From contig RECY01000028.1 in NCBI GenBank assembly GCA_007693785.1, forward strand, positions 62,001 to 126,000: a DNA stretch of 64,000 nucleotides, read 5' to 3'. Every line of letters starts with the position of its first letter. Within the stretch, counting starts at the first letter, position 1. Positions 1-64,000 of this stretch are shown in pieces. The DNA comes from Phycisphaerales bacterium (GTDB taxonomy: Bacteria; Planctomycetota; Phycisphaerae; Phycisphaerales; UBA1924). Made by a program: the position numbers and the translations under genes. The notes beneath the pieces are model-generated. The model was not told the origin of the DNA and searched no databases. It worked only from the letters and a program-made list of their open reading frames with translations.

Positions 1-711
1 GATCGTGGTCGGGGCGGCCTCGTCGGGGTGCAGGAGCTGGCAGAGCACGACCCGGCGGCGACGACCGCCCGCACCGGCGCGGGCGCCCGCCAGAGCGCGG
101 ACCAGCCCGCCGGGGGGCTCGAACGTGTCCCCGATCGCGACGAGGACGTCGGCCTCGCGGAGCGCTCGCGCGGGGGGGATGGCGGCGGCGAGCGTGGCGC
201 CGGCGTGGGTTTCGGGGCCGGCGAGCTCGCGGAGGGACGCGTCGCGCGTCGCGCGGAGGGGGGTGAGCGTCGCGGGCTGGTCGCCCTGCGGGTGGATCGC
301 AACGGCGACGCGGTCACCCGTGCGCCAGGCAACGCTCGCGAGGGCGGCGGCGAGTGCCTGGGCGGCGGCGAGCTTGTCGTGGATCCCCATGGAGGCGGAG
401 CGATCGAGCACGATCGCGAGGCGGACGCGGGTTTCGGCGACGCGTCTCCGGAGGAACGGGCGTCCGGAGCGTGCAAGCAGGCGCCAGTCCAGCTCGCGCA
501 CGGGGTCGCCCGGGGTGTAGGGGCGGGCGTCGTAGGGGTCGGCGCCGCGTCCGAGTAGGCGCGCGCGGTGGCGACCGCTGTCGAGGGTGTCGGCGATCGC
601 CTCGGCGCGGAGGCGGAGCGCGCGCACGCGGGCGTCGATCGGTGCGACGCTCGGATCGTCGAGGGGGGCGGCGCGGCTCGCGGGTCGCGGTGGTGTGGGG
701 GCGGGCGGCAT
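1..711 (-). CDS. DUF58 domain protein, C-terminus cut by window edge
   Basis: Reading the minus strand from ATG at 711 gives 237 codons without a stop, running off the window start, so the C-terminus is missing. The N-terminal half carries the DUF58 signature: a G-R-G-x-D-x-Y-D-x-R-x-Y-x-P-G-D-x-V-R-x-L-D-W stretch around residues 54-76, then an FLRRR segment and a von Willebrand A-like MIDAS motif D103-R-S105-A-S107. DUF58 proteins are usually encoded beside MoxR AAA+ ATPases and are thought to act in metal-dependent chaperone or envelope functions; the MoxR partner would lie outside the window. The start is 3 nt after the stop of the PagL-like gene, so the two are probably co-transcribed. 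The family call is secure; the cellular role is not known. Confidence 0.85.
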   Translation of the reverse strand, partial: MPPAPTPPRPASRAAPLDDPSVAPIDARVRALRLRAEAIADTLDSGRHRARLLGRGADPYDARPYTPGDPVRELDWRLLARSGRPFLRRRVAETRVRLAIVLDRSASMGIHDKLAAAQALAAALASVAWRTGDRVAVAIHPQGDQPATLTPLRATRDASLRELAGPETHAGATLAAAIPPARALREADVLVAIGDTFEPPGGLVRALAGARAGAGGRRRRVVLCQLLHPDEAAPTTI

Positions 712-714
712 GGT

Positions 715-1341
715 TCAGAAGGGGAACCCGACGCCGGCGTAGAACGCGGGGGCGTCGCGGTCGGGGTTGCGTTCGTTCCCGTGGATGCGGGCGTTGGAGA
801 TGTGGTGCCAGCGGACGCCGGCGTGGTAGAGCGAGCGTCCGGCGCTGGGGCGCCAGGTCAGGCCCGCGCCGGCGCGGGGGGTGAAGTTGAGACCGGTGCC
901 GCCGGAGGGCACGTTGCCTGTCGAGGCGAGCACGCCCATGCCGGCGTCGATGAACAGGCTCCACTGGGCGCCGGCGGACGGGTCGCGGTGCGTGTTGACG
1001 ATGTGCCAGCGGAGGTTGAGCGCGGGGTTGACGCCCGCGGCGTCCCGCCCGGGCTGCGCAAAATACCAGATCGCCAGTTCGCCCATCACCTCGAAATCCT
1101 GCACGAGGAAGCGGCTGACGCTCGCGTACGCGTTCACGTCGGTCGCGTCGGTCAGGTCCGGGGCGTAGGTGACCCCGAGCGACCACCAACGCCCGTCGGG
1201 CTCGCCGAAGCGGGGCGGCGACGCGACCGGCACGGGCTCCGCAGCGCCCGCCAGATCGAGCGCAAACGGCCCCGCGATAGCGCCGGACGCGCCGAGCAGC
1301 GCGCACGCCCAAGCGACCGGATGGCTGACACACCTGCGCAC
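715..1341 (-). CDS. PagL-like lipid A 3-O-deacylase (acyloxyacyl hydrolase family)
   Basis: A 208-residue protein with an N-terminal signal peptide (hydrophobic residues about 9-25, then AGP) followed by alternating beta strands typical of a small outer-membrane barrel. The C-terminal signature has an H-x-S pair at H180/S182 in 'HHISNA' and ends in the strand 'FYAGVGFPF', matching the PagL family, whose catalytic residues are His and Ser two apart plus a downstream acidic residue (here E190 or D194). PagL removes the 3-O-linked acyl chain of lipid A at the outer membrane. The start is GTG with GAGGAG upstream on the minus strand at suitable spacing. It is divergent from the slyX-like gene and precedes the DUF58 gene. 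A related non-enzymatic barrel remains possible because overall identity cannot be measured here. Confidence 0.75.
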   Translation of the reverse strand: MRRCVSHPVAWACALLGASGAIAGPFALDLAGAAEPVPVASPPRFGEPDGRWWSLGVTYAPDLTDATDVNAYASVSRFLVQDFEVMGELAIWYFAQPGRDAAGVNPALNLRWHIVNTHRDPSAGAQWSLFIDAGMGVLASTGNVPSGGTGLNFTPRAGAGLTWRPSAGRSLYHAGVRWHHISNARIHGNERNPDRDAPAFYAGVGFPF

Positions 1342-1388
1342 GGCGACGACTCCTCGCGACCTAGCGTTGCACGTGAGGAGGATACGCG

Positions 1389-1595
1389 ATGACCGAACCC
1401 CCCAGCGGCGACGAACGCCTGATGCGGATCGAAGAATCCGAGGCGTTCAATGCGCGGCAGCTCGAACTCCTCCACGAGGCGATCCTGGAGCTCGGCGGCA
1501 AGATGGACCGCATCGCCGCCCGCATGCGACAGCTCGAAGCGAAGCTCGCAGCCCAGGAGGCCGACGACGAAGCGGCGGGCGAAGAGCAAACCTAA
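1389..1595 (+). CDS. SlyX-like coiled-coil protein
   Basis: A 68-residue, highly charged protein with no signal peptide or membrane segment. Residues about 9-57 form a heptad-like helix (RLMRIEES...ELLHEAIL...MDRIAARMRQLEAKL) in the style of the SlyX family, small coiled-coil proteins of unknown function usually of 65-80 residues. The start is well supported: GAGGAGG lies about 10 nt before ATG 1389. It is transcribed away from the PagL-like gene through a 47-nt divergent spacer and is followed by the rho terminator region. The SlyX assignment rests on length and pattern rather than on a diagnostic catalytic motif. Confidence 0.6.
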   Translation: MTEPPSGDERLMRIEESEAFNARQLELLHEAILELGGKMDRIAARMRQLEAKLAAQEADDEAAGEEQT

Positions 1596-1670
1596 GGGCA
1601 CGGATCTCGAAGCTCAGAGCTCGGAACGCAGAGTTTCGAGTTCGGGAGTTCCGCTCTGAGAGACAATCTG

Positions 1671-1706
1671 TAAAAAAAAGCGGGCCCCGTACGCGGGGCC
1701 CGCTTT
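1671..1706 (-). terminator. Intrinsic terminator downstream of rho
   Basis: A perfect 13-bp stem (1677-1689 paired with 1694-1706, arms AAAGCGGGCCCCG and CGGGGCCCGCTTT) has a 4-nt TACG loop. On the minus strand it is followed by a run of T residues (plus-strand A run 1672-1679), the classic arrangement for the rho gene, whose stop is at 1734. On the plus strand the T run is weak, so it is at best a partial terminator for the slyX-like gene. Confidence 0.85.
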
Positions 1707-1733
1707 GCTCTGTCTTTTGGCCTCGGCTCCCGC

Positions 1734-3707
<1,974 letters not shown>

Positions 3708-4235
3708 CGGTCTCGCATCCCAAGCCGCACCCCGCAACGCTGGTCTGGCGTGGTGTCCAACGTGGACACCTCGCGACGAGCGGTCGATCGTGCGGCGTTC
3801 CTGGTTTCGCGTTCCTTGGCTTCGCCCCGTCCGGTCGCCCCGCTTGCCCAATCGACCGGCGCGTGCGTGAGCACCGACGGACACGGGGCGAGGCGGAACG
3901 GCTTGGTAAGAAGAGAATGCTTCGGAACGGCTTTTGACGTGCAGCCCGCGAATACGGTCGCCCGGCGCGACGGAAGGCCGCGGGCCGAGAAATCGTCCTG
4001 ACACACGTGTGCGGGGGATTCGCGGGAACCGGATCCCAGCGGCCGAGTCACTCAGTTGATCGGCGACCGCGTTCTGAAAGGAGTATACGGTCCGGGTCCG
4101 CCCGTGGGCCCACCGTCCGCACGCATTTTTTTCGACCCGTGCCGGGCCCCGCTCCAACCCAAACCACGCTTTCCGGTCAGATCGCCGGGTTCGTCGGCGT
4201 CCGGTGCGTCGCGAAGGCTCCGCCGGTCGCCGGAA
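3708..4235 (-). promoter_or_regulatory. Long rho leader region with candidate promoter
   Basis: This 528-nt stretch between coaE and rho holds no convincing gene. On the minus strand a near-consensus -10 hexamer TATACT lies at 4087-4082 without a recognisable -35, which would give rho a 5' leader of about 370 nt. The leader includes a pyrimidine-rich, G-poor segment (CTTCTCTTCTTACC on the minus strand, about 3903-3918), the type of sequence Rho binds, so autogenous control is plausible. A 10-bp perfect palindrome CACACGTGTG sits at 4002-4011. These sites are read from sequence; their function is inferred. Confidence 0.4.
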
Positions 4236-4889
4236 TCAGCCCATCGTGTCGTTGCGGCGAGGGCTTTCGGGGGCGGGGCGGGCCCGCTCGTGGAGGAACG
4301 CGCGCACCGCGGCTCGGAGCGCGCGCACGTCGCCAGTGTTCTCGATCACCGCCGACGCGCGGGCCCGTTTGGCGTCGAGGGGGAGCTGCGCACGCTCGCG
4401 GCGTTCGAGCTCCCCCTCGTCCCATCCGCGGGTGGCGCGCACGCGCGCGAGGCGATCCTCGCGCGGGGCGTCGATGAACAGGACGGCGTCGCACTCGGCG
4501 TCGAGGCCGGCTTCGTAGAGCAGCGGGGCGTCGATGATGACCGCCGGCGCGCCGAGAGCCGCGGCTTGCGCTTTGAGCGCTTCGCGCGCGTCGCGCAGGC
4601 GCGGGTGGATCAGCGACTCCAGGCGTTTCCGCTCGCGCTCATCGTGAAAAATCACGCGCGCGACCGCGGCGCGATCGATCCGGCCCGAGGGCGCACGCAC
4701 GCCCTCGCCCCACCAGGCGATGAGCTGGTCGCGGACTTCCGGGACGTCGAGCTCGGCCTTGGCGGCGGCGTCAGAATCGCTGACCAGGCACCCCAGGTCG
4801 GCGAAGGCGGCGGCGGCTGCGGACTTGCCCGCGCCGATGCCCCCCGCCAAGCCGATCACCAGTGGGTGAGGCGAGGACGATGCGCTCAC
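4236..4889 (-). CDS. coaE: Dephospho-CoA kinase
   Basis: A 217-residue P-loop kinase that adds the 3'-phosphate to dephospho-CoA, the last step of coenzyme A synthesis, in the cytoplasm. The Walker A motif GGIGAGKS is at residues 16-23, directly after the beta strand LVIGLA. The SDSDAAAK segment (about 37-44) matches the substrate-binding region, and 'VIIDAPLLYEAGLD' is the family's conserved central motif. The GTG start at 4889 overlaps the stop of the PH-domain gene (GTGA), indicating translational coupling. Length is normal for the family. Codons upstream of the GTG in the same frame belong to the PH-domain gene read out of frame and were discarded. Confidence 0.93.
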   Translation of the reverse strand: MSASSSPHPLVIGLAGGIGAGKSAAAAAFADLGCLVSDSDAAAKAELDVPEVRDQLIAWWGEGVRAPSGRIDRAAVARVIFHDERERKRLESLIHPRLRDAREALKAQAAALGAPAVIIDAPLLYEAGLDAECDAVLFIDAPREDRLARVRATRGWDEGELERRERAQLPLDAKRARASAVIENTGDVRALRAAVRAFLHERARPAPESPRRNDTMG

Positions 4890-5503
4890 GCCCGACCCCC
4901 GTCCCCCGGCGTCCCGTTCGGGCCCTGATGACGCGCGAGCGTGCGGCGGATGACGTCGAGCGTGCGCACGGGCTGGTCGAGCATCCGCCAGGCGGCTTCG
5001 ATCGTGCCCGTCCCGGCGGTCGCGAAGCCGATCGTGCCCAGCCCGAACACACGCTCCCGGAGCGACTTGTACACCGCGACGTGCTGGATGCGGCTCAGCG
5101 GCAGGTCGGCCATCCCCTGGCGGAGCACCCCCGCGACCGTGATGACCCGGCGATCGGTCAGCACGTACAGGCGGCTCAGCCATTCCAGGCACGCCCAAGC
5201 CAGGCGGCCCAGCAGGGCGATCAGCGTCATCCACGGCACACGGGCGGCGTCTGGCCCGATGCCGGTGATCGTCAGCGTGAGCCAGACCGCCCAGCCCACC
5301 CCGATCAGGGCCGCGTAGGTCCCCAGCGGGTAGAGCAGGATGAACAGCAGGCTCGGGCGGAGGCTGAGCAGGATCGGCTCGCCCTCGGGGAGATAGCCGA
5401 CCAGGAGCCCGCGTCGCGAGGCGGGGACGTCGCCCGCGCCCTCGCCCGGGAGGGCGGCTGCGGGGGTGGTGGCGTGCGGGACGGCTCGGAAACCCGTGGG
5501 CAT
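4886..5503 (-). CDS. PH-domain (bPH2/YdbT-type) membrane protein
   Basis: A 205-residue protein with two hydrophobic segments forming a hairpin at about residues 53-100 (LLFILLYPLGTYAALIGVGW... and the following WMTLIALLGRLAWACL). Next comes a bacterial PH-2 domain with the hallmark order 'YVLTDRRVI', 'DLPLSRIQHV' and 'FGLGTIGFATAG'. Proteins of this type sit in the cytoplasmic membrane with the PH-like domain exposed; their function is unknown. Start ATG 5503 is 20 nt after the hpt stop and the gene overlaps coaE, so it lies inside a probable ppa-hpt-PH-coaE transcription unit. Confidence 0.8.
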   Translation of the reverse strand: MPTGFRAVPHATTPAAALPGEGAGDVPASRRGLLVGYLPEGEPILLSLRPSLLFILLYPLGTYAALIGVGWAVWLTLTITGIGPDAARVPWMTLIALLGRLAWACLEWLSRLYVLTDRRVITVAGVLRQGMADLPLSRIQHVAVYKSLRERVFGLGTIGFATAGTGTIEAAWRMLDQPVRTLDVIRRTLARHQGPNGTPGDGGRA

Positions 5504-5523
5504 GACCACCAGCGTACCGCGGC

Positions 5524-6096
5524 TCAGAGGGCCTCGGGCCTCAGCACGGCGATCTCCGGCAGGTTCCGGTACAGCCCGTCGTAGTCCAGCCCGTACCCGA
5601 CGACGAACTCGTCGGGGATCTCGAACCCCACGAGGTCCGCCTCGATCGGGGGCGTGTGCCCCGGCAGGATCTTCCGGAGCAGCACCACCACCCGCACGCT
5701 CGCGGGCTTCTTCTCCAAGACCAGACGCTTGACCAGCGCGAGTGTGTTCCCCGTGTCCAGGATGTCGTCGGCGATCACCACGTGCTTGCCCGCCAGGTCC
5801 GGCGGCAGCTCGCTCGCGATCGACGCCCCCTTGCTCTGCATGCTCTTGCCCGGGTAGCTGCTCACGGCGACCAGCCCGAGGCTCAGCTTCATGGGCATCT
5901 CGCGGACCAGGTCCGCGACGAAGATCATCGACCCGGTCAGCACCGGGATCATCACCGCGTGCCCGGCCTCGTCGGGGCTCGCGCCCTCGGCCTGCAGTTC
6001 CCCCTCGAGCTGGCGGGCCAGCTCTACGCCCATCTCGCGCACACGCTCGGCGATGCGGGCACGATCGATCAGGATGCGGTCGAGGTCGCGTCGCAT
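5524..6096 (-). CDS. hpt: Hypoxanthine phosphoribosyltransferase
   Basis: A 190-residue type I phosphoribosyltransferase for purine salvage (hypoxanthine or guanine plus PRPP to IMP or GMP). The PRPP-binding motif VIADDILDTGNTL is at residues 107-119, the flexible-loop segment SSYPGKSMQSKG at about 79-90, and the C-terminal region 'FVVGYGLDYDGLYRNLPEI' is a near-exact match to bacterial Hpt proteins. Start ATG 6096 gives the usual N-terminus (RDLDRILID...). A longer frame upstream runs into a palindromic repeat and is unlikely to be translated. No strong Shine-Dalgarno site is visible. Confidence 0.95.
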   Translation of the reverse strand: MRRDLDRILIDRARIAERVREMGVELARQLEGELQAEGASPDEAGHAVMIPVLTGSMIFVADLVREMPMKLSLGLVAVSSYPGKSMQSKGASIASELPPDLAGKHVVIADDILDTGNTLALVKRLVLEKKPASVRVVVLLRKILPGHTPPIEADLVGFEIPDEFVVGYGLDYDGLYRNLPEIAVLRPEAL

Positions 6097-6116
6097 GGTG
6101 TGGCGCAGGTTCCGGG

Positions 6117-6157
6117 TGGCACAGGGGGCTCTGGATGGCACAGGTCTCTGACCTGTG
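6117..6157. repeat. Short palindromic repeat element between ppa and hpt
   Basis: Two direct copies of TGGCACAGG (6117-6125 and 6136-6144, 19 nt apart) lead into a perfect 8-bp inverted repeat CACAGGTC-TCT-GACCTGTG at 6139-6157. The arrangement resembles REP-like elements. It could act as a weak terminator or a processing site in the ppa-hpt transcript. No second copy was noticed in this window. Confidence 0.45.
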
Positions 6158-6186
6158 GGATCGGCTTGTTTTGCACGGGGGATCGC

Positions 6187-6750
6187 TCAGTGCAGGCCGG
6201 CGATGCCGCCCTTGCGCCGGACGTCGGAGTAGCGGTTCAGCGAGTCGGCGATGATCGCGTGGGCCGCCTCGGCAGGCATGATGGTGTCCACCTCGACGTC
6301 CTTGTCCTCCAGCATCTTGTAGTCCTCGAAGAACCGTTTGAGCATCTTGAACGTGTGCTTGGGGAAGTCGCTGGCCCGGTGATAATCGGAATAGATCGGG
6401 TCGTTGGTCAGCACCGCGATGATCTTGTGGTCGGGCTCGCCCGAGTCGATCATCGTCATGAGCCCGACGGCGCGGGCGCTGCAGATGCACAAGGGCTCGA
6501 TCTTCTCGGCGCTGAAGACCAGGACGTCGAGGGGGTCGTCGTCCTCGGCGTAGGTCTGCGGGATGAACCCGTAATTGGCAGGGTAGTAGACGGCCGAGCT
6601 GAGCACGCGGTCGAGCTTCAGCAGCCCGCTGGGCTTGTCCAGCTCGTACTTGTTGCTCGAGCCTTTGGGGATTTCGACGACGGCCTTGAAGAACCCGGGC
6701 AGTTCGCCGGCGTCCACGGAGGGGGTCAGGTCATGCCAGGGGTGCACCAT
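6187..6750 (-). CDS. ppa: Inorganic pyrophosphatase, family I
   Basis: A 187-residue soluble pyrophosphatase that hydrolyses PPi to two phosphates and so drives biosynthetic reactions. The family I signature D-D-D-P-L-D-V is at residues 70-76, preceded by 'VVEIPKGSSNKYELDK' at about 24-39 and 'YPANYGFIPQT' at about 56-66, all metal- or substrate-binding segments. The start is ATG 6750. It has no Shine-Dalgarno sequence, but a TATATT hexamer ends 6 nt before the ATG on the minus strand, which suggests a leaderless mRNA. The gene is divergent from pgi. Confidence 0.95.
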   Translation of the reverse strand: MVHPWHDLTPSVDAGELPGFFKAVVEIPKGSSNKYELDKPSGLLKLDRVLSSAVYYPANYGFIPQTYAEDDDPLDVLVFSAEKIEPLCICSARAVGLMTMIDSGEPDHKIIAVLTNDPIYSDYHRASDFPKHTFKMLKRFFEDYKMLEDKDVEVDTIMPAEAAHAIIADSLNRYSDVRRKGGIAGLH

Positions 6751-6756
6751 GCGACG

Positions 6757-6762
6757 AATATA
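6757..6762 (-). promoter_or_regulatory. Candidate -10 element for leaderless ppa
   Basis: On the minus strand TATATT is separated from ATG 6750 by exactly 6 nt (CGTCGC). This places the expected transcription start at or next to the A of the start codon. No clear -35 hexamer is visible. Confidence 0.5.
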
Positions 6763-6831
6763 CGAGCCTCTGCCCCCCGAGTCCTCCGCGCGGGCGGGGT
6801 GAAGTTGTGGGCCTGCGGTCCGGGCCCTCGC

Positions 6832-6837
6832 TACGCT
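6832..6837 (+). promoter_or_regulatory. Candidate -10 element for leaderless pgi
   Basis: TACGCT is followed by 6 nt (GTCGCC) and then ATG 6844. No Shine-Dalgarno sequence lies upstream. The geometry is the same as at ppa, asnB and the CHAD-PPX gene. Confidence 0.45.
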
Positions 6838-6843
6838 GTCGCC

Positions 6844-8262
6844 ATGCTCACGCTCGACTATGCGAACTGCCTGTCCGAACGCGTCGGCCCGCACGGGCTC
6901 GACCCCGCCCGCCTGAGCGAGGGGGGCGAGCTCGCCGAGGCCGCCGCACGGATGACCGAGAGCCTCGAAGCCACCAGCGGCACCGGCTGGGAGCGGTGGC
7001 GACTGCTCCCCAAGGGCCCGATGCGGGACGAGCACGTCCGCGACGTTCATAAGGTGGTGGAGCGGTGCCGCGGGCGGTTTGAGAACATGGTGGTGCTCGG
7101 GATCGGGGGCTCGGCCCTGGGCAACATCGCCCTCCAGTCCGCCCTGAACCCCGCGACGCACAACCTCCTGCCCAGCGACCAGCGGAACGGGCCCCGGGTG
7201 TTTGTGGTCGACAACGTCGATCCGGCGTACTTCAGCTCCGTTTTTGCGTTCTGCAAGTCGAACGGCGGTCTGGAGAAGACGCTGTTCAACGTGATCAGCA
7301 AGTCGGGCGAGACCGCCGAGACCGCCGCCCAGTTCATGATCGTCCGCGACGCCCTTCAGAAGGCGCTGGGCGACAAGCACCGAGAGCACGTCGTGGCCGT
7401 GACCGATCCCGAGAAGGGCACGATGCGCCAGATCTGCGACGAGGCGGGGTACGCGACGCTCCCGGTGCCGGACGGCGTGGGCGGGCGGTTCAGCGTGCTG
7501 AGCCCGGTGGGGCTCTTCAGCGCCGCGATGGCGGGGATCGATATCGAGGCGCTGCTCGACGGGGCGGCTGAGATGGACGAGCGGTGCCGGAAGCCCAAGC
7601 TGAGCGAAAACCCGGCCGCGACGCTCGCGACGCTGCTGGTCGAGCTCGGGCAACGCAAGGGCAAGACGAACCACGTCCTGATGCCCTACGCGAACAGTCT
7701 GTATCTGCTGGCGGACTGGTTCCGCCAGCTGTGGGCCGAGAGCTTGGGCAAGCAGCACGACCGCTCGGGGGAGACGGTCTACGCGGGGTTTACGCCGATC
7801 AAGGCGCTGGGGACGACGGACCAGCACTCGCAGGTGCAGCTCTACCGCGAGGGCCCGAACGACAAGGTGATCGGCCTGCTAGCGGTGGAGGACTTCGGCG
7901 AGGCTGACGTGACGATTCCCAAGGGATTGGGTGTCGAGGCGATCGGGTATCTGGAGGGGCGTTCGATGGCCGGGCTGCTGAACGCCGAGCGCCGGGCGAC
8001 GGAGTACGCGCTGGTCGAGAGCCAGCGTCCGAACTTCACCTTGAGCTTCCCGAAGGTGGACGCGCACCACGTGGGGGCGTTCATCCAGCTCTGGCAGGTG
8101 ACGACGGCGTACGCCGGGCTGATGCTGGATATCGACGCCTACGACCAGCCGGCTGTGGAACTGGGCAAGCAGGCGACGTTCGGCCTGATGGGGCGGGCGG
8201 GCTACGAGGCGCATGAGAAGAAGGTGCGCGAGACGCTGACCAAGCATGCGCATGTGATCTGA
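6844..8262 (+). CDS. pgi: Glucose-6-phosphate isomerase
   Basis: A 472-residue cytoplasmic enzyme that interconverts glucose-6-phosphate and fructose-6-phosphate. Sugar-phosphate-isomerase motifs are present: GIGGSALGN at 86-94, SKSGETAET at 152-160 and GVGGRFSVLSPVG at 211-223. The C-terminal 'QLWQVTTAYAGLMLDIDAYDQPAVELGK' region carries the catalytic lysine segment. Length fits the shorter bacterial PGI type (about 450 residues) rather than the 550-residue E. coli type. Start ATG 6844 follows the -10-like TACGCT directly, with no ribosome-binding site. Confidence 0.95.
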   Translation: MLTLDYANCLSERVGPHGLDPARLSEGGELAEAAARMTESLEATSGTGWERWRLLPKGPMRDEHVRDVHKVVERCRGRFENMVVLGIGGSALGNIALQSALNPATHNLLPSDQRNGPRVFVVDNVDPAYFSSVFAFCKSNGGLEKTLFNVISKSGETAETAAQFMIVRDALQKALGDKHREHVVAVTDPEKGTMRQICDEAGYATLPVPDGVGGRFSVLSPVGLFSAAMAGIDIEALLDGAAEMDERCRKPKLSENPAATLATLLVELGQRKGKTNHVLMPYANSLYLLADWFRQLWAESLGKQHDRSGETVYAGFTPIKALGTTDQHSQVQLYREGPNDKVIGLLAVEDFGEADVTIPKGLGVEAIGYLEGRSMAGLLNAERRATEYALVESQRPNFTLSFPKVDAHHVGAFIQLWQVTTAYAGLMLDIDAYDQPAVELGKQATFGLMGRAGYEAHEKKVRETLTKHAHVI

Positions 8263-8327
8263 GCCCGGCGCGGCGTCCGCCTTCGGGGCGTGGGTCGGCG
8301 AACCCGTCGCGGGGCGTGTTCGTTCGG

Positions 8328-8333
8328 TAGGAT
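8328..8333 (+). promoter_or_regulatory. Candidate -10 element before the 8416 gene
   Basis: TAGGAT lies in the 153-nt gap after pgi. It would give a leader of roughly 75 nt to the small membrane protein gene, which has its own Shine-Dalgarno site. No -35 match is visible, so confidence is low. Confidence 0.3.
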
Positions 8334-8415
8334 GTGCGTGGGCGGCGTCGGGCGAGGGCCCGGGCCGGGTTGAGCGTGGCGCGCGGAGAGGGCGTGCGTC
8401 CGGCGGAGGTCGGGC

Positions 8416-8754
8416 GTGCGCGCGGATCGTGGCTGGACGCTGAGCGTGCTGGTGCTCACGGCGACGCCGTGGGCGGCGGTGCTGAGCTTCGCGGGGTTGG
8501 TGCTGCTCCTGGCGCCGGCGCTGCTCCCCGGGCCTTTGCAGGAGTTGTCCGGCTCTGTGCGTGTTTTGATCGGTTTGCTGGGTTTGGCGAGCGGGCAGTT
8601 GGTGTTCAGTTGTCTGGTGGCGGATCGGTTGTTCCCGAGCGCGAGCCGACCGGTGGTTTGGGCGTCGGAGATCGCGACGTGCGTGGTGCTGTTCGCGGCT
8701 TTTTCGTTGCTGGTGTGGCTGGTGACGCGGGTCTATTTCGGAGCGGCCGGCTGA
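8416..8754 (+). CDS. Small hydrophobic membrane protein, unknown function
   Basis: A 112-residue protein with three likely transmembrane helices at about 10-37, 47-70 and 82-107. No family is recognised. GTG 8416 is well supported by GGAGG at 8405-8409 with a 6-nt spacer. It starts a plus-strand set with the 912-residue secreted protein (20 nt downstream) and the flippase-like gene. The three may act together at the cytoplasmic membrane, but only gene order shows this. Confidence 0.6.
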   Translation: MRADRGWTLSVLVLTATPWAAVLSFAGLVLLLAPALLPGPLQELSGSVRVLIGLLGLASGQLVFSCLVADRLFPSASRPVVWASEIATCVVLFAAFSLLVWLVTRVYFGAAG

Positions 8755-8773
8755 CCCGGCCGATGCAGGGTTC

Positions 8774-11512
8774 ATGCCGAGACGTGCAGATCAACGGGTT
8801 GGGGCTGAGAATGGTCGTCGGACGCGGGGCTGGGCCCTGGCGTGCGGGGCGCTGCTGCTGATCGCCCCTTGGGCGTCCGCGGGCGCGGGCTTGCTGGACG
8901 ACGGGGCGCATACCGAGCCCGAGCCGATCGACCTTCCCGACGTGGACCTGGCTGAGGGTGACGAGCTGATCGATGCCGCGCCCGGCGAGGCGCCGTCGGA
9001 GGCGTCGGCGCCCGGGGGCCGGGCCTCGCGGGAGATCGTGGTCGATCCGGAGATGCGGGTTTCGCGGACCGAGCGGGTGGCGGCTCAGGGGCTGGCGCGG
9101 CTCGCGCTGATGGACCTGCGCCTCCGCCCGACGCCGACGCGCGAGGATTATCGGATCGCGGCTCTGGCGTTCCAGATCGCCGAACGCATCGATCCGACCG
9201 AGCCGGCCTACACGCGGCACCGTCTCTACGCGGCGTACGCCGCCGACGATCAGGACGAGGTCATCGACGCGACCCGACGCCTGCTCCGCTTCGACCCGAG
9301 CGACACCGTCGCGCAGCTCCGCCTGGTCTCGGCGCAGGTCGCGGGGCTTCAGACGGTCGAGGCGCGTCTCTCGGCGTACGCCCGTCTGCTCGAAGGTCCG
9401 CGCGCCGGGCTGCTCGCGCCGGAGGTCCGCTCGCGGCTGGCGCTCGACGCGGCCCTGCTCGCGAACGAGTCGGGCGACCGCGAGGCGTTCGTGCGGTGGC
9501 TGACCGAGGCGACCACGCTGGATCAGACCAACAAAGAGGCCGCGAGCCTCGCGTACACCTATTTCAGTGAGCGGCTCGACGACGCCCGCGGGCGGCTCGA
9601 CCTCTTGATGAATCTGCTGATCGCCGACCCGCTGGACGCCAACGTCCACCTTTGGATCTCCGACGAGCTGGCGGCTGCGGGCGCGTTCCGCGGCGCGCGC
9701 GAGTTCAACCAGACCGCGACGGGCCTGCTGTCCGCCGGGCGGTCGCCGACCTCCCGGGATGAGCTGGAGCTGCGTCGCCTGAGCTTCATCTGGCTGACCG
9801 ACGGCCCGGAGGCGGTCGCGCAGACCCTGACCGACATGATCAACGGCGCGCGGGTGCGGGCGCGCACCGCGCGGCGCGACGCCGAGAAGAACAACTTCCG
9901 CCTGCCCGAGGACTTCGTCCCGCCCGAAGAGCTCCGCCTCGGGCTGCGGTACGAATGGATGCGGCTGTTCGCGGCCGACGCGGCGGGGGACGACGAGATC
10001 CGCACCGCCGCCTCGAACGATTTCCTCGCGACGATCTCGAAGGAGCTCGCCGATTTCCGTGATGAAAGCCGGTGGCCCGCCGGCGCGACGCGGGGACAGA
10101 TGGTGAGCGTGTTCGTCGCGCGTCTGTTCGAGATCGTGCGTCTGACGGCGATCTTCGGGGGTGACGACGAGATGTTCGAGAGCGTGGCGGGCACGCTCCG
10201 CGAGCTTGTAGGAGAAAACGAGACGGCGCTGTCGGTCGTGAACGCGTGGGGCGCGCTGCAGGCGCGGGAGTATGAGGACGCGCTGGCTCGCTTCCGTCGC
10301 GACGGGGGCGGGGACACGGTCGCGAGCCTCATCGGGGCGGCGATCGCGCTCGAGCGGATGGGCGAGCGGGCCGAGGCGGCGAGCACCTACAAGCGAGCGG
10401 CGTCGGCGGATCCGGCGGGGCTGTTCGGCCCGTGGGCGATCAGCCGGGCGCGCGCCCTGGGCGACCGCGAGCCGCTGACCCCGGACGCCGAGGCGTTCGA
10501 GCGGTTTGCGCAGCGGGTGCCGAGCTGGGTCCGCGCGCTGGCGCGGAACCCGTCGCAGTTTTTCCAGCTCGAGGTCGAGCCGGTCTCGACGTCGGGTCTG
10601 CCGACCGAGCCGCTGTCGGTCCGGGTGCGTCTGCGGAACCTGGCGCCGGTGCCGCTGGGCCTGGGCCCGGGTCGGGCGCTGAGCAGCAAGTTTGTGCTGA
10701 CCCCGCGGGTGGAGGTGGAGTTGCTGGAGGCGCTCGACACGGTGGAGAGCGAGGTGTTCGAGCTGGACCGCCGCCTCGTGCTGCAGCCGCGGGAGTCGGT
10801 GGAGGTGATCCTCCGCCCGGACCTGGGGTACACGGGCTGGCTGCTCGACCTGCACTGCACGGACACGGTGCGTCTGCGTTGGCAGGGGACGCTGGGCTTC
10901 CAACGCGGGCAGCGTGCGCTGTTCGAGCCCGGGCTGGCGGGCGCGTCGCGGACGAGCGTCTCGGTGGTCCGCCGCCCGCTGCAGGAGTCGCGTTTGACGG
11001 TGGAAGAGCTGGAGGACGAGATCCTGACCGTGCCCGCGGCGCTGCTGCGTCCGTTGATCTCGGCGGCTTCCGGGCTGCTGCTGGCCGATGCGGCCGGGAT
11101 GGGCGAGCTCTCCCCGCCCGATCGCGAGGACCTGGTCCGCGCGATCTTCCAGCGGTACCCGACGGGGGACGCGGCGACGCGGTTGCTGATCGCGGTCTCG
11201 ATGCCGCACGGCTCGCAGGTGGAGGACGCGTTGCTGCTCGACCGCTTGATCGCCGAGCGCGAGCCCAACCCGCTGGTGCTCGTCGCGGGGCTGCTCGCGC
11301 GCGGTCGGAGCCCGGAGAACCCGGGCTTTGAGCGGGCGATCGCGTCGGACGACGAGGTGATCTCGGAGATGGCGCGCCTGATGCGCGACCGCCTCGCGAG
11401 CCGCGACCCCCAGGGCTTCCCGTTCGTCGGCCCGGACCTGGCTCGCATCGGCCCGCCGAGGCCCGTGCTCGACGAGGATGTGGACGAGGGCGAGAGCGAG
11501 CGGGCTCGGTGA
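8774..11512 (+). CDS. Large secreted helical-repeat (TPR-like) protein, unknown function
   Basis: A 912-residue protein with an N-terminal signal peptide (basic n-region MPRRADQR..RRTRGW, then ALACGALLLIAPWASAGA, cleavage near residue 37). An acidic linker follows. Residues about 95-580 are alpha-helical repeats of TPR character (IAALAFQIAERIDPTEPAYTRHRL, LLRFDPSDTVAQLRLV, ALERMGERAEAASTYKRA). Residues about 590-740 look like a beta-rich domain (EPLSVRVRLRNLAPVPLGLGP), and a final helical part ends in an acidic tail. It is probably periplasmic or surface-exposed and used for protein contacts. Its GTGA overlap with the flippase-like gene implies coupled expression. No enzyme motif was seen. 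Confidence 0.7.
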   Translation: MPRRADQRVGAENGRRTRGWALACGALLLIAPWASAGAGLLDDGAHTEPEPIDLPDVDLAEGDELIDAAPGEAPSEASAPGGRASREIVVDPEMRVSRTERVAAQGLARLALMDLRLRPTPTREDYRIAALAFQIAERIDPTEPAYTRHRLYAAYAADDQDEVIDATRRLLRFDPSDTVAQLRLVSAQVAGLQTVEARLSAYARLLEGPRAGLLAPEVRSRLALDAALLANESGDREAFVRWLTEATTLDQTNKEAASLAYTYFSERLDDARGRLDLLMNLLIADPLDANVHLWISDELAAAGAFRGAREFNQTATGLLSAGRSPTSRDELELRRLSFIWLTDGPEAVAQTLTDMINGARVRARTARRDAEKNNFRLPEDFVPPEELRLGLRYEWMRLFAADAAGDDEIRTAASNDFLATISKELADFRDESRWPAGATRGQMVSVFVARLFEIVRLTAIFGGDDEMFESVAGTLRELVGENETALSVVNAWGALQAREYEDALARFRRDGGGDTVASLIGAAIALERMGERAEAASTYKRAASADPAGLFGPWAISRARALGDREPLTPDAEAFERFAQRVPSWVRALARNPSQFFQLEVEPVSTSGLPTEPLSVRVRLRNLAPVPLGLGPGRALSSKFVLTPRVEVELLEALDTVESEVFELDRRLVLQPRESVEVILRPDLGYTGWLLDLHCTDTVRLRWQGTLGFQRGQRALFEPGLAGASRTSVSVVRRPLQESRLTVEELEDEILTVPAALLRPLISAASGLLLADAAGMGELSPPDREDLVRAIFQRYPTGDAATRLLIAVSMPHGSQVEDALLLDRLIAEREPNPLVLVAGLLARGRSPENPGFERAIASDDEVISEMARLMRDRLASRDPQGFPFVGPDLARIGPPRPVLDEDVDEGESERAR

Positions 11513-12576
11513 GTGAACCTCGCTCGGGCCTCGGGCGGCTCAAGCCGCTGATCCGGTTCGTCGTCGGCTTCGGGCTGCTGCTCGCGGCCGTGCTGTGGAT
11601 CGCGCTCAACCACCGCGAGACCGTCACCGACGCGATCGCGCACGCGACGGGGGCGCACTGGGGGCTGATCGCGCTCGGGCTGCTCCTGCCGGTCGCGAAC
11701 TGGACGACGGTCAGCTTCAGCTTTTATCTGCTGACGCACCGCGTCGGGCGTGTCGGGATGGCGGAGATGCACGGGCTGATCGCGAGCGCGTGGCTGCTGA
11801 ACTATCTGCCGATGCGCCCGGGGATGGCCGGTCGCATCGCGTACCACAAGCTGGTCAACGGGATCCGCGTCCGCGACGCGGTGGGGATCTCGGTGGTGAC
11901 GATGATCCTGTCGGCGGTCGCGACGGGGGTGATGCTCGCGGCGGCGGCGGCACCGCTGGTGCTCGGGGGGACCGCGGGGGCCGACGGCTCGGGCTTCTGG
12001 CGGGTCGCGATCGTCGCTTCGCCGGCGCTGGTCTCGGGCGTGTGGGCGATCGCGGCGGCGCTGGGGGGGTGGCATGGTGTCTGGTCGTGGCGGATGGCGG
12101 CTGCGTTCGGGATGCGCTACGCCGACATGCTCGCCTGGGCCGCGCGGTACGCCGTGGTGTTCGCGATCGTGGGTGAGCCGATCGGCGTGGAGCTGGCGGC
12201 GGTCCTCGCGGGGGTGAGTCAGGCGTCCTACCTGCTCCCGATCTCGGGCAACGGGCTGGGCGTGCGGGAGTGGGCGGTGGGGCTGGTGGTGGGGGCGTCG
12301 TCCGGGCGGGGGGAGCTGAGCGGCTCGGACGTGGTCGCGACGGCGATCGCGGCGGACCTGGTCAACCGCGCGATGGAACTCGTGATCGCGATCCCGATGG
12401 GGATGATCGCGACGCCGATGGTGGCGGCCCGCGCCAAACGCCACCGGGCCGAGAACGCGGACGAAGACGCCGATAACGAGGACGACACCGATCCTGAGGC
12501 AGATTCGGGGGCCGTCGCGAGCGAGCCGCCGGACGGCGCCCCATCGCCCGCGTCGGCGGATGATCAAAAGCCCTGA
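11509..12576 (+). CDS. Flippase-like integral membrane protein (UPF0104/LPG-synthase TM type)
   Basis: A 355-residue protein with about eight hydrophobic helices and a charged C-terminal tail (from about residue 315) rich in Asp, Glu and Ala. The organisation and 'ASAWLLNYLPMRPGMAGRIAYHKLVNG' resemble the UPF0104/lysylphosphatidylglycerol-synthetase membrane domain family, which includes lipid flippase-like proteins. The GTG start overlaps the TGA of the preceding gene (GTGA), so translation is coupled. A role in moving a lipid or lipid-linked sugar is possible but is inferred only from the fold family. Confidence 0.6.
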   Translation: MSEPRSGLGRLKPLIRFVVGFGLLLAAVLWIALNHRETVTDAIAHATGAHWGLIALGLLLPVANWTTVSFSFYLLTHRVGRVGMAEMHGLIASAWLLNYLPMRPGMAGRIAYHKLVNGIRVRDAVGISVVTMILSAVATGVMLAAAAAPLVLGGTAGADGSGFWRVAIVASPALVSGVWAIAAALGGWHGVWSWRMAAAFGMRYADMLAWAARYAVVFAIVGEPIGVELAAVLAGVSQASYLLPISGNGLGVREWAVGLVVGASSGRGELSGSDVVATAIAADLVNRAMELVIAIPMGMIATPMVAARAKRHRAENADEDADNEDDTDPEADSGAVASEPPDGAPSPASADDQKP

Positions 12577-12668
12577 GCCCGTCCCCCGCATCCGGCCGAT
12601 GGGTGTATTCGTACCGTAGAGGGGCCGCGGACGGGTGCTTGGGCGGCCGGAAGGGCAGGGACGGCCCG

Positions 12669-13784
12669 ATGGTCAACAAGATCGAGCAGGACCATCAACG
12701 ATTCCGCCAGATCGTCCGCGGCAAGATCCGCAAGGACCTGCGCCGCTTCCTCTCCCGGGGTGAGTTCATCGGGCGCGAAGGCAAGAAGGCGATCGCGATC
12801 CCCGTCCACGACATCGACCTGCCCACCTTCCGCTACGGCGACAACTCCGGCGGCGTCGGCATGGGCGAGGGCGAGGAAGGGCAGCCCGTCGGGCAGCCCG
12901 GCGACGGCGCCCAGCACGGGGGCGAGCAGGAAGGGCGCCACATCACCGAGGTGGACGTCACGCTCGAAGAGCTGGCGGACATTCTTGCGGAGGAGCTCGA
13001 GCTCCCGCGGATCAAGCCCCGCGGGCAGCACCGCGTGACGACGGTGCGCGATAAGTACTCGGGCATCCGCCCCGTCGGGCCGGCGAGCCTGCGCCACTTC
13101 AAGCGCAGCTACCGCGAGGCTCTGAAGCGTCAGCTCGCCTCGGGCGACTACGACCCGGAGAACCCCATCATCATCCCCGTCCGCGATGATTTGCGGTACC
13201 GGAGCTGGAACGAGGTCAAGAAGCCGCAGTCCAACGCGGCGATCGTCTACATGATGGACGTCTCCGGCTCGATGGGTGACGAGCAGAAGGAGCTGGTGCG
13301 CCTGGAGGCGTTCTGGATCGACACGTGGCTGCGCCGGAACTATGAGGGGATCGAGAGCCGCTACGTCGTGCACGACGTGCGCGCGGCCGAGGTGGATAAG
13401 AAGACGTTCTTCAGCCTGCGGGAGGACGGCGGGACGCGGATCAGCTCCGCGTTCACGCTCTGCCGCGACCTGCTCCGCGAGCACTACGACCCCAGTGACT
13501 GGAACATTTACCTGTTCCACTTCTCCGACGGTGACAACAGCTCCGAGAGCGACAATAAGGCGTGCGTCGGGCTGCTGCAGGATCATCTGCTTCCTGGCTC
13601 GAATATGTTCGGTTACTGCCAGGTCGCGTCGGCGTACGGCTCGGGGAGCTTCATCAACGTGCTGGGCGAGGCGTTCCCGGATGGGGCCGCGGACGAAGAC
13701 GGCCCGCGCCTGATCACCAGCCGCGTGAACGGGCGGGACGACATCCACGACTCGCTGCGGACGTTCTTCAAGCAGGGGCGATGA
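12669..13784 (+). CDS. DUF444 (YeaH/YhbH) von Willebrand A-like protein
   Basis: A 371-residue cytoplasmic protein of the YeaH/YhbH family. Seen in order: N-terminal 'DHQRFRQIVRGKIRKDLRRFLSRGE', a glycine/glutamine-rich linker at about 60-95, a basic central part, the MIDAS-like 'MMDVSGSMG' near residues 195-203, and the family's C-terminal 'YLFHFSDGDN' and 'GYCQVASAYGSGSF' motifs. In many bacteria this family is encoded with the PrkA kinase and SpoVR/YcgB and is linked to stress or sporulation. Neither partner is present here. Start ATG 12669 is preceded by AGGGA. The first 22 codons of the longer open frame upstream are not protein-like. Confidence 0.88.
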   Translation: MVNKIEQDHQRFRQIVRGKIRKDLRRFLSRGEFIGREGKKAIAIPVHDIDLPTFRYGDNSGGVGMGEGEEGQPVGQPGDGAQHGGEQEGRHITEVDVTLEELADILAEELELPRIKPRGQHRVTTVRDKYSGIRPVGPASLRHFKRSYREALKRQLASGDYDPENPIIIPVRDDLRYRSWNEVKKPQSNAAIVYMMDVSGSMGDEQKELVRLEAFWIDTWLRRNYEGIESRYVVHDVRAAEVDKKTFFSLREDGGTRISSAFTLCRDLLREHYDPSDWNIYLFHFSDGDNSSESDNKACVGLLQDHLLPGSNMFGYCQVASAYGSGSFINVLGEAFPDGAADEDGPRLITSRVNGRDDIHDSLRTFFKQGR

Positions 13785-13807
13785 GGTCTCGCCCGTCTGC
13801 GCCGTGG

Positions 13808-13850
13808 GCCGCACGGGTGGTTCCTGGTGTGTGTGAAACGCCCGTGCGGC
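13808..13850 (+). terminator. Possible terminator after the DUF444 gene
   Basis: A perfect 10-bp stem GCCGCACGGG/CCCGTGCGGC (13808-13817 with 13841-13850) has a 23-nt loop. It starts 23 nt after the DUF444 stop. There is no T tract, so it may be a Rho-dependent end or an RNA-stabilising hairpin. Confidence 0.35.
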
Positions 13851-14032
13851 GATGATGGTCGTTGAACGCCCCAGGGTCTTCCATCGGCTTTCGCGCGGGG
13901 CGTGTTTGCCGCATCCGTGTTTGGCGTTTGACGAAATAGATCAGGGCTCCCGATGGTGGAGTTCTACGATCTCGCCGCCCTTCCGGTGGATTCACAACGG
14001 CCCGCCGCCGCGGGCTCCAGAGGCTCGACGAC

Positions 14033-14578
14033 GTGCTTTTCTTCCCCGCGTACGCGTTCTTGGTGTGGTACTTCGCCGTGAAGCATCGTCGCCGCCCCTT
14101 GGGTCTTGTGGCGGTGGTCTTGGGGCTGGTGGGGATCCTCGGGATCTCGTTCCTGCACGTGAAGATCCGGGACTGGTCGAACGGCGCGATCCAGATCGAG
14201 AGCGCCCAGTTTCTGCTGTACACCTACGCGGTGCTCGTCTTCGGGATGGGGTTGTTTTTCGTCGCGCTCCCGCGCGGGACGGCGGTGCGCTGGCGTGAGG
14301 TCGGCGCGTGCCAGGGTTGCGGCTACGACCTGCGATCGCTGGAGCCGGACACCGATACACGCTGCCCGGAATGCGGGAAGCACTACGAGCCCCCGCCGCC
14401 GGAGTACGACGTCGCGGGCTCGCAACAACGCAAGTGGTCGGTCAACCTGAGCGAAACACTCGGCGGCATCGATCACGACCGGATCCAGCCCCCAACCCGC
14501 ACCCGCGCTGAAGCAAGAAAATCACTCCTCGACCGAGCGGGGCGCGATACGCGAGAAGCCGCGAAGCACGGCCACTGA
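14033..14578 (+). CDS. Membrane protein with C-terminal CxxC zinc ribbon
   Basis: A 181-residue protein with three hydrophobic segments (about 1-16, 23-42 and 60-84), then a zinc ribbon 'CQGCGYDLRSLEPDTDTRCPECGKHY' pattern with Cys pairs near residues 93/96 and 112/115, and a polar tail. This CGYDLR ribbon is a frequent theme in planctomycete hypothetical proteins; no function is known. GTG 14033 has AGAGG 9 nt upstream. An alternative N-terminus exists: ATG 13953 in another frame would join this one if a single base were missing near 14013, adding about 27 residues. Confidence 0.6.
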   Translation: MLFFPAYAFLVWYFAVKHRRRPLGLVAVVLGLVGILGISFLHVKIRDWSNGAIQIESAQFLLYTYAVLVFGMGLFFVALPRGTAVRWREVGACQGCGYDLRSLEPDTDTRCPECGKHYEPPPPEYDVAGSQQRKWSVNLSETLGGIDHDRIQPPTRTRAEARKSLLDRAGRDTREAAKHGH

Positions 14579-14604
14579 AAGGGCCAGTCCGAAGTCGTCC
14601 GTGT

Positions 14605-15777
14605 TTACTCGACCCCCAGCAGGATCTCGGTCGTCCGCTGGTCGAGCGCTTCCAGCGGCAGGCGGCGCCCGGCGAGGCGTTCGCGGTCGAAGGTCATGCC
14701 GAGGAGAGTTTCGGCTCGGCTCGGGGTGTGCTCGCTCATCAGTTCGTCGAGATCCTTGGAGGCTCGGCTGAGCTGGCGGAGCAGGCGTTTGACCTCGTTG
14801 TCCTTCGACCAGAGGCGGGCTTTTTCTTTCAGGATCAAGTAGTTGCGCATGCAGCCGCGAGCGAAGGCGAGGACGTCCTCCCGGTCGCTCGTGCGCACGG
14901 CGTGGGCGTCGAACTGCTTGAAGCCCTCGTACTTGTGCTGCTCCAGCAGGCGGACGAGGTGGAACGCCTGCTTCGGGCTCGCGGCCCCGAAGCGCAGGTC
15001 CTGGTCGTAGCGCCCGAACTCCTGGTCGTTCAGGTCGATGTGGAAGAGCTTGCCGGCCTCGAGCGCCTGCGCGACGGCGTGAGTGAAGTTGAGCCCGGCC
15101 ATGTGCTCGTGGGCGAGTTCGGGGTTGACGCCGACCATGTCCGGGTGGGCGAGGGTCGGGATCAGGGCGAGGTAGGCGGCGGTGGTCGGAAAATACATGT
15201 GCCCGCGGGGCTCGTTGGGCTTGGCTTCGAGGGCGAAGCGGTAGGGGTAGCCGCGGTCGATCGAGTAGGCGCAGAGGAAGTCGATCGCGGTGCGGAAGCG
15301 GGCGATGGCCTCGACGGGGTCCTTCCCGGCGTCGAACTCCGCCCCCTCGCGACCGCCCCAGAAGACGTAGACCTCGGCCCCGAACTCGGCGCCCAGGTCC
15401 ATCGCCCGCATGGTCTTGTGGAGGGCGTAGGCGCGGACCTCGGCGTCGTGGCTGGTGAAGGCCCCGTCCTTGAAGACCGGGTCCGAGAAGAGGTTGGTGG
15501 TCGCCATCGCGACCTTGAGCTTGGTCCGCTTGAGGGCGGTGGTGAAGTCGCGCTTGATCTCGGCGGCCTCGGCGTCGGTCGCGTCGATGGGGACGAGGTC
15601 GTTGTCGTGGAAGTTGACGCCGTGGACGCCCCCGGCCTCGGCGAGCAGGTCGACGATCTCGGCCGGGGCGAGCGTGGGGCGTGTGGGGCCGCCGAAGGGA
15701 TCGCGCCCGGTGTGCCCGACGGTCCAGAGGCCGAAGGTGAAGCGGTCTTTCGGGGTGGGTGTGTACGGGTCGGGCAT
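14605..15777 (-). CDS. xylA: Xylose isomerase
   Basis: A 390-residue TIM-barrel enzyme that isomerises xylose to xylulose (and glucose to fructose) with two divalent metals. Visible motifs: 'VNFHDNDL' with catalytic His57 and Asp60, and the metal-ligand segment '[10 protein letters not shown]' with E184, K186 and E189. 'HIDLNDQ' follows further on. The length matches the short class I type known from actinobacteria. ATG 15777 is supported by GGAGAG upstream on the minus strand; the longer frame upstream is not protein-like. No other xylose genes (xylB, transporter) are nearby. It is divergent from asnB. Confidence 0.95.
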
Positions 15778-15896
15778 GCTGGGCTCTCCGTGCGTGGCGT
15801 GCAGTGTGGGGGCGTGGGGGCGAGTGTGCAAGCGGGGGCGGCAAATCGCCCCGGTTCCGGGGCGGGTCGGATTCGTCGCCGCCGGCGTTTTCAACC

Positions 15897-15902
15897 GATA
15901 CT
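15897..15902 (+). promoter_or_regulatory. Candidate -10 element for leaderless asnB
   Basis: GATACT is followed by exactly 6 nt (TCCAGC) and then ATG 15909. No Shine-Dalgarno sequence is present. Confidence 0.45.
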
Positions 15903-15908
15903 TCCAGC

Positions 15909-17966
15909 ATGTGCGGCTTGGCGGGCATCGTGCGGTACACCGCGGCCGGGGGCGACCCCGGCCCGGCGGACGCGCGCCTGCCGGAGGCGTGGCTGGACGT
16001 GCTGGATGAAAGCATCCGCCCCCGCGGGCCGGACGACGCGGGGCGGTTCCGGGACCGTGTCGAGCTGAGCACCGGCGTCACGGCGGACGTGGCGATGGTG
16101 CATCGGCGCCTGGCGATCATCGACCCGGCGGGCGGCGCTCAGCCCATGAGCGTCGGCGGGAGCAACTACCGCGGGCGGATCGCGGTGGTCTTCAACGGCG
16201 TCATCTACAACCACGAGGAGCTGCGGAAGGACCTCAAGTCCGCCCGCCACCGCTTCACGACCGATCACTCCGACACCGAGGTCCTGCTCCATGGCTACCG
16301 CGAGCTCGGGGCGAATCTGCCCGAGTCGCTGGACGGGATGTACGCGTTCGCGATCTGGGATGCGAGGAAGGGCGAGGTGCTGCTGGCGCGGGACCCGGCG
16401 GGGGAGAAGCCGCTGTACGCGTGCACGCTCCCGGACGGGTCGGGGCAGGCGTTCTCGTCCTCGGCGGCCGGTCTGGACCGGCTGCTGGAGCTGGTGCGGG
16501 GTGAGAAGGCGCGGGTGGTGCACGCGGTGGAGTGGGTTGCGCGGGGGGCGGGGGGCGACACGCCGATCGAGGGCGTGCACGAGCTGCCGCCGGCGCAGCG
16601 TCTGCGGATCGGGCCGGGGAGCGGGGCGGGCGGGGCGTTGGTGAGCCTGAAGCCTCGTCGGCACTGGTCGGCGCCGGCGCGTGCGGATGGTGGTCGCCGG
16701 TCGCCGTCGCACCCGCTGACGGTGGACAGTCTGGACGCGATGTTGTCGGAGGCGGTGCGTTCGCGGATGATCAGCGACGCGCCGCTGGGGTGCTTTCTGT
16801 CGGGGGGTGTGGACAGCTCGCTGATCGCGTTTTATGCGCAGAAGGTGATGCAGGAGCGGGGGCGGTATCTCGAGACGTTCTGCGTGAAGATGCCGGACGG
16901 GCGGTACGACGAGAGCATGCACGCGAAGCACGTCGCGACGGCGCTGGGGTGCAAGCACCGGACGATCGAGGTGAAGTCGCGCCCGGCCGACGACCTGGTG
17001 GGGCTGATCGGGTTCCTCGGGCTGCCGCTGGGGGACAGCAGCCTGCTGGCGACGTACTGGGTGAGCAAGGCCGCCTCGAAGAAGGTCAAGGTCGCGCTCT
17101 CGGGCGACGGGGCGGATGAGTTGTTCTGCGGGTACGAGCGGTACGTCGCGGGGCGGTTGCTAGGCCGGTACGGGGCGCTGCTGCGCCTCGCGCCGCTCTC
17201 GGTGCTGTCGGCGAAGGATCCGAAGAGCCGACGGAGCAAGCTGCGGCGCCTCGTGACCGCGGCCCGCGCGGGCGGGTATCACGATCTCGTGCAGATTTTC
17301 CCGGCCAAGGCGTTGCGACGACTGCTGAAGGGGCCTGCCGGCGGGGCGTATCTGCACGAGCTCGGGCGCACACGGGACCCGGCGCGGGACGACTTCCTGC
17401 GTTATTTGCCGGACGACCTGCTGCGCAAGGTCGATACGGCGAGCATGTTCTGCGGGCTGGAGGTGCGGTCGCCGTTCCTCGCGAAGACAGTGGTGGAGGC
17501 GGCGCTCGCGCAGCCGTACCGCGTGCTGATGCCGGGGGGTGAGCGGAAGGGGCTGCTTCGGGCGTTGGCGCGCCGCCACCTGCCGCAGAGCGTGGTGGAC
17601 CGCCCGAAGATGGGCTTTGCGATCCCGGTCGGCGACTGGTTCCGCGAGGACTTCGGGGGGATGGGCGAGCTGCTGATGGACCACCTGAACAGCGCGGACC
17701 CGTGGCCGGGGCTGGACGTGGCGATCCGGCGTCGGCGGGTGATGCGGATGCTGGCGCAGCACATGTCCGAGACGCACGACCACAGCCAGCGGCTGTACAA
17801 CCTGCTGGTGCTTTCGATCTGGGCGCAGCAGCGCCGGGATCGCGTCGCGACGGGTGCGCCCGAGCGGGGCGAGCCGCCGGGGGGGATCGCGCTGGATGAC
17901 GACGAGAGCGAAGAGAACGGCCCGCCCCGAGGATTCGGAGCGGGCCGTTCTCGTTCGGCCGCGTGA
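15909..17966 (+). CDS. asnB: Asparagine synthase (glutamine-hydrolysing)
   Basis: A 685-residue two-domain enzyme. The start ATG 15909 is fixed by the catalytic Cys2 of the N-terminal class II glutaminase (MCGLAGI). The glutaminase continues with RGPDD, '[13 protein letters not shown]' and the residues around '[11 protein letters not shown]'. The synthetase domain has the ATP pyrophosphatase P-loop SGGVDSS near residues 298-304 and '[13 protein letters not shown]'. It makes asparagine, or amidates an analogous surface-sugar or peptide substrate, since AsnB paralogues occur in polysaccharide loci. The last residues (about 665-685) are encoded by a transcription-terminator hairpin. The leaderless-type start lacks a ribosome-binding site. 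Confidence 0.9.
17913..17952. terminator. Hairpin between convergent asnB and mscS, inside the asnB coding end
   Basis: A perfect 13-bp stem GAGAACGGCCCGC/GCGGGCCGTTCTC (17913-17925 with 17940-17952) has a 14-nt loop. It lies before the asnB stop (17964-17966) and 35 nt beyond the mscS stop on the minus strand. Both flanks carry short T-rich stretches (TTCTCGTT on plus, TTCTCTTC on minus), so it probably ends transcription both ways. Confidence 0.65.
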
Positions 17967-17986
17967 GTTTTCGGACGGGCTCGCGG

Positions 17987-18976
17987 TCAGTCGCGGTTGA
18001 TCTTGCCGTCGATGTGGACGTCCATCTGCGGGAAGGGGATGCTGATGCCGGCCTCGTCGAGGTGCATCTTGCAGGCGCGGATGAGCGCCTGGCGGGCGGG
18101 CCAGAAGTCGGTGCCGGGGACCCAGACGCGGACGGACCAGTCAACGCTGGAGGCGCCGAGGTCCTTGAGGACGATGCCGGGCTCCTTGTCGGGGAGTCGT
18201 TGCTCGATGGTCATCGCGGCCTTGGTGAGGACCTCGCGTGTGCGGTCGATGTCGGCGGCGTAGCTGACGCCGAGGTCGAAGACGATCTGTCGCGTGGGAT
18301 GGAAGCTGACGTTCTCGATGGTGGCGCCGAAGATGGCGCCGTTGGGGATGATGACGCGCTTGTTGTCGAGCGTGTCGAGTGTGGTGGTGAAGAGGTCGAT
18401 TGCGTCGACGGTGCCGCTCTGCCCGGCGACGGTGACCCACTGCCCGACCTTGAACGGGCGGAAGAGCAGGAGCATGATGCCCGAGGAGAAGTTGCCGAGG
18501 GTGCCCTGGAAGGCGAGGCCGATGGCGAAGCCGGCGGCGGCGAGGATGGCGGCGAAGCTGGTGATCCCGACGCCGAGCGTGCCGATCGCCGAGATGACGA
18601 CCATGATGATGATCACGTAGCGGACGAGCGTGCCGAAGAACTTGGCGAGCGTGGGCTCGACACGGGCGCGCCCCGCGGCCCTGTTGACGATGCTTCCGAC
18701 CCAGCCGGCGACGATCATGCCCAGGATCAGGACGACGAGCGCCAGCAGGAGCTTGGGTCCGTATTCCACCGCGACGTTGGTCGCGCCGACGACGACGGCG
18801 TTGACCGCGCCCTCGGGATCGTTCAGGAAGTCCTCGGTGGTGCGCATCAGGTCGATGCTGCCGCCGGACTCGGCCGGTTCTGCTTCCGCGGCTTCAACTT
18901 CGGGCGGCGGGACGTCCCCGTTCTGGCTGACCGCGAGCCCCGAGGCGATCTCGGAAATCTTGTTGAACATGTTCAT
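17987..18976 (-). CDS. mscS: Small-conductance mechanosensitive channel, MscS family
   Basis: A 329-residue MscS-type channel that releases osmolytes when membrane tension rises. After a cytoplasmic N-terminal stretch of about 70 residues there are three transmembrane helices (about 74-95, 112-133 and 139-160). The third is the Gly/Ala-rich pore helix, 'AAILAAAGFAIGLAFQGTLGNFSSGIMLLLFRPF'. The MscS beta domain ('VGQWVTVAGQSGTVDAIDLFTT', 'VIIPNGAI') and the C-terminal alpha/beta domain ending in 'ISIPFPQMDVHI' follow. The N-terminal extension is longer than in E. coli MscS. GGGAG lies 9 nt before ATG 18976. Confidence 0.95.
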   Translation of the reverse strand: MNMFNKISEIASGLAVSQNGDVPPPEVEAAEAEPAESGGSIDLMRTTEDFLNDPEGAVNAVVVGATNVAVEYGPKLLLALVVLILGMIVAGWVGSIVNRAAGRARVEPTLAKFFGTLVRYVIIIMVVISAIGTLGVGITSFAAILAAAGFAIGLAFQGTLGNFSSGIMLLLFRPFKVGQWVTVAGQSGTVDAIDLFTTTLDTLDNKRVIIPNGAIFGATIENVSFHPTRQIVFDLGVSYAADIDRTREVLTKAAMTIEQRLPDKEPGIVLKDLGASSVDWSVRVWVPGTDFWPARQALIRACKMHLDEAGISIPFPQMDVHIDGKINRD

Positions 18977-19140
18977 CTGCTGCTGCTCCCTGGCGCGCCG
19001 CGACGCGCGTCCCTCTAGCGGTTGCGATCAGACCGCGATCCGCCCCCCTCGGCCTCGGGCGCACGACGCCGGAGGCCCGAACACCGCTTGTCCGCTCTCT
19101 GCGTTTCTGCGAGAGGGCGGCCTCGTCACGGGATGCCGGG

Positions 19141-19968
19141 TCAGAACGACCAGACCAGCGTGACGTAGTAATCGAAATCGTTGCGCTTGAAGCCGTCGCC
19201 AGGGCGCGAGTCGTAGCGGTCCTCGATGCCGACCTTGAGGGTCATGTTGAGGTCCGGATCGACGAGGATCTCCCATCCAGCGATAGCGACGAAGCGGTAG
19301 GGCCCGATCTCGTCGAGCGCGGGGAAGAAATCGAAGTTGGCGAAGATGTTCTGACGCTCGCTGAGCTTCTGGGTGAAGTCGAAGCCGAGCACGCCCTCGG
19401 GGGTGATCTTGTTCTCCGAGCCCCCGCCGACGGTCTGGGTCAGGCCGAGACCGGCACGGAGGAGCAGGAAGGTGCGGTCGGTGTCGATCGCCTCGTAGCC
19501 GGGACCGCCGGCGATGCTCCAGCGGGCGTCCCACTGCTGGAACTCATCGATGTCGAGCTCGGCCCGCGCCCACGCCCGCCAGGGGGTGTCGGGCATGAGC
19601 CAGTCGTTGCGGATGGTGGTGAGCAGGCGGTTGTCGGTCTCGTTGCCGTCCTCTTTCGCGTAGCGGTAGACGATGCGGAGGGCGGACTCGATCTCCTCGG
19701 TGGTGCGGACGAGCCCGAGAGCGGCGCGGAGGCTGATCCGCTCGTTGTTCCCGCTCGAGCCGGTGAGCCCGAACTCGACCGAGCCGTCCCAGCTGGTCAG
19801 GTCGAGGAAGGGCGGGGGCGCCTCGGCTTCGGCGTCCACGGCGTTCGCGTTGTTCCCGGCCGGGGGCTCGACGACGTCCTGCGCCTGGGCGGCGCCGACC
19901 ATCCCGATCATGGTTATCCCGGCAAGAGCACCCGTAAGCGGACGGGACACGTGTTCCAACAACGACAT
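19141..19968 (-). CDS. DUF481 family outer-membrane protein
   Basis: A 275-residue protein with a signal peptide (residues 1-29, cleavage after AAQAQ) and a barrel of alternating strands. 'WDGSVEFGLTGSSGNNERISLRAALGLVRTTEEIESALRIVYRYAKEDG' is typical of DUF481 (YdiY-like, salt-induced outer-membrane protein). It ends in the strand 'FDYYVTLVWSF' with a terminal Phe, the outer-membrane insertion signal. AAGGAGAG sits just before ATG 19968. The long open frame upstream is discarded. The leader contains a perfect GC hairpin. Function is unknown; a link to salt or osmotic stress, as with the neighbouring mscS, is inferred. Confidence 0.85.
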   Translation of the reverse strand: MSLLEHVSRPLTGALAGITMIGMVGAAQAQDVVEPPAGNNANAVDAEAEAPPPFLDLTSWDGSVEFGLTGSSGNNERISLRAALGLVRTTEEIESALRIVYRYAKEDGNETDNRLLTTIRNDWLMPDTPWRAWARAELDIDEFQQWDARWSIAGGPGYEAIDTDRTFLLLRAGLGLTQTVGGGSENKITPEGVLGFDFTQKLSERQNIFANFDFFPALDEIGPYRFVAIAGWEILVDPDLNMTLKVGIEDRYDSRPGDGFKRNDFDYYVTLVWSF

Positions 19969-19989
19969 AGGCTCTCCTTCTGGCGTGAT

Positions 19990-20010
19990 GGGGCCCAACG
20001 GACGGGCCCC
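19990..20010 (-). promoter_or_regulatory. GC-rich hairpin in the DUF481 leader
   Basis: GGGGCCC-AACGGAC-GGGCCCC forms a perfect 7-bp stem 22 nt upstream of the DUF481 start on the minus strand. It lies just above the Shine-Dalgarno site and could influence mRNA stability or translation. There is no T tract, so it is not a plain terminator. Confidence 0.35.
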
Positions 20011-20149
20011 GCGGGTACGGCTTGCGAGGTCGGGTCGTGACGCGGAATCGGGGGAGTGGGGTCGCCTGCGGGCTTTTGCCCTCCCGGTCAGGGTCCGATA
20101 TCGAGCCACAAAACTAGCCCACGCGCCCCGACCGGGCAACCGGCGCCGA

Positions 20150-20155
20150 TAGACT
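20150..20155 (+). promoter_or_regulatory. Candidate -10 element for the amidase gene
   Basis: TAGACT in the context CCGATAGACTCCGTGC is nearly identical to the sequence before the CHAD-PPX gene at 37987-38001 (CCGATAGACTCTGTGC). Transcription would start near 20162, about 60 nt before the preferred start codon. GTG 20165 is an alternative near-leaderless start. Confidence 0.4.
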
Positions 20156-20221
20156 CCGTGCCCGGTGGGCGACCGGCCCGATGTTGGAGCGGGCGTGCGC
20201 GGGCGGTCGATGGATGAACAC

Positions 20222-20953
20222 ATGAGCAGTGGGAAGCTGGACAGGCGGATGATCATCCGGGCCGGGGCGGCCGCTGGCGGGGCGTACGTCCTCGCCGCGC
20301 TCGGCTGCGCCTCCGGAACGCGCACGACCCGCGACTTCCGCGACCGCGAGCCGCTCCCCCCGCCCCGAGACCCCTACCGCCCCTCCGCCCCGAGGCAACG
20401 CCCGCGTCTGAGCGCCGAGCCCGCGGCTCCGATCGTCGAGCCGGGCGTCATCGCCCGCGCCGCCTGGACGCGACAGGGCCCGGCGATGCACCTCGCCGAA
20501 CGCATGCACGGGATCAACGTCATCACCGTCCACCACGACGGGATGAGCCCGTTCCAGACGACCAACCAGTCCGAGGCGATGGAGCGATTGGAGCTCATCC
20601 GCCAGGCCCACCGCGGGCTCGGGTGGGCGGATATCGGCTACCACTACGCGATCGACCCGGCGGGTCGCGTCTACGCCTGCCGACCGCTGGAGCTGCAGGG
20701 CGCGCACGTCCGCGATCACAACCATCACAACCTCGGGGTGGTCGTGCTGGGCAACTACGAGCGACAGACGCCGACGCCGGAAGCCTTGCGGGCCCTGCAG
20801 GGGTTCATCGTGAGCCGTATGCACGCCTTCGGCGTCCGTCCGAACCGCGTCGTGACGCACCAGGAACTCCGTCCCTCGGCCTGCCCGGGGCGCAGCCTCC
20901 AGGCACGCATGGTCGAAGCCCGCCACTCCGGCGGCGTCATCGCGACCGCGTAA
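20222..20953 (+). CDS. Exported N-acetylmuramoyl-L-alanine amidase (PGRP/Amidase_2 type), probable Tat lipoprotein
   Basis: A 243-residue protein. The N-terminus has a twin-arginine-like DRRMIIRAG segment (7-15), a hydrophobic stretch and a possible lipobox ending at Cys29, then a Pro-rich linker. Residues about 75-235 form an Amidase_2/PGRP domain: zinc ligand H104 in VHHDG, Y140/H141 in GYHYAI, H213 in VTHQEL and C221 in ACPG, the full His-His-Cys set of zinc amidases that cut the N-acetylmuramoyl-L-alanine bond in peptidoglycan. It therefore probably acts on peptidoglycan at the envelope. Starts at 20210 (MDEHM...) or GTG 20165 cannot be excluded; none has a strong Shine-Dalgarno site. Confidence 0.82.
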   Translation: MSSGKLDRRMIIRAGAAAGGAYVLAALGCASGTRTTRDFRDREPLPPPRDPYRPSAPRQRPRLSAEPAAPIVEPGVIARAAWTRQGPAMHLAERMHGINVITVHHDGMSPFQTTNQSEAMERLELIRQAHRGLGWADIGYHYAIDPAGRVYACRPLELQGAHVRDHNHHNLGVVVLGNYERQTPTPEALRALQGFIVSRMHAFGVRPNRVVTHQELRPSACPGRSLQARMVEARHSGGVIATA

Positions 20954-21026
20954 CACCCGCTCGCGGACAGGCTTCGCATCGGCCGGATCGCTGGGGCGTC
21001 ACCCGGACGTCTGGCGTGATCGCGGG

Positions 21027-21032
21027 TACATT
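21027..21032 (+). promoter_or_regulatory. Candidate -10 element for the abgT gene
   Basis: TACATT lies 8 nt before ATG 21041 with no Shine-Dalgarno sequence between, so the mRNA is probably leaderless or nearly so. Confidence 0.4.
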
Positions 21033-21040
21033 CGCCCCCT

Positions 21041-22696
21041 ATGACCGAATACCCGAAGCGTCCGTCGGAAGACGGTGAGCGTCCGGCGGCTCCCGAACTC
21101 GACCGCCCGAAGCCCGGTGGGCCGATGGGGCGGTTCCTGGCGTTCGTCGAGTGGGCCGGGAATCTGCTCCCGCACCCGGTCACCCTCTTCGCGATCCTCG
21201 CGCTGGCGATCGTCCTGATCAGCGGGCTCTGCGGCGCGCTGGGCGTCGCGGTGGAGGACCCGCGCCCGGAGGGGTCGGCCGGGCGAGCCGCGGACGGGAT
21301 GATCCGCGTCCAGTCGCTCATGACCGGCGACGGGCTGCGGTGGATCGCGCAGAGCCTGGTGACGAATTTCTCGTCGTTCCCGCCGTTCGGGACGGTGCTG
21401 GTCGCGCTCCTGGGCGTGGGCGTGGCGGAGAAGTCCGGGCTGCTGGGGGCGGTGGTGCGGGGGATGGTGCTGGGCGCGCCCAAGACCCTGGTGACGCTCG
21501 TGATCGTGTTTGCGGGGGTGGTGAGCAACACCGCGAGCGAGATGGGCTATGTCGTGCTGATCCCGCTGGCGGCGGCGGTGTTTCATGCGTTGGGGCGTCA
21601 CCCGTTCGCGGGGCTGGCGGCGGCGTTCGCGGGGGTGAGCGGGGGGTACAGCGCCAATTTGCTGATCGGGACGGTGGACCCGCTGCTGGCGGGGATCACG
21701 CAGGAGGCGGCGCGGTTCATCGATCCGACGTACGAGGTCCACCCCGCGGTGAACTGGTACTTCATGATCGCGAGCACGTTCCTCGTGACGGGGCTGGGGT
21801 GGGCGGTGACCGAGTGGATCGTGGAGCCGCGGCTCGGGCGGTACGACCCGCGGCTCGGGAGCGCGGACCTGGCGAACGACCCGGCACTGGAGCGCCTGAG
21901 CAAGGTCGAGAAGCGGGGCATGCTCTTCGCGTTCGCGTCGGTGCTGGGGGTGGCGGGGCTGATCGTGTGGGCGGCGGGGCCGTCGGTTCCCGTGGTTTCG
22001 GCGTTGCCCGGGTGGGGCGTGCTGCGGGAGCCGGAGTCGGGCGAGCTGCTGGGCAGCCCGTTCACACGGTCGATCGTGGCGATGATCTTTGTGTTCTTCC
22101 TGGTTCCGGGGTTTGTGTACGGGCGGACGGTCGGGACCGTGCGCACGGACCGGGACATGATCGACGCGATGGCGTCGGCGATGAGCAGCATGGGGCTTTA
22201 CATCGTGCTGGTCTTTTTCGCGGCGCAGTTCGTCGCGTTCTTCGGGTGGACGAACCTGGGGCAGATCGTCGCGGTGCTGGGGGCGGACGGGCTGGTCGCG
22301 ATGAACATGGACGGGCCGATCGTGTTTGTGCCGTTCATCCTGATGTGTGCGCTGGTGAACCTGAGCCTCGGGAGCGCGAGCGCGCAGTGGGCGGTCACGG
22401 CCCCGATCTTCGTCCCGATCATGATGCAGCTCGGCTACAGCCCCGAGGTGACGCAGGCGGCCTACCGCATCGGGGACAGCTGCACCAACATCGTGACGCC
22501 GATGATGAGCTACTTCGGGCTGATCCTCGCGTTCGCGGCCCGGTATGACCGGAAGCTGGGGATCGGGACGCTGATCAGCACGATGCTGCCGTACTCGATC
22601 GTGTTCCTGATCGGGTGGATCATTCTTTTTTACATATGGGTGTTCGCGCTGGGATTGCCGGTGGGCCCGGGCGCCCCGACGCGACTGGGTGGGTAA
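21041..22696 (+). CDS. abgT: AbgT family transporter (p-aminobenzoyl-glutamate/antimetabolite type)
   Basis: A 551-residue membrane protein with a charged N-terminus of about 30 residues followed by some 11-12 hydrophobic helices and re-entrant loops. Family landmarks include 'VEWAGNLLPHPVTLFAILALAIV', 'GVGVAEKSGLLGAVVRG', 'VSNTASEMGYVVLIPLAAAVF', 'GVSGGYSANLLIGTVDPLLAGIT' and 'GDSCTNIVTPMMSYF'. Characterised AbgT members import p-aminobenzoyl-glutamate or export sulfonamides using the proton gradient. The substrate here is unknown, and no abgA/B hydrolase is adjacent. The stop codon touches a strong inverted-repeat structure. Confidence 0.9.
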   Translation: MTEYPKRPSEDGERPAAPELDRPKPGGPMGRFLAFVEWAGNLLPHPVTLFAILALAIVLISGLCGALGVAVEDPRPEGSAGRAADGMIRVQSLMTGDGLRWIAQSLVTNFSSFPPFGTVLVALLGVGVAEKSGLLGAVVRGMVLGAPKTLVTLVIVFAGVVSNTASEMGYVVLIPLAAAVFHALGRHPFAGLAAAFAGVSGGYSANLLIGTVDPLLAGITQEAARFIDPTYEVHPAVNWYFMIASTFLVTGLGWAVTEWIVEPRLGRYDPRLGSADLANDPALERLSKVEKRGMLFAFASVLGVAGLIVWAAGPSVPVVSALPGWGVLREPESGELLGSPFTRSIVAMIFVFFLVPGFVYGRTVGTVRTDRDMIDAMASAMSSMGLYIVLVFFAAQFVAFFGWTNLGQIVAVLGADGLVAMNMDGPIVFVPFILMCALVNLSLGSASAQWAVTAPIFVPIMMQLGYSPEVTQAAYRIGDSCTNIVTPMMSYFGLILAFAARYDRKLGIGTLISTMLPYSIVFLIGWIILFYIWVFALGLPVGPGAPTRLGG

Positions 22697-22780
22697 GCAC
22701 CCGGGTATGTGTGGGGGGCTGCCCCCTTGAAAAAGGAATGAAGACGCGCCGCCAACGGTTGGATACCCGGTAAAGTGCTT
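22695..22780 (+). ncRNA. Candidate structured RNA element after abgT
   Basis: A 14-nt arm AAGCACCCGGGTAT (22695-22708) pairs with ATACCCGG (22763-22770) and GTGCTT (22775-22780), interrupted only by a TAAA bulge. The 54 nt enclosed can form further hairpins: GGGGG-CTG-CCCCC (22714-22726), an alternative CCTT-GAAA-AAGG (22725-22736), and CCAA-CGG-TTGG (22752-22762) that stacks directly on the outer stem. This is far more pairing than chance predicts in a 104-nt gap. It may be a 3' end structure for abgT or a cis element for the response regulator gene. No known riboswitch consensus was recognised. Confidence 0.5.
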
Positions 22781-22789
22781 TGCAACCGG

Positions 22790-22795
22790 TAACAT
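22790..22795 (+). promoter_or_regulatory. Candidate -10 element for the response regulator gene
   Basis: TAACAT lies 5 nt before ATG 22801. It sits in the second copy of a CCGGTAA direct repeat (22767-22773 and 22786-22792, 19 nt apart), which could be a protein-binding site over the promoter. Confidence 0.35.
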
Positions 22796-22800
22796 TGTGC

Positions 22801-23412
22801 ATGACACCGATCCGATTTCTATTGGTTGAAGATGACGCGTCGCACGCGCGTTTGGTGGAGCTTGTGCTGCGCGAGCACCGCGTGGCGAACGCGATCGACG
22901 TCGCGCCCGACGCGGAGACGGCGTTGCAGATGCTCTATGACGAGGGCTCGCACGAGGGCACGAGGCGTCCGGACGTGATCCTGCTGGACCTGCGCTTGCC
23001 GGGGATGGACGGGCTGGCGTTTCTCGAGATCGTCAAGGCCGACGAGCAGCTGTGCTCGATCCCGGTGATCGTGCTGACCAGCGACGACGCGCCGGAGGCG
23101 AGAGTTCGCGCCTATGCGCAGCACGCGAACAGCTTTCTGCGTAAGCCCGTGGATTTCGAGCGGTTTATCGAGATGGTGCGGGAGCTCGGGTTGTACTGGA
23201 CGCTCTGGAGTCGCCCGCCGCATCTCTCGGGGCGCGCGGACTCCGGCGACGGGCCCAGCCCGGCCACCTCGAGCCAGAACACGTCGAGCCAAGACACGCC
23301 GAACGATTGTGAGACGCCGCCTCACGAGCGAGGTGAGGCGAGCGGCACGGATCGGGCGTCGCGCCGCGGCACCCAACGCTCGGATCGCGACGCCTCGCGG
23401 CACAGCCCCTGA
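22801..23412 (+). CDS. Orphan single-domain response regulator (CheY/Rcp1-like)
   Basis: A 203-residue protein. Residues 1-135 form a receiver domain: acidic pair in VEDDAS (D11/D12), phospho-acceptor D63 in VILLDLRLPGMDG, conserved Thr in VLTSDD and Lys in LRKPVD. The loop 'YDEGSHEGTRRPDVILLDL' resembles Rcp1-type regulators that pair with phytochrome-like or hybrid histidine kinases. There is no DNA-binding output domain; the last 60 residues are a Ser/Thr/Asp-rich disordered tail. No kinase is nearby, so the partner is unknown. ATG 22801 fits the start of the first beta strand; the 7-codon longer GTG-type start is less likely. Confidence 0.85.
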   Translation: MTPIRFLLVEDDASHARLVELVLREHRVANAIDVAPDAETALQMLYDEGSHEGTRRPDVILLDLRLPGMDGLAFLEIVKADEQLCSIPVIVLTSDDAPEARVRAYAQHANSFLRKPVDFERFIEMVRELGLYWTLWSRPPHLSGRADSGDGPSPATSSQNTSSQDTPNDCETPPHERGEASGTDRASRRGTQRSDRDASRHSP

Positions 23413-23467
23413 GCCGCCCGCCCGTCGCCGTGCAGATTTGAGGTTTTTGAAGTACTTACCAACGAAG

Positions 23468-23492
23468 AAGCCCGGGCGGAATGCCCGGGCTT
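23468..23492. terminator. Bidirectional terminator between convergent genes
   Basis: A perfect 10-bp stem AAGCCCGGGC/GCCCGGGCTT has a 5-nt loop. It lies between the response regulator (stop 23412) and the minus-strand small ORF (stop 23562). Short T runs follow on each side, so it may serve both. Confidence 0.6.
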
Positions 23493-23561
23493 GGTCGCGG
23501 AGATGCGTGCGGCTCGCGTCGGGGGCGGAGCGCCTCCGAGCCGACGGTGCGCGGGGGTCGC

Positions 23562-23774
23562 TCAGATCGCGTGTCGGTCCGGGTCCTTGTTGAGCGAATC
23601 GGCGATGGTGAGCGCGTCTTCGCGCGTGTCGCACCGGCGCATCGTCGCCCACCCGTTGGTGCTGAGTCGTCGCCAGACCCACCAGTCGCCGTTCTGGTCG
23701 GTGTCGGCCCGGAACTGGCTCTTCACTTCGAAGAAGGCGCTGGCCTTGCCGACGTGGGGGGTGTTCTCGATCAT
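23562..23774 (-). CDS. Small protein of unknown function (70 residues)
   Basis: A 70-residue soluble protein with many aromatic and charged residues (GDWWVWRRLSTNGWATMRRC) and a helical C-terminal half (REDALTIADSLNKDPDR). ATG 23774 is strongly supported by GGGAGG 8 nt upstream on the minus strand. A candidate promoter lies further upstream, and a terminator hairpin follows the gene, so it looks like a real single-gene unit. No family is recognised. The length and the WxxW-containing beta-hairpin pattern could suit a small regulatory or adaptor protein, but this is only a guess. Confidence 0.6.
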   Translation of the reverse strand: MIENTPHVGKASAFFEVKSQFRADTDQNGDWWVWRRLSTNGWATMRRCDTREDALTIADSLNKDPDRHAI

Positions 23775-24271
23775 TGAGGTGGCCTCCCTTGTGAAACTGT
23801 CTCGCGGGCGCACCGGCTCCACCGGTGCGGCACGGACAGCGTCCTCCCTGACTCCTCCGGTCTCTATGACACCGGGAAATCACTCTCCGGTCAAGCACGA
23901 ATCGGAAAACAGATCAGACTCGTGTGGTCCGGCTTCGCTCGTGCCTGCCAAGGGTATACCCTAGGCAGGGGGGGTCGCGCCCGCATTTCGACGCTGGATG
24001 TGCGCCCGATGCGAGTATGACGGGAAGATGAACGCCACAAGGCCTCGACGTGTTCATCGTTGAGCCTCGGATCTTGCATCCGGTGGCGGATCGGATGGTT
24101 TATCGGGGTTCACTTGACACCGCGGGCTCGGATCCGGGAGGCTATCGCCCCCGCCGGGAGGAGGTTGCTCCGGGCGGTGTTCCCCGCGGCCCGTTCTGGG
24201 GCGTTCTTGTCGGGCGGGGTGACAGGTCCGTGCGTGGTCTTGGAAACGGGATGGTTGGGAAGGAGCCGCCG
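23775..24271. promoter_or_regulatory. Long divergent control region with a near-perfect palindrome
   Basis: This 497-nt divergent spacer holds no convincing ORF. On the minus strand a sigma70-like promoter for the 70-residue ORF can be read: -35 TTGACC (23894-23889), 17-nt spacer, -10 TGTCAT (23871-23866). At 23945-23968 a 24-nt inverted repeat has half-site CTGCCAAGGGTA and centre GGGTATACCC, with one mismatched pair, which looks like a transcription-factor operator. On the plus side AAGGAG (24260-24265) precedes GTG 24272. TTGACA at 24114-24119 has no matching -10. Confidence 0.5.
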
Positions 24272-26920
24272 GTGCGGGAACGGATGCAGCGTTGGCGTCG
24301 GGGGGCGTCTGGAGCGGTTGTGCGGATTTGGGCGGTTTCGGCGGTCTTGCTGCTGTCGCCCTCGGCGGCGATCGGGCAACACGGGGACGAGGGCGCTCTC
24401 GCGCGACTTGGTCCCGGCGAGGACCGGGCGGATCTGTTTGAGTGGGCGCGTCCGTTTGACGCGGACGCCTCGATCCCGATCCCGGCGTCGTTCTTCGGGC
24501 GCGAGACGGGCTCGGTCTTCACGCGGTACGAGGAGTTGGTCGCGTATTTCCGGGCGCTGGCCGAGGCTTCGCCGAGGGTGACGCTGACGCCCTACGGGCA
24601 CTCGCACCAGCGTCGCGAGTTATTTATCCTGACGATCTCCAGCGAGGCCAACCTCGCGGACCTGGACGGGATCCTGGACCGCAACCGTGCGCTCACCCGC
24701 GGCTCGGAGCGCCCGTTGAGCGGCACGCTGGAGCGGAACCCGGCGATCTCGTGGCTGAGTTTCGGGGTGCACGGGAACGAGCCGTCGGTTTATGAGACGG
24801 CGATGGAGGTCGCGTACACGCTCGCGGCGAGCCGGCACCCGGAGATCGGGTCGATCCTGAACAACTCGGTGGTCGTGATCGATCCGGCGCTCAACCCGGA
24901 CGGGTGGATGCGGTACGTCAACTGGTACGAGAACCAGGTCGGTCGGGAGGCGGATGCGAACCCGGATTCGAACGAGCACTGGGAGCCGTGGCCGGGCGGG
25001 CGGACGAATCACTATTTGTTTGATTTGAACCGGGACTGGATCTGGCTGACGCAGCCGGAGAGCCGTTCGCGTTTGCAGGTGTACCGCCGGTATATGCCTC
25101 ACCTGCACATCGATTATCACGAGATGGGGTACACGAGCCCGTACTTTTTTGGCGAGGGCGACCAGCCGTACAACGCGAACATCCCGGCATCGACGCGGGC
25201 GTGGATCAAAAAGGTGGGCGAGGCGAACGCCGAGGCGTTCGATCGGGAGGGGCTGATCTACGCGACGCGGGAGCGGTTTGACTACATGTACCCGGGGTAC
25301 GGGAAGGTGCTGCCGGTGTACCACGGGGCGGTGGGGCTGCTGACGGAAAAGGGCGGCCACTCGCGGGCGGGTCTGGCGATCGAGTTCAACGAGCACGAGG
25401 TGCTGACGCTGCGGCGCCGGGCGTACTGGCACTATGTCACGGCGATGAGCTCGCTGGAGATGGTGGCGCGGGAGCGGCGGGGGATGCTGGAGCGGTTTCA
25501 TGATTTTTTCCGCTCGACGCACGAGCTGGCGCGCGAGTCGCCGATGTCGTTTGTGATCCCGGCGGAGACGGACCCGGCGTTGCTGGCGGTGATCCACGAT
25601 CTGTGCGTGTCGCACGGGATCCGCATCGACCGCCTGACGCGGGACACGGAAGTCGAGGGAGTCCGGTACGACGGGGAGACGACGGCGTTCCCGGTGGAGA
25701 TGCGGGCAGGCTCGTGGGTCGTGCGCACGGATCAGGACATGGGGCGGCTGGCGCGGGTGTTCTTCGAGCCCGATCCGGAACTGGTCGAGAAGCAGACGTA
25801 CGACATCACGTCGTGGTCGCTCCCGGCGGCATTGGGTATCGACGCGGTCGCGACGCGGGAGGCGTTCGCGGCGGGCACGGAGCCGCTGGGCGAGTGGCGA
25901 GCGTCGGAGCCGCGGGTCACGGGTGAGGGCTCGGTGGCGTTGATCGTGGATTCGGCGCAGCACCGGTTCCCCGCAGCCGTCGGCGTCGCGGTCAAGCACG
26001 AGGCCTTCGCGCGGCGTTCGGGTGAGGCGATCGAGCTTGATGGCAAGCGTTTTGCGCGCGGGAGCCTGATCATCCATGCGCTGCGGAACCGGCACGTGGA
26101 CACGGACGCGCTCGTGCGCGACCTGCTCGCGAGCGGGAACAGCGTGCACCGGGCGAGCACGGGGATGCCGAGCGAGGGGCCGGCGCTCGGGAACAACGCG
26201 AGCGGACGTCTGGGCAACGCGCGGGTGGCGCTCCTGCGCGGATCGCCGATCAACGCGAACTCGTTCGGGCATCACTGGCACATGCTGGATGTGGCGTACC
26301 CGGTGCCGCACTCGGTGCTCGCGGTCGATCGCCTTGGTCGGGCGGACCTGTCTCGGTTTGGGGTGGTTGTGCTGCCGAGCGGGGGCGGTTTGAGCGGTGA
26401 CGCGCGGTCGGCGATCGAGTCGTTCGTGCGCGATGGGGGCGTGCTGGTCGCAACGGGTCGGAGCGGGCACTGGGCGTCGCGCGAGTTGCTCGGGCTGGAG
26501 GCGAAGCGTCGGGATCGGGACGACAGCCGCCCGAAGCTTTCGGATTTGACCTACGAAGAGCGGACCGGGCGATCGGACGAGGACCGCGTGCCGGGCGCAG
26601 GCGTGCGGATGCTGCTGGATACCACGCACCCGATGACGGCTGGGCTGCCGGGCTCGCTGACGATGCTGAAGACCGATGCGAACCCGTTGCCGGTGAGCGA
26701 CACGGGGTTTGTGATCGCGTCGTACGCGGGTCGGCCGCGGGTCGGCGGGTGGATCAGCGAGCGGAACATCGCGCACATCCGCGACGAGCCTTCGGTGACG
26801 GCTCACCGGCTCGGTCGCGGGTGGGTGATCGCGTTTGCGGAGGATCCGACGATGCGCGGGTTCCAGCACGGGCCGATGCGGCTGTTGTTGAACGCGATCG
26901 TGTTCGGGCCGGGGATGTAA
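24272..26920 (+). CDS. Secreted M14 family zinc carboxypeptidase with C-terminal GATase-like domain
   Basis: An 882-residue secreted protein. GTG 24272 is chosen for the ideal Shine-Dalgarno site AAGGAG with a 6-nt spacer; a signal peptide follows (residues about 17-36). The M14 domain spans about 80-400 with all key residues: HxxE zinc motif H167-G-N-E170, substrate-binding DLNRDW at 251-256, third zinc ligand H283 in DYHEMG, and a candidate catalytic Glu (E359 in LLTEKGG). The C-terminal 200 residues resemble a class I glutamine-amidotransferase-like fold (VVVLPSGGGL...VRDGGVLVATG) without an obvious catalytic Cys. It probably removes C-terminal residues from peptides outside the cytoplasm. 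It is first of three M14-type genes in a row. Confidence 0.85.
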   Translation: MRERMQRWRRGASGAVVRIWAVSAVLLLSPSAAIGQHGDEGALARLGPGEDRADLFEWARPFDADASIPIPASFFGRETGSVFTRYEELVAYFRALAEASPRVTLTPYGHSHQRRELFILTISSEANLADLDGILDRNRALTRGSERPLSGTLERNPAISWLSFGVHGNEPSVYETAMEVAYTLAASRHPEIGSILNNSVVVIDPALNPDGWMRYVNWYENQVGREADANPDSNEHWEPWPGGRTNHYLFDLNRDWIWLTQPESRSRLQVYRRYMPHLHIDYHEMGYTSPYFFGEGDQPYNANIPASTRAWIKKVGEANAEAFDREGLIYATRERFDYMYPGYGKVLPVYHGAVGLLTEKGGHSRAGLAIEFNEHEVLTLRRRAYWHYVTAMSSLEMVARERRGMLERFHDFFRSTHELARESPMSFVIPAETDPALLAVIHDLCVSHGIRIDRLTRDTEVEGVRYDGETTAFPVEMRAGSWVVRTDQDMGRLARVFFEPDPELVEKQTYDITSWSLPAALGIDAVATREAFAAGTEPLGEWRASEPRVTGEGSVALIVDSAQHRFPAAVGVAVKHEAFARRSGEAIELDGKRFARGSLIIHALRNRHVDTDALVRDLLASGNSVHRASTGMPSEGPALGNNASGRLGNARVALLRGSPINANSFGHHWHMLDVAYPVPHSVLAVDRLGRADLSRFGVVVLPSGGGLSGDARSAIESFVRDGGVLVATGRSGHWASRELLGLEAKRRDRDDSRPKLSDLTYEERTGRSDEDRVPGAGVRMLLDTTHPMTAGLPGSLTMLKTDANPLPVSDTGFVIASYAGRPRVGGWISERNIAHIRDEPSVTAHRLGRGWVIAFAEDPTMRGFQHGPMRLLLNAIVFGPGM

Positions 26921-26953
26921 CGGATCGGGCTGAGGGTGGTGCGAGGAGGCGGC

Positions 26954-28960
26954 ATGCGAAGGTTGTGGATCAGCGCGGCGTTTCTGGTTTGCGCGAGCGG
27001 GGCTTCGGCGGACTGGCGAGACGCGGGCGCGCCCGGGGTCGCGACGCGAGAACTGGCGCGGACGCCCGAGGGGCGCTCGGTGGTCGTGACGCGGATTGCC
27101 GCGGCGGACGCGGAGCACCCGGACCGCCAGCCGGCGGTGCTGGTGATCGCGGGGATCGACGCCCGCCACGCGATCGGTCGGGAGGCGGCGGGCTCGCTCG
27201 TGCGCACGATGTCGGAAGGTGAGGCGCTCGCGGGTCGCACGCTGTACGTCGTGGAGGACCTGAACCCGGACGGGAGCGCACGCTTTGCGAAGTTTGGTCG
27301 CGACGGGCTCCCGACGGCGGACACGGGGCGCGCGCCGGACGAGACGCCGCGGGACGCGGACCGGGACCGGCGCTTCGCCGAGGACGGCGGGGACGACCTG
27401 AACGACGACGGCATGATCACGCTGATGCGTCTGCGCCCGGTGATGGGCTACGACCTCGCGCCGACGCATGTGATCGACGCTGAGGACCCGCGCGTGATGC
27501 GCGAGCGGGGCCCGGGCGAGGCCGCGACGCACGTGGTCATGATCGAGGGCACGGATAACGACGGGGACGGTCTGTTCAACGAGGATGGGTACGGCGGGAC
27601 CGCGGGCGGGGGGATCGACCTCGACATGCACTTCCCGATCGAGTGGCCCGAGCACGCCGACGGGGCGGGGTGGGCGCCGCTGACGCGCCCGGAGGCGCGC
27701 GGGCTGGTGGACTGGATGCTGACGCGGGACAACATCGTCGCGGTGGTGGTCTACGGCGAGCGGGACAACCTGTGGCAGACGCCGGCGACGAACCGGTTTG
27801 ATGTGACGCGGCGGGTGCCGCTGGGGATCGAGGCGGGGGACAAGGCGGCGTACGACGCGGTCGGCGAGCGCTACCGCGAGATCACGGGCGTGCGAGGCTT
27901 CAGCGGGTGGTCGATCGACGGCTCGGCGCGGGGCGTCGAGGGCAGCCTGATGCTCTGGACGTACGCGGATTTCGGGGCGTTGACGTTCGCGACGCCGGTG
28001 TACGTGCGCCCGGACCTGGTGCGTCGCGAGCCCGCGCGCGGGGAGGCGGAACGCGATGAGGCGGCTGATGGCGAGCGGACGGGTGCTTCGGAGCGGTCGG
28101 CGGCGGATGATGCGCAGGACGAGCCCCGGGTCGTGGAGATCGGCGGGTACCGCGTGGAGATGACGCCCGAGGGCGTGCGCGCGGCGATGGCGCGTCTGGA
28201 GTCGGCGGACGCCGAGGAGCAGACGCGCGTCATGGCGGCGTTCCAGGCGCTCCCGAGCGAGGTGCGTTCGCAGATGACGGCCTTGGCGCAGCAGGAGGAC
28301 GGCGAGGCGGCCCCGCCGGCAGCCGCACCCCTCGCGGGCGAGGGTGAGTCACGCGGTCGACAGAACGCGGGCGCGCCCGCTGGCGGCGGCTCGGGCGAGA
28401 GCGCGTGGGCGAAGTGGCTCGCGGTGGCCGACGAGCAGGGACGCGGCTTCGTCGAGTGGCGTTCGTTCGACCACCCGCAGCTCGGCGAGGTCGAGATCGG
28501 CGGCTTCGAGCCCGGCTTCATGCAGAACCCGCCGGAGGGGATGCGCGAAGCCCTGTTTGAGCAGCAAGCATCGCTCGTCAGCGAGGTGCTCGATCGGCTG
28601 CCGAGCCTAAACGTCGCGGACGCATCGGCGGAACGGATCGGCTCCGGGCTTGTCCGCGTGCGTGTGCGCCTGGTGAACGAAGGCCGCTTCGCGACGCGAT
28701 CGGCGATCGCGAGCAAGTCCCGGAGGCTCGCGCCGACGGTGCTCGCGATCGAGACCGAGCCGGAGCGCGTCGTGAGCGGCTCGCGCGTGGTCCGGTTCGA
28801 GTCGGTCGAGCCCGGCGGGCACGCGCAGGCGTCGTGGCTGGTGCGACAGGACGGGCCGGTCCGCGTCGAGCTGCGCGACCCGGTGTTCGGCTGGATGGAT
28901 ATCGAGATCGACCCCGCCAGCGGACGCTGGTCGGCGACCCCGAAGGAGGCGCGGCGATGA
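26954..28960 (+). CDS. Secreted M14-like pseudo-peptidase (catalytic residues replaced)
   Basis: A 668-residue protein with a signal peptide (1-19) and an M14-type fold, but none of the catalytic residues are kept. The HGNE zinc site is D69-A-R-H72 ('AGIDARHAIGRE'), the DLNRNF substrate motif is DLDMHF (222-227), and the third zinc His is Gly268 (VVVYGERDN). EF-hand-like acidic loops occur at about 146-153 and 200-212. A low-complexity Ala/Glu/Gly linker (about 350-480) leads to a C-terminal beta domain (VRVRVRLVNEGRFATRS). It may bind peptides or calcium, or act as a partner of the flanking enzymes. AGGAGG precedes ATG 26954, and the stop overlaps the next start (ATGA). Confidence 0.75.
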   Translation: MRRLWISAAFLVCASGASADWRDAGAPGVATRELARTPEGRSVVVTRIAAADAEHPDRQPAVLVIAGIDARHAIGREAAGSLVRTMSEGEALAGRTLYVVEDLNPDGSARFAKFGRDGLPTADTGRAPDETPRDADRDRRFAEDGGDDLNDDGMITLMRLRPVMGYDLAPTHVIDAEDPRVMRERGPGEAATHVVMIEGTDNDGDGLFNEDGYGGTAGGGIDLDMHFPIEWPEHADGAGWAPLTRPEARGLVDWMLTRDNIVAVVVYGERDNLWQTPATNRFDVTRRVPLGIEAGDKAAYDAVGERYREITGVRGFSGWSIDGSARGVEGSLMLWTYADFGALTFATPVYVRPDLVRREPARGEAERDEAADGERTGASERSAADDAQDEPRVVEIGGYRVEMTPEGVRAAMARLESADAEEQTRVMAAFQALPSEVRSQMTALAQQEDGEAAPPAAAPLAGEGESRGRQNAGAPAGGGSGESAWAKWLAVADEQGRGFVEWRSFDHPQLGEVEIGGFEPGFMQNPPEGMREALFEQQASLVSEVLDRLPSLNVADASAERIGSGLVRVRVRLVNEGRFATRSAIASKSRRLAPTVLAIETEPERVVSGSRVVRFESVEPGGHAQASWLVRQDGPVRVELRDPVFGWMDIEIDPASGRWSATPKEARR

Positions 28961-30738
28961 ACAGGCGGCATCAGATCAGGACGCGTTCGTGGATCGTCGC
29001 GGGTGCGCTGCTGCTCGGGGTGTGCGCGTTGGCGCCGCAGCCGGCGGCGCGGGCGCAGGCGCTCGCCTCGGCAAGCCCGGAGCGGAAGGTCGAGATCCCG
29101 TTTAACCGGTATTACACGGGTGCGGAGCTTGAGGCGTGGATGGCGAAGATCGCCGAGGCGCACCCGGAGCTGGTGGAGCTGCGCTCGCTGGGTGAGAGCC
29201 GGAACGGCAGGCCGCTGACGCTGGCGATCGTGACGGGCCCGGGGGAGCTGGATCACAGCGAGAAGCCGGCGATCTGGATCGACGGGAGCATCCACGGCAA
29301 CGAGCTTCAGGCGTCGGAGGTCGTGCTGTACACGATGTGGTATCTGACCGAGGCGCACGGGCAGATCCCGGCGATCACGACGCTGCTGGAGGACTACACG
29401 TTTTATCTGATGCCGCTGGTGAACCCGGACGGGCGGGCGTATTGGTTCGAGGAGCCGGCGACCCCGCACACGGGCAGGCAGAGCATCCGCCCGCGCGACC
29501 TCGATCGCGACGGGTTGGTCGATGAAGACCCGCTGGACGACCTCGACGGCGACGGCTCGATCACGCAGATGTGGCGTGAGGACCCCAACGGGCAGTGGGA
29601 GCGCGACAAGCACGACCCGCGCCGGTTCTACCGCGTCGAAGAGGGGCAGCGCGGCTCGTGGTCGTACCTCGGGCAGGAAGGGTTGGACCGTGACGGCGAC
29701 GGGCGGGCGAACGAGGACGGGCCGTTCGGCGACGACATGAACCGGGCTTGGCCCGCGGGCTGGAAGCCCGACTATGTGCAGCGCGGCGCCGGGCTCTACC
29801 CGCTCGAAGCCCCCGAGGCTCGCGTTATCGCCGAGTTCATGATCGCGCACCCGAATATCGCGACGGCGCAGGCGTACCACAACACCGGGGGCATGATCCT
29901 CCGCGGGCCCGGGGCGCCGCACCGCGGCGAGTTCTACCCGCGCGAGGACCTTCGGGTCTACGACGAGATGGGGCGCATCGGCGAGCAGATGCTGCCGCAT
30001 TACAACTACTGGATCATCCATGAGGACCTATACATCGTGCACGGCGGGTTCGTGAACTGGGCGGCCGAGGGGCTCGGTGCGTTCGCGTTCACCAACGAGC
30101 TGATGACCTTCCGCCACTATTTCTGGAGCGAGACCCGCCCGGACGAGCGGGCGATGTGGCTCTTCCGCGACCGCCTGGAGTTCGGGCTTTCGTTTAAAGA
30201 GCACGAGTGGTTCGATCACCCGCAGCACGGGCGCGTGCTGATCGGCGGGCTGAACAAGTGGTCGAGCCGCCTGACACCGACGTTCATGCTCGAAGAGGAG
30301 GCCCACCGGAACGCGGCGTTCACGTTCTACCACGCGGATCAGATGCCGAAGGTGGATTTCGATCGTGTCGCGACGCGATCGCTGGGTGACGGGCTGTGGG
30401 AAGTGACGGCGGAGCTGCGAAACGAGAAGCTGATCCCGACGCGTTCGGCGCTCCAGCAGAACCGCGGGATCGGGCTGCCGGACCTGGTCGAGTGCGAGCC
30501 TGCGAGCGGCGGCGTGCTCGCGGGCGGCGTGCTGGCCCACTGGCAGGATCGTCCGCTGGCGCGCGAGCAGAGGCGCGAGCCCGGGCGGCTGCTGCTGGAC
30601 GAAGGCGTGCCGAGCCGCGGCGTGCGCACGGTGCGATTCCTCGTCGAGGGTCGCGAGGGCGACGAGCTGACGCTCCGGTTCACGAGCGAGCGAGCCGTGG
30701 ATCGCGAGCGGACGCTTCGCTTGCGCGCGGGCGAGTGA
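28957..30738 (+). CDS. Secreted M14 family zinc carboxypeptidase
   Basis: A 593-residue secreted protein whose ATG overlaps the preceding stop (ATGA). A signal peptide covers residues 1-34. The M14 domain has an intact zinc motif H113-G-N-E116, NRAW substrate motif with N262/R263, and third zinc ligand H308 in QAYHNTGG. Three acidic calcium-loop-like insertions (DLDRDGLVDED 181-191, DLDGDGS 195-201, DRDGDGRANEDG 244-255) suggest calcium stabilisation. A C-terminal beta-sandwich with Arg/Leu-rich strands (about 480-593) may bind a partner or surface. It is closest in layout to the inactive protein encoded before it. Confidence 0.85.
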   Translation: MNRRHQIRTRSWIVAGALLLGVCALAPQPAARAQALASASPERKVEIPFNRYYTGAELEAWMAKIAEAHPELVELRSLGESRNGRPLTLAIVTGPGELDHSEKPAIWIDGSIHGNELQASEVVLYTMWYLTEAHGQIPAITTLLEDYTFYLMPLVNPDGRAYWFEEPATPHTGRQSIRPRDLDRDGLVDEDPLDDLDGDGSITQMWREDPNGQWERDKHDPRRFYRVEEGQRGSWSYLGQEGLDRDGDGRANEDGPFGDDMNRAWPAGWKPDYVQRGAGLYPLEAPEARVIAEFMIAHPNIATAQAYHNTGGMILRGPGAPHRGEFYPREDLRVYDEMGRIGEQMLPHYNYWIIHEDLYIVHGGFVNWAAEGLGAFAFTNELMTFRHYFWSETRPDERAMWLFRDRLEFGLSFKEHEWFDHPQHGRVLIGGLNKWSSRLTPTFMLEEEAHRNAAFTFYHADQMPKVDFDRVATRSLGDGLWEVTAELRNEKLIPTRSALQQNRGIGLPDLVECEPASGGVLAGGVLAHWQDRPLAREQRREPGRLLLDEGVPSRGVRTVRFLVEGREGDELTLRFTSERAVDRERTLRLRAGE

Positions 30739-30767
30739 GACACCCCGCGCCGCGGTGATCTGCTGGT

Positions 30768-32825
30768 TTATCGGGTTTCGTGGTGCATCGCGAGTTCGCC
30801 CCATGCGTCGTAGCGCGTGGTCTGGCGTCGCGCAACGGCGTGACGGGCAGCGGCCGTCTTCTGCGCCTGCCACCAGAGCGCGCGGGCGGGCAGATGGCGC
30901 AGGGCGGGCGGGAGCGTGCGCACGATGGCGGTCAGCGGCGGGATCGCGAAGCGCTCGATGACGCAGTCGGTGGCGGCGACGTACGCCTCGGCGTGCCCCG
31001 GGTCGCCCTGGCGCCCGGCGCGGCCGAAGAGCTGGCGATCGACGCGGGCCTCGTCGTGGCGCTCGGTGGCGATGACGAAGAGCCCGCCGAGGGCGCGGGT
31101 TTCGTCGGTGAGCTTGATGTCGGTGCCGCGACCGGCCATGTTGGTCGCAACGGTGACCGCGCCCGCCTCGCCGGCTTTTTCGATGATCTCGGCTTCCTCG
31201 GTCTCGCGGTGGGCGTTGAGCACGCGGCACGGGGTGCCGCGGTCTTGCAAGAGGGATGCGAGCGCCTCGCTCGTTTCGACGCTGCGTGTGCCGATGAGCA
31301 CGGGGCGTCGCGCCGCGTGGATCTCGGCCGCCCGGTCGGCGACGGCTTCCAGCTTGGCCCGCTCGCTGGTGAACACGCGGTCGGGCCCGTGCGTGCGCGA
31401 GATCGGCTTGTGCGTCGGCACGCGCACGACCGGTGTGCGATACTCGCGCCAGAGCTCGTGGGCGACTTCTTTGGCGGTGCCGGTCATGCCGGCGAGGAAG
31501 GGGTAGCGCTGGAAGAAACGCTGGTAGCTGAGGCGCGCGACGGTGCGTCGGTCCGCGGTGATCTCGAGGCGTTCTTTCGCTTCGACCGCCTGGTGAACGC
31601 CGAGCTGCCACTGACGCCCTTCGAGCAGGCGTCCGGTGGATCGATCCACGATCACGATCTTGCCTTCGCGCACGACATAGTCGTCGTCGCGTGTGTAGAG
31701 CTCCACGGCTTCGACGGCTCGCACCGCCAGCTCCTCACGCCGGCGCGGGCCGGACCAGAACGGGGGCAGACGCTCGGCGAGGCGCGTGAGGCGCTCGCGC
31801 CCGGCGTCGGTCAGGTGGCACCGGCGGCGTCGGGTGTCGACGTCGTAATCGCGGTTGCGCTCGAGCGTGCCCGCGATCTCGGCGGCGAGGTTGTAGTGCT
31901 CGGCGGCGGGGGATTCGGCGTCCTCGCCGAGGATCGCGGGCGTGACGGCTTCGTCGATCAGGATGCTGTCGGCCTCGTCCACGATCGCCGCGAAGTGCCC
32001 GCGCTGCACCACGAGCTTGCTCCACCCCGCGACCCCGCCGTCGATCGAGGCTTCGCCCGTGAGCTGGTCGAGCACGAGCGTGCCGGTGGTGGCGCGCAGC
32101 GGCGTGTGCGTGCGGTCGCGGAGGAGGTCGAAGATGAACTGCTTTTCGGCGCCGTAGGTGACGCCGCGGGCGTACATGCGGGCGCGCTGGTCGCGTTCCT
32201 GTTTGTCGCGGAGAGCGCCGACGGTGACGCCGAGGAGGCGGTAGGCGGGTTCGGTGGTGATCGCGTCGCGGTCGGCGAGGTAGTCGTTGACGGTCATGAC
32301 GTGGACGCCGCGACCGCGCCAGGCGAGCCAGGCGGCGGGGAGGATCGCGGTGACGGTCTTGCCCTCGCCGGTCGCCATCTCGGCGACGCACCCTCGGGCC
32401 ATCGCGAGCGCGCCCATGACCTGCTCGGGGTGGAGCTTGAAGCCGAGCGTGCGTCGAACGGTCTCGCGCCCGAGGGCGAAGGCCTCGTCGAGGGCCGCCG
32501 GATCGCGACGGTGGAGGATCGCGTGTTCGCGGGCGCGTTCGACGGCGTCGGCGAAGGCGGCGATGGAGAACGCTTCGAGCTCGTCGCTGCGCCGGCAGAT
32601 GCGGGCGGCGCGGTCGCGGTCGCCGGTGTGGGCGGCGCGCCAACGCGCGATCGACCCGCGAACCCATTCGCCGAAGAGGTCCGCGCCCTCGGGCGGCCGC
32701 GGCTTGGGGGGCTGCTTTGAGAGGCTCGGCCACAGGCGCTCGGGGCTCGGCGTCGGCGCGTTCGACTCGCCCGCTCGGCGCGGGGCGGGGAAGGCGGGCG
32801 TCGGGCTCGCGGGGGCGGCGGTCAT
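30768..32825 (-). CDS. Truncated SecA paralogue (SecA2-like translocase ATPase)
   Basis: A 685-residue SecA-type motor, about 200 residues shorter than housekeeping SecA. Present: a Pro-rich N-terminus (1-45), NBD1 with Walker A ATGEGKT (151-157) and DEAD box at 283-286 (IVDEADSILIDEA), a reduced preprotein cross-linking domain, 'AGMTGTAKEV', and NBD2 with 'TNMAGRGTDIKL' and 'GRAGRQGDPG'. Absent: the helical wing, most of the scaffold and the C-terminal zinc finger. The usual 'YGTNNEFGFDYLRD' motif is altered to YGAEKQFIFDLLRD. ATG 32825 overlaps the stop of the M50-HlyD gene (ATGA). Such accessory SecAs usually export a narrow set of substrates; here the neighbours suggest a dedicated export role. 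Confidence 0.88.
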   Translation of the reverse strand: MTAAPASPTPAFPAPRRAGESNAPTPSPERLWPSLSKQPPKPRPPEGADLFGEWVRGSIARWRAAHTGDRDRAARICRRSDELEAFSIAAFADAVERAREHAILHRRDPAALDEAFALGRETVRRTLGFKLHPEQVMGALAMARGCVAEMATGEGKTVTAILPAAWLAWRGRGVHVMTVNDYLADRDAITTEPAYRLLGVTVGALRDKQERDQRARMYARGVTYGAEKQFIFDLLRDRTHTPLRATTGTLVLDQLTGEASIDGGVAGWSKLVVQRGHFAAIVDEADSILIDEAVTPAILGEDAESPAAEHYNLAAEIAGTLERNRDYDVDTRRRRCHLTDAGRERLTRLAERLPPFWSGPRRREELAVRAVEAVELYTRDDDYVVREGKIVIVDRSTGRLLEGRQWQLGVHQAVEAKERLEITADRRTVARLSYQRFFQRYPFLAGMTGTAKEVAHELWREYRTPVVRVPTHKPISRTHGPDRVFTSERAKLEAVADRAAEIHAARRPVLIGTRSVETSEALASLLQDRGTPCRVLNAHRETEEAEIIEKAGEAGAVTVATNMAGRGTDIKLTDETRALGGLFVIATERHDEARVDRQLFGRAGRQGDPGHAEAYVAATDCVIERFAIPPLTAIVRTLPPALRHLPARALWWQAQKTAAARHAVARRQTTRYDAWGELAMHHETR

Positions 32826-35077
32826 TCGCCGGCCTGCCGGGACTCGAGGTATTGCATCGCGCGGCGCCACCACTGCGCCGCGAGCGGGGCGCGCGGGAGG
32901 TCGAGGCGCACGCGGGCGCGCTGCCCGATGCCGACGCCGGCGTTGGCGGTCTCCGGCTCGAGCTCGATCAGGAACTGCGGGGTGAGGGTGCGGCGCTGGT
33001 CGGGATCGTTCGGGTCGAGGCGGACGTCGCCGCCGACGGCCGTCGCGAGCGCGGGGTTCTCCAGGTCGCGCGAGCCCACGGGCGCGGTGCGGAGCAGGCG
33101 TGCGGGCACGACGCGTCCGGCGTCGCCGCGGACGCGATAGGCGACGCGCCGGAGGTTGCTCGCGGGTTCGGCGGGTGTTGTGGTGGCGCTGGCGGGGTGG
33201 AGCTCGACGGGGCGTGTGGTGCCGAAGGCGTAGGCGTGGTCGCGGTCGGCGAGGAAGGCTCGGACGATGGGGTCGTCGGTGGTGGCGACGCGCCCGAGCT
33301 TGACGCCGCGGTCGGCGTAGAGGCCGACGAGATCGGGCGGGTTTGTGCCGGGCTCGGCGATGAATCGTCCGGCGACGGGGGCGCGAACGGTGAGCGCGTC
33401 GGCTCGTTCTTCGAGGCGTTCGAGGGTGGCCTGGTAGACATGCAGACGCCCGCGGGCGATCTGCTCGGCGGCGGGGCTGTTGATCGCGGCGGCGTCGAGG
33501 TTGGCGAGCGCGCCCATGACGCCGGCCTCCGCGGTGCGCACGTCGGCGCGGAGTTCCGGGCTGCGCAGCTCGAACAGCGGCTCGCCGAGCGCGACCGCCT
33601 GTCCGGGGGCGACGAGAACGCGATCGATGTAGCCGCTTTCCGGCACGCGCACGGGGGCGTCGCGCCGGGCTTCGACGGCGCCGGCGGCGTAGACCGCGGC
33701 CGGGGCGGGCACGAGCCCGAGCGCGACCACGCCGATCGCGAGCGCCCCCAGGCTGACGCCGACCGCGCGGGCCCGGTGCCCGCTGAGCTTGGGCGAGCCG
33801 GCGAGATAGCCGATGAGCTTGAGGATCGGCCAGACGCCCATGATCGCGATCGCGACGACGGCGAGCGCGATGCCGATGGTGAGATACTGCGTGCTGATGA
33901 GCAGGACGATCGCGAAGAGGATGAAGATGCGGTAGGGGAAGCTGAGGGCGGCGAAGACGCCCAGGGCCCACGCCTCGCCGCGGGAGCGGACGGCGGGCGG
34001 TCGCTCGCGGACGCCGAAGCCGAGGCGTTCAAAGAAGAACTGCCAGAGCTCCTTGGATCGCTGCTGGAGGTTGGGCACGCCGAGCAGATCGCTGAGGATG
34101 TAGTACCCGTCGTAGCGGAGCAGCGGGTTGAGGTTGAACAGCAGCGTGGTCGCGCTGGCGACGAGCATGACGTTGAAGCAGAGTGTGCGGAGCAGGGCCT
34201 GCTCGGCGGGGGCGTTGGCCCAGATGACGGCGGCGACCGCGGCGATGAAGATCTCGACCAGGATGCCCGCGCCCGAGACGAGCACGCGGGCCGAGAGGCT
34301 GCGGAAGCGCCACGCCGCCGACGCGTCGCAGTACGGGAGCGGGAGGATCAGCGCGATCAGGATGACGCCGATCTCGGTGCACCGCCCGCCCATCGCCTTG
34401 CACGCGGCGGCGTGCCCGAGCTCGTGCAGCCCGCGGAGGACGAGGAACGTGATCGTGATGAGCGCGAGGGAGGCGGGCTCGAGGATGTTGCTGAGCGGGT
34501 CGCCCATGCGGTCGATGTTGGTCAGGACGCTGAACAGCCCCGCCGCCAGCACGAGCAGGAACACGATGCCCATCGGCTTGCTGAAGACCGCCCGGCAGAG
34601 CCAGGCGGTGCGGTGGAGCACGGGCTCGGGGTTGATGAGCGGGATGGTGAAGAAGAACCACTTGCCGGTGCGTCGTTGGATGCGGCTCTTGCGTGCGCGG
34701 GTGCGTCGCTCGTGGACCATCTCGGGGCTGAGAGGGAGCTCGCCGAGGAGCAGGCCGAAGGACTGGAGCTTGGCGAGCAGGTCGACGCATTCTTTTTGGG
34801 TGGGGGCGTCGTCGCCGAGGCGTGCGCAGGCGGTCTGCCAGGCGTCATCGACGGTGCGCCGCCCGTCGAGCATCGCGGCGAAGAGATAAGCGGCCCCGGA
34901 GAGGCGGTAGAACTTGGCGGTCGCGGGGTCATCGACCACGTAGTCGGTCTTGGGCCCAAATCGCTGCGGGGTGATGGTGGCGTGCGGGCTGAGGCGCGGG
35001 CGTGTGGGCGCGACGCGATACCAGACGTCGCTGAACGTCGAGGCCGGGTCGTCTCGGAGGATGCCGGAGCGGATCAT
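32822..35077 (-). CDS. PqqD-like / M50 metalloprotease / HlyD adaptor fusion protein
   Basis: A 751-residue membrane protein with three parts. Residues about 25-112 look like a PqqD-type winged helix (RRE-like: 'YRLSGAAYLFAAMLDGRRTVDDAW'), the fold that binds leader peptides in RiPP pathways. Residues about 160-440 are a multi-pass M50 site-2-type metalloprotease with zinc motif H218-E-L-G-H222 and N317-P...D323-G. Residues about 470-740 are a HlyD-type periplasmic adaptor with a lipoyl/barrel-sandwich half-motif (VRVPESGYIDRVLVAPGQAV) and coiled-coil. KEGG-type names for such proteins are 'putative peptide zinc metalloprotease'. No Shine-Dalgarno site; the start follows an AC-rich, unstructured leader. 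It overlaps secA-like by 4 nt. Confidence 0.82.
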   Translation of the reverse strand: MIRSGILRDDPASTFSDVWYRVAPTRPRLSPHATITPQRFGPKTDYVVDDPATAKFYRLSGAAYLFAAMLDGRRTVDDAWQTACARLGDDAPTQKECVDLLAKLQSFGLLLGELPLSPEMVHERRTRARKSRIQRRTGKWFFFTIPLINPEPVLHRTAWLCRAVFSKPMGIVFLLVLAAGLFSVLTNIDRMGDPLSNILEPASLALITITFLVLRGLHELGHAAACKAMGGRCTEIGVILIALILPLPYCDASAAWRFRSLSARVLVSGAGILVEIFIAAVAAVIWANAPAEQALLRTLCFNVMLVASATTLLFNLNPLLRYDGYYILSDLLGVPNLQQRSKELWQFFFERLGFGVRERPPAVRSRGEAWALGVFAALSFPYRIFILFAIVLLISTQYLTIGIALAVVAIAIMGVWPILKLIGYLAGSPKLSGHRARAVGVSLGALAIGVVALGLVPAPAAVYAAGAVEARRDAPVRVPESGYIDRVLVAPGQAVALGEPLFELRSPELRADVRTAEAGVMGALANLDAAAINSPAAEQIARGRLHVYQATLERLEERADALTVRAPVAGRFIAEPGTNPPDLVGLYADRGVKLGRVATTDDPIVRAFLADRDHAYAFGTTRPVELHPASATTTPAEPASNLRRVAYRVRGDAGRVVPARLLRTAPVGSRDLENPALATAVGGDVRLDPNDPDQRRTLTPQFLIELEPETANAGVGIGQRARVRLDLPRAPLAAQWWRRAMQYLESRQAGE

Positions 35078-35111
35078 CGCGTGCGTGTCCGTGTCTGTGC
35101 GTGTGTTCGGT

Positions 35112-37088
35112 TTACCACCAGAGGCGCATGCGCACCTCGTCCACCAGCGGTGCGAGCAGCCAGCGGAGGGCGGTCGTGCGCCCGTCGTGGACGCGGACGG
35201 TGCCCGTCGAGCCCGGTCGGAGGGCGGCGGCCCGGGGGTCGTTCGGGTCGACCTCGGCTTCGGCGAAGTAGATGTTGCGCCCGGCGTCGATCTCGGCCGC
35301 GGGGTTCACGCGCCGGATCGTCATCGGGAGGCGCACGTCCGGCGTCGCCCGGGGCGTGAAGCGGGCGGCGTCGCCCGGGCGGACGCGTGCCGCGTCGCGC
35401 TCCGAGAGGCGGACGGTGACCAGGCGTTCGGGGGTGACCAGCTCCAGCAGCGGGCGGTCGGGCTGCACGAGCGCGCCAATGAAGGGTTCGAGATCACCCC
35501 GCGCGACGACGCCGTCGATCGGGGCGCGGATCACCGCGCGATCGACGCGGTCGCGGAGCAGCTCGAGCTGAGCGTCGATCTCAGCGATCCGGGCGGTCGC
35601 GAGGCGGGCGCGGGCGAGCTCGCGGGCGGCGTTCGCGTCGTCGCGCTCGGTGACGGCGGTCAGGCGTTGCCCCTCGAACTCGGCGATCTGCAGGCGGAGC
35701 TCGCTGGTGTCCATCCGCACCAGCGGCTGCCCGATGCGGATCTCGTCCCCGGGCTCGGCCTCGACGATCGCCAGATAGCCCGCGAACGGGGCCGAGATCG
35801 TCCGAGACATCCCGGCCCGGACCTCGCCCGTCGCCGCGACACGGGAAGGGATCGGCACCAGAGCCGCGGCGAGCAGCGTGACCAGAATGAGCAGCAGCAC
35901 CAGCTTGACCGCGGTGTGGCGAGGCCCGACCACCAGCGACCCGAGGGCGCGCACGCCGTCACGCGTGACGCGGAACGGCCCGCGGTCGGCGAGCTGTCGC
36001 GTGACCAGCGCGGGGCCGGCGTACTCGGCGACCAGGCGGAGCAGCACGACCGCGCCGGGGGGGAACGGGTCCTGCGCGTCGCGTTCGAGCGTGATCGCAC
36101 CCAGCGCCTCGCCCTCGAAACGCAAGGGCAGGCTGAGCACCGTCGAGGGTGTCCCGTGTCGGGCGAGCGCCTCGTGCGCTCGCGAGACACGCCGGGCGCC
36201 CGGATCGGCCTCCAGCTCGGGCGGCGCGGGGAAGAGCACCTCCGCGTCCTGCGCCAGGCACTCGTCCATCGCGTCTTCGATCAGTTGAACGGCCTGGGAA
36301 CGCCGGTCGGGATCGTCGCTCCCGCCCACCGCCAGCACGCGGACGCGGTGGTGGCGCTCGATCCCGACCGAGGCGCGTGTCGCGCCGAAGCGGCGCTGGA
36401 GCTCGTGGCAGAGCACGCCCGCCATCGCGTGGGCGTTGATCGCCTGCTGCGCCGCGTCCAGCAGTTCCAGCGTCTCGCGGAGCATCCCTTTCTGCTGGGC
36501 CTCCGCGAGGCACTGCTGCTCCCACAAAAACGCCTCGAAACGGGCGCTGGTCAGCGAAACGCGTTCGACCGCTTCGTGCGTCGGGGGGGCCTGGCGGGTG
36601 TCGAGCACGAGCACGCTCACGCCCTCGACGCGTCCGGCGGCGGCGAGTGGGGCCGCGAGGACGGTCCACGCCGGCTCGCTCCCATAAAACGTGTCGCGGG
36701 CGCTGGGGAGGCGGAGATGCTCGGCCTGGATCCCGAGCTCCCCGGTCCGCTCGATCCGCTCCAGGGCGCGGGTCGCGACCTGCTCGAGGGCCCGGGCGGC
36801 GGGGCCCTCGAGCAGGGATGGGCCGTGCTGCGGATCGCGCGCGAACCGGGCGGCGACGCCGGGCTTGCGCGCTTCGGTCGGGGCGAGATACACCAGCCCG
36901 GCTGCGGCCCTGGCGGTCTCGCACTGGAGACGGAGGAGCTGCTCGAGAAAGGCGCGGAGATCGCCCTTGACGTTGCGCTGGCTCGGGAGGGCGGTGGGGT
37001 CGGCTGGGGTGGTGGCGTCGGGGGCGTCGGCGTTGGGCTCGACGTTCGGGCCGATGGGGGCGGGGGTCGTTTGTGGGCCGCTGGTCAT
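35112..37088 (-). CDS. GAF-domain HlyD-type membrane fusion protein
   Basis: A 658-residue protein. Two GAF-like domains (about 45-190 and 205-365, e.g. 'TVLSLPLRFEGEALGAITLERD') lie on the cytoplasmic side. One transmembrane helix follows at about 393-411, then a HlyD periplasmic adaptor (412-650) with barrel-sandwich 'ISAPFAGYLAIVEAEPGDEIRIGQPLVRMD', a coiled-coil of about 80 residues, and a beta barrel ending in 'GSTGTVRVHDG'. GAF domains sense small ligands, so export may be ligand-gated. ATG 37088 is used; the 33 codons upstream in frame overlap an RNA structure. It is 34 nt before the M50-HlyD gene and shares its adaptor type. Confidence 0.82.
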   Translation of the reverse strand: MTSGPQTTPAPIGPNVEPNADAPDATTPADPTALPSQRNVKGDLRAFLEQLLRLQCETARAAAGLVYLAPTEARKPGVAARFARDPQHGPSLLEGPAARALEQVATRALERIERTGELGIQAEHLRLPSARDTFYGSEPAWTVLAAPLAAAGRVEGVSVLVLDTRQAPPTHEAVERVSLTSARFEAFLWEQQCLAEAQQKGMLRETLELLDAAQQAINAHAMAGVLCHELQRRFGATRASVGIERHHRVRVLAVGGSDDPDRRSQAVQLIEDAMDECLAQDAEVLFPAPPELEADPGARRVSRAHEALARHGTPSTVLSLPLRFEGEALGAITLERDAQDPFPPGAVVLLRLVAEYAGPALVTRQLADRGPFRVTRDGVRALGSLVVGPRHTAVKLVLLLILVTLLAAALVPIPSRVAATGEVRAGMSRTISAPFAGYLAIVEAEPGDEIRIGQPLVRMDTSELRLQIAEFEGQRLTAVTERDDANAARELARARLATARIAEIDAQLELLRDRVDRAVIRAPIDGVVARGDLEPFIGALVQPDRPLLELVTPERLVTVRLSERDAARVRPGDAARFTPRATPDVRLPMTIRRVNPAAEIDAGRNIYFAEAEVDPNDPRAAALRPGSTGTVRVHDGRTTALRWLLAPLVDEVRMRLWW

Positions 37089-37114
37089 GCGGTGGTGGTC
37101 CTCCGCCCCGTTGG

Positions 37115-37228
37115 GATCCCTGGCGCGGGATCGGTGCGGCTGATCCCTGAGGGCAGGGGCGTGCCCGTGGTGAGCCGTGGGGCACACCCGGCGCGCCCCT
37201 GCCTGTGGGGATCGATCGCTGGCGATCG
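37115..37228 (-). promoter_or_regulatory. Complex inverted-repeat region between DUF3467 and GAF-HlyD genes
   Basis: In minus-strand RNA a long hairpin forms from 37213 to 37142: a 6-bp stem GATCCC/GGGATC, a symmetric 4x4 internal loop, a 10-bp stem GGCAGGGGCG/CGCCCCTGCC and an inner 5-bp stem TGCCC/GGGCA. A second hairpin CGATCGC-TG-GCGATCG (37213-37228) lies upstream, and a third, GATCCC-TGGCGC-GGGATC (37115-37132), downstream. Several copies of GATCCC and GGGATC could pair alternatively, as in attenuators. No U tract follows, so it may set the ratio of DUF3467 to export-gene expression by stability or pausing. Confidence 0.45.
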
Positions 37229-37274
37229 TGTGTCGGGGCTCATCGCCGCCTTTGTCGGGGCGGCGTGGGCGGGG

Positions 37275-37607
37275 TTACCCGTTGGCGGGCCCGCCCTGGG
37301 GCCCGGCCGGGCGGGGCTGGTTCTGGAGCTCGATCTCCCCGTGGCGCTCCTCGTACTGGCGGATGACCTGCCCGAGGCTGATCGCGAGGCGCTTGGCGGC
37401 CTGCCAGTTCATGATGACTCGGCTGCCGACGGCGAACAGCATCGCCGGCTGCCCGTCCTGACCTTGGACCGGCATGTTCATGCCGTAGTCCATCACCACC
37501 TCGTCCTGGGTGGTCGAGGTCCGGATCGTGTTGCTGTAGGTCGTCGTCATCTTGCTCTCGTCGATGCGGAGCTGGATCTGACGCTGCTGCGGTTCGTTCT
37601 CGGCCAT
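37275..37607 (-). CDS. DUF3467 domain protein
   Basis: A 110-residue soluble protein. The central part 'RIDESKMTTTYSNTIRTSTTQDEVVMDYGMN' followed by 'SRVIMNWQAAKRLAISLGQVIRQYEERHGEIEL' is the DUF3467 pattern (beta-hairpin, Asp-Phe/Tyr-Gly, then 'v.mspq.AKrl...L...i..YE...G.i'). The tail is Pro/Gly/Gln-rich. DUF3467 proteins are small, cytoplasmic and uncharacterised. ATG 37607 has AGAGGG upstream on the minus strand. It is the first gene of the run leading to GAF-HlyD, M50-HlyD and SecA-like genes, separated from them by 186 nt of structured sequence, and may be a chaperone or regulator of that system. Confidence 0.78.
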   Translation of the reverse strand: MAENEPQQRQIQLRIDESKMTTTYSNTIRTSTTQDEVVMDYGMNMPVQGQDGQPAMLFAVGSRVIMNWQAAKRLAISLGQVIRQYEERHGEIELQNQPRPAGPQGGPANG

Positions 37608-38001
37608 GGTGGCTGGGCCCTCTCTGTATGGTGGTTGCAGGGTGTTGGTGTCGTCTCGAGCGCCGTGCGCTCGGTTGATGGCCTTCGGGGCGTGCTCGCC
37701 GGGATGCCCGCTCTCGTCGGACGAACGCGAGAGTCGGCGGCGACAGATTGCGTCCCCGGAAGGTTCGTTTGGGTCGCGTGCGGTGGTGCGTCGTGGTTCC
37801 GGGCCTCGCGGAGCCCTTGAGACGCGTCGTTTCCCCCTTGGAGCGGAACGATAGCAAGCTGACCGCGGCTCGGCACGGAGCCCGGGAGGTTTCGCGAACG
37901 GTGCATAGGTGGTTCCCGGGCGCCGGGCGGTTTGCGTGGGCGGGGCGGGACTTGCGACCCTCGGTCTTCGGGGCGATCGGCGGGGCCGATAGACTCTGTG
38001 C
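37608..38001. promoter_or_regulatory. Divergent control region (DUF3467 operon / CHAD-PPX)
   Basis: This 394-nt spacer has no supported gene. On the plus strand TAGACT (37990-37995) lies exactly 6 nt before GTG 38002, the leaderless geometry. On the minus strand TATCGT (37853-37848) is a weak -10 candidate, implying a leader of about 240 nt for DUF3467. That leader includes a perfect 7-bp hairpin CGAGCGC-CGT-GCGCTCG (37657-37673). Confidence 0.4.
37990..37995 (+). promoter_or_regulatory. Candidate -10 element for leaderless CHAD-PPX gene
   Basis: TAGACT is followed by CTGTGC (6 nt) and GTG 38002. Its 16-nt context differs by one base from that before the amidase gene at 20147-20162, suggesting a shared promoter type. 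Confidence 0.45.
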
Positions 38002-40197
38002 GTGGCAAACGATGATGTGACAACAGGATCGAAGGGGTCGGACGCTCCGCGTAGGCGTTCATCTGTGCGTTCGGATGCTCGTCCGCTCGCCGAGCGGAAC
38101 GGGGGCGGGCGGTCCTCGCTCGCGGGGGCGCTGCAGGGGGCGGACAACGGGGCGGGCCAGGCGTCGCCGACGCTGTCGGAGGCGCTCGCGGACGCCCCGT
38201 CGTCGCCGGGGGAGGCGTTGGGCCCCGGGACGCCGCTGCTGGAGGCGGTGGAGCGTGTGCTGACGGCTCGGCTTGATCGGGTGGGTCGTGCAGCGAAGCG
38301 GGTTGTCGCCTCGGACGCGACGCGGGCCCGGGCGGTTCACAAGCTGCGGGTGGCGGCCCGTCGAGCGGAAGCGGGGATCCGGGCGTTCGAGGGGTGCCTG
38401 CCGCCCGAGTTCTGTACGCGGGTGCTGGAGTCGTTGCGTGTGGTGCGTCGCCCGGCGGGTCGGGTTCGGGACGCGGACGTGCAGATCGAGGTGTTCGGCG
38501 CGGTGCGGGCGCGGGCCGAGGGGGGGCGGGCGCGGGCGTCGTCGTACATGATCGGGCGGTGCGAACGCCGACGCGAGCGGTGGCGGGCGCGGTTGCTGGA
38601 GGCGATCGGCGATCAGCCCCGCGAGCCGTGGCGGACGTTGGCGGGGGAGGTGGGCTCGGCGTTGCGCTCTGGCGAGGCGCGGGCGCGGTCGGGCGAGCGG
38701 TACGCGGACGCGGCGCACGTGGCGCTGGATCGCCTGCTCGCTTCGGCGATGGCGCAGGCGGGCGCGGACCTGCGGGAGGCGGAGCCGCTGCACGATTTTC
38801 GGCTGTCGGTGAAGGCGCTGCGGTACGGGCTGGAGGCGTATCGCCCGTGCCTGGAGCCGGGGCTGGCGGGTCGTCTGGATCTGGCGATGCGCGGGCTGCA
38901 GGATCGGCTGGGCGGCGTGCAGGACGCGGCATCGCTCGCCGAGCGGGTGGACAAGGAACGGGTGCGTCTGGTCGAGAAAGGGCGGAAGGCGCGGACGGTG
39001 TCGCGTCTTGCGGCGCTCGCCGAGCGGGCCGACCGTGTGCGCGCGCAGCGGCTGGACGTCTTCTTGCGCTGGTGGGGGGCGCGTGGTTCTTCGGCGGAGC
39101 TGAGCGAGCTGCGCCGCGCGCTGGCGGAGCCGACCGCGTTGCCCGAAGGGGCGGAGATGCGCGGGCACGGCCTGACGCCCGCGGCTTCGGGTTCTCCGGC
39201 GGAGCTGATCAGCGCGCACGAACGGATCGCGGCGATCGACATCGGGACGAACACCGTGCGTCTCGTCGCGGCGGAGGTGTGGCCGGACCGTCGGTACCGG
39301 ATCATCGGGGAGCGGCGCCTGACGCCGCGTCTCGGCGAGGGGCTCGGCTCGACGGGGACGCTGACCGACGAGGCGGTGGAGCGCACGCTGGACGCGGTGA
39401 CCGAGCTGACGAGCGAGGCGCGCCGCCTCGGGGTGACGCGCCTGCTGACGGTCGCGACGGCGGCGACGCGCGACGCAGCGAACGGGTCGGTCTTCCTCGA
39501 TCGGGCCGCCGCCCGGGCGGGGGTCGAGGTGCGGGTGATCGATCCGGCGGAGGAGGGTCGTCTGGCGTATCTCTCGGCGGCCGGGGCGTTCGGGCTCGGG
39601 GTCGATGCGGCGACGGTGGTCGATCTCGGTGGCGGGAGCGCGGAGCTGTCGGCGGTCCGCCGGGGGATGCTGGATTGGGTGCGGTCGGCCCCGATCGGGG
39701 CGGTGCGCCTGACCGAGCGTTTCGGGGGCGGGGAGCGTGTGCGGCAGGAGACCTACGTCGCGATGCGTGAGCACGTGGAGGCGGCGGTGGGCACGCTGGT
39801 CGAAGGCTTGCCGGTGCCGATCGACGCGACGGTGGGGAGCGGGGGCTCGTTCACGATGGTCGCGAAAATCGTGCGCGGCCTTCGCGGGCAGAGCTTCGGG
39901 GGCAACGGCGCGTCGCCGGTTCACGGGATGCCGGTGCACCGGGACGAGGTGTCGAGCGTGCTGGCGCTGCTGCGTGAGACGCCGGTGGCGTCGCGTTCGT
40001 CGATCCGCGGCCTGAGCGCGAGCCGCGCGGAGATCGCGCTGGCGGGCGTGCTGGTGATCGAGCGTGTGATGTCGGCGTTGGGGGCGCAGCGTGTGATCGT
40101 GAACGCTCGCGGGATGCGTGACGGGCTGCTGCTGGAGATGATGGGGTGGACGCCGGGCGTGGAGCCGTCGCCCCCGAGCGTGTTCGTGGAAGGCTGA
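38002..40197 (+). CDS. CHAD domain - exopolyphosphatase (Ppx/GppA) fusion
   Basis: A 731-residue protein joining two polyphosphate-related modules. After a Ser/Gly-rich N-terminus (1-75), residues about 77-370 are a CHAD domain: helical, with many conserved His, Arg and Lys residues (VHKLRVAARRAEAG, LHDFRLSVKALRYGLE) that bind polyphosphate. Residues about 408-725 are a Ppx/GppA-type ASKHA phosphatase with IAAIDIGTNTVRLVAAEV, TVATAATRDAANG, 'VVDLGGGSAELS' and 'GSGGSFTM'. The extra C-terminal HD domain of long Ppx enzymes is missing. It probably binds polyphosphate granules and trims the chains, or hydrolyses pppGpp. The GTG start is leaderless in type. Confidence 0.87.
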   Translation: MANDDVTTGSKGSDAPRRRSSVRSDARPLAERNGGGRSSLAGALQGADNGAGQASPTLSEALADAPSSPGEALGPGTPLLEAVERVLTARLDRVGRAAKRVVASDATRARAVHKLRVAARRAEAGIRAFEGCLPPEFCTRVLESLRVVRRPAGRVRDADVQIEVFGAVRARAEGGRARASSYMIGRCERRRERWRARLLEAIGDQPREPWRTLAGEVGSALRSGEARARSGERYADAAHVALDRLLASAMAQAGADLREAEPLHDFRLSVKALRYGLEAYRPCLEPGLAGRLDLAMRGLQDRLGGVQDAASLAERVDKERVRLVEKGRKARTVSRLAALAERADRVRAQRLDVFLRWWGARGSSAELSELRRALAEPTALPEGAEMRGHGLTPAASGSPAELISAHERIAAIDIGTNTVRLVAAEVWPDRRYRIIGERRLTPRLGEGLGSTGTLTDEAVERTLDAVTELTSEARRLGVTRLLTVATAATRDAANGSVFLDRAAARAGVEVRVIDPAEEGRLAYLSAAGAFGLGVDAATVVDLGGGSAELSAVRRGMLDWVRSAPIGAVRLTERFGGGERVRQETYVAMREHVEAAVGTLVEGLPVPIDATVGSGGSFTMVAKIVRGLRGQSFGGNGASPVHGMPVHRDEVSSVLALLRETPVASRSSIRGLSASRAEIALAGVLVIERVMSALGAQRVIVNARGMRDGLLLEMMGWTPGVEPSPPSVFVEG

Positions 40198-40244
40198 GCG
40201 TTTTCGGGTTGTTTGCGGTTTCGGAAGCTGTGCGCGGTCTCGGC

Positions 40245-40250
40245 TATGCT
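40245..40250 (+). promoter_or_regulatory. Candidate -10 element for otsA
   Basis: TATGCT in the 116-nt gap after CHAD-PPX would give otsA a leader of about 57 nt that contains its Shine-Dalgarno site. No clear -35 is present. Confidence 0.35.
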
Positions 40251-40313
40251 GCGGTGCGGGCGTGTCGCTCGCCGGCTGCGCTCGGGCAATCACCGGCTTT
40301 CGGAGAGATGCGC

Positions 40314-41705
40314 ATGGCTTCGTCGGGCAAGAGCGAGCTGGTGGTGCTGGCGAACCGCCTGCCGGTGCGGAAGGTGGACACGGGCCCGAGCGGCGATCAG
40401 TGGGCGACGAGCCCGGGCGGGCTGGTGAGTGCGCTGGCGCCGATCCTGCGTGAGCGTGGCGGGTCGTGGGTGGGTTGGCCGGGTGACACGGGCGAGGCGC
40501 CCAAGCCGTTCACGCACGACGGGATCCGGAACGTGCCGGTCGGGCTGACGTCGGGGGAGCTCGAGGCGTTTTATTACGGTTTTTGCAACCGGACGATCTG
40601 GCCGCTCTTTCACGACGCGGTGCGTCCGCCGGAGTTTCACCGGCGCTGGTGGTGGCCGTACGTGGAGATGAACAGCCGCTTCGCGTCGGCGGCCGCGAAG
40701 CGCTTGTCGGAAGACGGGACGGCGTGGGTGCACGACTACCAGCTCATGCTGGCGCCGCAGATGATCCGGATGAAAAAGCCCGGGGCGCGGATCGGGTTTT
40801 TTCTGCATATCCCTTGGCCGCCTGAAGAGTTGTTCGCCCAGATCCCCTGGCGTCGCCAGATCGTCGAGGGCCTGCTGGCGGCGGACGTGGTGGGGTTTCA
40901 GACCAAGCTGGCGGCGATCAACTTTGCGCGGGCGGCCCGTCGGCTGACCGAGGCGACGGGCTCGGACAGCGAGCTGCGGTATCGCGGGCGGAAGGTGCTG
41001 GTTCGCGCGTTCCCGATCTCGATCGACACCGAGCGGTACGAGCAGCTCGCCGAGAGCGAGACGGTGCTGGAGCGCGTGCTCAGCCTGCGGGAGATGCTGG
41101 GCCCGGAGCGTCGGGTGATCCTGGGCGTGGACCGTTTGGATTACACCAAGGGGATCGACGTCCGCCTGCGGAGCTTTGAGGAGCTGCTGTCGCGTGGGAC
41201 GGTGTCGGCCTCGAACACGGTGTTCGTGCAGGTCGCGGTGCCGAGCCGCGAGCAGGTGGACGAGTACACGCACGAGCGGGAGTCGATCGAGCGCGTGGTG
41301 GGGCGGATCAACGGGGCGTTCACCGAGCCCGGGCGCGTGCCGGTGCATTATCTGTACCGGAGCCTGCCGGTGGAGGAGTTGGTCGCGTACTACCTGCTGG
41401 CGGACGTGCTGATGGTGACGCCGTATCGCGACGGGATGAACCTGGTCGCGAAGGAGTACGTCGCGTCGCGTCGGGACGGGTCGGGCGTGCTGGTGCTGAG
41501 CGAGTTCGCGGGCGCGGCGAACGAGCTGCGGGGCTCGCTGCTGGTGAACCCGCACGATATCGACGGCATGGCGCAGGCGCTCGAGGCGGCGCTGCACCTG
41601 CCCAAGGCGGAGGTCGGCAAACGGATGTCGGCCCTGCGGCGTGTGGTGCGCCGGCACAGCGTGTTTAACTGGGCGGATGCGTTTCTAAAGGCGGTGGCGG
41701 CGTGA
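40314..41705 (+). CDS. otsA: Trehalose-6-phosphate synthase (GT20)
   Basis: A 463-residue GT20 glycosyltransferase making trehalose-6-phosphate from UDP-glucose and glucose-6-phosphate. Visible family motifs: 'VVLANRLPV', 'PGGLVSAL', 'NRTIWPLFHD', 'WVHDYQLMLAPQMIR', 'GFFLHIPWPPEELF', 'GVDRLDYTKGID' and 'VTPYRDGMNLVAKEYVA' with the Asp/Glu donor-binding residues. ATG 40314 is preferred over ATG 40308 because CGGAGAG then has proper spacing. It overlaps the next gene (GTGA), the otsB-GH15 fusion, so synthesis and dephosphorylation are co-translated. Confidence 0.95.
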   Translation: MASSGKSELVVLANRLPVRKVDTGPSGDQWATSPGGLVSALAPILRERGGSWVGWPGDTGEAPKPFTHDGIRNVPVGLTSGELEAFYYGFCNRTIWPLFHDAVRPPEFHRRWWWPYVEMNSRFASAAAKRLSEDGTAWVHDYQLMLAPQMIRMKKPGARIGFFLHIPWPPEELFAQIPWRRQIVEGLLAADVVGFQTKLAAINFARAARRLTEATGSDSELRYRGRKVLVRAFPISIDTERYEQLAESETVLERVLSLREMLGPERRVILGVDRLDYTKGIDVRLRSFEELLSRGTVSASNTVFVQVAVPSREQVDEYTHERESIERVVGRINGAFTEPGRVPVHYLYRSLPVEELVAYYLLADVLMVTPYRDGMNLVAKEYVASRRDGSGVLVLSEFAGAANELRGSLLVNPHDIDGMAQALEAALHLPKAEVGKRMSALRRVVRRHSVFNWADAFLKAVAA

Positions 41706-44290
41706 GCGAACGGGCGGCGGACGTGACGGGTGCGCAGGATGTTTCGGACCTCGACGGCGTGGTGGAGTCGCTCGCGGCGGCTCCGGTGCTGCTCGTCGCC
41801 TCGGACTATGACGGGACGCTCAGTCCCATCGTCGATGATCCTGAACAAGCCAGGCCCGACCGAGAATCCATGGTCGCGCTCCAGGCGCTCGCGCAGATGC
41901 CGGGCACGCACGTCGCTGTCATCTCGGGGCGCGCGCTGCGGGACCTGGCCCGCCTGACGGGCGCGCCGACCGAGGTGCACCTCGTCGGGAGCCACGGGAG
42001 CGAGTTCGATCAGGACTTTGTGCAGAACCTCAGCACGCGGGAGGTCGAGCTGCGCGACCGCGTGAAGGCGGAGCTGGAAGAGATCGCCGGGAGCGGGCAC
42101 GGGTTCACGGTCGAGACCAAGCCGGCGAGTGTCGCGTTCCATTACCGCAACGCGGAGAACGGCGACGCGGCGGCGGCGGTCGAGCGCGTGCTGAGTGGGC
42201 CGGCGTCGGTGGAGGGTGTCTACACCAAGCACGGGAAGATGGTCGTCGAGCTCGCGGTGGTCGGGACCGACAAGGGGCGGGCGCTCGAGACGATCCGGCA
42301 CCGGGTGGGCGCGTCGGCGGCACTGTTCCTGGGCGACGACAAGACCGACGAGGACGCGTTCGGGACGCTCGCGGGCCCGGACGTCGGGGTGAAGGTCGGC
42401 GAGGGGGAGAGCCTGGCGAAGTACCGCGTGGCGGACACGCACGCGGTGGCGCAGCTCTTGGCGAGGCTGGCCGAGCGGCGCGCGGCGTGGCTGGGCGGGT
42501 CGGACGCGGTGCCGATCGAGAAGCACGCGATGCTGAGCGACCTGCGCACGGCGGCGATGCTGACACCCGATGCACGGGTCACGTGGTTCTGCGCGCCGCG
42601 CCTCGACGGCTCGGCGCTGTTTGCCGAGCTGCTCGGCGGGCCGGTCGCGGGGTATTTCTCGGTGGCGCCCGTCGGTGATGAGCACGGCAGGGCGCGTCAG
42701 GAGTACAAGGGCGACACCATGCTTGTGCGCACGAGCTGGCAGGGCCTGAGCGTGACGGACTACCTCGATTGCTCGGGCGGGCGCGTCTCGCAGCGGGCGG
42801 GGCGGAGCGACCTGATCCGCGTGATCGAGGGGAGCGGGCGGGTGCGGATCGAGTTTGCGCCGCGCCTGGACTTCGGGCGCACGCCGACGCGGATGGAGAT
42901 CCGTGAGCAGGGGCTGGTGCTTGATGACACGCTGGACCCGGTCGTGCTGCGTGCGCCGGGTGTGGCGTGGACGCTGCGCCAGGAGGGGAAGCATCAGACG
43001 GCGGTCGCGGAGGTGGAGCTGGGTTCGGAGCCGCTGGTGCTGGAGCTTCGGTTCGGGACGGGGCGTCTGGACGCGACGAAGGCGAGCGAGACGTCGCGTC
43101 GTCGGGAGACGTCGCGTTTCTGGAGCGACTGGGCGGAGGGGCTGACGCTCCCGAGCGTGGAGCCGGAGCGTGTGCGCCGGAGCGCGCTGGCGCTCAAGGC
43201 GCTGGTGCACGGGCCGAGCGGCGGGATCGCGGCCGCCGCGACGACGAGCCTGCCGGAGCACATGGGCGGGGTTCGGAACTGGGATTACCGCTATTGCTGG
43301 CCGCGTGACGCGGCGCTGACGGCTCAGGCGCTGGTCCACCTCGGGAGCACGGGCGAGGCGATGCGGTATTTAGACTGGGTGCTGAACATCGTGGACGATC
43401 TGCCGAGCCCGGACCGCGTGCAGCCGGTGTACACGGTGACGGGGCACGAGCTGGGTTCGGAGGCGGAGATCGCGGAGCTGAGCGGGTACGGCGGGAGCCG
43501 CCCGGTGCGGATCGGGAACGCGGCGAGCCGCCAGATCCAGCTCGACGTCTTCGGCCCGATCGCGGACCTGGTGCTGGACCTGCTGGCGAGCGGCGCGCCG
43601 ATCTCGAGCGAGCACTGGCGCCTGGTCGAGGCGATGGTGGCGGCGGTGGAGGAGAAGTGGGCCGAGCCGGACCACGGGATCTGGGAGGTGCGCCTGCAGC
43701 GCCGTCACCACGTGCACTCGAAGGTGATGTGCTGGGTGGTGGTGGACCGTGGGATCAAGATCGCCGAGCAGTTTCTAGGGCGCGAGCGTCCGGCGTGGCA
43801 CGAGCTGCGGGAGAAGATCAAGAGCGATGTGCTCGAGCACGGGTTCGATGAGAAGCTCGGGGCGTTCACGTTCGCCTACGGCGTGGCGGAGCTCGACGCG
43901 GCCTCGCTGTGGGTGGGGCTGAGCGGGATGCTGCCGCCGGAGGATGCACGGGTCGTGCGCACGGTTGAGGCGGTCAACCGCGAACTCCGCCAAGGTCCGG
44001 TGGTGTACCGGTACGTGTGCGATGACGGGTTGCCCGGGCGCGAGGGCGGGTTCCACATCTGCACGGGGTGGCTGATCGAGTCGCTGGCGATGACGGGGAA
44101 GGTGGACGAGGCCCGGTCGCTGTTCAAGGCGTTCACCAAGCTGATCGGGCCGACGGGGCTGCTGAGCGAGCAGTGGTGCCCGGTGACCGAGCGGGCGCTC
44201 GGGAACCACCCGCAGGCGTACTCGCACCTGGCGTACATCCAGGCGGCCCGACGCCTCAGCGATCATGCGGCGGCGGGGCGGGGGTCGTGA
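41702..44290 (+). CDS. Trehalose-6-phosphate phosphatase - GH15 trehalase/glucoamylase fusion
   Basis: An 862-residue two-enzyme protein. Residues about 25-270 are a HAD-type trehalose-phosphatase: D35-Y-D37-G-T-L, 'VISGRALRDL', 'GSHGSEF', 'YTKHGKMVVELAV', 'GDDKTDEDAF'. Residues about 285-855 are a glycoside hydrolase family 15 module: an N-terminal beta-sandwich, then an alpha/alpha barrel with 'NWDYRYCWPRDA' near residue 526 and 'GLLSEQWCPVTERALGNHPQAYSHLAYIQAA' near the end, as in bacterial GH15 trehalases. It would release trehalose and possibly cleave it to glucose. Fusions of a trehalose phosphatase to a different glycosidase are known in mycobacteria (OtsB1 with GH65). GTG overlaps the otsA stop. 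Confidence 0.9.
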   Translation: MSERAADVTGAQDVSDLDGVVESLAAAPVLLVASDYDGTLSPIVDDPEQARPDRESMVALQALAQMPGTHVAVISGRALRDLARLTGAPTEVHLVGSHGSEFDQDFVQNLSTREVELRDRVKAELEEIAGSGHGFTVETKPASVAFHYRNAENGDAAAAVERVLSGPASVEGVYTKHGKMVVELAVVGTDKGRALETIRHRVGASAALFLGDDKTDEDAFGTLAGPDVGVKVGEGESLAKYRVADTHAVAQLLARLAERRAAWLGGSDAVPIEKHAMLSDLRTAAMLTPDARVTWFCAPRLDGSALFAELLGGPVAGYFSVAPVGDEHGRARQEYKGDTMLVRTSWQGLSVTDYLDCSGGRVSQRAGRSDLIRVIEGSGRVRIEFAPRLDFGRTPTRMEIREQGLVLDDTLDPVVLRAPGVAWTLRQEGKHQTAVAEVELGSEPLVLELRFGTGRLDATKASETSRRRETSRFWSDWAEGLTLPSVEPERVRRSALALKALVHGPSGGIAAAATTSLPEHMGGVRNWDYRYCWPRDAALTAQALVHLGSTGEAMRYLDWVLNIVDDLPSPDRVQPVYTVTGHELGSEAEIAELSGYGGSRPVRIGNAASRQIQLDVFGPIADLVLDLLASGAPISSEHWRLVEAMVAAVEEKWAEPDHGIWEVRLQRRHHVHSKVMCWVVVDRGIKIAEQFLGRERPAWHELREKIKSDVLEHGFDEKLGAFTFAYGVAELDAASLWVGLSGMLPPEDARVVRTVEAVNRELRQGPVVYRYVCDDGLPGREGGFHICTGWLIESLAMTGKVDEARSLFKAFTKLIGPTGLLSEQWCPVTERALGNHPQAYSHLAYIQAARRLSDHAAAGRGS

Positions 44291-44382
44291 CCCTCGGGCA
44301 CGGCGGCGTACCATGCCCTCCGAAACGCTTGGGGGGGACGCATGACCCGGAACACGGCTTGCAACGCATCGGCGGTGGTGGC

Positions 44383-45312
44383 GTGAGCGCGGACACTGCC
44401 GCGATCGGACGCGCGACCGACGCGATGCGCGCGCACGGCGTGCTGCTGCTCGGCGCGCAGGGGATGCTCGGGCGGGCGTGGCGCGAGCTGCTCGCGAGCC
44501 ATGACGTCCCGTGCCTGGCGCCTCTCCCGGGCGAGGTGGACCTGGCGGACCCGGACCTGGCGGAGAAGCTCCCCGGCGCCGGGTGGGGGACGCTGATCAA
44601 CTGCGCGGCGTGGACGGACGTGGACGGGGCCGAGGCGCACGAGGTCGAGGCGACGGTGGTCAACGGGGCCGCCCCGGGGCACCTGGCGCGGGCGTGCCGC
44701 GAGCGGAGCGCGACGCTGGTGCACTATTCGACGGACTACGTCTTCGCGGGGGACGGGAGCGAGGCGTACCGCGTGGACGAGGCGCGCCGCCCGCTGAATG
44801 CCTATGGACGCAGCAAGGCGGCGGGGGAGGCGGCGATCGAGGCCGCGTTCGCCGGGGCGGGGGACGGCGAGGGCGGGTGGCTGACGGTGCGGACGAGTTG
44901 GCTGTATGCGCCGTGGGGGCACAATTTTGTGCGCACGATCGCGAAGCTGTGCGCGTCGCGCCCGGAGATCTCGGTGGTCGATGACCAGCGCGGTCGCCCG
45001 ACGAGTGCCGAAGGACTGGCGCGCACGACGGTGGCTCTGCTCGGCGCGGGCGTGCGCGGGTTCGCGCACGGGACCGACGGGGGCGCATGCACGTGGTTCG
45101 AGTTCGCGACCGCGATCGAGCGGCTGACGCGGGGCGAGGGCGGCTCGGCGCGCGCTGCCTGCGTTGTGAAGCCTTGCGGGAGCGAGGCGTTCCCACGCCC
45201 GGCGAAGCGTCCGGCGTACTCGGTGCTGGATCTTTCCGAGACCGAGCGGGCGATCGGGCCGATGCAGTCGTGGCGGGACGCGCTGGCGGGGGTTGTGGCG
45301 CGGATGGGGTGA
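44383..45312 (+). CDS. rmlD: dTDP-4-dehydrorhamnose reductase
   Basis: A 309-residue SDR-type reductase, the last step in dTDP-L-rhamnose synthesis. The NAD(P)-binding motif is GAQGMLGR (about residues 21-28), with 'CAAWTDVDGAE', 'YSTDYVFAGDGS', the catalytic Tyr and Lys in YGRSKAAGE, and 'VRTSWLYAPWGHNF' all as in RmlD. The start could be GTG 44383 (preceded by GGTGG) or ATG 44425, 14 codons inside. rmlB follows 59 nt downstream. rmlA and rmlC are not in the window and must be elsewhere if rhamnose is made. Confidence 0.92.
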   Translation: MSADTAAIGRATDAMRAHGVLLLGAQGMLGRAWRELLASHDVPCLAPLPGEVDLADPDLAEKLPGAGWGTLINCAAWTDVDGAEAHEVEATVVNGAAPGHLARACRERSATLVHYSTDYVFAGDGSEAYRVDEARRPLNAYGRSKAAGEAAIEAAFAGAGDGEGGWLTVRTSWLYAPWGHNFVRTIAKLCASRPEISVVDDQRGRPTSAEGLARTTVALLGAGVRGFAHGTDGGACTWFEFATAIERLTRGEGGSARAACVVKPCGSEAFPRPAKRPAYSVLDLSETERAIGPMQSWRDALAGVVARMG

Positions 45313-45371
45313 ACGGGCGGGACGCCAGTGCCGCGGTGGGATGGCGACAGGCTTGCATTCAGGAGCGATCG

Positions 45372-46409
45372 ATGAGCGAGCGGGCGTTTGAGCACATCGT
45401 GGTGACCGGCGGGGCCGGGTTTATCGGGGCGAACTTCGTCCGCCTGCTGCGGCGCGAGCGCCCGGGCGTGCGCGTGACCAACGTGGACCTGCTGACCTAC
45501 TCCGGCAACCTTGAGAACCTCGCGGGGCTCGAGGGGGACGACGGGTACCGGTTCGTCAAGGGCGACGTGGGCGACGCGGCGTTGATGGACGAGGTGCTGC
45601 GGGACGCGGACGGCGTGGTGCACATGGCGGCCGAGAGCCACGTGGACCGCTCGATCATGGACTCGCGCCCGTTCATCGTGAGCAACGTGCTGGGGACGCA
45701 GACGCTGCTGGACGCGGCGCGCCGGAGCCCGCGGAAGCCGCGGTTCTTGTACGTGTCCACCGACGAGGTCTACGGCTCGCTCCCGCTCGACAAGCCGGAA
45801 GAACTGTTCACGGAGGAGACGCCCCTGCAGCCGAACAGCCCGTACGCCGCGAGCAAGGCGGGGGGGGACGTGCTCGTGCGTGCGGCCCATCACACGTTCG
45901 GGATGGACTGCGTGACCACGCGGTGCAGCAACAACTTCGGCGCGTACCAGTTCCCCGAGAAAGTCATCCCGCTGTTTGTGACGAACCTGATCGAGGGGAA
46001 GAAGGTGCCGCTGTACGGGGACGGGAAGAACGTGCGCGACTGGCTGCACGTGGAGGACCACTGCGAGGCGATCCTGACAGTGCTGGAGCGCGGGGCGGCG
46101 GGCGAGGTCTACAACGTCGGCGGGAACAACGAGCGGACGAACCTGGAGCTGACGCACTCGATCCTCGCCGCGATGGGCAAGGGCGAGGCAATGATCGAGT
46201 ACGTGCCGGACCGGCTCGGGCACGATCGGCGGTACGCGATCGACGCGCGGAAGATCAAGCGGGAGCTGGGGTGGGAGCCGACGCGGTCGGCCTGGCCGGG
46301 GGCCCTTGAGTCGACGGTGCGGTGGTACGTCGAGCACGCGGAGTGGTGGCAGCGCGTGCGGAGCGGGGCGTACCGCGCGTATTACGAGAAGCAGTACGGG
46401 GAGCGGTGA
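45372..46409 (+). CDS. rmlB: dTDP-glucose 4,6-dehydratase
   Basis: A 345-residue extended SDR enzyme converting dTDP-glucose to dTDP-4-keto-6-deoxyglucose. Key parts: Rossmann motif GGAGFIGANFV (about 13-23), 'VVHMAAESHVDRSI', catalytic Thr-Asp-Glu in STDEVYGS, YAASK, 'TRCSNNFGAYQFPEKVIPLF' and 'GKNVRDWLHVEDHCEAI'. AGGAG at 45361-45365 with a 6-nt spacer supports ATG 45372. It is followed by a strong terminator. Confidence 0.96.
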   Translation: MSERAFEHIVVTGGAGFIGANFVRLLRRERPGVRVTNVDLLTYSGNLENLAGLEGDDGYRFVKGDVGDAALMDEVLRDADGVVHMAAESHVDRSIMDSRPFIVSNVLGTQTLLDAARRSPRKPRFLYVSTDEVYGSLPLDKPEELFTEETPLQPNSPYAASKAGGDVLVRAAHHTFGMDCVTTRCSNNFGAYQFPEKVIPLFVTNLIEGKKVPLYGDGKNVRDWLHVEDHCEAILTVLERGAAGEVYNVGGNNERTNLELTHSILAAMGKGEAMIEYVPDRLGHDRRYAIDARKIKRELGWEPTRSAWPGALESTVRWYVEHAEWWQRVRSGAYRAYYEKQYGER

Positions 46410-46464
46410 ATCGAGGCTGAGTGAGACGCCGACCGGCTTTGCCGCTGGGAGGGTGCGGAAACGA

Positions 46465-46511
46465 CGCGAGCCGCGACGGCCTTTGGGGGCGGTCGCGGCT
46501 CGCGGTGTTTT
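46465..46511 (+). terminator. Terminator after rmlB
   Basis: A perfect 13-bp stem CGCGAGCCGCGAC/GTCGCGGCTCGCG (46465-46477 with 46492-46504) has a 14-nt loop and is followed by GTGTTTT. It lies between convergent rmlB and the TPR protein gene and can also stop minus-strand transcripts weakly. Confidence 0.75.
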
Positions 46512-46537
46512 GAAGCATGGGGCGTGTGTGGTGCGGC

Positions 46538-49500
46538 TCAGCGCCCGCCGGTGAGTTCACGCCGGATGCGTTCGAGGCGTTGGAGAACGCGGTCGCCCAT
46601 CTCGCTGGTTCGGATCGTGCCGAGGTCGGCGAGGATCTCGCGTGCCTCGCCGGGTCGGTTCTGGGCGAGGAATGCCTCGGCGAGGCCGATGCGGAGACGT
46701 TGCTGCTCGGGGGCGAGGCGGAGCGCCTCGCGGAAGCTGGCTTCGGCGCCGGGGGCGTCGCCGGTGCGGAGCTTGGCGAGGGCGAGGGTGTCGAGGAAGC
46801 TCGCGCGGGCTTCGATGGGGAAATCGGCGGCTTGTGCGGTGGCGCGTTCGGCGAAGCGGAGGGCTTCGCGCCCATCGTGGTCGTCGTCGCCCAGGAGCAG
46901 GTAGGCGAAGTTGTTGAAGATGACGGGGTTGGTGGAGCCGGCGTCGATCACGCGCCGGTAGCTGGAGAGCGCGAGCTCGCGTTGGTCGAGTTGCTCGGCG
47001 ACGACGGCGACGAGCGTCGTGACGCCGAGCTGATCCTGCTGGTCGTCGCTGAGTCGGGACGCGGTGTCGAGCACGTTCTGGCGGTCCTGCCCGTGGCGGG
47101 TGCGTTGGGCGAGATCGAACCAGGCGATGGTGACGGCGGCGGTGTCTTCGGGGCTCATGTCGGAGCCGCCGAGGGTCTCGCTCGCCTGGCGGATCCAGGC
47201 TCGGATGATCGAGCGATCGGGCGAGGACTGGGCGATCTGGAGGGCGGCCCGCGCCCAGCGTGGATCGCTGGTGATCCGGTCGCCCAGCATCGCCTCGGCC
47301 TGGGCGGCCTGATTCTGGGCGAGATAAGCGCGGGCGAGAAGCACGACACCGGTGGAGGTCTGGTCTGCCGCGGCGAGCAGGCGATCGCGGTGCGGCTCGA
47401 GCGCGTTCTGCACGGCGGACCAACGCTCGAGACGCGCGTCGATCTGCGCGAGCACCAGGTCGGCCTGGATCGGGTCGGCGGTCAGGCGGGCGCGCCAGTC
47501 GTTGGCGGCGACGGCCGCGGCCTCCAGGCGGTTGCCCGCGAGGAGCACCTCCGTCAACGCCGCCAGCGGCGCGGGGTTGCTCGGCATCCGGGCGGCCGCG
47601 TTGCGGTAGATCCGCCCCGCCTCTTCCAGTTCGCCCGCGTGCACGAACAACGCCGCGTGCAACGCGGCGGCCTCGAACAGCGCCGGGTGATCCTGAATCA
47701 CGCGCCGGAGGTCCGCGCGGGCGCGGTCGCTCATGCCCGACGGCGTGACCTGCACCCCGACGCGGAGCAACGCGTCGGGCCCGGCGCCCGAGGGCAGGTT
47801 CGCGAGCATCAGCATCGTGGCGGGCAGCGTCTCCGAAGGGTCGTCGAAAACCGAGGCGGATTCGAGCAGGCGCGAGAGCTGGCCCAGGCGTTCGTTGTCG
47901 GGGTGGGCGGCGGCGCCGGTTTCGGCGGCGGCGCGGGCGCCGGCGAGGTCGCCCACCGATGCGCGGTGGCGGATCAACGCCATGTGCGCCAGCGGGCCGC
48001 CCGAGCCGGATGCGACGATCGATTGGAACGCCTCGTCGGCCCGCGAGGGATCGCCGTAACGGGCTTCGAGCTGCGCGATGAACCGCTGGCGGAGCGCATC
48101 GGTGTCGGTCATGGCGGAGGCGATCTCGGCCGCGCGGTCCATGTTCCCGAGGATCGCGTGGTACTCCGCGGCGCCTTGCAGCACGCCGGTTTCTTCGCCC
48201 TGCTCTTCCAGCAGGCGTTCGTAGATCGGGGCGGCGTCGGGCAGTCGCCCGGTTTGCACGAGCAGGTTCGCGAGGCGCAGGCGGTCGTTCCACGCGTCGG
48301 TCTCATCGACGATCGCGTCGTACTCGTCCAGCGCGCGAGCGATCATCCCCTGGCGGGCGAGCAGGTCCGCGCGGGAGCGGCGGGCCGCGAGCGGCAGGTT
48401 TACCTCGTCGGCGAACCGGCGCAGCACACCCTGGGCTTCGGATTCTCGCCCGGCGGCCTGCAAAGCCGCGACATAGGGCGGGAGCAGGTCCGTGCGGTTT
48501 GGGTCGGCTTCGACGGCGCGCCCGAGGTATTGCAACGCGTTGTCGCGGTCGTCCAGTACGGACATCGCGTCGGACATCAGCAGCAGGGCCTGGACGTTCT
48601 GCGCGTCGTTGCGGAGGACGGGGCCGAGCAGGGTCGCGACGGCGGCGGCCTGGCGCTCGGTGCGGTCCACGGTCAGCAGTCGGCGGGCTTCGAAGATCTT
48701 CCAGTTGGTCGCGTTCTCGCCCGTGAGCTCGCGCAGGCGACCGATCGCGCGCTGGGCGGCGTCCGGGGCGCGCCAGATCGACTCGGTGTTCAGCACCGCG
48801 AGCTGCAGACGCGCGTCATCGGGATGCCGCTGCGAGACCTCGGCGAGCGCTTCGGACGCGTCCGGGTCGCCCGCGCGGTCCTTGTACAACGCCCCCCAGA
48901 GCTGGCCCATCCGCTGGGCTTCGGGCGTCTCGGCGGACTCGGCGTACGTGGCGAGCACGCGCCGTCCCTCGTCGGCTCGCCCGGCGGCGAGCGCGGCGAG
49001 GGCCTGATCGAACGGGCTGGCGGCGACCGCGCTCTCGCCGATGGCCACGAGGCGCGGGTCGGGCGTCAGCCCGCGGGCGCGGAAGAAGGCGACAAGCTCC
49101 GCCGCACGCTGCGGGGGGAGGCTCCGTTCCTCGTCGAGCAGGCGCTCCGTGATTGACTCGGCGATCCGCACGTCGCCCGCGACGAGGCGCAGCTTGGCGA
49201 GCTCGGCGAGCAGGCGTCCGTCCTCCGGGGCGGCGACGGAGAGACGCTCCACGAAATCGACCGCGCTGGCGAGCTCTTCGGGCATCAGCCCGCCGCCCTG
49301 GGAGAGGCGGACGGTCGCGCGCAGCCAGCCGTCGAGCAGGATCGCCTGTCGTGGGAAGACGCGGAGGGCGTCGGCGGCGGCGTCGCGGGCACCGCGCGGG
49401 TCGTTGACGCTGAGCATCGTGTCGACGAGGCGGAGGTGCGCGGTGAGCCAGCGGGGGTCGTTGCGGACGGTTTGCCGGTAGGCGTCAACGGCCGCGCGGG

Positions 49501-50722
49501 TCTCGCCGAGCGCGAGCTCCGCGTCGGCGAGGAGGAACCAGGCGAGCTCGTTGGTGAGGTCGCGCTCGAGGATGTTGCGGAAGGTGACGCGGGCGCCGGC
49601 GGGGTTGCCGCTGTCGAGCTGGCGGAAGCCGTCGATGAGCTGGACCCATGTGCGGGCCTCGGCGGTGCTCCGCCCGCGGAGGCGGGAGAGCAGCGGGGAG
49701 GCCTCGCCCTCGCCGATCGCCGAATCGAGGAAGGCGCTCCAGCCCAGCTCACGGTCGGTGCTTTCGAGCAGCGCCGGGCGGACGGTCGCCGCGATGCGGA
49801 GCGCCTCGGCGGGCTCCCCGTTCTTCCAGGCGCGCTCGGCCGCGACGAGGACGGCCGACGCCTCGGCGTCGGTCCCCGTTGCGAGCGCCACGGCCTCGTC
49901 CGAGCGTTCCTGGAGCCCCAGCGCGTCGAACAAACGCAGCGCCACGCCCAGCAGACGCGGGCTCTCGGCGACGGGCTCGAGATCGAGCGACTCCGCGGCG
50001 GCCTGCGACTCGTTGAGCATCCCCGCACGCTGGTAGGCGACCGCCTGAAGGAGGCGGAGCGTCGTGAGATGCGCGGGTGAGGGCGACTCCTCTTCGATCC
50101 GCGCCCCGAACTCCGACGCGATCATCGCAGGGTTATCGCCCAGGTCCACGCGACGGTTCATCACGAAGGCCTGCGCGTCGAACAGGTCCGGGTAGTACTC
50201 GGCGATGCGGGCGATCGCGCCCCGGGCGGCCTCGGTGTTGCCCAGCGACTGGTTCAGCACCGCGACGACCGCGAGCGCATCACGGTCGGTCTCATCCAGC
50301 TCGAGCAAACGGTCGGCCGTCGCCAACGCTTCGGTGCGCTGCGCGAGCTGGACTTCCAGCTCGAGCGCCAGGCGGAGGGCGTCCTCGTTCCGCGGCTCGA
50401 TCGCCAGCACCTGGCGGACCATGCCGAGCGCCTGTCCGAGGTGGGTGCCGCGCTCGTCGGGCACGCGACGTCGGGAGTCCGCGACGGCGAGCCATGCCTC
50501 GGTGTCGTTTCGGTCAGAGGCGATGTAACGCCCGAGATTGCGCGTCGCGTCCTCGTACCGCTCTTCCGCGTACGCGGTCATGCCCAGCTCGCGGGCGGCG
50601 AGGCGCGTCCGCTCCGCGTTCGCCTGGCGGACCGTGAAGAGCACGGCGACCCCGCCGCCGAGCAGCAGAACGACCAGGCACAGGATCAGCAGGCGTCGCT
50701 TGGCCTTGGTGGACATCGGCAT
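46538..50722 (-). CDS. Giant TPR-repeat protein of the exopolysaccharide locus
   Basis: A 1394-residue protein with one N-terminal transmembrane anchor (about 10-28) and then TPR-type helical repeats to the end (e.g. 'AYAEERYEDATRNLGRYIASDRNDTEAWLAVAD', 'AYLAQNQAAQAEAML', 'ALAKLRTGDAPGAEASFREALRLAPEQQ'). Exosortase loci in proteobacteria often encode a large TPR protein of comparable role (PrsT type), thought to scaffold export of polysaccharide or sorted proteins. The anchor suggests a periplasmic solenoid. GGGAG upstream supports ATG 50722. It is last in the minus-strand run that starts with the exosortase, 42 nt after the sugar transferase gene. Confidence 0.85.
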   Translation of the reverse strand: MPMSTKAKRRLLILCLVVLLLGGGVAVLFTVRQANAERTRLAARELGMTAYAEERYEDATRNLGRYIASDRNDTEAWLAVADSRRRVPDERGTHLGQALGMVRQVLAIEPRNEDALRLALELEVQLAQRTEALATADRLLELDETDRDALAVVAVLNQSLGNTEAARGAIARIAEYYPDLFDAQAFVMNRRVDLGDNPAMIASEFGARIEEESPSPAHLTTLRLLQAVAYQRAGMLNESQAAAESLDLEPVAESPRLLGVALRLFDALGLQERSDEAVALATGTDAEASAVLVAAERAWKNGEPAEALRIAATVRPALLESTDRELGWSAFLDSAIGEGEASPLLSRLRGRSTAEARTWVQLIDGFRQLDSGNPAGARVTFRNILERDLTNELAWFLLADAELALGETRAAVDAYRQTVRNDPRWLTAHLRLVDTMLSVNDPRGARDAAADALRVFPRQAILLDGWLRATVRLSQGGGLMPEELASAVDFVERLSVAAPEDGRLLAELAKLRLVAGDVRIAESITERLLDEERSLPPQRAAELVAFFRARGLTPDPRLVAIGESAVAASPFDQALAALAAGRADEGRRVLATYAESAETPEAQRMGQLWGALYKDRAGDPDASEALAEVSQRHPDDARLQLAVLNTESIWRAPDAAQRAIGRLRELTGENATNWKIFEARRLLTVDRTERQAAAVATLLGPVLRNDAQNVQALLLMSDAMSVLDDRDNALQYLGRAVEADPNRTDLLPPYVAALQAAGRESEAQGVLRRFADEVNLPLAARRSRADLLARQGMIARALDEYDAIVDETDAWNDRLRLANLLVQTGRLPDAAPIYERLLEEQGEETGVLQGAAEYHAILGNMDRAAEIASAMTDTDALRQRFIAQLEARYGDPSRADEAFQSIVASGSGGPLAHMALIRHRASVGDLAGARAAAETGAAAHPDNERLGQLSRLLESASVFDDPSETLPATMLMLANLPSGAGPDALLRVGVQVTPSGMSDRARADLRRVIQDHPALFEAAALHAALFVHAGELEEAGRIYRNAAARMPSNPAPLAALTEVLLAGNRLEAAAVAANDWRARLTADPIQADLVLAQIDARLERWSAVQNALEPHRDRLLAAADQTSTGVVLLARAYLAQNQAAQAEAMLGDRITSDPRWARAALQIAQSSPDRSIIRAWIRQASETLGGSDMSPEDTAAVTIAWFDLAQRTRHGQDRQNVLDTASRLSDDQQDQLGVTTLVAVVAEQLDQRELALSSYRRVIDAGSTNPVIFNNFAYLLLGDDDHDGREALRFAERATAQAADFPIEARASFLDTLALAKLRTGDAPGAEASFREALRLAPEQQRLRIGLAEAFLAQNRPGEAREILADLGTIRTSEMGDRVLQRLERIRRELTGGR

Positions 50723-50764
50723 CGGTGGGCTCCCTCGGTGCGGCGGCGCGCGGGTGCGCCGCGG

Positions 50765-52204
50765 TCAGTCCGCGATGATCTTGCGGACGGTTTCGTAGAT
50801 GATCCACAGGTCCATCGTCCAGCTCTCGTGCTGGACGTACTCCAGGTCGTAGCGGATCCATTCCTGGAAATCGGTCTGCGGCTCGCGCGTGCGCCGCACC
50901 TGCCAGAGCCCCGTGACCCCCGGGCGGACGCTCAGGCGCGCCTCGCGCCACGCGGGGCAGAACTGGTTTTCCTTGTCGGGGCTCGGTCGCGGGCCGACGA
51001 CGCTCATGTGCCCCAGCAGCACGTTCCAGAACTGCGGCAGCTCGTCGATCTGCAGCTTCCGGAAGAGCTTGCCGACCCTGAGCAGACGCGGGTCATTCTC
51101 GATGAAAAACTGCGGGCCGTCGGCCTGGTTGGCCTTCTGCAACTCGGCCTTCATCTGCTCGGCGTCGCGGCGCATCGTCCGGAACTTGTAGCACGGGAAC
51201 TCGCGCCCGTGCAGCGTCTGGCGGACGTGCGCAAAGAAGAACGGACGCTTGTCTTCACGCCAGATCAGGAACATCACGATCGGGTACAGCCACGACGTCC
51301 CGACCAGCACCGCGAGCGCAAAGAAGATGTCGAACAGGCGCTTGGTGACCCGGCGCAGGCGACGACGACGCACCCGCGGGACCATCCGCCACCCCGGGGC
51401 ACGCATCTCCTCCCACGCGATCGGGGCGGGCTGCGGGCGTTTGCCCGGCGCGTCGGCGATCACCCGAGGGCCCACCAGCACCTGACCGGGGTGCAGCTTG
51501 ACCCCCGCGCCCAGCCAGAGCGGGCCCACGAGACGCACGCCCTCCGGCGGACGCGTGCTCTGGTGCGCCCAGACGCCCTCGGCGTACTCGTACACCCCGT
51601 CCAGAAGCCCGGGGAGGTGACGCCAGTGCGCGATCAGGTGTTCCACCGCGTCGGCGACGTCGCTCGGATCGTCGTGGTGATAGACCGAGCCGTCCAGGCT
51701 GACCGGATAGACCCTGTCTCGCCCGGCCTTTTCCCGCAGCGCGTGGTAGGCCCGGACCGGGTGCTCGCCCTCGGCCCAATGCTCGGCGAGCTTCGCGTTG
51801 GTGGTGATCGTCAGGTGCAGCGCCGGGCGGTCGCCCTCGTGGTAGTGGCGACGGATCGCGATCAGACGTCCCTCGGGGTCGGCCTCGACGCGCTCGGTGT
51901 AGCGCGACGCCGTCCCGTCGCTGACACGGACGCGCACCAGCGGGGGCTGGACCCACCGCAGGTCGCGCATGACCTTGGCGAGGTCGAACCGGACCAGGTC
52001 GTTCTCGCCGAGCAGGAGGTAGGCCGCGGGCCCGCGACGATCGACCGAGCCCGCGCCCGTGCCGAGGCGGACGGCCTGCACGCGCTTGGAGGCCCACCAG
52101 CGGTCGTGCAGGTCTCGCACGCGCAAGCCCCAGACCGTCGGCTCGCCGACGGACGGGCGGCCTGGGTCGGGCTGAGCAACGGCTTGGGTCAAGGTCTGGG
52201 TCAC
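50765..52204 (-). CDS. Polyprenyl-phosphate sugar-1-phosphate transferase
   Basis: A 479-residue protein whose C-terminal 200 residues are a bacterial sugar transferase (PF02397 type): a membrane-associated helix 'KRLFDIFFALAVLVGTSW', 'FPCYKFRTMRRDAEQ', 'DELPQFWNVLLGHMSVVGPRP' and 'RPGVTGLWQV', the catalytic and phosphoprenol-binding motifs. It starts polysaccharide assembly by putting a sugar-1-phosphate on undecaprenyl phosphate. The N-terminal 280 residues are soluble and lack the usual four helices of WbaP-type enzymes. Around 225-245 they contain a short hexapeptide-like stretch (GVRLVGPLWLGAGVKLHPGQVLVGP), possibly regulatory. The GTG start has no Shine-Dalgarno site. Confidence 0.88.
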   Translation of the reverse strand: MTQTLTQAVAQPDPGRPSVGEPTVWGLRVRDLHDRWWASKRVQAVRLGTGAGSVDRRGPAAYLLLGENDLVRFDLAKVMRDLRWVQPPLVRVRVSDGTASRYTERVEADPEGRLIAIRRHYHEGDRPALHLTITTNAKLAEHWAEGEHPVRAYHALREKAGRDRVYPVSLDGSVYHHDDPSDVADAVEHLIAHWRHLPGLLDGVYEYAEGVWAHQSTRPPEGVRLVGPLWLGAGVKLHPGQVLVGPRVIADAPGKRPQPAPIAWEEMRAPGWRMVPRVRRRRLRRVTKRLFDIFFALAVLVGTSWLYPIVMFLIWREDKRPFFFAHVRQTLHGREFPCYKFRTMRRDAEQMKAELQKANQADGPQFFIENDPRLLRVGKLFRKLQIDELPQFWNVLLGHMSVVGPRPSPDKENQFCPAWREARLSVRPGVTGLWQVRRTREPQTDFQEWIRYDLEYVQHESWTMDLWIIYETVRKIIAD

Positions 52205-52267
52205 GTGTGAAACGATGCGGGGTGAGTGTCGGCGTGTCTCTCGGGTCGCGATGGGGCGGGTGAAGTT

Positions 52268-54544
52268 TTAGGCGGTGGGCTCGCTGGTCTCGCGTTCGAG
52301 CCCGCGAGTGCTGGCGGCGGTCGCCAGGCGTCGCCGGGTGCGGCGCGATTGCTCGGAGCTCTGGTTGCTCTCACCGCGGGGGTCGATCGAGCGGATCGAC
52401 CAGGAGTTGAGCGACGCGGGGCTGATACTCCCCTTGAGGTCGTCCCACGAGGCCCGGTTGAAGACGAGCCCGGCGCAGGAAGCGTGGAGCGAGTCCAGGC
52501 GCGCGAGCGCGGCACGGATGAGCCCGAGCTTCTGCCCGCTCGCGACGGTGAGGATGACCTGGTCGGAGGCGGAGGCCGCGAGGCTGGCGTCGAGACTGCC
52601 GAGCAGCGGGCCGGTGTCGATGAGAACGATGTCGAAGCGTCCGCGTGCGGCGTCGAGGACGTGGGCGAGCCGGTCGCCGCCGAGGCGTTCGGGCTCCGGG
52701 TCCTTCTCGGCGCCGATGGGCATCGCAAAGAGCGTGGGGCTGGTGGTGGGGTGGATCATGTCGTCCACTTGGGCGCCTTCTTCGAGCGCTTCCCAGAGCC
52801 CGGGCTGCCCGTCGAGGTCGAGCTGGCGTGTCAGCCCGCTCGCGACGAGGTCCGCGTCGATGACCAGGGTGCGCTGCCCGACGGCGGCGAAGGAGAGGCC
52901 GAGGGCGTAGGTGAGGCTGGTCTTGCCGTCGCCGGAGGTCGGGCTGGTGAGCGTGTAGACGCGGGGCCCGCCGCCGGAGCGGACGCGGGCGACGTGGAGG
53001 AGGTTTCGGAGGTGGTGGATGCTGAGGGCGGCCGAGCCGTCGCCCTCGTCGCTGTCGAGGTCGGGGATGACGCCGATGAGCGGGGCGCGCCGGATGAAGG
53101 GTTCGAAGTCGTCGATGTAGCGGACGCCGGTGCGGAGGAACCCGATGAGCCCGATGAGCCCGACGCCGAGCCCGAAGCCGCCCATTGCGCCCGCGGCGGC
53201 GAGGGGGAGGCGCCGGTCGGTCGAGGGGCGCAGCGGTGTGTCGCCGGGCTGGGCGATCACGACGCGGGCGATGTCGGCGTTGCGCGATTCGGCGCGGAGC
53301 ATCTGGAGGCGGACCTGGTTGTTTTCCAGAAGGCTCTCGGCGCTCCGGATCGAGTTCCGCTCGCTCTCGATCTCATTGCGGGTGTTGTTGAGGTCGTTGA
53401 CCTCGGTGCGGAGCAGGTCTCGCCGGCGGGCGGCGTCTTCGAGCTGGGCCTCAAGTTGAGCTGCGTTGCCACGCCCGCTGAGGACCCCGGCCCCGAGGCC
53501 GTTGTCCGGGCCGGCGGCGGCGAGGTTGTCGATGTCGAGCCGCCCCTGGAGCTCGCCGACGCGGTCTTGGAGCTGTTGCTCAAGGATCTGGATGCGTCGC
53601 TGCACGCTCCGGACGTCGCGGTGGTTCTCGCCCAGCCGGAGCCGCCGGGTATCGAGCTCGCGCCGGAGCAGGCGGAGCTGCGTGACCATCTCGCCGGTCT
53701 GCTGAGGATCGGCCTCGGCGAGCATGTCGAGCGGAAAATCCTCGATGCGGTTCGGGCGTGAGGAAGCGCCGTTCTCGGGATCGCTCTCACCGGCGACGGT
53801 GCGGGCGCTGGCGAGCGCGAACTCGAGCTGCCCGACGTAAGCGTTGAACTGGGCGAGCTGATCGACCTTTTGCTGGTGCATGCGGGCAAGGTCGCTGGTG
53901 CCGTAGCGTTGGCTCAGGCGCTGGACGCGGTTGTTGGATTCGTTGATGAGGCGTTGGAGGCGTCGGACCTCGTCGTCAAGATCGCGTTCGGTCTGGGTGC
54001 GCGTGACGCCGCTGCCCTCGCCGAAGAGGCTCATGTAGGCGTTCAGGACGGCATCGGTCGCCTGCTTGGCGACGACGGGGTCCTCGTGAATGAACGAGAC
54101 GTGGAGCACCTCGCCGGATCGCGGGACGATGACCGCGAGGCCGCTGTCGAGCTTGCTGGCCCCCTCGGGCCCGGCGGGCCAGCGGTCGGGAAGTTGTCTG
54201 GCGAGCGACTCGCTCGCCATGTCGAGGGTGCGTCGGCTGCGGAGGAAGGTCGCCTGGGTCTGCTTGTAGCTCTCGAAGGCGGGGATGACCTCTTCGATGG
54301 GGTAGAGGGTGGTTTCGATGCGGGCGCGGATCTGGAGCAGGGCCTGGCTCTGGTAGAGAGGGGGCAGGGCGTTGAAGCCGACGAAGGCGAGCGGGGCCGC
54401 GAGGGCGACGCCGAGGGCGATCGCGATCAGGTAGCGTCCGCGGAGGGCGCGGTGGACAAGCTTGATCGGGTTGGGCGCGGCTTCGGCGCCCTCGCCGCCC
54501 TCGCCCGGGGGCAGCGCGTTGAACTCCCGATAATCATCCCGCAT
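52268..54544 (-). CDS. Wzz chain-length determinant / BY-kinase-type ATPase without tyrosine cluster
   Basis: A 758-residue polysaccharide co-polymerase. A Wzz domain begins with TM1 at about 38-58 and contains a long periplasmic coiled-coil (about 170-410). TM2 lies near 440-465. The cytoplasmic kinase-like domain has Walker A SPTSGDGKTS (about 530-540), A' motif LVIDADL and Walker B IVLIDTGP. It should control chain length and export through a Wza/Wzy-type machinery. The C-terminal tail (about 705-758) is rich in Ser, Arg and Thr but has no tyrosine, unlike standard BY-kinases. ATG 54544 overlaps epsI by 11 nt and follows GGGAG with good spacing. Confidence 0.9.
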   Translation of the reverse strand: MRDDYREFNALPPGEGGEGAEAAPNPIKLVHRALRGRYLIAIALGVALAAPLAFVGFNALPPLYQSQALLQIRARIETTLYPIEEVIPAFESYKQTQATFLRSRRTLDMASESLARQLPDRWPAGPEGASKLDSGLAVIVPRSGEVLHVSFIHEDPVVAKQATDAVLNAYMSLFGEGSGVTRTQTERDLDDEVRRLQRLINESNNRVQRLSQRYGTSDLARMHQQKVDQLAQFNAYVGQLEFALASARTVAGESDPENGASSRPNRIEDFPLDMLAEADPQQTGEMVTQLRLLRRELDTRRLRLGENHRDVRSVQRRIQILEQQLQDRVGELQGRLDIDNLAAAGPDNGLGAGVLSGRGNAAQLEAQLEDAARRRDLLRTEVNDLNNTRNEIESERNSIRSAESLLENNQVRLQMLRAESRNADIARVVIAQPGDTPLRPSTDRRLPLAAAGAMGGFGLGVGLIGLIGFLRTGVRYIDDFEPFIRRAPLIGVIPDLDSDEGDGSAALSIHHLRNLLHVARVRSGGGPRVYTLTSPTSGDGKTSLTYALGLSFAAVGQRTLVIDADLVASGLTRQLDLDGQPGLWEALEEGAQVDDMIHPTTSPTLFAMPIGAEKDPEPERLGGDRLAHVLDAARGRFDIVLIDTGPLLGSLDASLAASASDQVILTVASGQKLGLIRAALARLDSLHASCAGLVFNRASWDDLKGSISPASLNSWSIRSIDPRGESNQSSEQSRRTRRRLATAASTRGLERETSEPTA

Positions 54545-55316
54545 GGTCAACTCCCGCTCGGATCGTGCGGATCACCGGCTCCAGGGCCGAGAAGAACGCC
54601 CGGTGAACCTCGTCTCGTTCGTCATCGGGCATCGACGCGGGCGTGATGACCTGCACCTGGGCCGCCCCGAGCCCGGACCGCTCGGCCGACCGCGCCACAC
54701 GCTCCACCGCCGACATATCCAGCACCACTTCGCCCCCCAGCCCGGGGAGGACGAAGAGGTTGGCGACGACCATCCCGTCCCGGTTCAAGCTCCCGCCCAC
54801 TTCCTCCGGGCGGGTGAACTCGTAGCGCATCGCGGGGAGCAGCGATCGCCCGACGGGCACGCTCGCCTGCGCTCGGCGCTGCATCAGCCACCCGTGGGCG
54901 GGGTAGCAGACCGGCGGGTAGTGCCCGTTCATGTCGCGCGCGTCGCCGCAGTGAACCACCAGCACGCTGACGGCCTGCTGGGTCACGGGATCGACGTACC
55001 GGCGCTGGAGAATCTTGTTCGGGCGGAGCAGCATCGTCGCCGCCTCCTGCACCTCGGCGTCCTGCCCGATCCATCGCCCGATCCGGTAGGGCATCGCTTC
55101 GATCTCGGTCTTGACCTCGAGGAAGTAGGCGTCGGTCCCGGCGATCTGACGCGGCTGAAACCCGCCGATCAGCAGCACGCCCAGCAGCGCCAGCAACGCC
55201 AGAAACGGGGCGGCGGCGTGCACGCCGGGAAGCGGGCCCCGGGAGCGCGAGCCTCGGGCGGGCGGGTGCCGCGTCGCGGGGCGCTCGGCGTTCGGGCTTT
55301 CGATGGCGGGGGGCAT
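54534..55316 (-). CDS. EpsI family exosortase-associated protein
   Basis: A 260-residue protein with one N-terminal transmembrane helix (about 36-53) and a periplasmic domain of the EpsI/exosortase-associated type: 'MPYRIGRWIGQDAEVQEAATMLLRPNKILQRRYVDP', 'VVHCGDARDMNGHYPPVCYPAHGW' and a hydrophobic strand ending 'GMVVANLFVLP'. EpsI proteins are encoded next to, or fused with, exosortases and act in exopolysaccharide and protein sorting, by an unknown mechanism. The start is ATG 55316, 2 nt after the exosortase stop. Upstream codons in the frame overlap the exosortase gene and are rejected. Confidence 0.87.
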   Translation of the reverse strand: MPPAIESPNAERPATRHPPARGSRSRGPLPGVHAAAPFLALLALLGVLLIGGFQPRQIAGTDAYFLEVKTEIEAMPYRIGRWIGQDAEVQEAATMLLRPNKILQRRYVDPVTQQAVSVLVVHCGDARDMNGHYPPVCYPAHGWLMQRRAQASVPVGRSLLPAMRYEFTRPEEVGGSLNRDGMVVANLFVLPGLGGEVVLDMSAVERVARSAERSGLGAAQVQVITPASMPDDERDEVHRAFFSALEPVIRTIRAGVDHAG

Positions 55317-55318
55317 GG

Positions 55319-56185
55319 TCAATCCTCCGAGACCGCGTAGGGCGTGATCGGGAGTTCGAGCCAGCGGAGAATCCCCATGATTCCCATCAGCATCCCCCAG
55401 GCGACCAAAAGCATGAGCCACCCGCTCCAGTCGTGGAACAGGTCGGCGGTGTTCACATCGGTGTAGCCGTACATGAGCACGGTCGGCACGAGGCGGATGA
55501 TGTTGGCGATCAGCGCGAGCAGCGGGCTGAGCGCGAGGATGAGCACGCGGACCCAGGCCCGCATGGGGACGAGGAAGACGAAGACGTAGGAGACCAGCGC
55601 AAGCGCCGCGACCATGCGCATCCCGTTGCACGCCTCGGCGACCGCAACCTCGATCTCGTTGATCGCGAGCACGTTGCCCGCCTGGCTGACGGGGACGGCG
55701 AACAGGTCGAGGAACCACTTGGTCGAGGCCGCGGTCGCTTCCTGGAGCGGGATCGAGATCTGCTGGCGGATGCGCCCGGGGATGGGCATGAGGAACACGA
55801 GCACGCCGAATGCCGGCGCGAAGTGGCGGATCGCGTCGGGCCCGATCACGCTGAGCACCGCGCCGAGCGCGATGATCAGCACGCCGAGGTCGCGGAAGAG
55901 GTCGTACGCGGCGGCGTACCCGAAAGCCGCCAGGGCCCAGCCCAGACAAAGGATGACGGGCCCCCCGAGCCACGGGCGGGGCTTGCAGAGGCGCAGGCGT
56001 GAGCGTCTCGCCCAGACCAGGATCGCCGCCGCCGGGAGGGCGAGGAAGATGTGCGACTGCTCCTCGCTGCGAATCGCGAAGCGGAAGATCTCGATCCAGA
56101 CGCCTTGGGTCGCGAAGATAGCGAGCGCAACGAGCCCGGAAACGGCGACGCCGTCCCAGAACCGCCAGCCGCGGCGACCTGTCAT
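55319..56185 (-). CDS. Exosortase/archaeosortase family transpeptidase
   Basis: A 288-residue polytopic protein with about eight membrane helices. The catalytic triad of exosortases is visible: C186 in EACNGMR, R231 in ANIIRLVPTVLMYGY and H251 in LFHDWSGW. Exosortases cleave PEP-CTERM-type sorting signals at the outer face of the membrane and attach the protein to a carrier or surface polymer. The common 'EACSGLR' form is changed to EACNGMR, a subgroup difference. Start ATG 56185 is favoured by a CATAGT hexamer 6 nt upstream and the lack of sequence conservation in the 6-codon GTG extension. No protein with a clear PEP-CTERM tail is encoded in the window. Confidence 0.88.
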   Translation of the reverse strand: MTGRRGWRFWDGVAVSGLVALAIFATQGVWIEIFRFAIRSEEQSHIFLALPAAAILVWARRSRLRLCKPRPWLGGPVILCLGWALAAFGYAAAYDLFRDLGVLIIALGAVLSVIGPDAIRHFAPAFGVLVFLMPIPGRIRQQISIPLQEATAASTKWFLDLFAVPVSQAGNVLAINEIEVAVAEACNGMRMVAALALVSYVFVFLVPMRAWVRVLILALSPLLALIANIIRLVPTVLMYGYTDVNTADLFHDWSGWLMLLVAWGMLMGIMGILRWLELPITPYAVSED

Positions 56186-56192
56186 CGCTTCA

Positions 56193-56333
56193 CTATGCAG
56201 CACGCGAGAACGCCCCCATCCCGGGGCCCTGGCCCGGGTCGCGCGAGATCAAGACCGACCCGTCCGCGACGGCTCCCGATCCTTTGGCGCCTGCTTTCCG
56301 ATCGTTCATCCCGCTCCCAAACCCGTAAACCAT
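56193..56333 (-). CDS. Possible 46-residue small ORF before the exosortase
   Basis: ATG 56333 to TAG 56193 reads a Gly/Ala/Arg-rich 46-residue peptide (starts MVYGFGSGMNDRK, ends GMGAFSRAA). It fills the 185-nt gap between the nucleotidyltransferase-like gene and the exosortase on the same strand and ends 7 nt before the exosortase ATG, so it could couple translation. There is no good Shine-Dalgarno site and no family match, so it may not be expressed. Confidence 0.22.
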   Translation of the reverse strand: MVYGFGSGMNDRKAGAKGSGAVADGSVLISRDPGQGPGMGAFSRAA

Positions 56334-56370
56334 GGTGTCAACCCCCGGCAAACATCTGTGGCGCCATAAC

Positions 56371-57294
56371 TTATAGGACGCTCGCCCCGTCCGCGCTCCC
56401 GTTTCGAGCGTCCGCGCCCATGAGCACGAGATCGACCACATGGCCTCCCGGCTCCACCCTCGCCCCCGGGCCGACGACCGACCGGACGACCACCGCGTCC
56501 GCCCCGACCTCCGCCCCGGCGCACACGATCGAATCCCGGACGATCGCGCCCTTGCCGACCTTGACGCCGGACGCGACGACCGCGACACCGTCGTCCAAAC
56601 CCGTGGAATCACCCAGAACCGGGTGCCTCCGAAGGGTTGCGACCGCGCCTGACGCGGCGCGGGCGGCACAGACGCAGTCCTCTCTGGTGCGTAACAGCAT
56701 CGCCCCGGGTTCGCGCAGGACGTGGCACCAGACGGCGTACCCCTTCTCGCGGGCCTTGGAGAGCCATTGTTCTTTGAGATCGGTGAACCCGACTTCGGGC
56801 ACGATCGCGAGTGTGCCGGCGCGGACGAGGTAGATCCCCGCCGGGGAGCCGTCGGGGTTGGTCGCGACGGTGACGTCGGCCTGCCGCTCGGCGTGGCGAT
56901 CGGCGAAGGCGACCAGATCGGCGCCGCAGTAGCGGGCGGCTTCGGCGATCAGCAGCGTGGCATCGGGGTCTTCCGCCCCGGCGGCGTCTCGCGCGATCCC
57001 CGCCGGGCCCCGGAAGGCGTCGCGCTGGGCTTCGATTGAAAGGGCGACACCCTCGGGTGTCCAGGCGGGCTCGCGGGGCACAACGCCGTTACCGCCGTGG
57101 ATCACGCGGACGCGGAAGCCGGGGGCGAGGCGTTGTTCGAGCCCGGCGAGGCGGGCGAGCCAGAGCTCGAGCCCGGTTCGCTCGGGGGTCAGGTGGACGT
57201 CGAGCACGCTGCGCCCGAGCGCCGCGGCGATCGGGCTGGTGTTCAGCCCCCCCGCGAGGAGGACCGCTGCCGAGATGGTCGGGTTCGATGGCAT
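56371..57294 (-). CDS. Degenerate nucleotidyltransferase-like protein with left-handed beta-helix tail
   Basis: A 307-residue soluble protein. The N-terminal part begins like an NDP-sugar pyrophosphorylase (SAAVLLAGGLNTSPIAAALGRSVLDVHL), with a Gly-rich loop, but the catalytic Lys-Pro and the metal-binding Asp motif are not found. The C-terminal 85 residues have hexapeptide-like repeats (VAVVASGVKVGKGAIVRDSIVCAGAEVGADAVVVRSVVGPGARV) typical of a left-handed beta-helix. The overall layout is like mannose-1-phosphate guanylyltransferases or GlmU, but it may sense or bind sugar nucleotides instead of making them. It lies upstream of the exosortase on the same strand. The GTG one codon before ATG 57294 is an alternative start. 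Confidence 0.6.
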   Translation of the reverse strand: MPSNPTISAAVLLAGGLNTSPIAAALGRSVLDVHLTPERTGLELWLARLAGLEQRLAPGFRVRVIHGGNGVVPREPAWTPEGVALSIEAQRDAFRGPAGIARDAAGAEDPDATLLIAEAARYCGADLVAFADRHAERQADVTVATNPDGSPAGIYLVRAGTLAIVPEVGFTDLKEQWLSKAREKGYAVWCHVLREPGAMLLRTREDCVCAARAASGAVATLRRHPVLGDSTGLDDGVAVVASGVKVGKGAIVRDSIVCAGAEVGADAVVVRSVVGPGARVEPGGHVVDLVLMGADARNGSADGASVL

Positions 57295-57610
57295 CACATG
57301 CAGGCCGAAGTGGTGATGGTCGGCCGACCGCTCCCCCTGTGCCGAGCCCCCGCGCGACGATCCGCGGCTGGCGATGGGCTCAACATCGGCCGAGTCCTCC
57401 CGTCGCGTTGGCTCGCTTTGCGGAGCGACGACGGACCCACCCGGGGATTATCGGAGCCTCACCGCGACCGCGACCGCGACGCCGACGCGGGCGGGCGCAC
57501 GGACATATCTTGTCACATGTTGCGCCCGGGGCCACCCGGGCGGGGCGTCGCACACCACTTGCCGCCCGCGAGCCGCCCGATCATCGACCCGTATTCGAAA
57601 GTTGTCGCCC
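57295..57610. promoter_or_regulatory. Divergent promoter region of the nucleotidyltransferase-like gene and wecB
   Basis: This 316-nt gap has no supported gene. For wecB, TATCTT at 57506-57511 is a plausible -10, giving a leader of about 93 nt. For the minus strand, GATAAT at 57452-57447 is a 5-of-6 match to the -10 consensus and would give a leader of about 145 nt. Three tandem ACCGCG units lie near 57459-57476. No clear -35 elements are visible. Confidence 0.35.
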
Positions 57611-58747
57611 ATGTCCCGCGTTCTCGTCGTTCTTGGCACGCGTCCCGAAGCGATCAAGCTCGCCCCCGTGGTGCGGGCGCTCCGAGAGCATCCGGGCGCG
57701 AAGGGCGAGGCGATCCTCTGCTCGACCGGGCAGCACAAGGAGATGCTGGCAGACGCGCTCGGGGGATTTGAGCTGAAGCCGGACCTGGACCTGGCGGTCA
57801 TGCGCCCCGGGCAGACGCCGGCCGACGTGGTCGGGCGGCTCATGCTCGAGCTCGGGCCCGTCTTCAGCGAGCACAAGCCCGACTGGGTGGTGGTGCAGGG
57901 CGATACGGCGACGGTGATGGCCGCCTCGCTCGCGGCGTTCCTCCACCGCATCCCTGTCGCCCACGTCGAAGCCGGGCTGCGGACCAACGACCGGACACAG
58001 CCGTTCCCAGAAGAGATCAACCGGCGCGTCGCCGGCGTCGTCGCGGACGTGCACTTCGCCGCGACCGCGGGCTCGCGGGACAACCTGCTCCGCGAGGGCG
58101 TGCCGGCGGGGGACGTGCTGCTCGCGGGCAACACCGTCATCGACGCGCTGCAATGGATGGTCGAACGCGTCCAAGACCGCCCGCTCCCGGTCGACATCGG
58201 CGGGCGGCGGCTCGTGCTCGTCACCGCGCACCGGCGCGAGTCCTTCGGCGAGCCCTTCCGCGACCTCTGCCAGGCTCTCCGCGACATCGCCGACGAGCAC
58301 GAGGACGTCCACCTCGTTTACCCCGTCCACCTCAACCCGAACGTGCAGGAGCCGGTGAAGGTGATCCTCGGCGGGCACGAGCGGATCTCGCTCATCGAGC
58401 CCAAGCCCTACCCGGACTTTGTCAACATGATCGCCAAGGCCCACCTGATCATCACCGACTCCGGCGGCGTGCAGGAAGAGGCGCCCGCACTCGGCAAGCC
58501 CGTGCTCGTGCTGCGCGAGAAGACCGAACGCCCGGAGGCCGTCGCGGCGGGCGTCGTCAAGCTCGTCGGCACCGACCGCGCCAAGATCACCGCGGAGGCG
58601 CGCACGCTGCTGACCGACGACGCGGCCTATCGCGCGATGGCCCGCCCGACGCACGTCTACGGCGACGGGCTCGCGTCGAAGCGCATCGCCGAGCGGTTGC
58701 TCGATGGGAAGATGACCACGCCGGAGTTCAGGAGCGTGGTCGACTGA
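57611..58747 (+). CDS. wecB: UDP-N-acetylglucosamine 2-epimerase (non-hydrolysing)
   Basis: A 378-residue GT-B-fold epimerase converting UDP-GlcNAc to UDP-ManNAc. Family motifs: 'VLVVLGTRPEAIKLAPVV', 'STGQHKEMLADAL', 'VQGDTATVMAASLAAF', 'HVEAGLRTND...PFPEEINRR', 'VTAHRRESFG' and 'IITDSGGVQEEAPALGKPVLVLREKTERPEAV'. Start ATG 57611 matches the usual N-terminus. It works with the UDP-ManNAc dehydrogenase encoded convergently downstream to supply UDP-ManNAcA for polysaccharide. Confidence 0.96.
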   Translation: MSRVLVVLGTRPEAIKLAPVVRALREHPGAKGEAILCSTGQHKEMLADALGGFELKPDLDLAVMRPGQTPADVVGRLMLELGPVFSEHKPDWVVVQGDTATVMAASLAAFLHRIPVAHVEAGLRTNDRTQPFPEEINRRVAGVVADVHFAATAGSRDNLLREGVPAGDVLLAGNTVIDALQWMVERVQDRPLPVDIGGRRLVLVTAHRRESFGEPFRDLCQALRDIADEHEDVHLVYPVHLNPNVQEPVKVILGGHERISLIEPKPYPDFVNMIAKAHLIITDSGGVQEEAPALGKPVLVLREKTERPEAVAAGVVKLVGTDRAKITAEARTLLTDDAAYRAMARPTHVYGDGLASKRIAERLLDGKMTTPEFRSVVD

Positions 58748-58771
58748 CCGCGAACCCGTGCCGCGAGGCGC

Positions 58772-60046
58772 TTACTTGTTGGTCACCAGCACGCCGCAGA
58801 CGTCGATGATCGACTTCTCGGCCAGCAGCTTCGGCGGGATCTGTTTGAACTCGCGGTGGCTGACCAGGAACACGACCACGTCCGCCTCGGCGAGCGCCGA
58901 TTCAAGATCGACAAGGTTCAGGCCCTCGTGCTCGTCGATGTTCGGCTCGACCACGCGGACCTCGCCGACGTCACGCTTGATGAGTTCCTCGACCACCTCG
59001 ATCGACGGGCTTTCGCGCAGGTCGTCGATGTCCGGCTTATACGCGAGCCCGAGGCACGCGATGACGGGGCGTTTGAACCGCTCGGCCCGGCGGCAGATCC
59101 GGTCCACCACCCAGTGCGGCTTGCCGTTGTTCACCTCGCGGGCCGTGCGGATCAGGCGGGCCTGTTCCGGGACGGCGTCGTAGATGAACCAGGGGTCGAC
59201 CGCGATGCAGTGCCCGCCCACGCCCGGCCCGGGCTGGAGGATGTTCACCCGCGGGTGCCGGTTGGCGAGGCTGATCAGCTCCCACACATCGATGCCCAGC
59301 TCGTCGGCGATCAGCGAGAGCTCGTTGGCGAACGCGATGTTGACGTCGCGATAGGAGTTCTCGACGAGCTTGGCCGTCTCGGCGGTGCGGGAGTCGGTGA
59401 GCAGGAGCTTCCCGGAGACGAACGAGGCGTAGAACTGGGCGCACGCCTGGGTGGAGGCCTCGTCGATGCCGCCGACGATGCGGTCGTTGTTGATGACCTC
59501 GTCGAGGATCTTGCCGGGGAGGACGCGCTCGGGCGCGTGGGCGACGAAGATGTCCGGCGCGCGGAGCCCGGTCTTCTCCGCGATCATCGCGGCGATCCGC
59601 TCGGTCGTGCCGGGGGGGCTGGTGGATTCGAGGATCACCAGCGAGCCCTTGCGGACGTGCGGGCAGATCGCGGCCGTCGCGGCGTCGACGTAGCCAAGGT
59701 CCGGCTTGTATCCGTCGCGCAGCGGTGTCGGCACGCAGATCAGGAAGACCGACGCCTCCTTCGGCTCGGCGAACGCCTTCAGGCGACCCGTGCCCACCGC
59801 CGCCTGGACGAGCATGTCCAGGTCCGGCTCGACGATGTGCGTCTTGCCGGCGTTGATGGTCTCCACGACCTTCGGGTTGACCTCGACGCCGTGGACCTGG
59901 CACCCGCGCGAGGCGAGCACGGCGGCTGTCGGCAGCCCGATGTACCCGAGCCCGACCACGCAGACCTCGAGCCCCTGCAGGCTCCCAACACCCCGCCCAC
60001 GCTTCGACGACGACGCCTCGCGTTCCATGTGCATCACCTCGCTCAT
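58772..60046 (-). CDS. wecC: UDP-N-acetyl-D-mannosamine dehydrogenase
   Basis: A 424-residue NAD-dependent dehydrogenase of the UDP-sugar 6-dehydrogenase family. Seen: Rossmann motif VVGLGYIGLPTAAVLA, 'ESTSPPGTTER', 'ERVLPGKILDEVINNDRIVGG' typical of WecC, 'ENSYRDVNIAFANELSLI', the catalytic Cys in 'GPGVGGHCIAVDPWF', and C-terminal 'LGLAYKPDIDDLRESPS'. It oxidises UDP-ManNAc to UDP-ManNAcA in two steps. The start at 60046 (GAAGG upstream) is chosen; ATG 60028 is equally possible (GAGG 8 nt upstream). It is the last gene of the minus-strand glycan run and converges on wecB. Confidence 0.94.
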   Translation of the reverse strand: MSEVMHMEREASSSKRGRGVGSLQGLEVCVVGLGYIGLPTAAVLASRGCQVHGVEVNPKVVETINAGKTHIVEPDLDMLVQAAVGTGRLKAFAEPKEASVFLICVPTPLRDGYKPDLGYVDAATAAICPHVRKGSLVILESTSPPGTTERIAAMIAEKTGLRAPDIFVAHAPERVLPGKILDEVINNDRIVGGIDEASTQACAQFYASFVSGKLLLTDSRTAETAKLVENSYRDVNIAFANELSLIADELGIDVWELISLANRHPRVNILQPGPGVGGHCIAVDPWFIYDAVPEQARLIRTAREVNNGKPHWVVDRICRRAERFKRPVIACLGLAYKPDIDDLRESPSIEVVEELIKRDVGEVRVVEPNIDEHEGLNLVDLESALAEADVVVFLVSHREFKQIPPKLLAEKSIIDVCGVLVTNK

Positions 60047-60117
60047 CGTGCCTTCACCCCTCTCGCCGGAGCCTGTTTCACTGGAATCTGTTCCATCGGC
60101 TGCGGCGTCTTGATTGT

Positions 60118-61344
60118 TCACCCTCGGACGGGCTCCATCGCGGCGGCGCTCGGCGCGTTCGTGCCGACGGGCACGACGCCGCGGGCGGCGAGGGCCGCCA
60201 AAAGCGCCTCGGCCTTCGCGGTCCACGTCTGCGCTTCCACCCGCGCCCGCAGGCGTTCCGGGTCGTCCGGGCTCGCGACGCCCTGGCGGATCGCGTCCGC
60301 GAACTCGTCCGCTGTGCCTGCGATCCGGACCACGCCGTCGTAGCGCCGGAGCTCGTAGAAGTCGCGGGTCACGATCGGGCGCCCGGCCGCGAGATATTCC
60401 TTGAGCTTGACCGGGTTGCACGCGCGGATCCACTCGTTCTGGTTCCACGGCATGATGAGCACGTCGGCGGCCGCCATGTACGCCGCGACGTCCTCATACG
60501 GACGCTGCCCGAGCAGCGTGACGTTCGCGTGCGGGCACCAGCCCTCGGGCAGCGAGCACGCGCCGACGAGGAAGAAACGGTGGTCTGGCAGGCGCTGCAC
60601 GACGTCGAGGAAGAGCTTCGGGTCGAAGGTGTGCGAGTCGATGCCGCCGATGAAGCCGACGCGCGGGTGGGGGAGTTCGCGGACGTCCTCGGGCGCGGCC
60701 GTGTCGCCCTCGGCGTCGGCGCGCCGTCCCGCCTCGGCGAAGCGGCTGAAGTCGACGCCGTGGTCGATGTAGACCGGGTTCCGGCAGCCCGCGCCCTCCT
60801 CTTCAAAGAGCAGGTCGGCGCAGAACAGCGTCGCCTCGGCCTTGTCCTTCATCAGCCGGTCGCAACGCTGGATCCCCGCCGGGTTCGCCTGCGGAAACTC
60901 CTCCCACCGGTCCGTCCTTTGGTAGACGCTCGCGACGGGGCGCAGCGCGTCCACAAAGTCGGCGGTAGGGGGGCACGTCACCCAGACCAGCGGGCGACGG
61001 ATTCCCATCCGGCGTGCGGCGAGGCGCACCTGCGCCGGCAGCACCGCGCGCGTGATCCCCTTGCCGCGCTGACCGGGGATCGCGAACGGGCTGCACACGC
61101 CCCAGCGTTCGTCCACACGCTTGAACCCGCGGGAGAGGCTGCGGAGCTTGCGCGTCACGCGGCGCACGAACATCGACCCCTCGCGCACCGACGGCACGCG
61201 GATGCCGATGGAGTTGACATAGAGGATCGGCACGTGCGCCGAGAGATGGCGCATCATCTGCATGTCGTAGTGCCCGCGGTTGTGGTACCACCAGTCCCCG
61301 CCGCCGAAGCAGATCACGCCGTCGAACTCGCGAAACTCAGGCAT
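60118..61344 (-). CDS. Glycosyltransferase, GT4-like
   Basis: A 408-residue GT-B-type glycosyltransferase. The N-terminus (FDGVICFGGGDWWYHNRGHYDMQMMRHLS) is followed by an acceptor domain, then 'PRVGFIGGIDSHTFDPKLFLDVVQRLPDHRFFLVGAC', 'NVTLLGQRPYEDVAAYMAAADVLIMPWNQNEWIRACNPVKLKEYLAAGRPIV', the donor-binding pattern of GT4 enzymes with the ExxxxxE position altered to N-P-x-K-x-x-E. Substrates are unknown; the locus suggests assembly of a lipid-linked oligosaccharide. ATG 61344 overlaps the preceding wecG/tagA gene by 8 nt and follows GGAG with good spacing. Confidence 0.85.
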   Translation of the reverse strand: MPEFREFDGVICFGGGDWWYHNRGHYDMQMMRHLSAHVPILYVNSIGIRVPSVREGSMFVRRVTRKLRSLSRGFKRVDERWGVCSPFAIPGQRGKGITRAVLPAQVRLAARRMGIRRPLVWVTCPPTADFVDALRPVASVYQRTDRWEEFPQANPAGIQRCDRLMKDKAEATLFCADLLFEEEGAGCRNPVYIDHGVDFSRFAEAGRRADAEGDTAAPEDVRELPHPRVGFIGGIDSHTFDPKLFLDVVQRLPDHRFFLVGACSLPEGWCPHANVTLLGQRPYEDVAAYMAAADVLIMPWNQNEWIRACNPVKLKEYLAAGRPIVTRDFYELRRYDGVVRIAGTADEFADAIRQGVASPDDPERLRARVEAQTWTAKAEALLAALAARGVVPVGTNAPSAAAMEPVRG

Positions 61345-62191
61345 CGGCACGCTCCGATCCGAACGCCTTGCTCGGCCTGATGATGTTCCGCCCCAGAAGG
61401 AACAAAAACTGGGTGTTCGTGACGAGATACCGCTTCCACATCCGCCCCGGCTCCTGCAGCACGCGGTAGAACCATTCGAGCCCCGACTTCTGCATCCAGA
61501 CCGGGGCGCGCTTGGTTTTGCCCGAGTAGACGTCGAAGCTCCCCCCGACGCCGTGCGTGACGGGGACGACGCCGCGCTGGTTGACCTCGCGCAGAAAGAT
61601 CTCCTTCTTCGGCGTCGTCATCGCGACGAACAGCACGTCCGCCCCGGACGCGCACACCGCGTTGGCGACCTCGCCCATCTGCTCGTTCTTGAAATACCCG
61701 TGCTGCGAGCCCGCGACGATCATGCCCGGGTGCTCGCGGGTGGCGCGATCGATGACCGCGTCCAGCACCTCCTTCGTCGCGCCGAGGAAATAGACCCGGT
61801 AGCCGTGCTCGCCGCCCGCCGCCAGCAGGCGCTCAAACACGTCGATCCCCGCGACACGCTCCGGCAGCGGCTGGCGCAGCAGGCGGCTCGCCCAGACCAC
61901 CGGGGCCCCGTCGGCGAGCACCAAATCCGAATCGACGATCGACGCGCGGATCTCGGCGTCTTTCTGGAGCTTGACAACCTTCGCGACGTTGATCACCCCG
62001 ATCGCCAGCGGGCGTCGCTCGGTGATCGCGCCGTGCGCCAGGTCGAGCACCGTCTGCATCGTGACGGCGTGGACCGTGACGCCGAAGAGCGTGCGCGACG
62101 AGTCCTCCGGCGGGCGCACGGGGGGCCTGGGCGTCGTTGCGGGCGGGGCGGCCTGGGATGTCGGCGGGGCTTCGGCGTGCGGCACGTTCAT
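61337..62191 (-). CDS. WecG/TagA/CpsF family glycosyltransferase
   Basis: A 284-residue GT26 enzyme. Seen: 'LFGVTVHAVTMQTVLDLA', 'GVINVAKVVKLQKDAEIRASIVDSDLVLADGAPVVWASRLL' and 'VAMTTPKKEIFLREV...THGVGGSFDVYSGKTKRAPVWMQKSGLEWFYR', all diagnostic of WecG/TagA. Known members add ManNAcA (WecG) or ManNAc (TagA) to a lipid-linked GlcNAc. With wecB and wecC nearby, UDP-ManNAcA is the likely donor. A Pro/Ala-rich N-terminal tail of about 35 residues is unusual. ATG 62191 overlaps the methyltransferase stop (ATGA); GGGAGG lies 8 nt upstream. Confidence 0.92.
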   Translation of the reverse strand: MNVPHAEAPPTSQAAPPATTPRPPVRPPEDSSRTLFGVTVHAVTMQTVLDLAHGAITERRPLAIGVINVAKVVKLQKDAEIRASIVDSDLVLADGAPVVWASRLLRQPLPERVAGIDVFERLLAAGGEHGYRVYFLGATKEVLDAVIDRATREHPGMIVAGSQHGYFKNEQMGEVANAVCASGADVLFVAMTTPKKEIFLREVNQRGVVPVTHGVGGSFDVYSGKTKRAPVWMQKSGLEWFYRVLQEPGRMWKRYLVTNTQFLFLLGRNIIRPSKAFGSERADA

Positions 62192-62865
62192 CCGATCGTC
62201 CTCCCAAAGCCCTGGTACGCGACGTGGCTCTTGGTCAGCCCGAACATCCGCTCCTGCCAGATCTCGGCGCTCGGGAACGCCTCGCGCAGCTCGCGACGCG
62301 TCATGAGCCGCACCTCGCGGACCGCCTGGATCGCGTCCTCCTTGTCCGGGCACGGCCCGCGCCACCCGCACCGACGCTTGCGGATCATCGCGACCCGGGC
62401 CGATTCCGGCAGCCACTGCCAGCCCACCATATGAAAGTGCGGCTCCATCGGAAACCAATAATTCGGCGTCTGGATCCAGAACGCCGGCGCGACGCGTTGC
62501 GTCTCCGACGCCATCTTCCGCTGCGCTTCCAGCGTGAACAGGTGCTCGATCACCGAGTTGCTGAACGCGACGTCGAACGACTGGTCGTCGAAGTCGGTCA
62601 GCGCGGTCGCGTCGCCGACAACCGGGTGCAGGTTCTCGGCGATCTTGGGCTCGAGTTCTAGATTCACGACGGTGATCTGCACGTCGGCGCGGTCGGCCCA
62701 GCCGCGGTTTTTCCAGAACGCCGAAGTGCCGCCCAGGTCGATGATCCGCACGGGCTTGGGCAGCCCGTCGATCAGCTCGCTGAAGAGCTGGAAGCGGCGT
62801 GAGCGCATCCGGTTCCCGATCGAGTTCGGGTCGTTGGAGCTGGTGACTTTCTGCATCAGGGCCAT
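62188..62865 (-). CDS. SAM-dependent class I methyltransferase
   Basis: A 225-residue Rossmann-fold methyltransferase. Motif I is 'VRIIDLGGTSAFWKNRG' (about 39-55), followed by VVGDATAL and 'FDVAFSNSVIEHL', as in methyltransferase-11/23 families. It may methylate a sugar of the polysaccharide or the lipid carrier; the substrate is unknown. ATG 62865 has AGGAGG with an 8-nt spacer. The upstream in-frame codons are the shadow of the GT2 gene. Confidence 0.85.
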   Translation of the reverse strand: MALMQKVTSSNDPNSIGNRMRSRRFQLFSELIDGLPKPVRIIDLGGTSAFWKNRGWADRADVQITVVNLELEPKIAENLHPVVGDATALTDFDDQSFDVAFSNSVIEHLFTLEAQRKMASETQRVAPAFWIQTPNYWFPMEPHFHMVGWQWLPESARVAMIRKRRCGWRGPCPDKEDAIQAVREVRLMTRRELREAFPSAEIWQERMFGLTKSHVAYQGFGRTIG

Positions 62866-62887
62866 CGTGGCGTCCTCCTGTGTCGCG

Positions 62888-63859
62888 TTATGCGCATCCC
62901 ACCGTCGCCGTGCTCGCGGTCGAGGGCGCGCCGCGGGTCCACCGTTCGCGCTGGGCCCAGACGGCGCCCCACGCCTTTGCTTGTTCGCTCGCGCCCGCAC
63001 GCCCGAAGCGGGCGGCCGCCTTGTACCCGAAGAAGCGGAGCAGCACCCGCACCCGCACCATCAGCAGCCCGAACGCAACTTGTGTCGGGCGCCAGTGCCG
63101 GTGCATCAGCGTCGTGCGCGCGATCAGCACCTTGGCAATCTTGTCCCCACGGACGCGCTCGCTCGCGCCGCCGTAGTGCACGATCGTGGCGTTTGGCGTC
63201 ACCATCGGCCTCGCGCCGAAGGCGTGGGCGCGCAGGCAGAGGTCGGCCTCCTCGCCGTACATAAAGAACGCCGGGTCGAAGCCGTCGAGCGCCGCCCAAA
63301 GCTCCCGCTCGATCAGGAAAAAGCATCCCGAGACGATATCGACCCGACGCACGCGGTCCCGCGCCCACCGCCCGAAGGTCTCGGGGTTGAACAGCTCCGA
63401 GCTCGCGAACAGCACGTTGAGCCCGAGGGCCTGCGTTGTGAGGCTCCAGCAGCTCTGGCGTCGCCAGCAGGAGGTGGGGTTGAGCGTGCCGTCGGCGAAG
63501 ACGGTGCGCCCGCCCCAGATCCGGGCGTCGGGGTGTTCGCGAGCGAAATCGAGGAGCTTATTGATCGCCCCGTCCCGGACGAGCGTGTCCGGGTTGAGCA
63601 GGAGCAGATACCGCCCGGTCGCCTCGCGGGCGGCGAGGTTGTTCGCGCCCGCGAAGCCGAGATTCTCGGGCGAGCGGATCAAGCGGAGATCGGGAAAGCT
63701 CTCCGCGATCGCGTCGGGCGAACCGTCCTCCGACGCGTTGTCGATCACGATCAGCTCGAAGGTCCCCGGGCGCGTCTGCTCGATCACCGAGCGCAGGCAC
63801 GCGAGCGTGAGCTCGCGCGTGTTGTACGAGACGACGATGATGGAAACATCGGGCGGCAT
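62888..63859 (-). CDS. Family 2 glycosyltransferase (rhamnosyltransferase-like)
   Basis: A 323-residue GT-A enzyme: 'VSIIVVSYNTRELTLACLRSV', 'ELIVIDNASEDGS', 'GFAGANNLAAREATGRYLLLLNPDT' with the NPD (DxD-equivalent), and 'FFMYGEEADLCLRAHAFG' with the catalytic acid region. The pattern is that of rhamnosyltransferases such as WbbL, and dTDP-rhamnose genes are nearby. ATG 63859 has GAGGG five bases upstream; a TTG four codons earlier is less likely. It is 22 nt from the methyltransferase gene and 21 nt from the membrane-protein gene cut by the window end. Confidence 0.9.
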   Translation of the reverse strand: MPPDVSIIVVSYNTRELTLACLRSVIEQTRPGTFELIVIDNASEDGSPDAIAESFPDLRLIRSPENLGFAGANNLAAREATGRYLLLLNPDTLVRDGAINKLLDFAREHPDARIWGGRTVFADGTLNPTSCWRRQSCWSLTTQALGLNVLFASSELFNPETFGRWARDRVRRVDIVSGCFFLIERELWAALDGFDPAFFMYGEEADLCLRAHAFGARPMVTPNATIVHYGGASERVRGDKIAKVLIARTTLMHRHWRPTQVAFGLLMVRVRVLLRFFGYKAAARFGRAGASEQAKAWGAVWAQRERWTRGAPSTASTATVGCA

Positions 63860-63880
63860 GGTTTCCCTCAAACGGATCGG

Positions 63881-64000
63881 TCAGATCAGCCTTGCCAGCG
63901 GCGTTTTCTTGAGCACCGCGGCCGCGACAAAGGACAGCACCGTGACGACCCCCACCAGCAGAATCGATCGCGGCGGGATCACGCCCGTGCGCTCCACGAG
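63881..64000 (-). CDS. C-terminal end of a membrane protein, cut by window edge
   Basis: Minus-strand reading from 64000 gives 39 residues (LVERTGVIPPRSIL ... LKKTPLARLI) and a TGA at 63881. It contains one hydrophobic helix (ILLVGVVTVLSFVAAAVL) and a basic end, consistent with the last helix of a polytopic protein. In this position it would suit a Wzx flippase, Wzy polymerase or O-antigen ligase, but nothing in the fragment identifies which. Confidence 0.6.
   Translation of the reverse strand, partial: LVERTGVIPPRSILLVGVVTVLSFVAAAVLKKTPLARLI

Follow-up and report, generated by a model that had tools for sequence, protein, structure and literature searches.

A conserved M14 pseudopeptidase gene directly upstream of an active M14 carboxypeptidase gene, and its putative role as a non-catalytic partner

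The window analysed here, a 64,000-nucleotide stretch of DNA from a Phycisphaerales bacterium (contig RECY01000028.1), carries a gene, B, whose product is related in fold to M14 carboxypeptidases and is followed immediately by a gene, C, for an intact M14 enzyme (Table 1). B lost every catalytic residue once, anciently, within a conserved gene pair. Judged from its sequence, B would be an M14 pseudopeptidase, that is, a non-peptidase homologue in which the M14 fold is kept, the catalytic residues are gone and the gene is maintained. Because at least six phyla keep B directly upstream of an intact C, B probably serves C as a dedicated non-catalytic partner and is not a decaying gene. We think it rather likely that B and C together make up an exported M14 zinc carboxypeptidase of two subunits, B the non-catalytic and C the catalytic one, a reading supported by the M14 fold of B, its retained loops and C-terminal domain, the pairing and co-occurrence of the two genes and their matching trees.

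Table 1 Features of the B-C locus, numbered from the first nucleotide of the window
Feature	Position	Strand	Remarks
Gene A, another M14 carboxypeptidase	24050..26920	+	neighbour only, outside the conserved unit
Ribosome-binding site of B, AGGAGG	26944..26949	+	4 nt 5' of ATG
Pseudo-M14 gene B	26954..28960	+	668 aa, predicted exported, putative non-catalytic partner
Signal-peptide-like N terminus of B (MRRLWISAAFLVCASGASA)	26954..27010	+	from sequence
D69-A-R-H72 replacing zinc motif HxxE	27158..27169	+	
First Asp-rich (Ca-like) loop of B, DADRDRRFAEDGGDDLNDDGMITLM	27353..27427	+	acidic residues retained as in C
Second Asp-rich (Ca-like) loop of B, EGTDNDGDGLFNED	27545..27586	+	
D224-M225 replacing N144-R145	27623..27628	+	
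G268 replacing third zinc ligand H196	27755..27757	+	
D271, conserved residue new to B	27764..27766	+	D/N in 108/109 B; Gly in C
P348 replacing general base E270	27995..27997	+	
C-terminal domain common to B and C, conserved	28403..28957	+	H507-P508, G516-G517, N575
Ribosome-binding site of C, AAGGAGG	28943..28949	+	within 3' end of B
Active M14 partner gene C	28957..30738	+	593 aa, predicted exported; H113, E116, N262, R263, H308, E381 intact

Loss of the active site in B

Alignment of B with C places D69 at the position of H69, H72 at E72, D224-M225 at N144-R145, G268 at H196 and P348 at E270; the B of the window lacks the zinc ligands, the general base E270 and the substrate pair N144-R145 expected of an active M14 enzyme. 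The alignment confirms two readings of the original prediction, which was made from this DNA alone: that the zinc motif HxxE has become D-A-R-H and that the third zinc histidine has become glycine. Among 109 B homologues, chiefly from Planctomycetota, Aminicenantota and Bacteroidota, H69 is present in one sequence and E72, H196 and E270 in none, not one homologue retains more than one of these four residues, and 101 carry Gly or Ser where the third ligand would be. The 95 C homologues hold H69 in 94, E72 in 94, N144-R145 in 93, H196 in 90 and E270 in 89; the exceptions are gaps, one masked row and one misaligned row, and wherever the sequence covers these columns C keeps all four of H69/E72/H196/E270 (at least 89/95). 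The sequences also agree with the prediction that the first and third of the three adjacent M14 proteins in the window, A and C, retain HxxE, Asn-Arg, His and Glu. The predicted loss of the Asn-Arg pair holds for the B of the window but is not a trait of the family, in which 57 of the 109 homologues have the Asn, 57 have the Arg and 33 have the two together.

D69 and H72 had been proposed as swapped metal ligands, and B might then be an enzyme in which the metal site is rearranged, or one that has acquired a new activity, perhaps with D271 serving as a third ligand. D69, H72 and D271 do occur together in the window B and in many Phycisphaerales homologues, and 26 of 30 order-level homologues have H72. 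Across the family, however, position 72 is His in 66 of 109 and has lost it in 43, position 69 may be D, E, S, Q, N, H or T, and position 271 is Asn in 27, while the general base and the third zinc ligand are absent. The swapped-ligand site was rejected because these residues are not conserved, and an enzymatic B of this kind seems highly improbable. Tyr267, which had been named together with D69 and H72, directly precedes the lost His196 and does not correspond to the catalytic Tyr248; the family has F, Y or L in this column. The conserved positions that B has gained for itself are an acidic residue at 69 (94/109), D or N at 271 (108/109) and P520 (98%).

The remodelled pocket could instead hold a ligand, with B an independent protein that binds peptides, cell wall or metal and serves the pathway of C without contacting it. 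Such a role would suit the acidic residue found at position 69 in 94 of the 109 homologues and the D or N at position 271 in all but one, and animal M14 pseudopeptidases act extracellularly, AEBP1 and CPXM with collagen for example (PMC11266112). Yet B is tied to this one clade of C and not to the several further active M14 subfamilies that these genomes encode, and we consider a free-standing binder distinctly unlikely.

Fold, domains and expression signals

The AlphaFold models of B and C have mean pLDDT values of 84.5 and 94.2, respectively. The B model aligns with carboxypeptidase T over 269 residues (Z 25.5, rmsd 3.1 Å) and the C model matches carboxypeptidase A. Searched against solved structures, the single B sequence gave no match and the B alignment profile matched carboxypeptidase T. 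The Pfam M14 model (PF00246, cut-off 21.6 bits) scores B at 41.9 bits over residues 32-143 only and C at 149 bits, and it matches 72/72 B members. By profile match and funnelin-type fold B belongs to MEROPS M14/Pfam PF00246 through fold and homology. Pfam and fold alike assign B and C to M14; they do not have the HxxEH motif of M16B or the M16 fold.

The alignment shows that the acidic residues of the Asp-rich loops are retained in 93-100% of B homologues, and likewise in C; these are D136, D138, E143, D144, D148 and D152, and further E198, D201, D203, D205, E210 and D211. Since the loops follow a DxDxDG pattern, they are predicted to bind calcium in both proteins. Hydrophobic N termini are found in 104/109 B and 94/95 C. 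The coordinates bear out that B has its own AGGAGG site and a stop that overlaps the third gene: B starts with ATG at 26954 and stops with TGA at 28958-28960, and the ATG of C (28957-28959) overlaps this stop as ATGA. A promoter and terminator scan found no promoter signal above background.

Conservation of the B-C pair

B lies upstream of C on the same strand in 93/93 pairs, and the two are adjacent homologues, one with and one without an active site, conserved across taxa. The commonest junction is the 4-nt ATGA overlap: for 90 pairs, with gaps that rest on estimated start choices, the gap is exactly -4 nt in 44 and within ±20 nt in 68. A search of 60 relatives and the window's own genome found B homologues in 33/61 genomes, and the same 33 carry C (Fisher 5e-18); of 198 genomes of the class, 23 have B and these same 23 have C (Fisher 1.5e-30), the p values being nominal because the genomes are related. 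None of the 61 relatives or 198 class members has B or C alone.

A scan with one genome per species yielded 80 B loci from at least six phyla (Planctomycetota, Aminicenantota, Bacteroidota, Acidobacteriota, Gemmatimonadota and Verrucomicrobiota); a Gammaproteobacteria-labelled MAG among the B loci may be mis-binned. Cultured carriers include Siphonobacter sp. BAB-5405, Maribellus sp. CM-23 and Aquiflexum gelatinilyticum. In Bacteroidota 18/18 B, from 17 genomes, adjoin a C, and phylum-wide the pair was found in 36 of 41 positive genomes. The five single-match Planctomycetota genomes were rejected as unpaired carriers, since their match is instead a third, different M14 subfamily with HxxE intact. 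At L052 (JADZBE010000023.1), the only such case with enough flank, B has no C within 6 kb downstream. A complete Aminicenantes chromosome (CP070750; genome G208, home of locus L059) holds three separate B-C pairs, at about 1.79, 3.08 and 3.22 Mb, and also several solo relatives. The plasmid collection gave no match.

The order of the two genes would also suit a folding helper or latency factor, in which B binds nascent or secreted C, stabilises or inhibits it on the way to its site of action and is then released, so that it would not be a permanent subunit. B is translated just before C, whose start usually overlaps the stop of B, both carry predicted export signals and neither occurs alone in the class sample. 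However, no propeptide-like segment was recognised in B, and B, a full-length homologue of 668 aa whose Asp-rich loops are conserved, would be large for an inhibitor or propeptide. On balance we judge a transient role of this sort unlikely.

Evolution of the pair

In the tree a branch with support of 100/99 sets B apart from all other sequences, and one with 100/100 does so for C. Rooting with a distant M14 from the window's own genome put the root inside B, which we read as a long-branch effect, and the analysis was redone without that sequence. Solo M14 relatives with intact catalytic residues fall between B and C, so the catalytic loss in B is derived. The B and C subtrees have 22/26 splits in common although their branching crosses phylum borders, which suggests that the two genes were transferred together between lineages. 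Their distance matrices correlate with r 0.76, a value that 0/999 permutations reached, none exceeding 0.09. B has diverged about 1.5 times faster than C, so that strong sequence conservation does not reveal any interface that the two may share. M14 proteins that are related to C and occur without B score 312-508 bits against the C profile, in which canonical C exceeds 530, and belong to other intact subfamilies. Loci L123, L125-L128, L138-L150 and L157 hold further M14 subfamilies that fall between B and C in the tree; they share the Asp-rich loops and have HxxE intact but no dead partner.

Could B simply be a decaying duplicate? It evolves faster than C, and two broken copies were found: L102 and L151 (G330:C74), the latter with one apparently frameshifted B followed by two tandem C genes. 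These could be assembly errors or occasional losses. Against a pseudogene, nearly all homologues are full-length open frames in several phyla, structural residues are invariant, pairing with C is strict and the starts overlap. Decay is rejected by this conservation across homologues, and we give it practically no weight. Random loss at the catalytic positions, which would have pointed to decay, is not what the alignment of homologues reveals: the loss is complete, ancient and derived once. Such non-random loss, along with strict co-occurrence with an active partner, supports the earlier suggestion that B is kept and expressed on purpose.

Proposed two-subunit enzyme and related systems

In the arrangement that we favour, B as non-catalytic and C as catalytic subunit, the two proteins would be made together, exported to one compartment and bind each other. 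B would probably support the fold of C or shape its substrate funnel, as inactive alpha does for beta in mitochondrial processing peptidase (MPP), and by default for the M14 family the substrate would be the C terminus of an exported peptide or protein. The association is proposed by analogy with MPP, bacterial M16B pairs and Csd1/Csd2. Co-inheritance of adjacent genes also fits two proteins in one pathway without contact, and the B without C at L052 and the broken B at L102 and L151 count against the subunit arrangement. An activator or substrate-binding subunit, as originally predicted, remains the best class of explanation for B. We put at about even the chances of the stronger proposal, an obligate two-subunit bacterial M14 carboxypeptidase: every enzyme of this clade would be made with a dead twin that it needs in order to fold, to act or to select its substrate, and the two genes would spread between phyla as a unit. 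If this is true, B-C would be an M14 equivalent of alpha/beta-MPP.

Pairs of an inactive and an active homologue are known from other metallopeptidase families. Alpha/beta MPP and the bacterial M16B pairs Sph2681/Sph2682 and Bcn-gP1/Bcn-gP2 are built in this way, the bacterial ones as heterodimers from two-gene operons (PMC11266112; PMC8960859). B-C resembles them in joining a dead and a live member of a single family, but the M16B fold with HxxEH is unrelated to M14, and the inactive M16B subunit supplies known substrate-binding elements (a glycine-rich loop and an R/Y pair). In Helicobacter pylori, Csd1/Csd2 (M23B) includes an inactive homologue whose set of metal ligands is incomplete and which contains no metal, and the heterodimer has been crystallised (PMC5053510). 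Here too an exported bacterial metallopeptidase, as predicted for B-C, is joined by an inactive homologue; the LytM fold and the peptidoglycan substrate nevertheless belong to another family and another substrate class. Carboxypeptidase T of Thermoactinomyces vulgaris and the pancreatic carboxypeptidases A/B have the fold of B and C but are single active enzymes without a dead partner. With about 305-325 residues, these enzymes have no room for the Asp-rich inserts and the C-terminal domain that B and C carry.

Within M14, a 2024 review of metallopeptidase pseudoenzymes describes only animal and yeast cases and no prokaryotic one (PMC11266112). The eukaryotic pseudopeptidases AEBP1, CPXM1, CPXM2, CPD domain III and Ecm14 have lost catalytic or substrate residues and are exported (PMC11266112, PMC7706225). 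B shares with them an M14 fold with lost residues and predicted export; unlike B, they keep at least H69 and most also E72. Going by the review and general background, none of them is known to have an active M14 twin encoded beside it. NCBIfam has no named family for B or C and gave 5 stray weak matches among B members. The open-access literature that we searched contains no description of the B-C pair, which within that literature appears to be undescribed. M14 pseudopeptidases in the searchable literature are eukaryotic and their molecular function is mostly unclear; a prokaryotic dead/active pair in several phyla with cultured carriers makes the role of a dead peptidase for its live twin directly testable. 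The broad M14 model used in automatic annotation would label the dead subunit B a carboxypeptidase.

Neighbouring genes

B had been described as sandwiched between two intact M14 carboxypeptidases, A and C. Gene A homologues occur in 14/61 relatives, on other contigs or in other places and unlinked to the pair, so the sandwich is incidental; a three-gene unit A-B-C was rejected, and the conserved unit is B with the downstream C only. Gene A scores 55 bits against Pfam M14, and its C-terminal end has a weak Glyco_hydro_42M (GATase-like) match. Its true start is probably ATG 24284, because that ATG precedes a signal peptide, and the listed GTG start (24050) would be too early. Convergent with C, a SecA paralogue lies on the - strand at 30771-33971 as a 1067-aa frame with SecA_DEAD, PP_bind and P-loop domains.

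No conserved third neighbour of the pair was found among the B-C loci, the largest clusters being antisense shadow ORFs of B and C. Small clades share lineage-specific neighbours. At the Aminicenantes-like loci L049, L054, L057, L062, L107 and L113, a large VWKTTNSG-type repeat protein, by eye sortilin/BNR-like, adjoins the pair.
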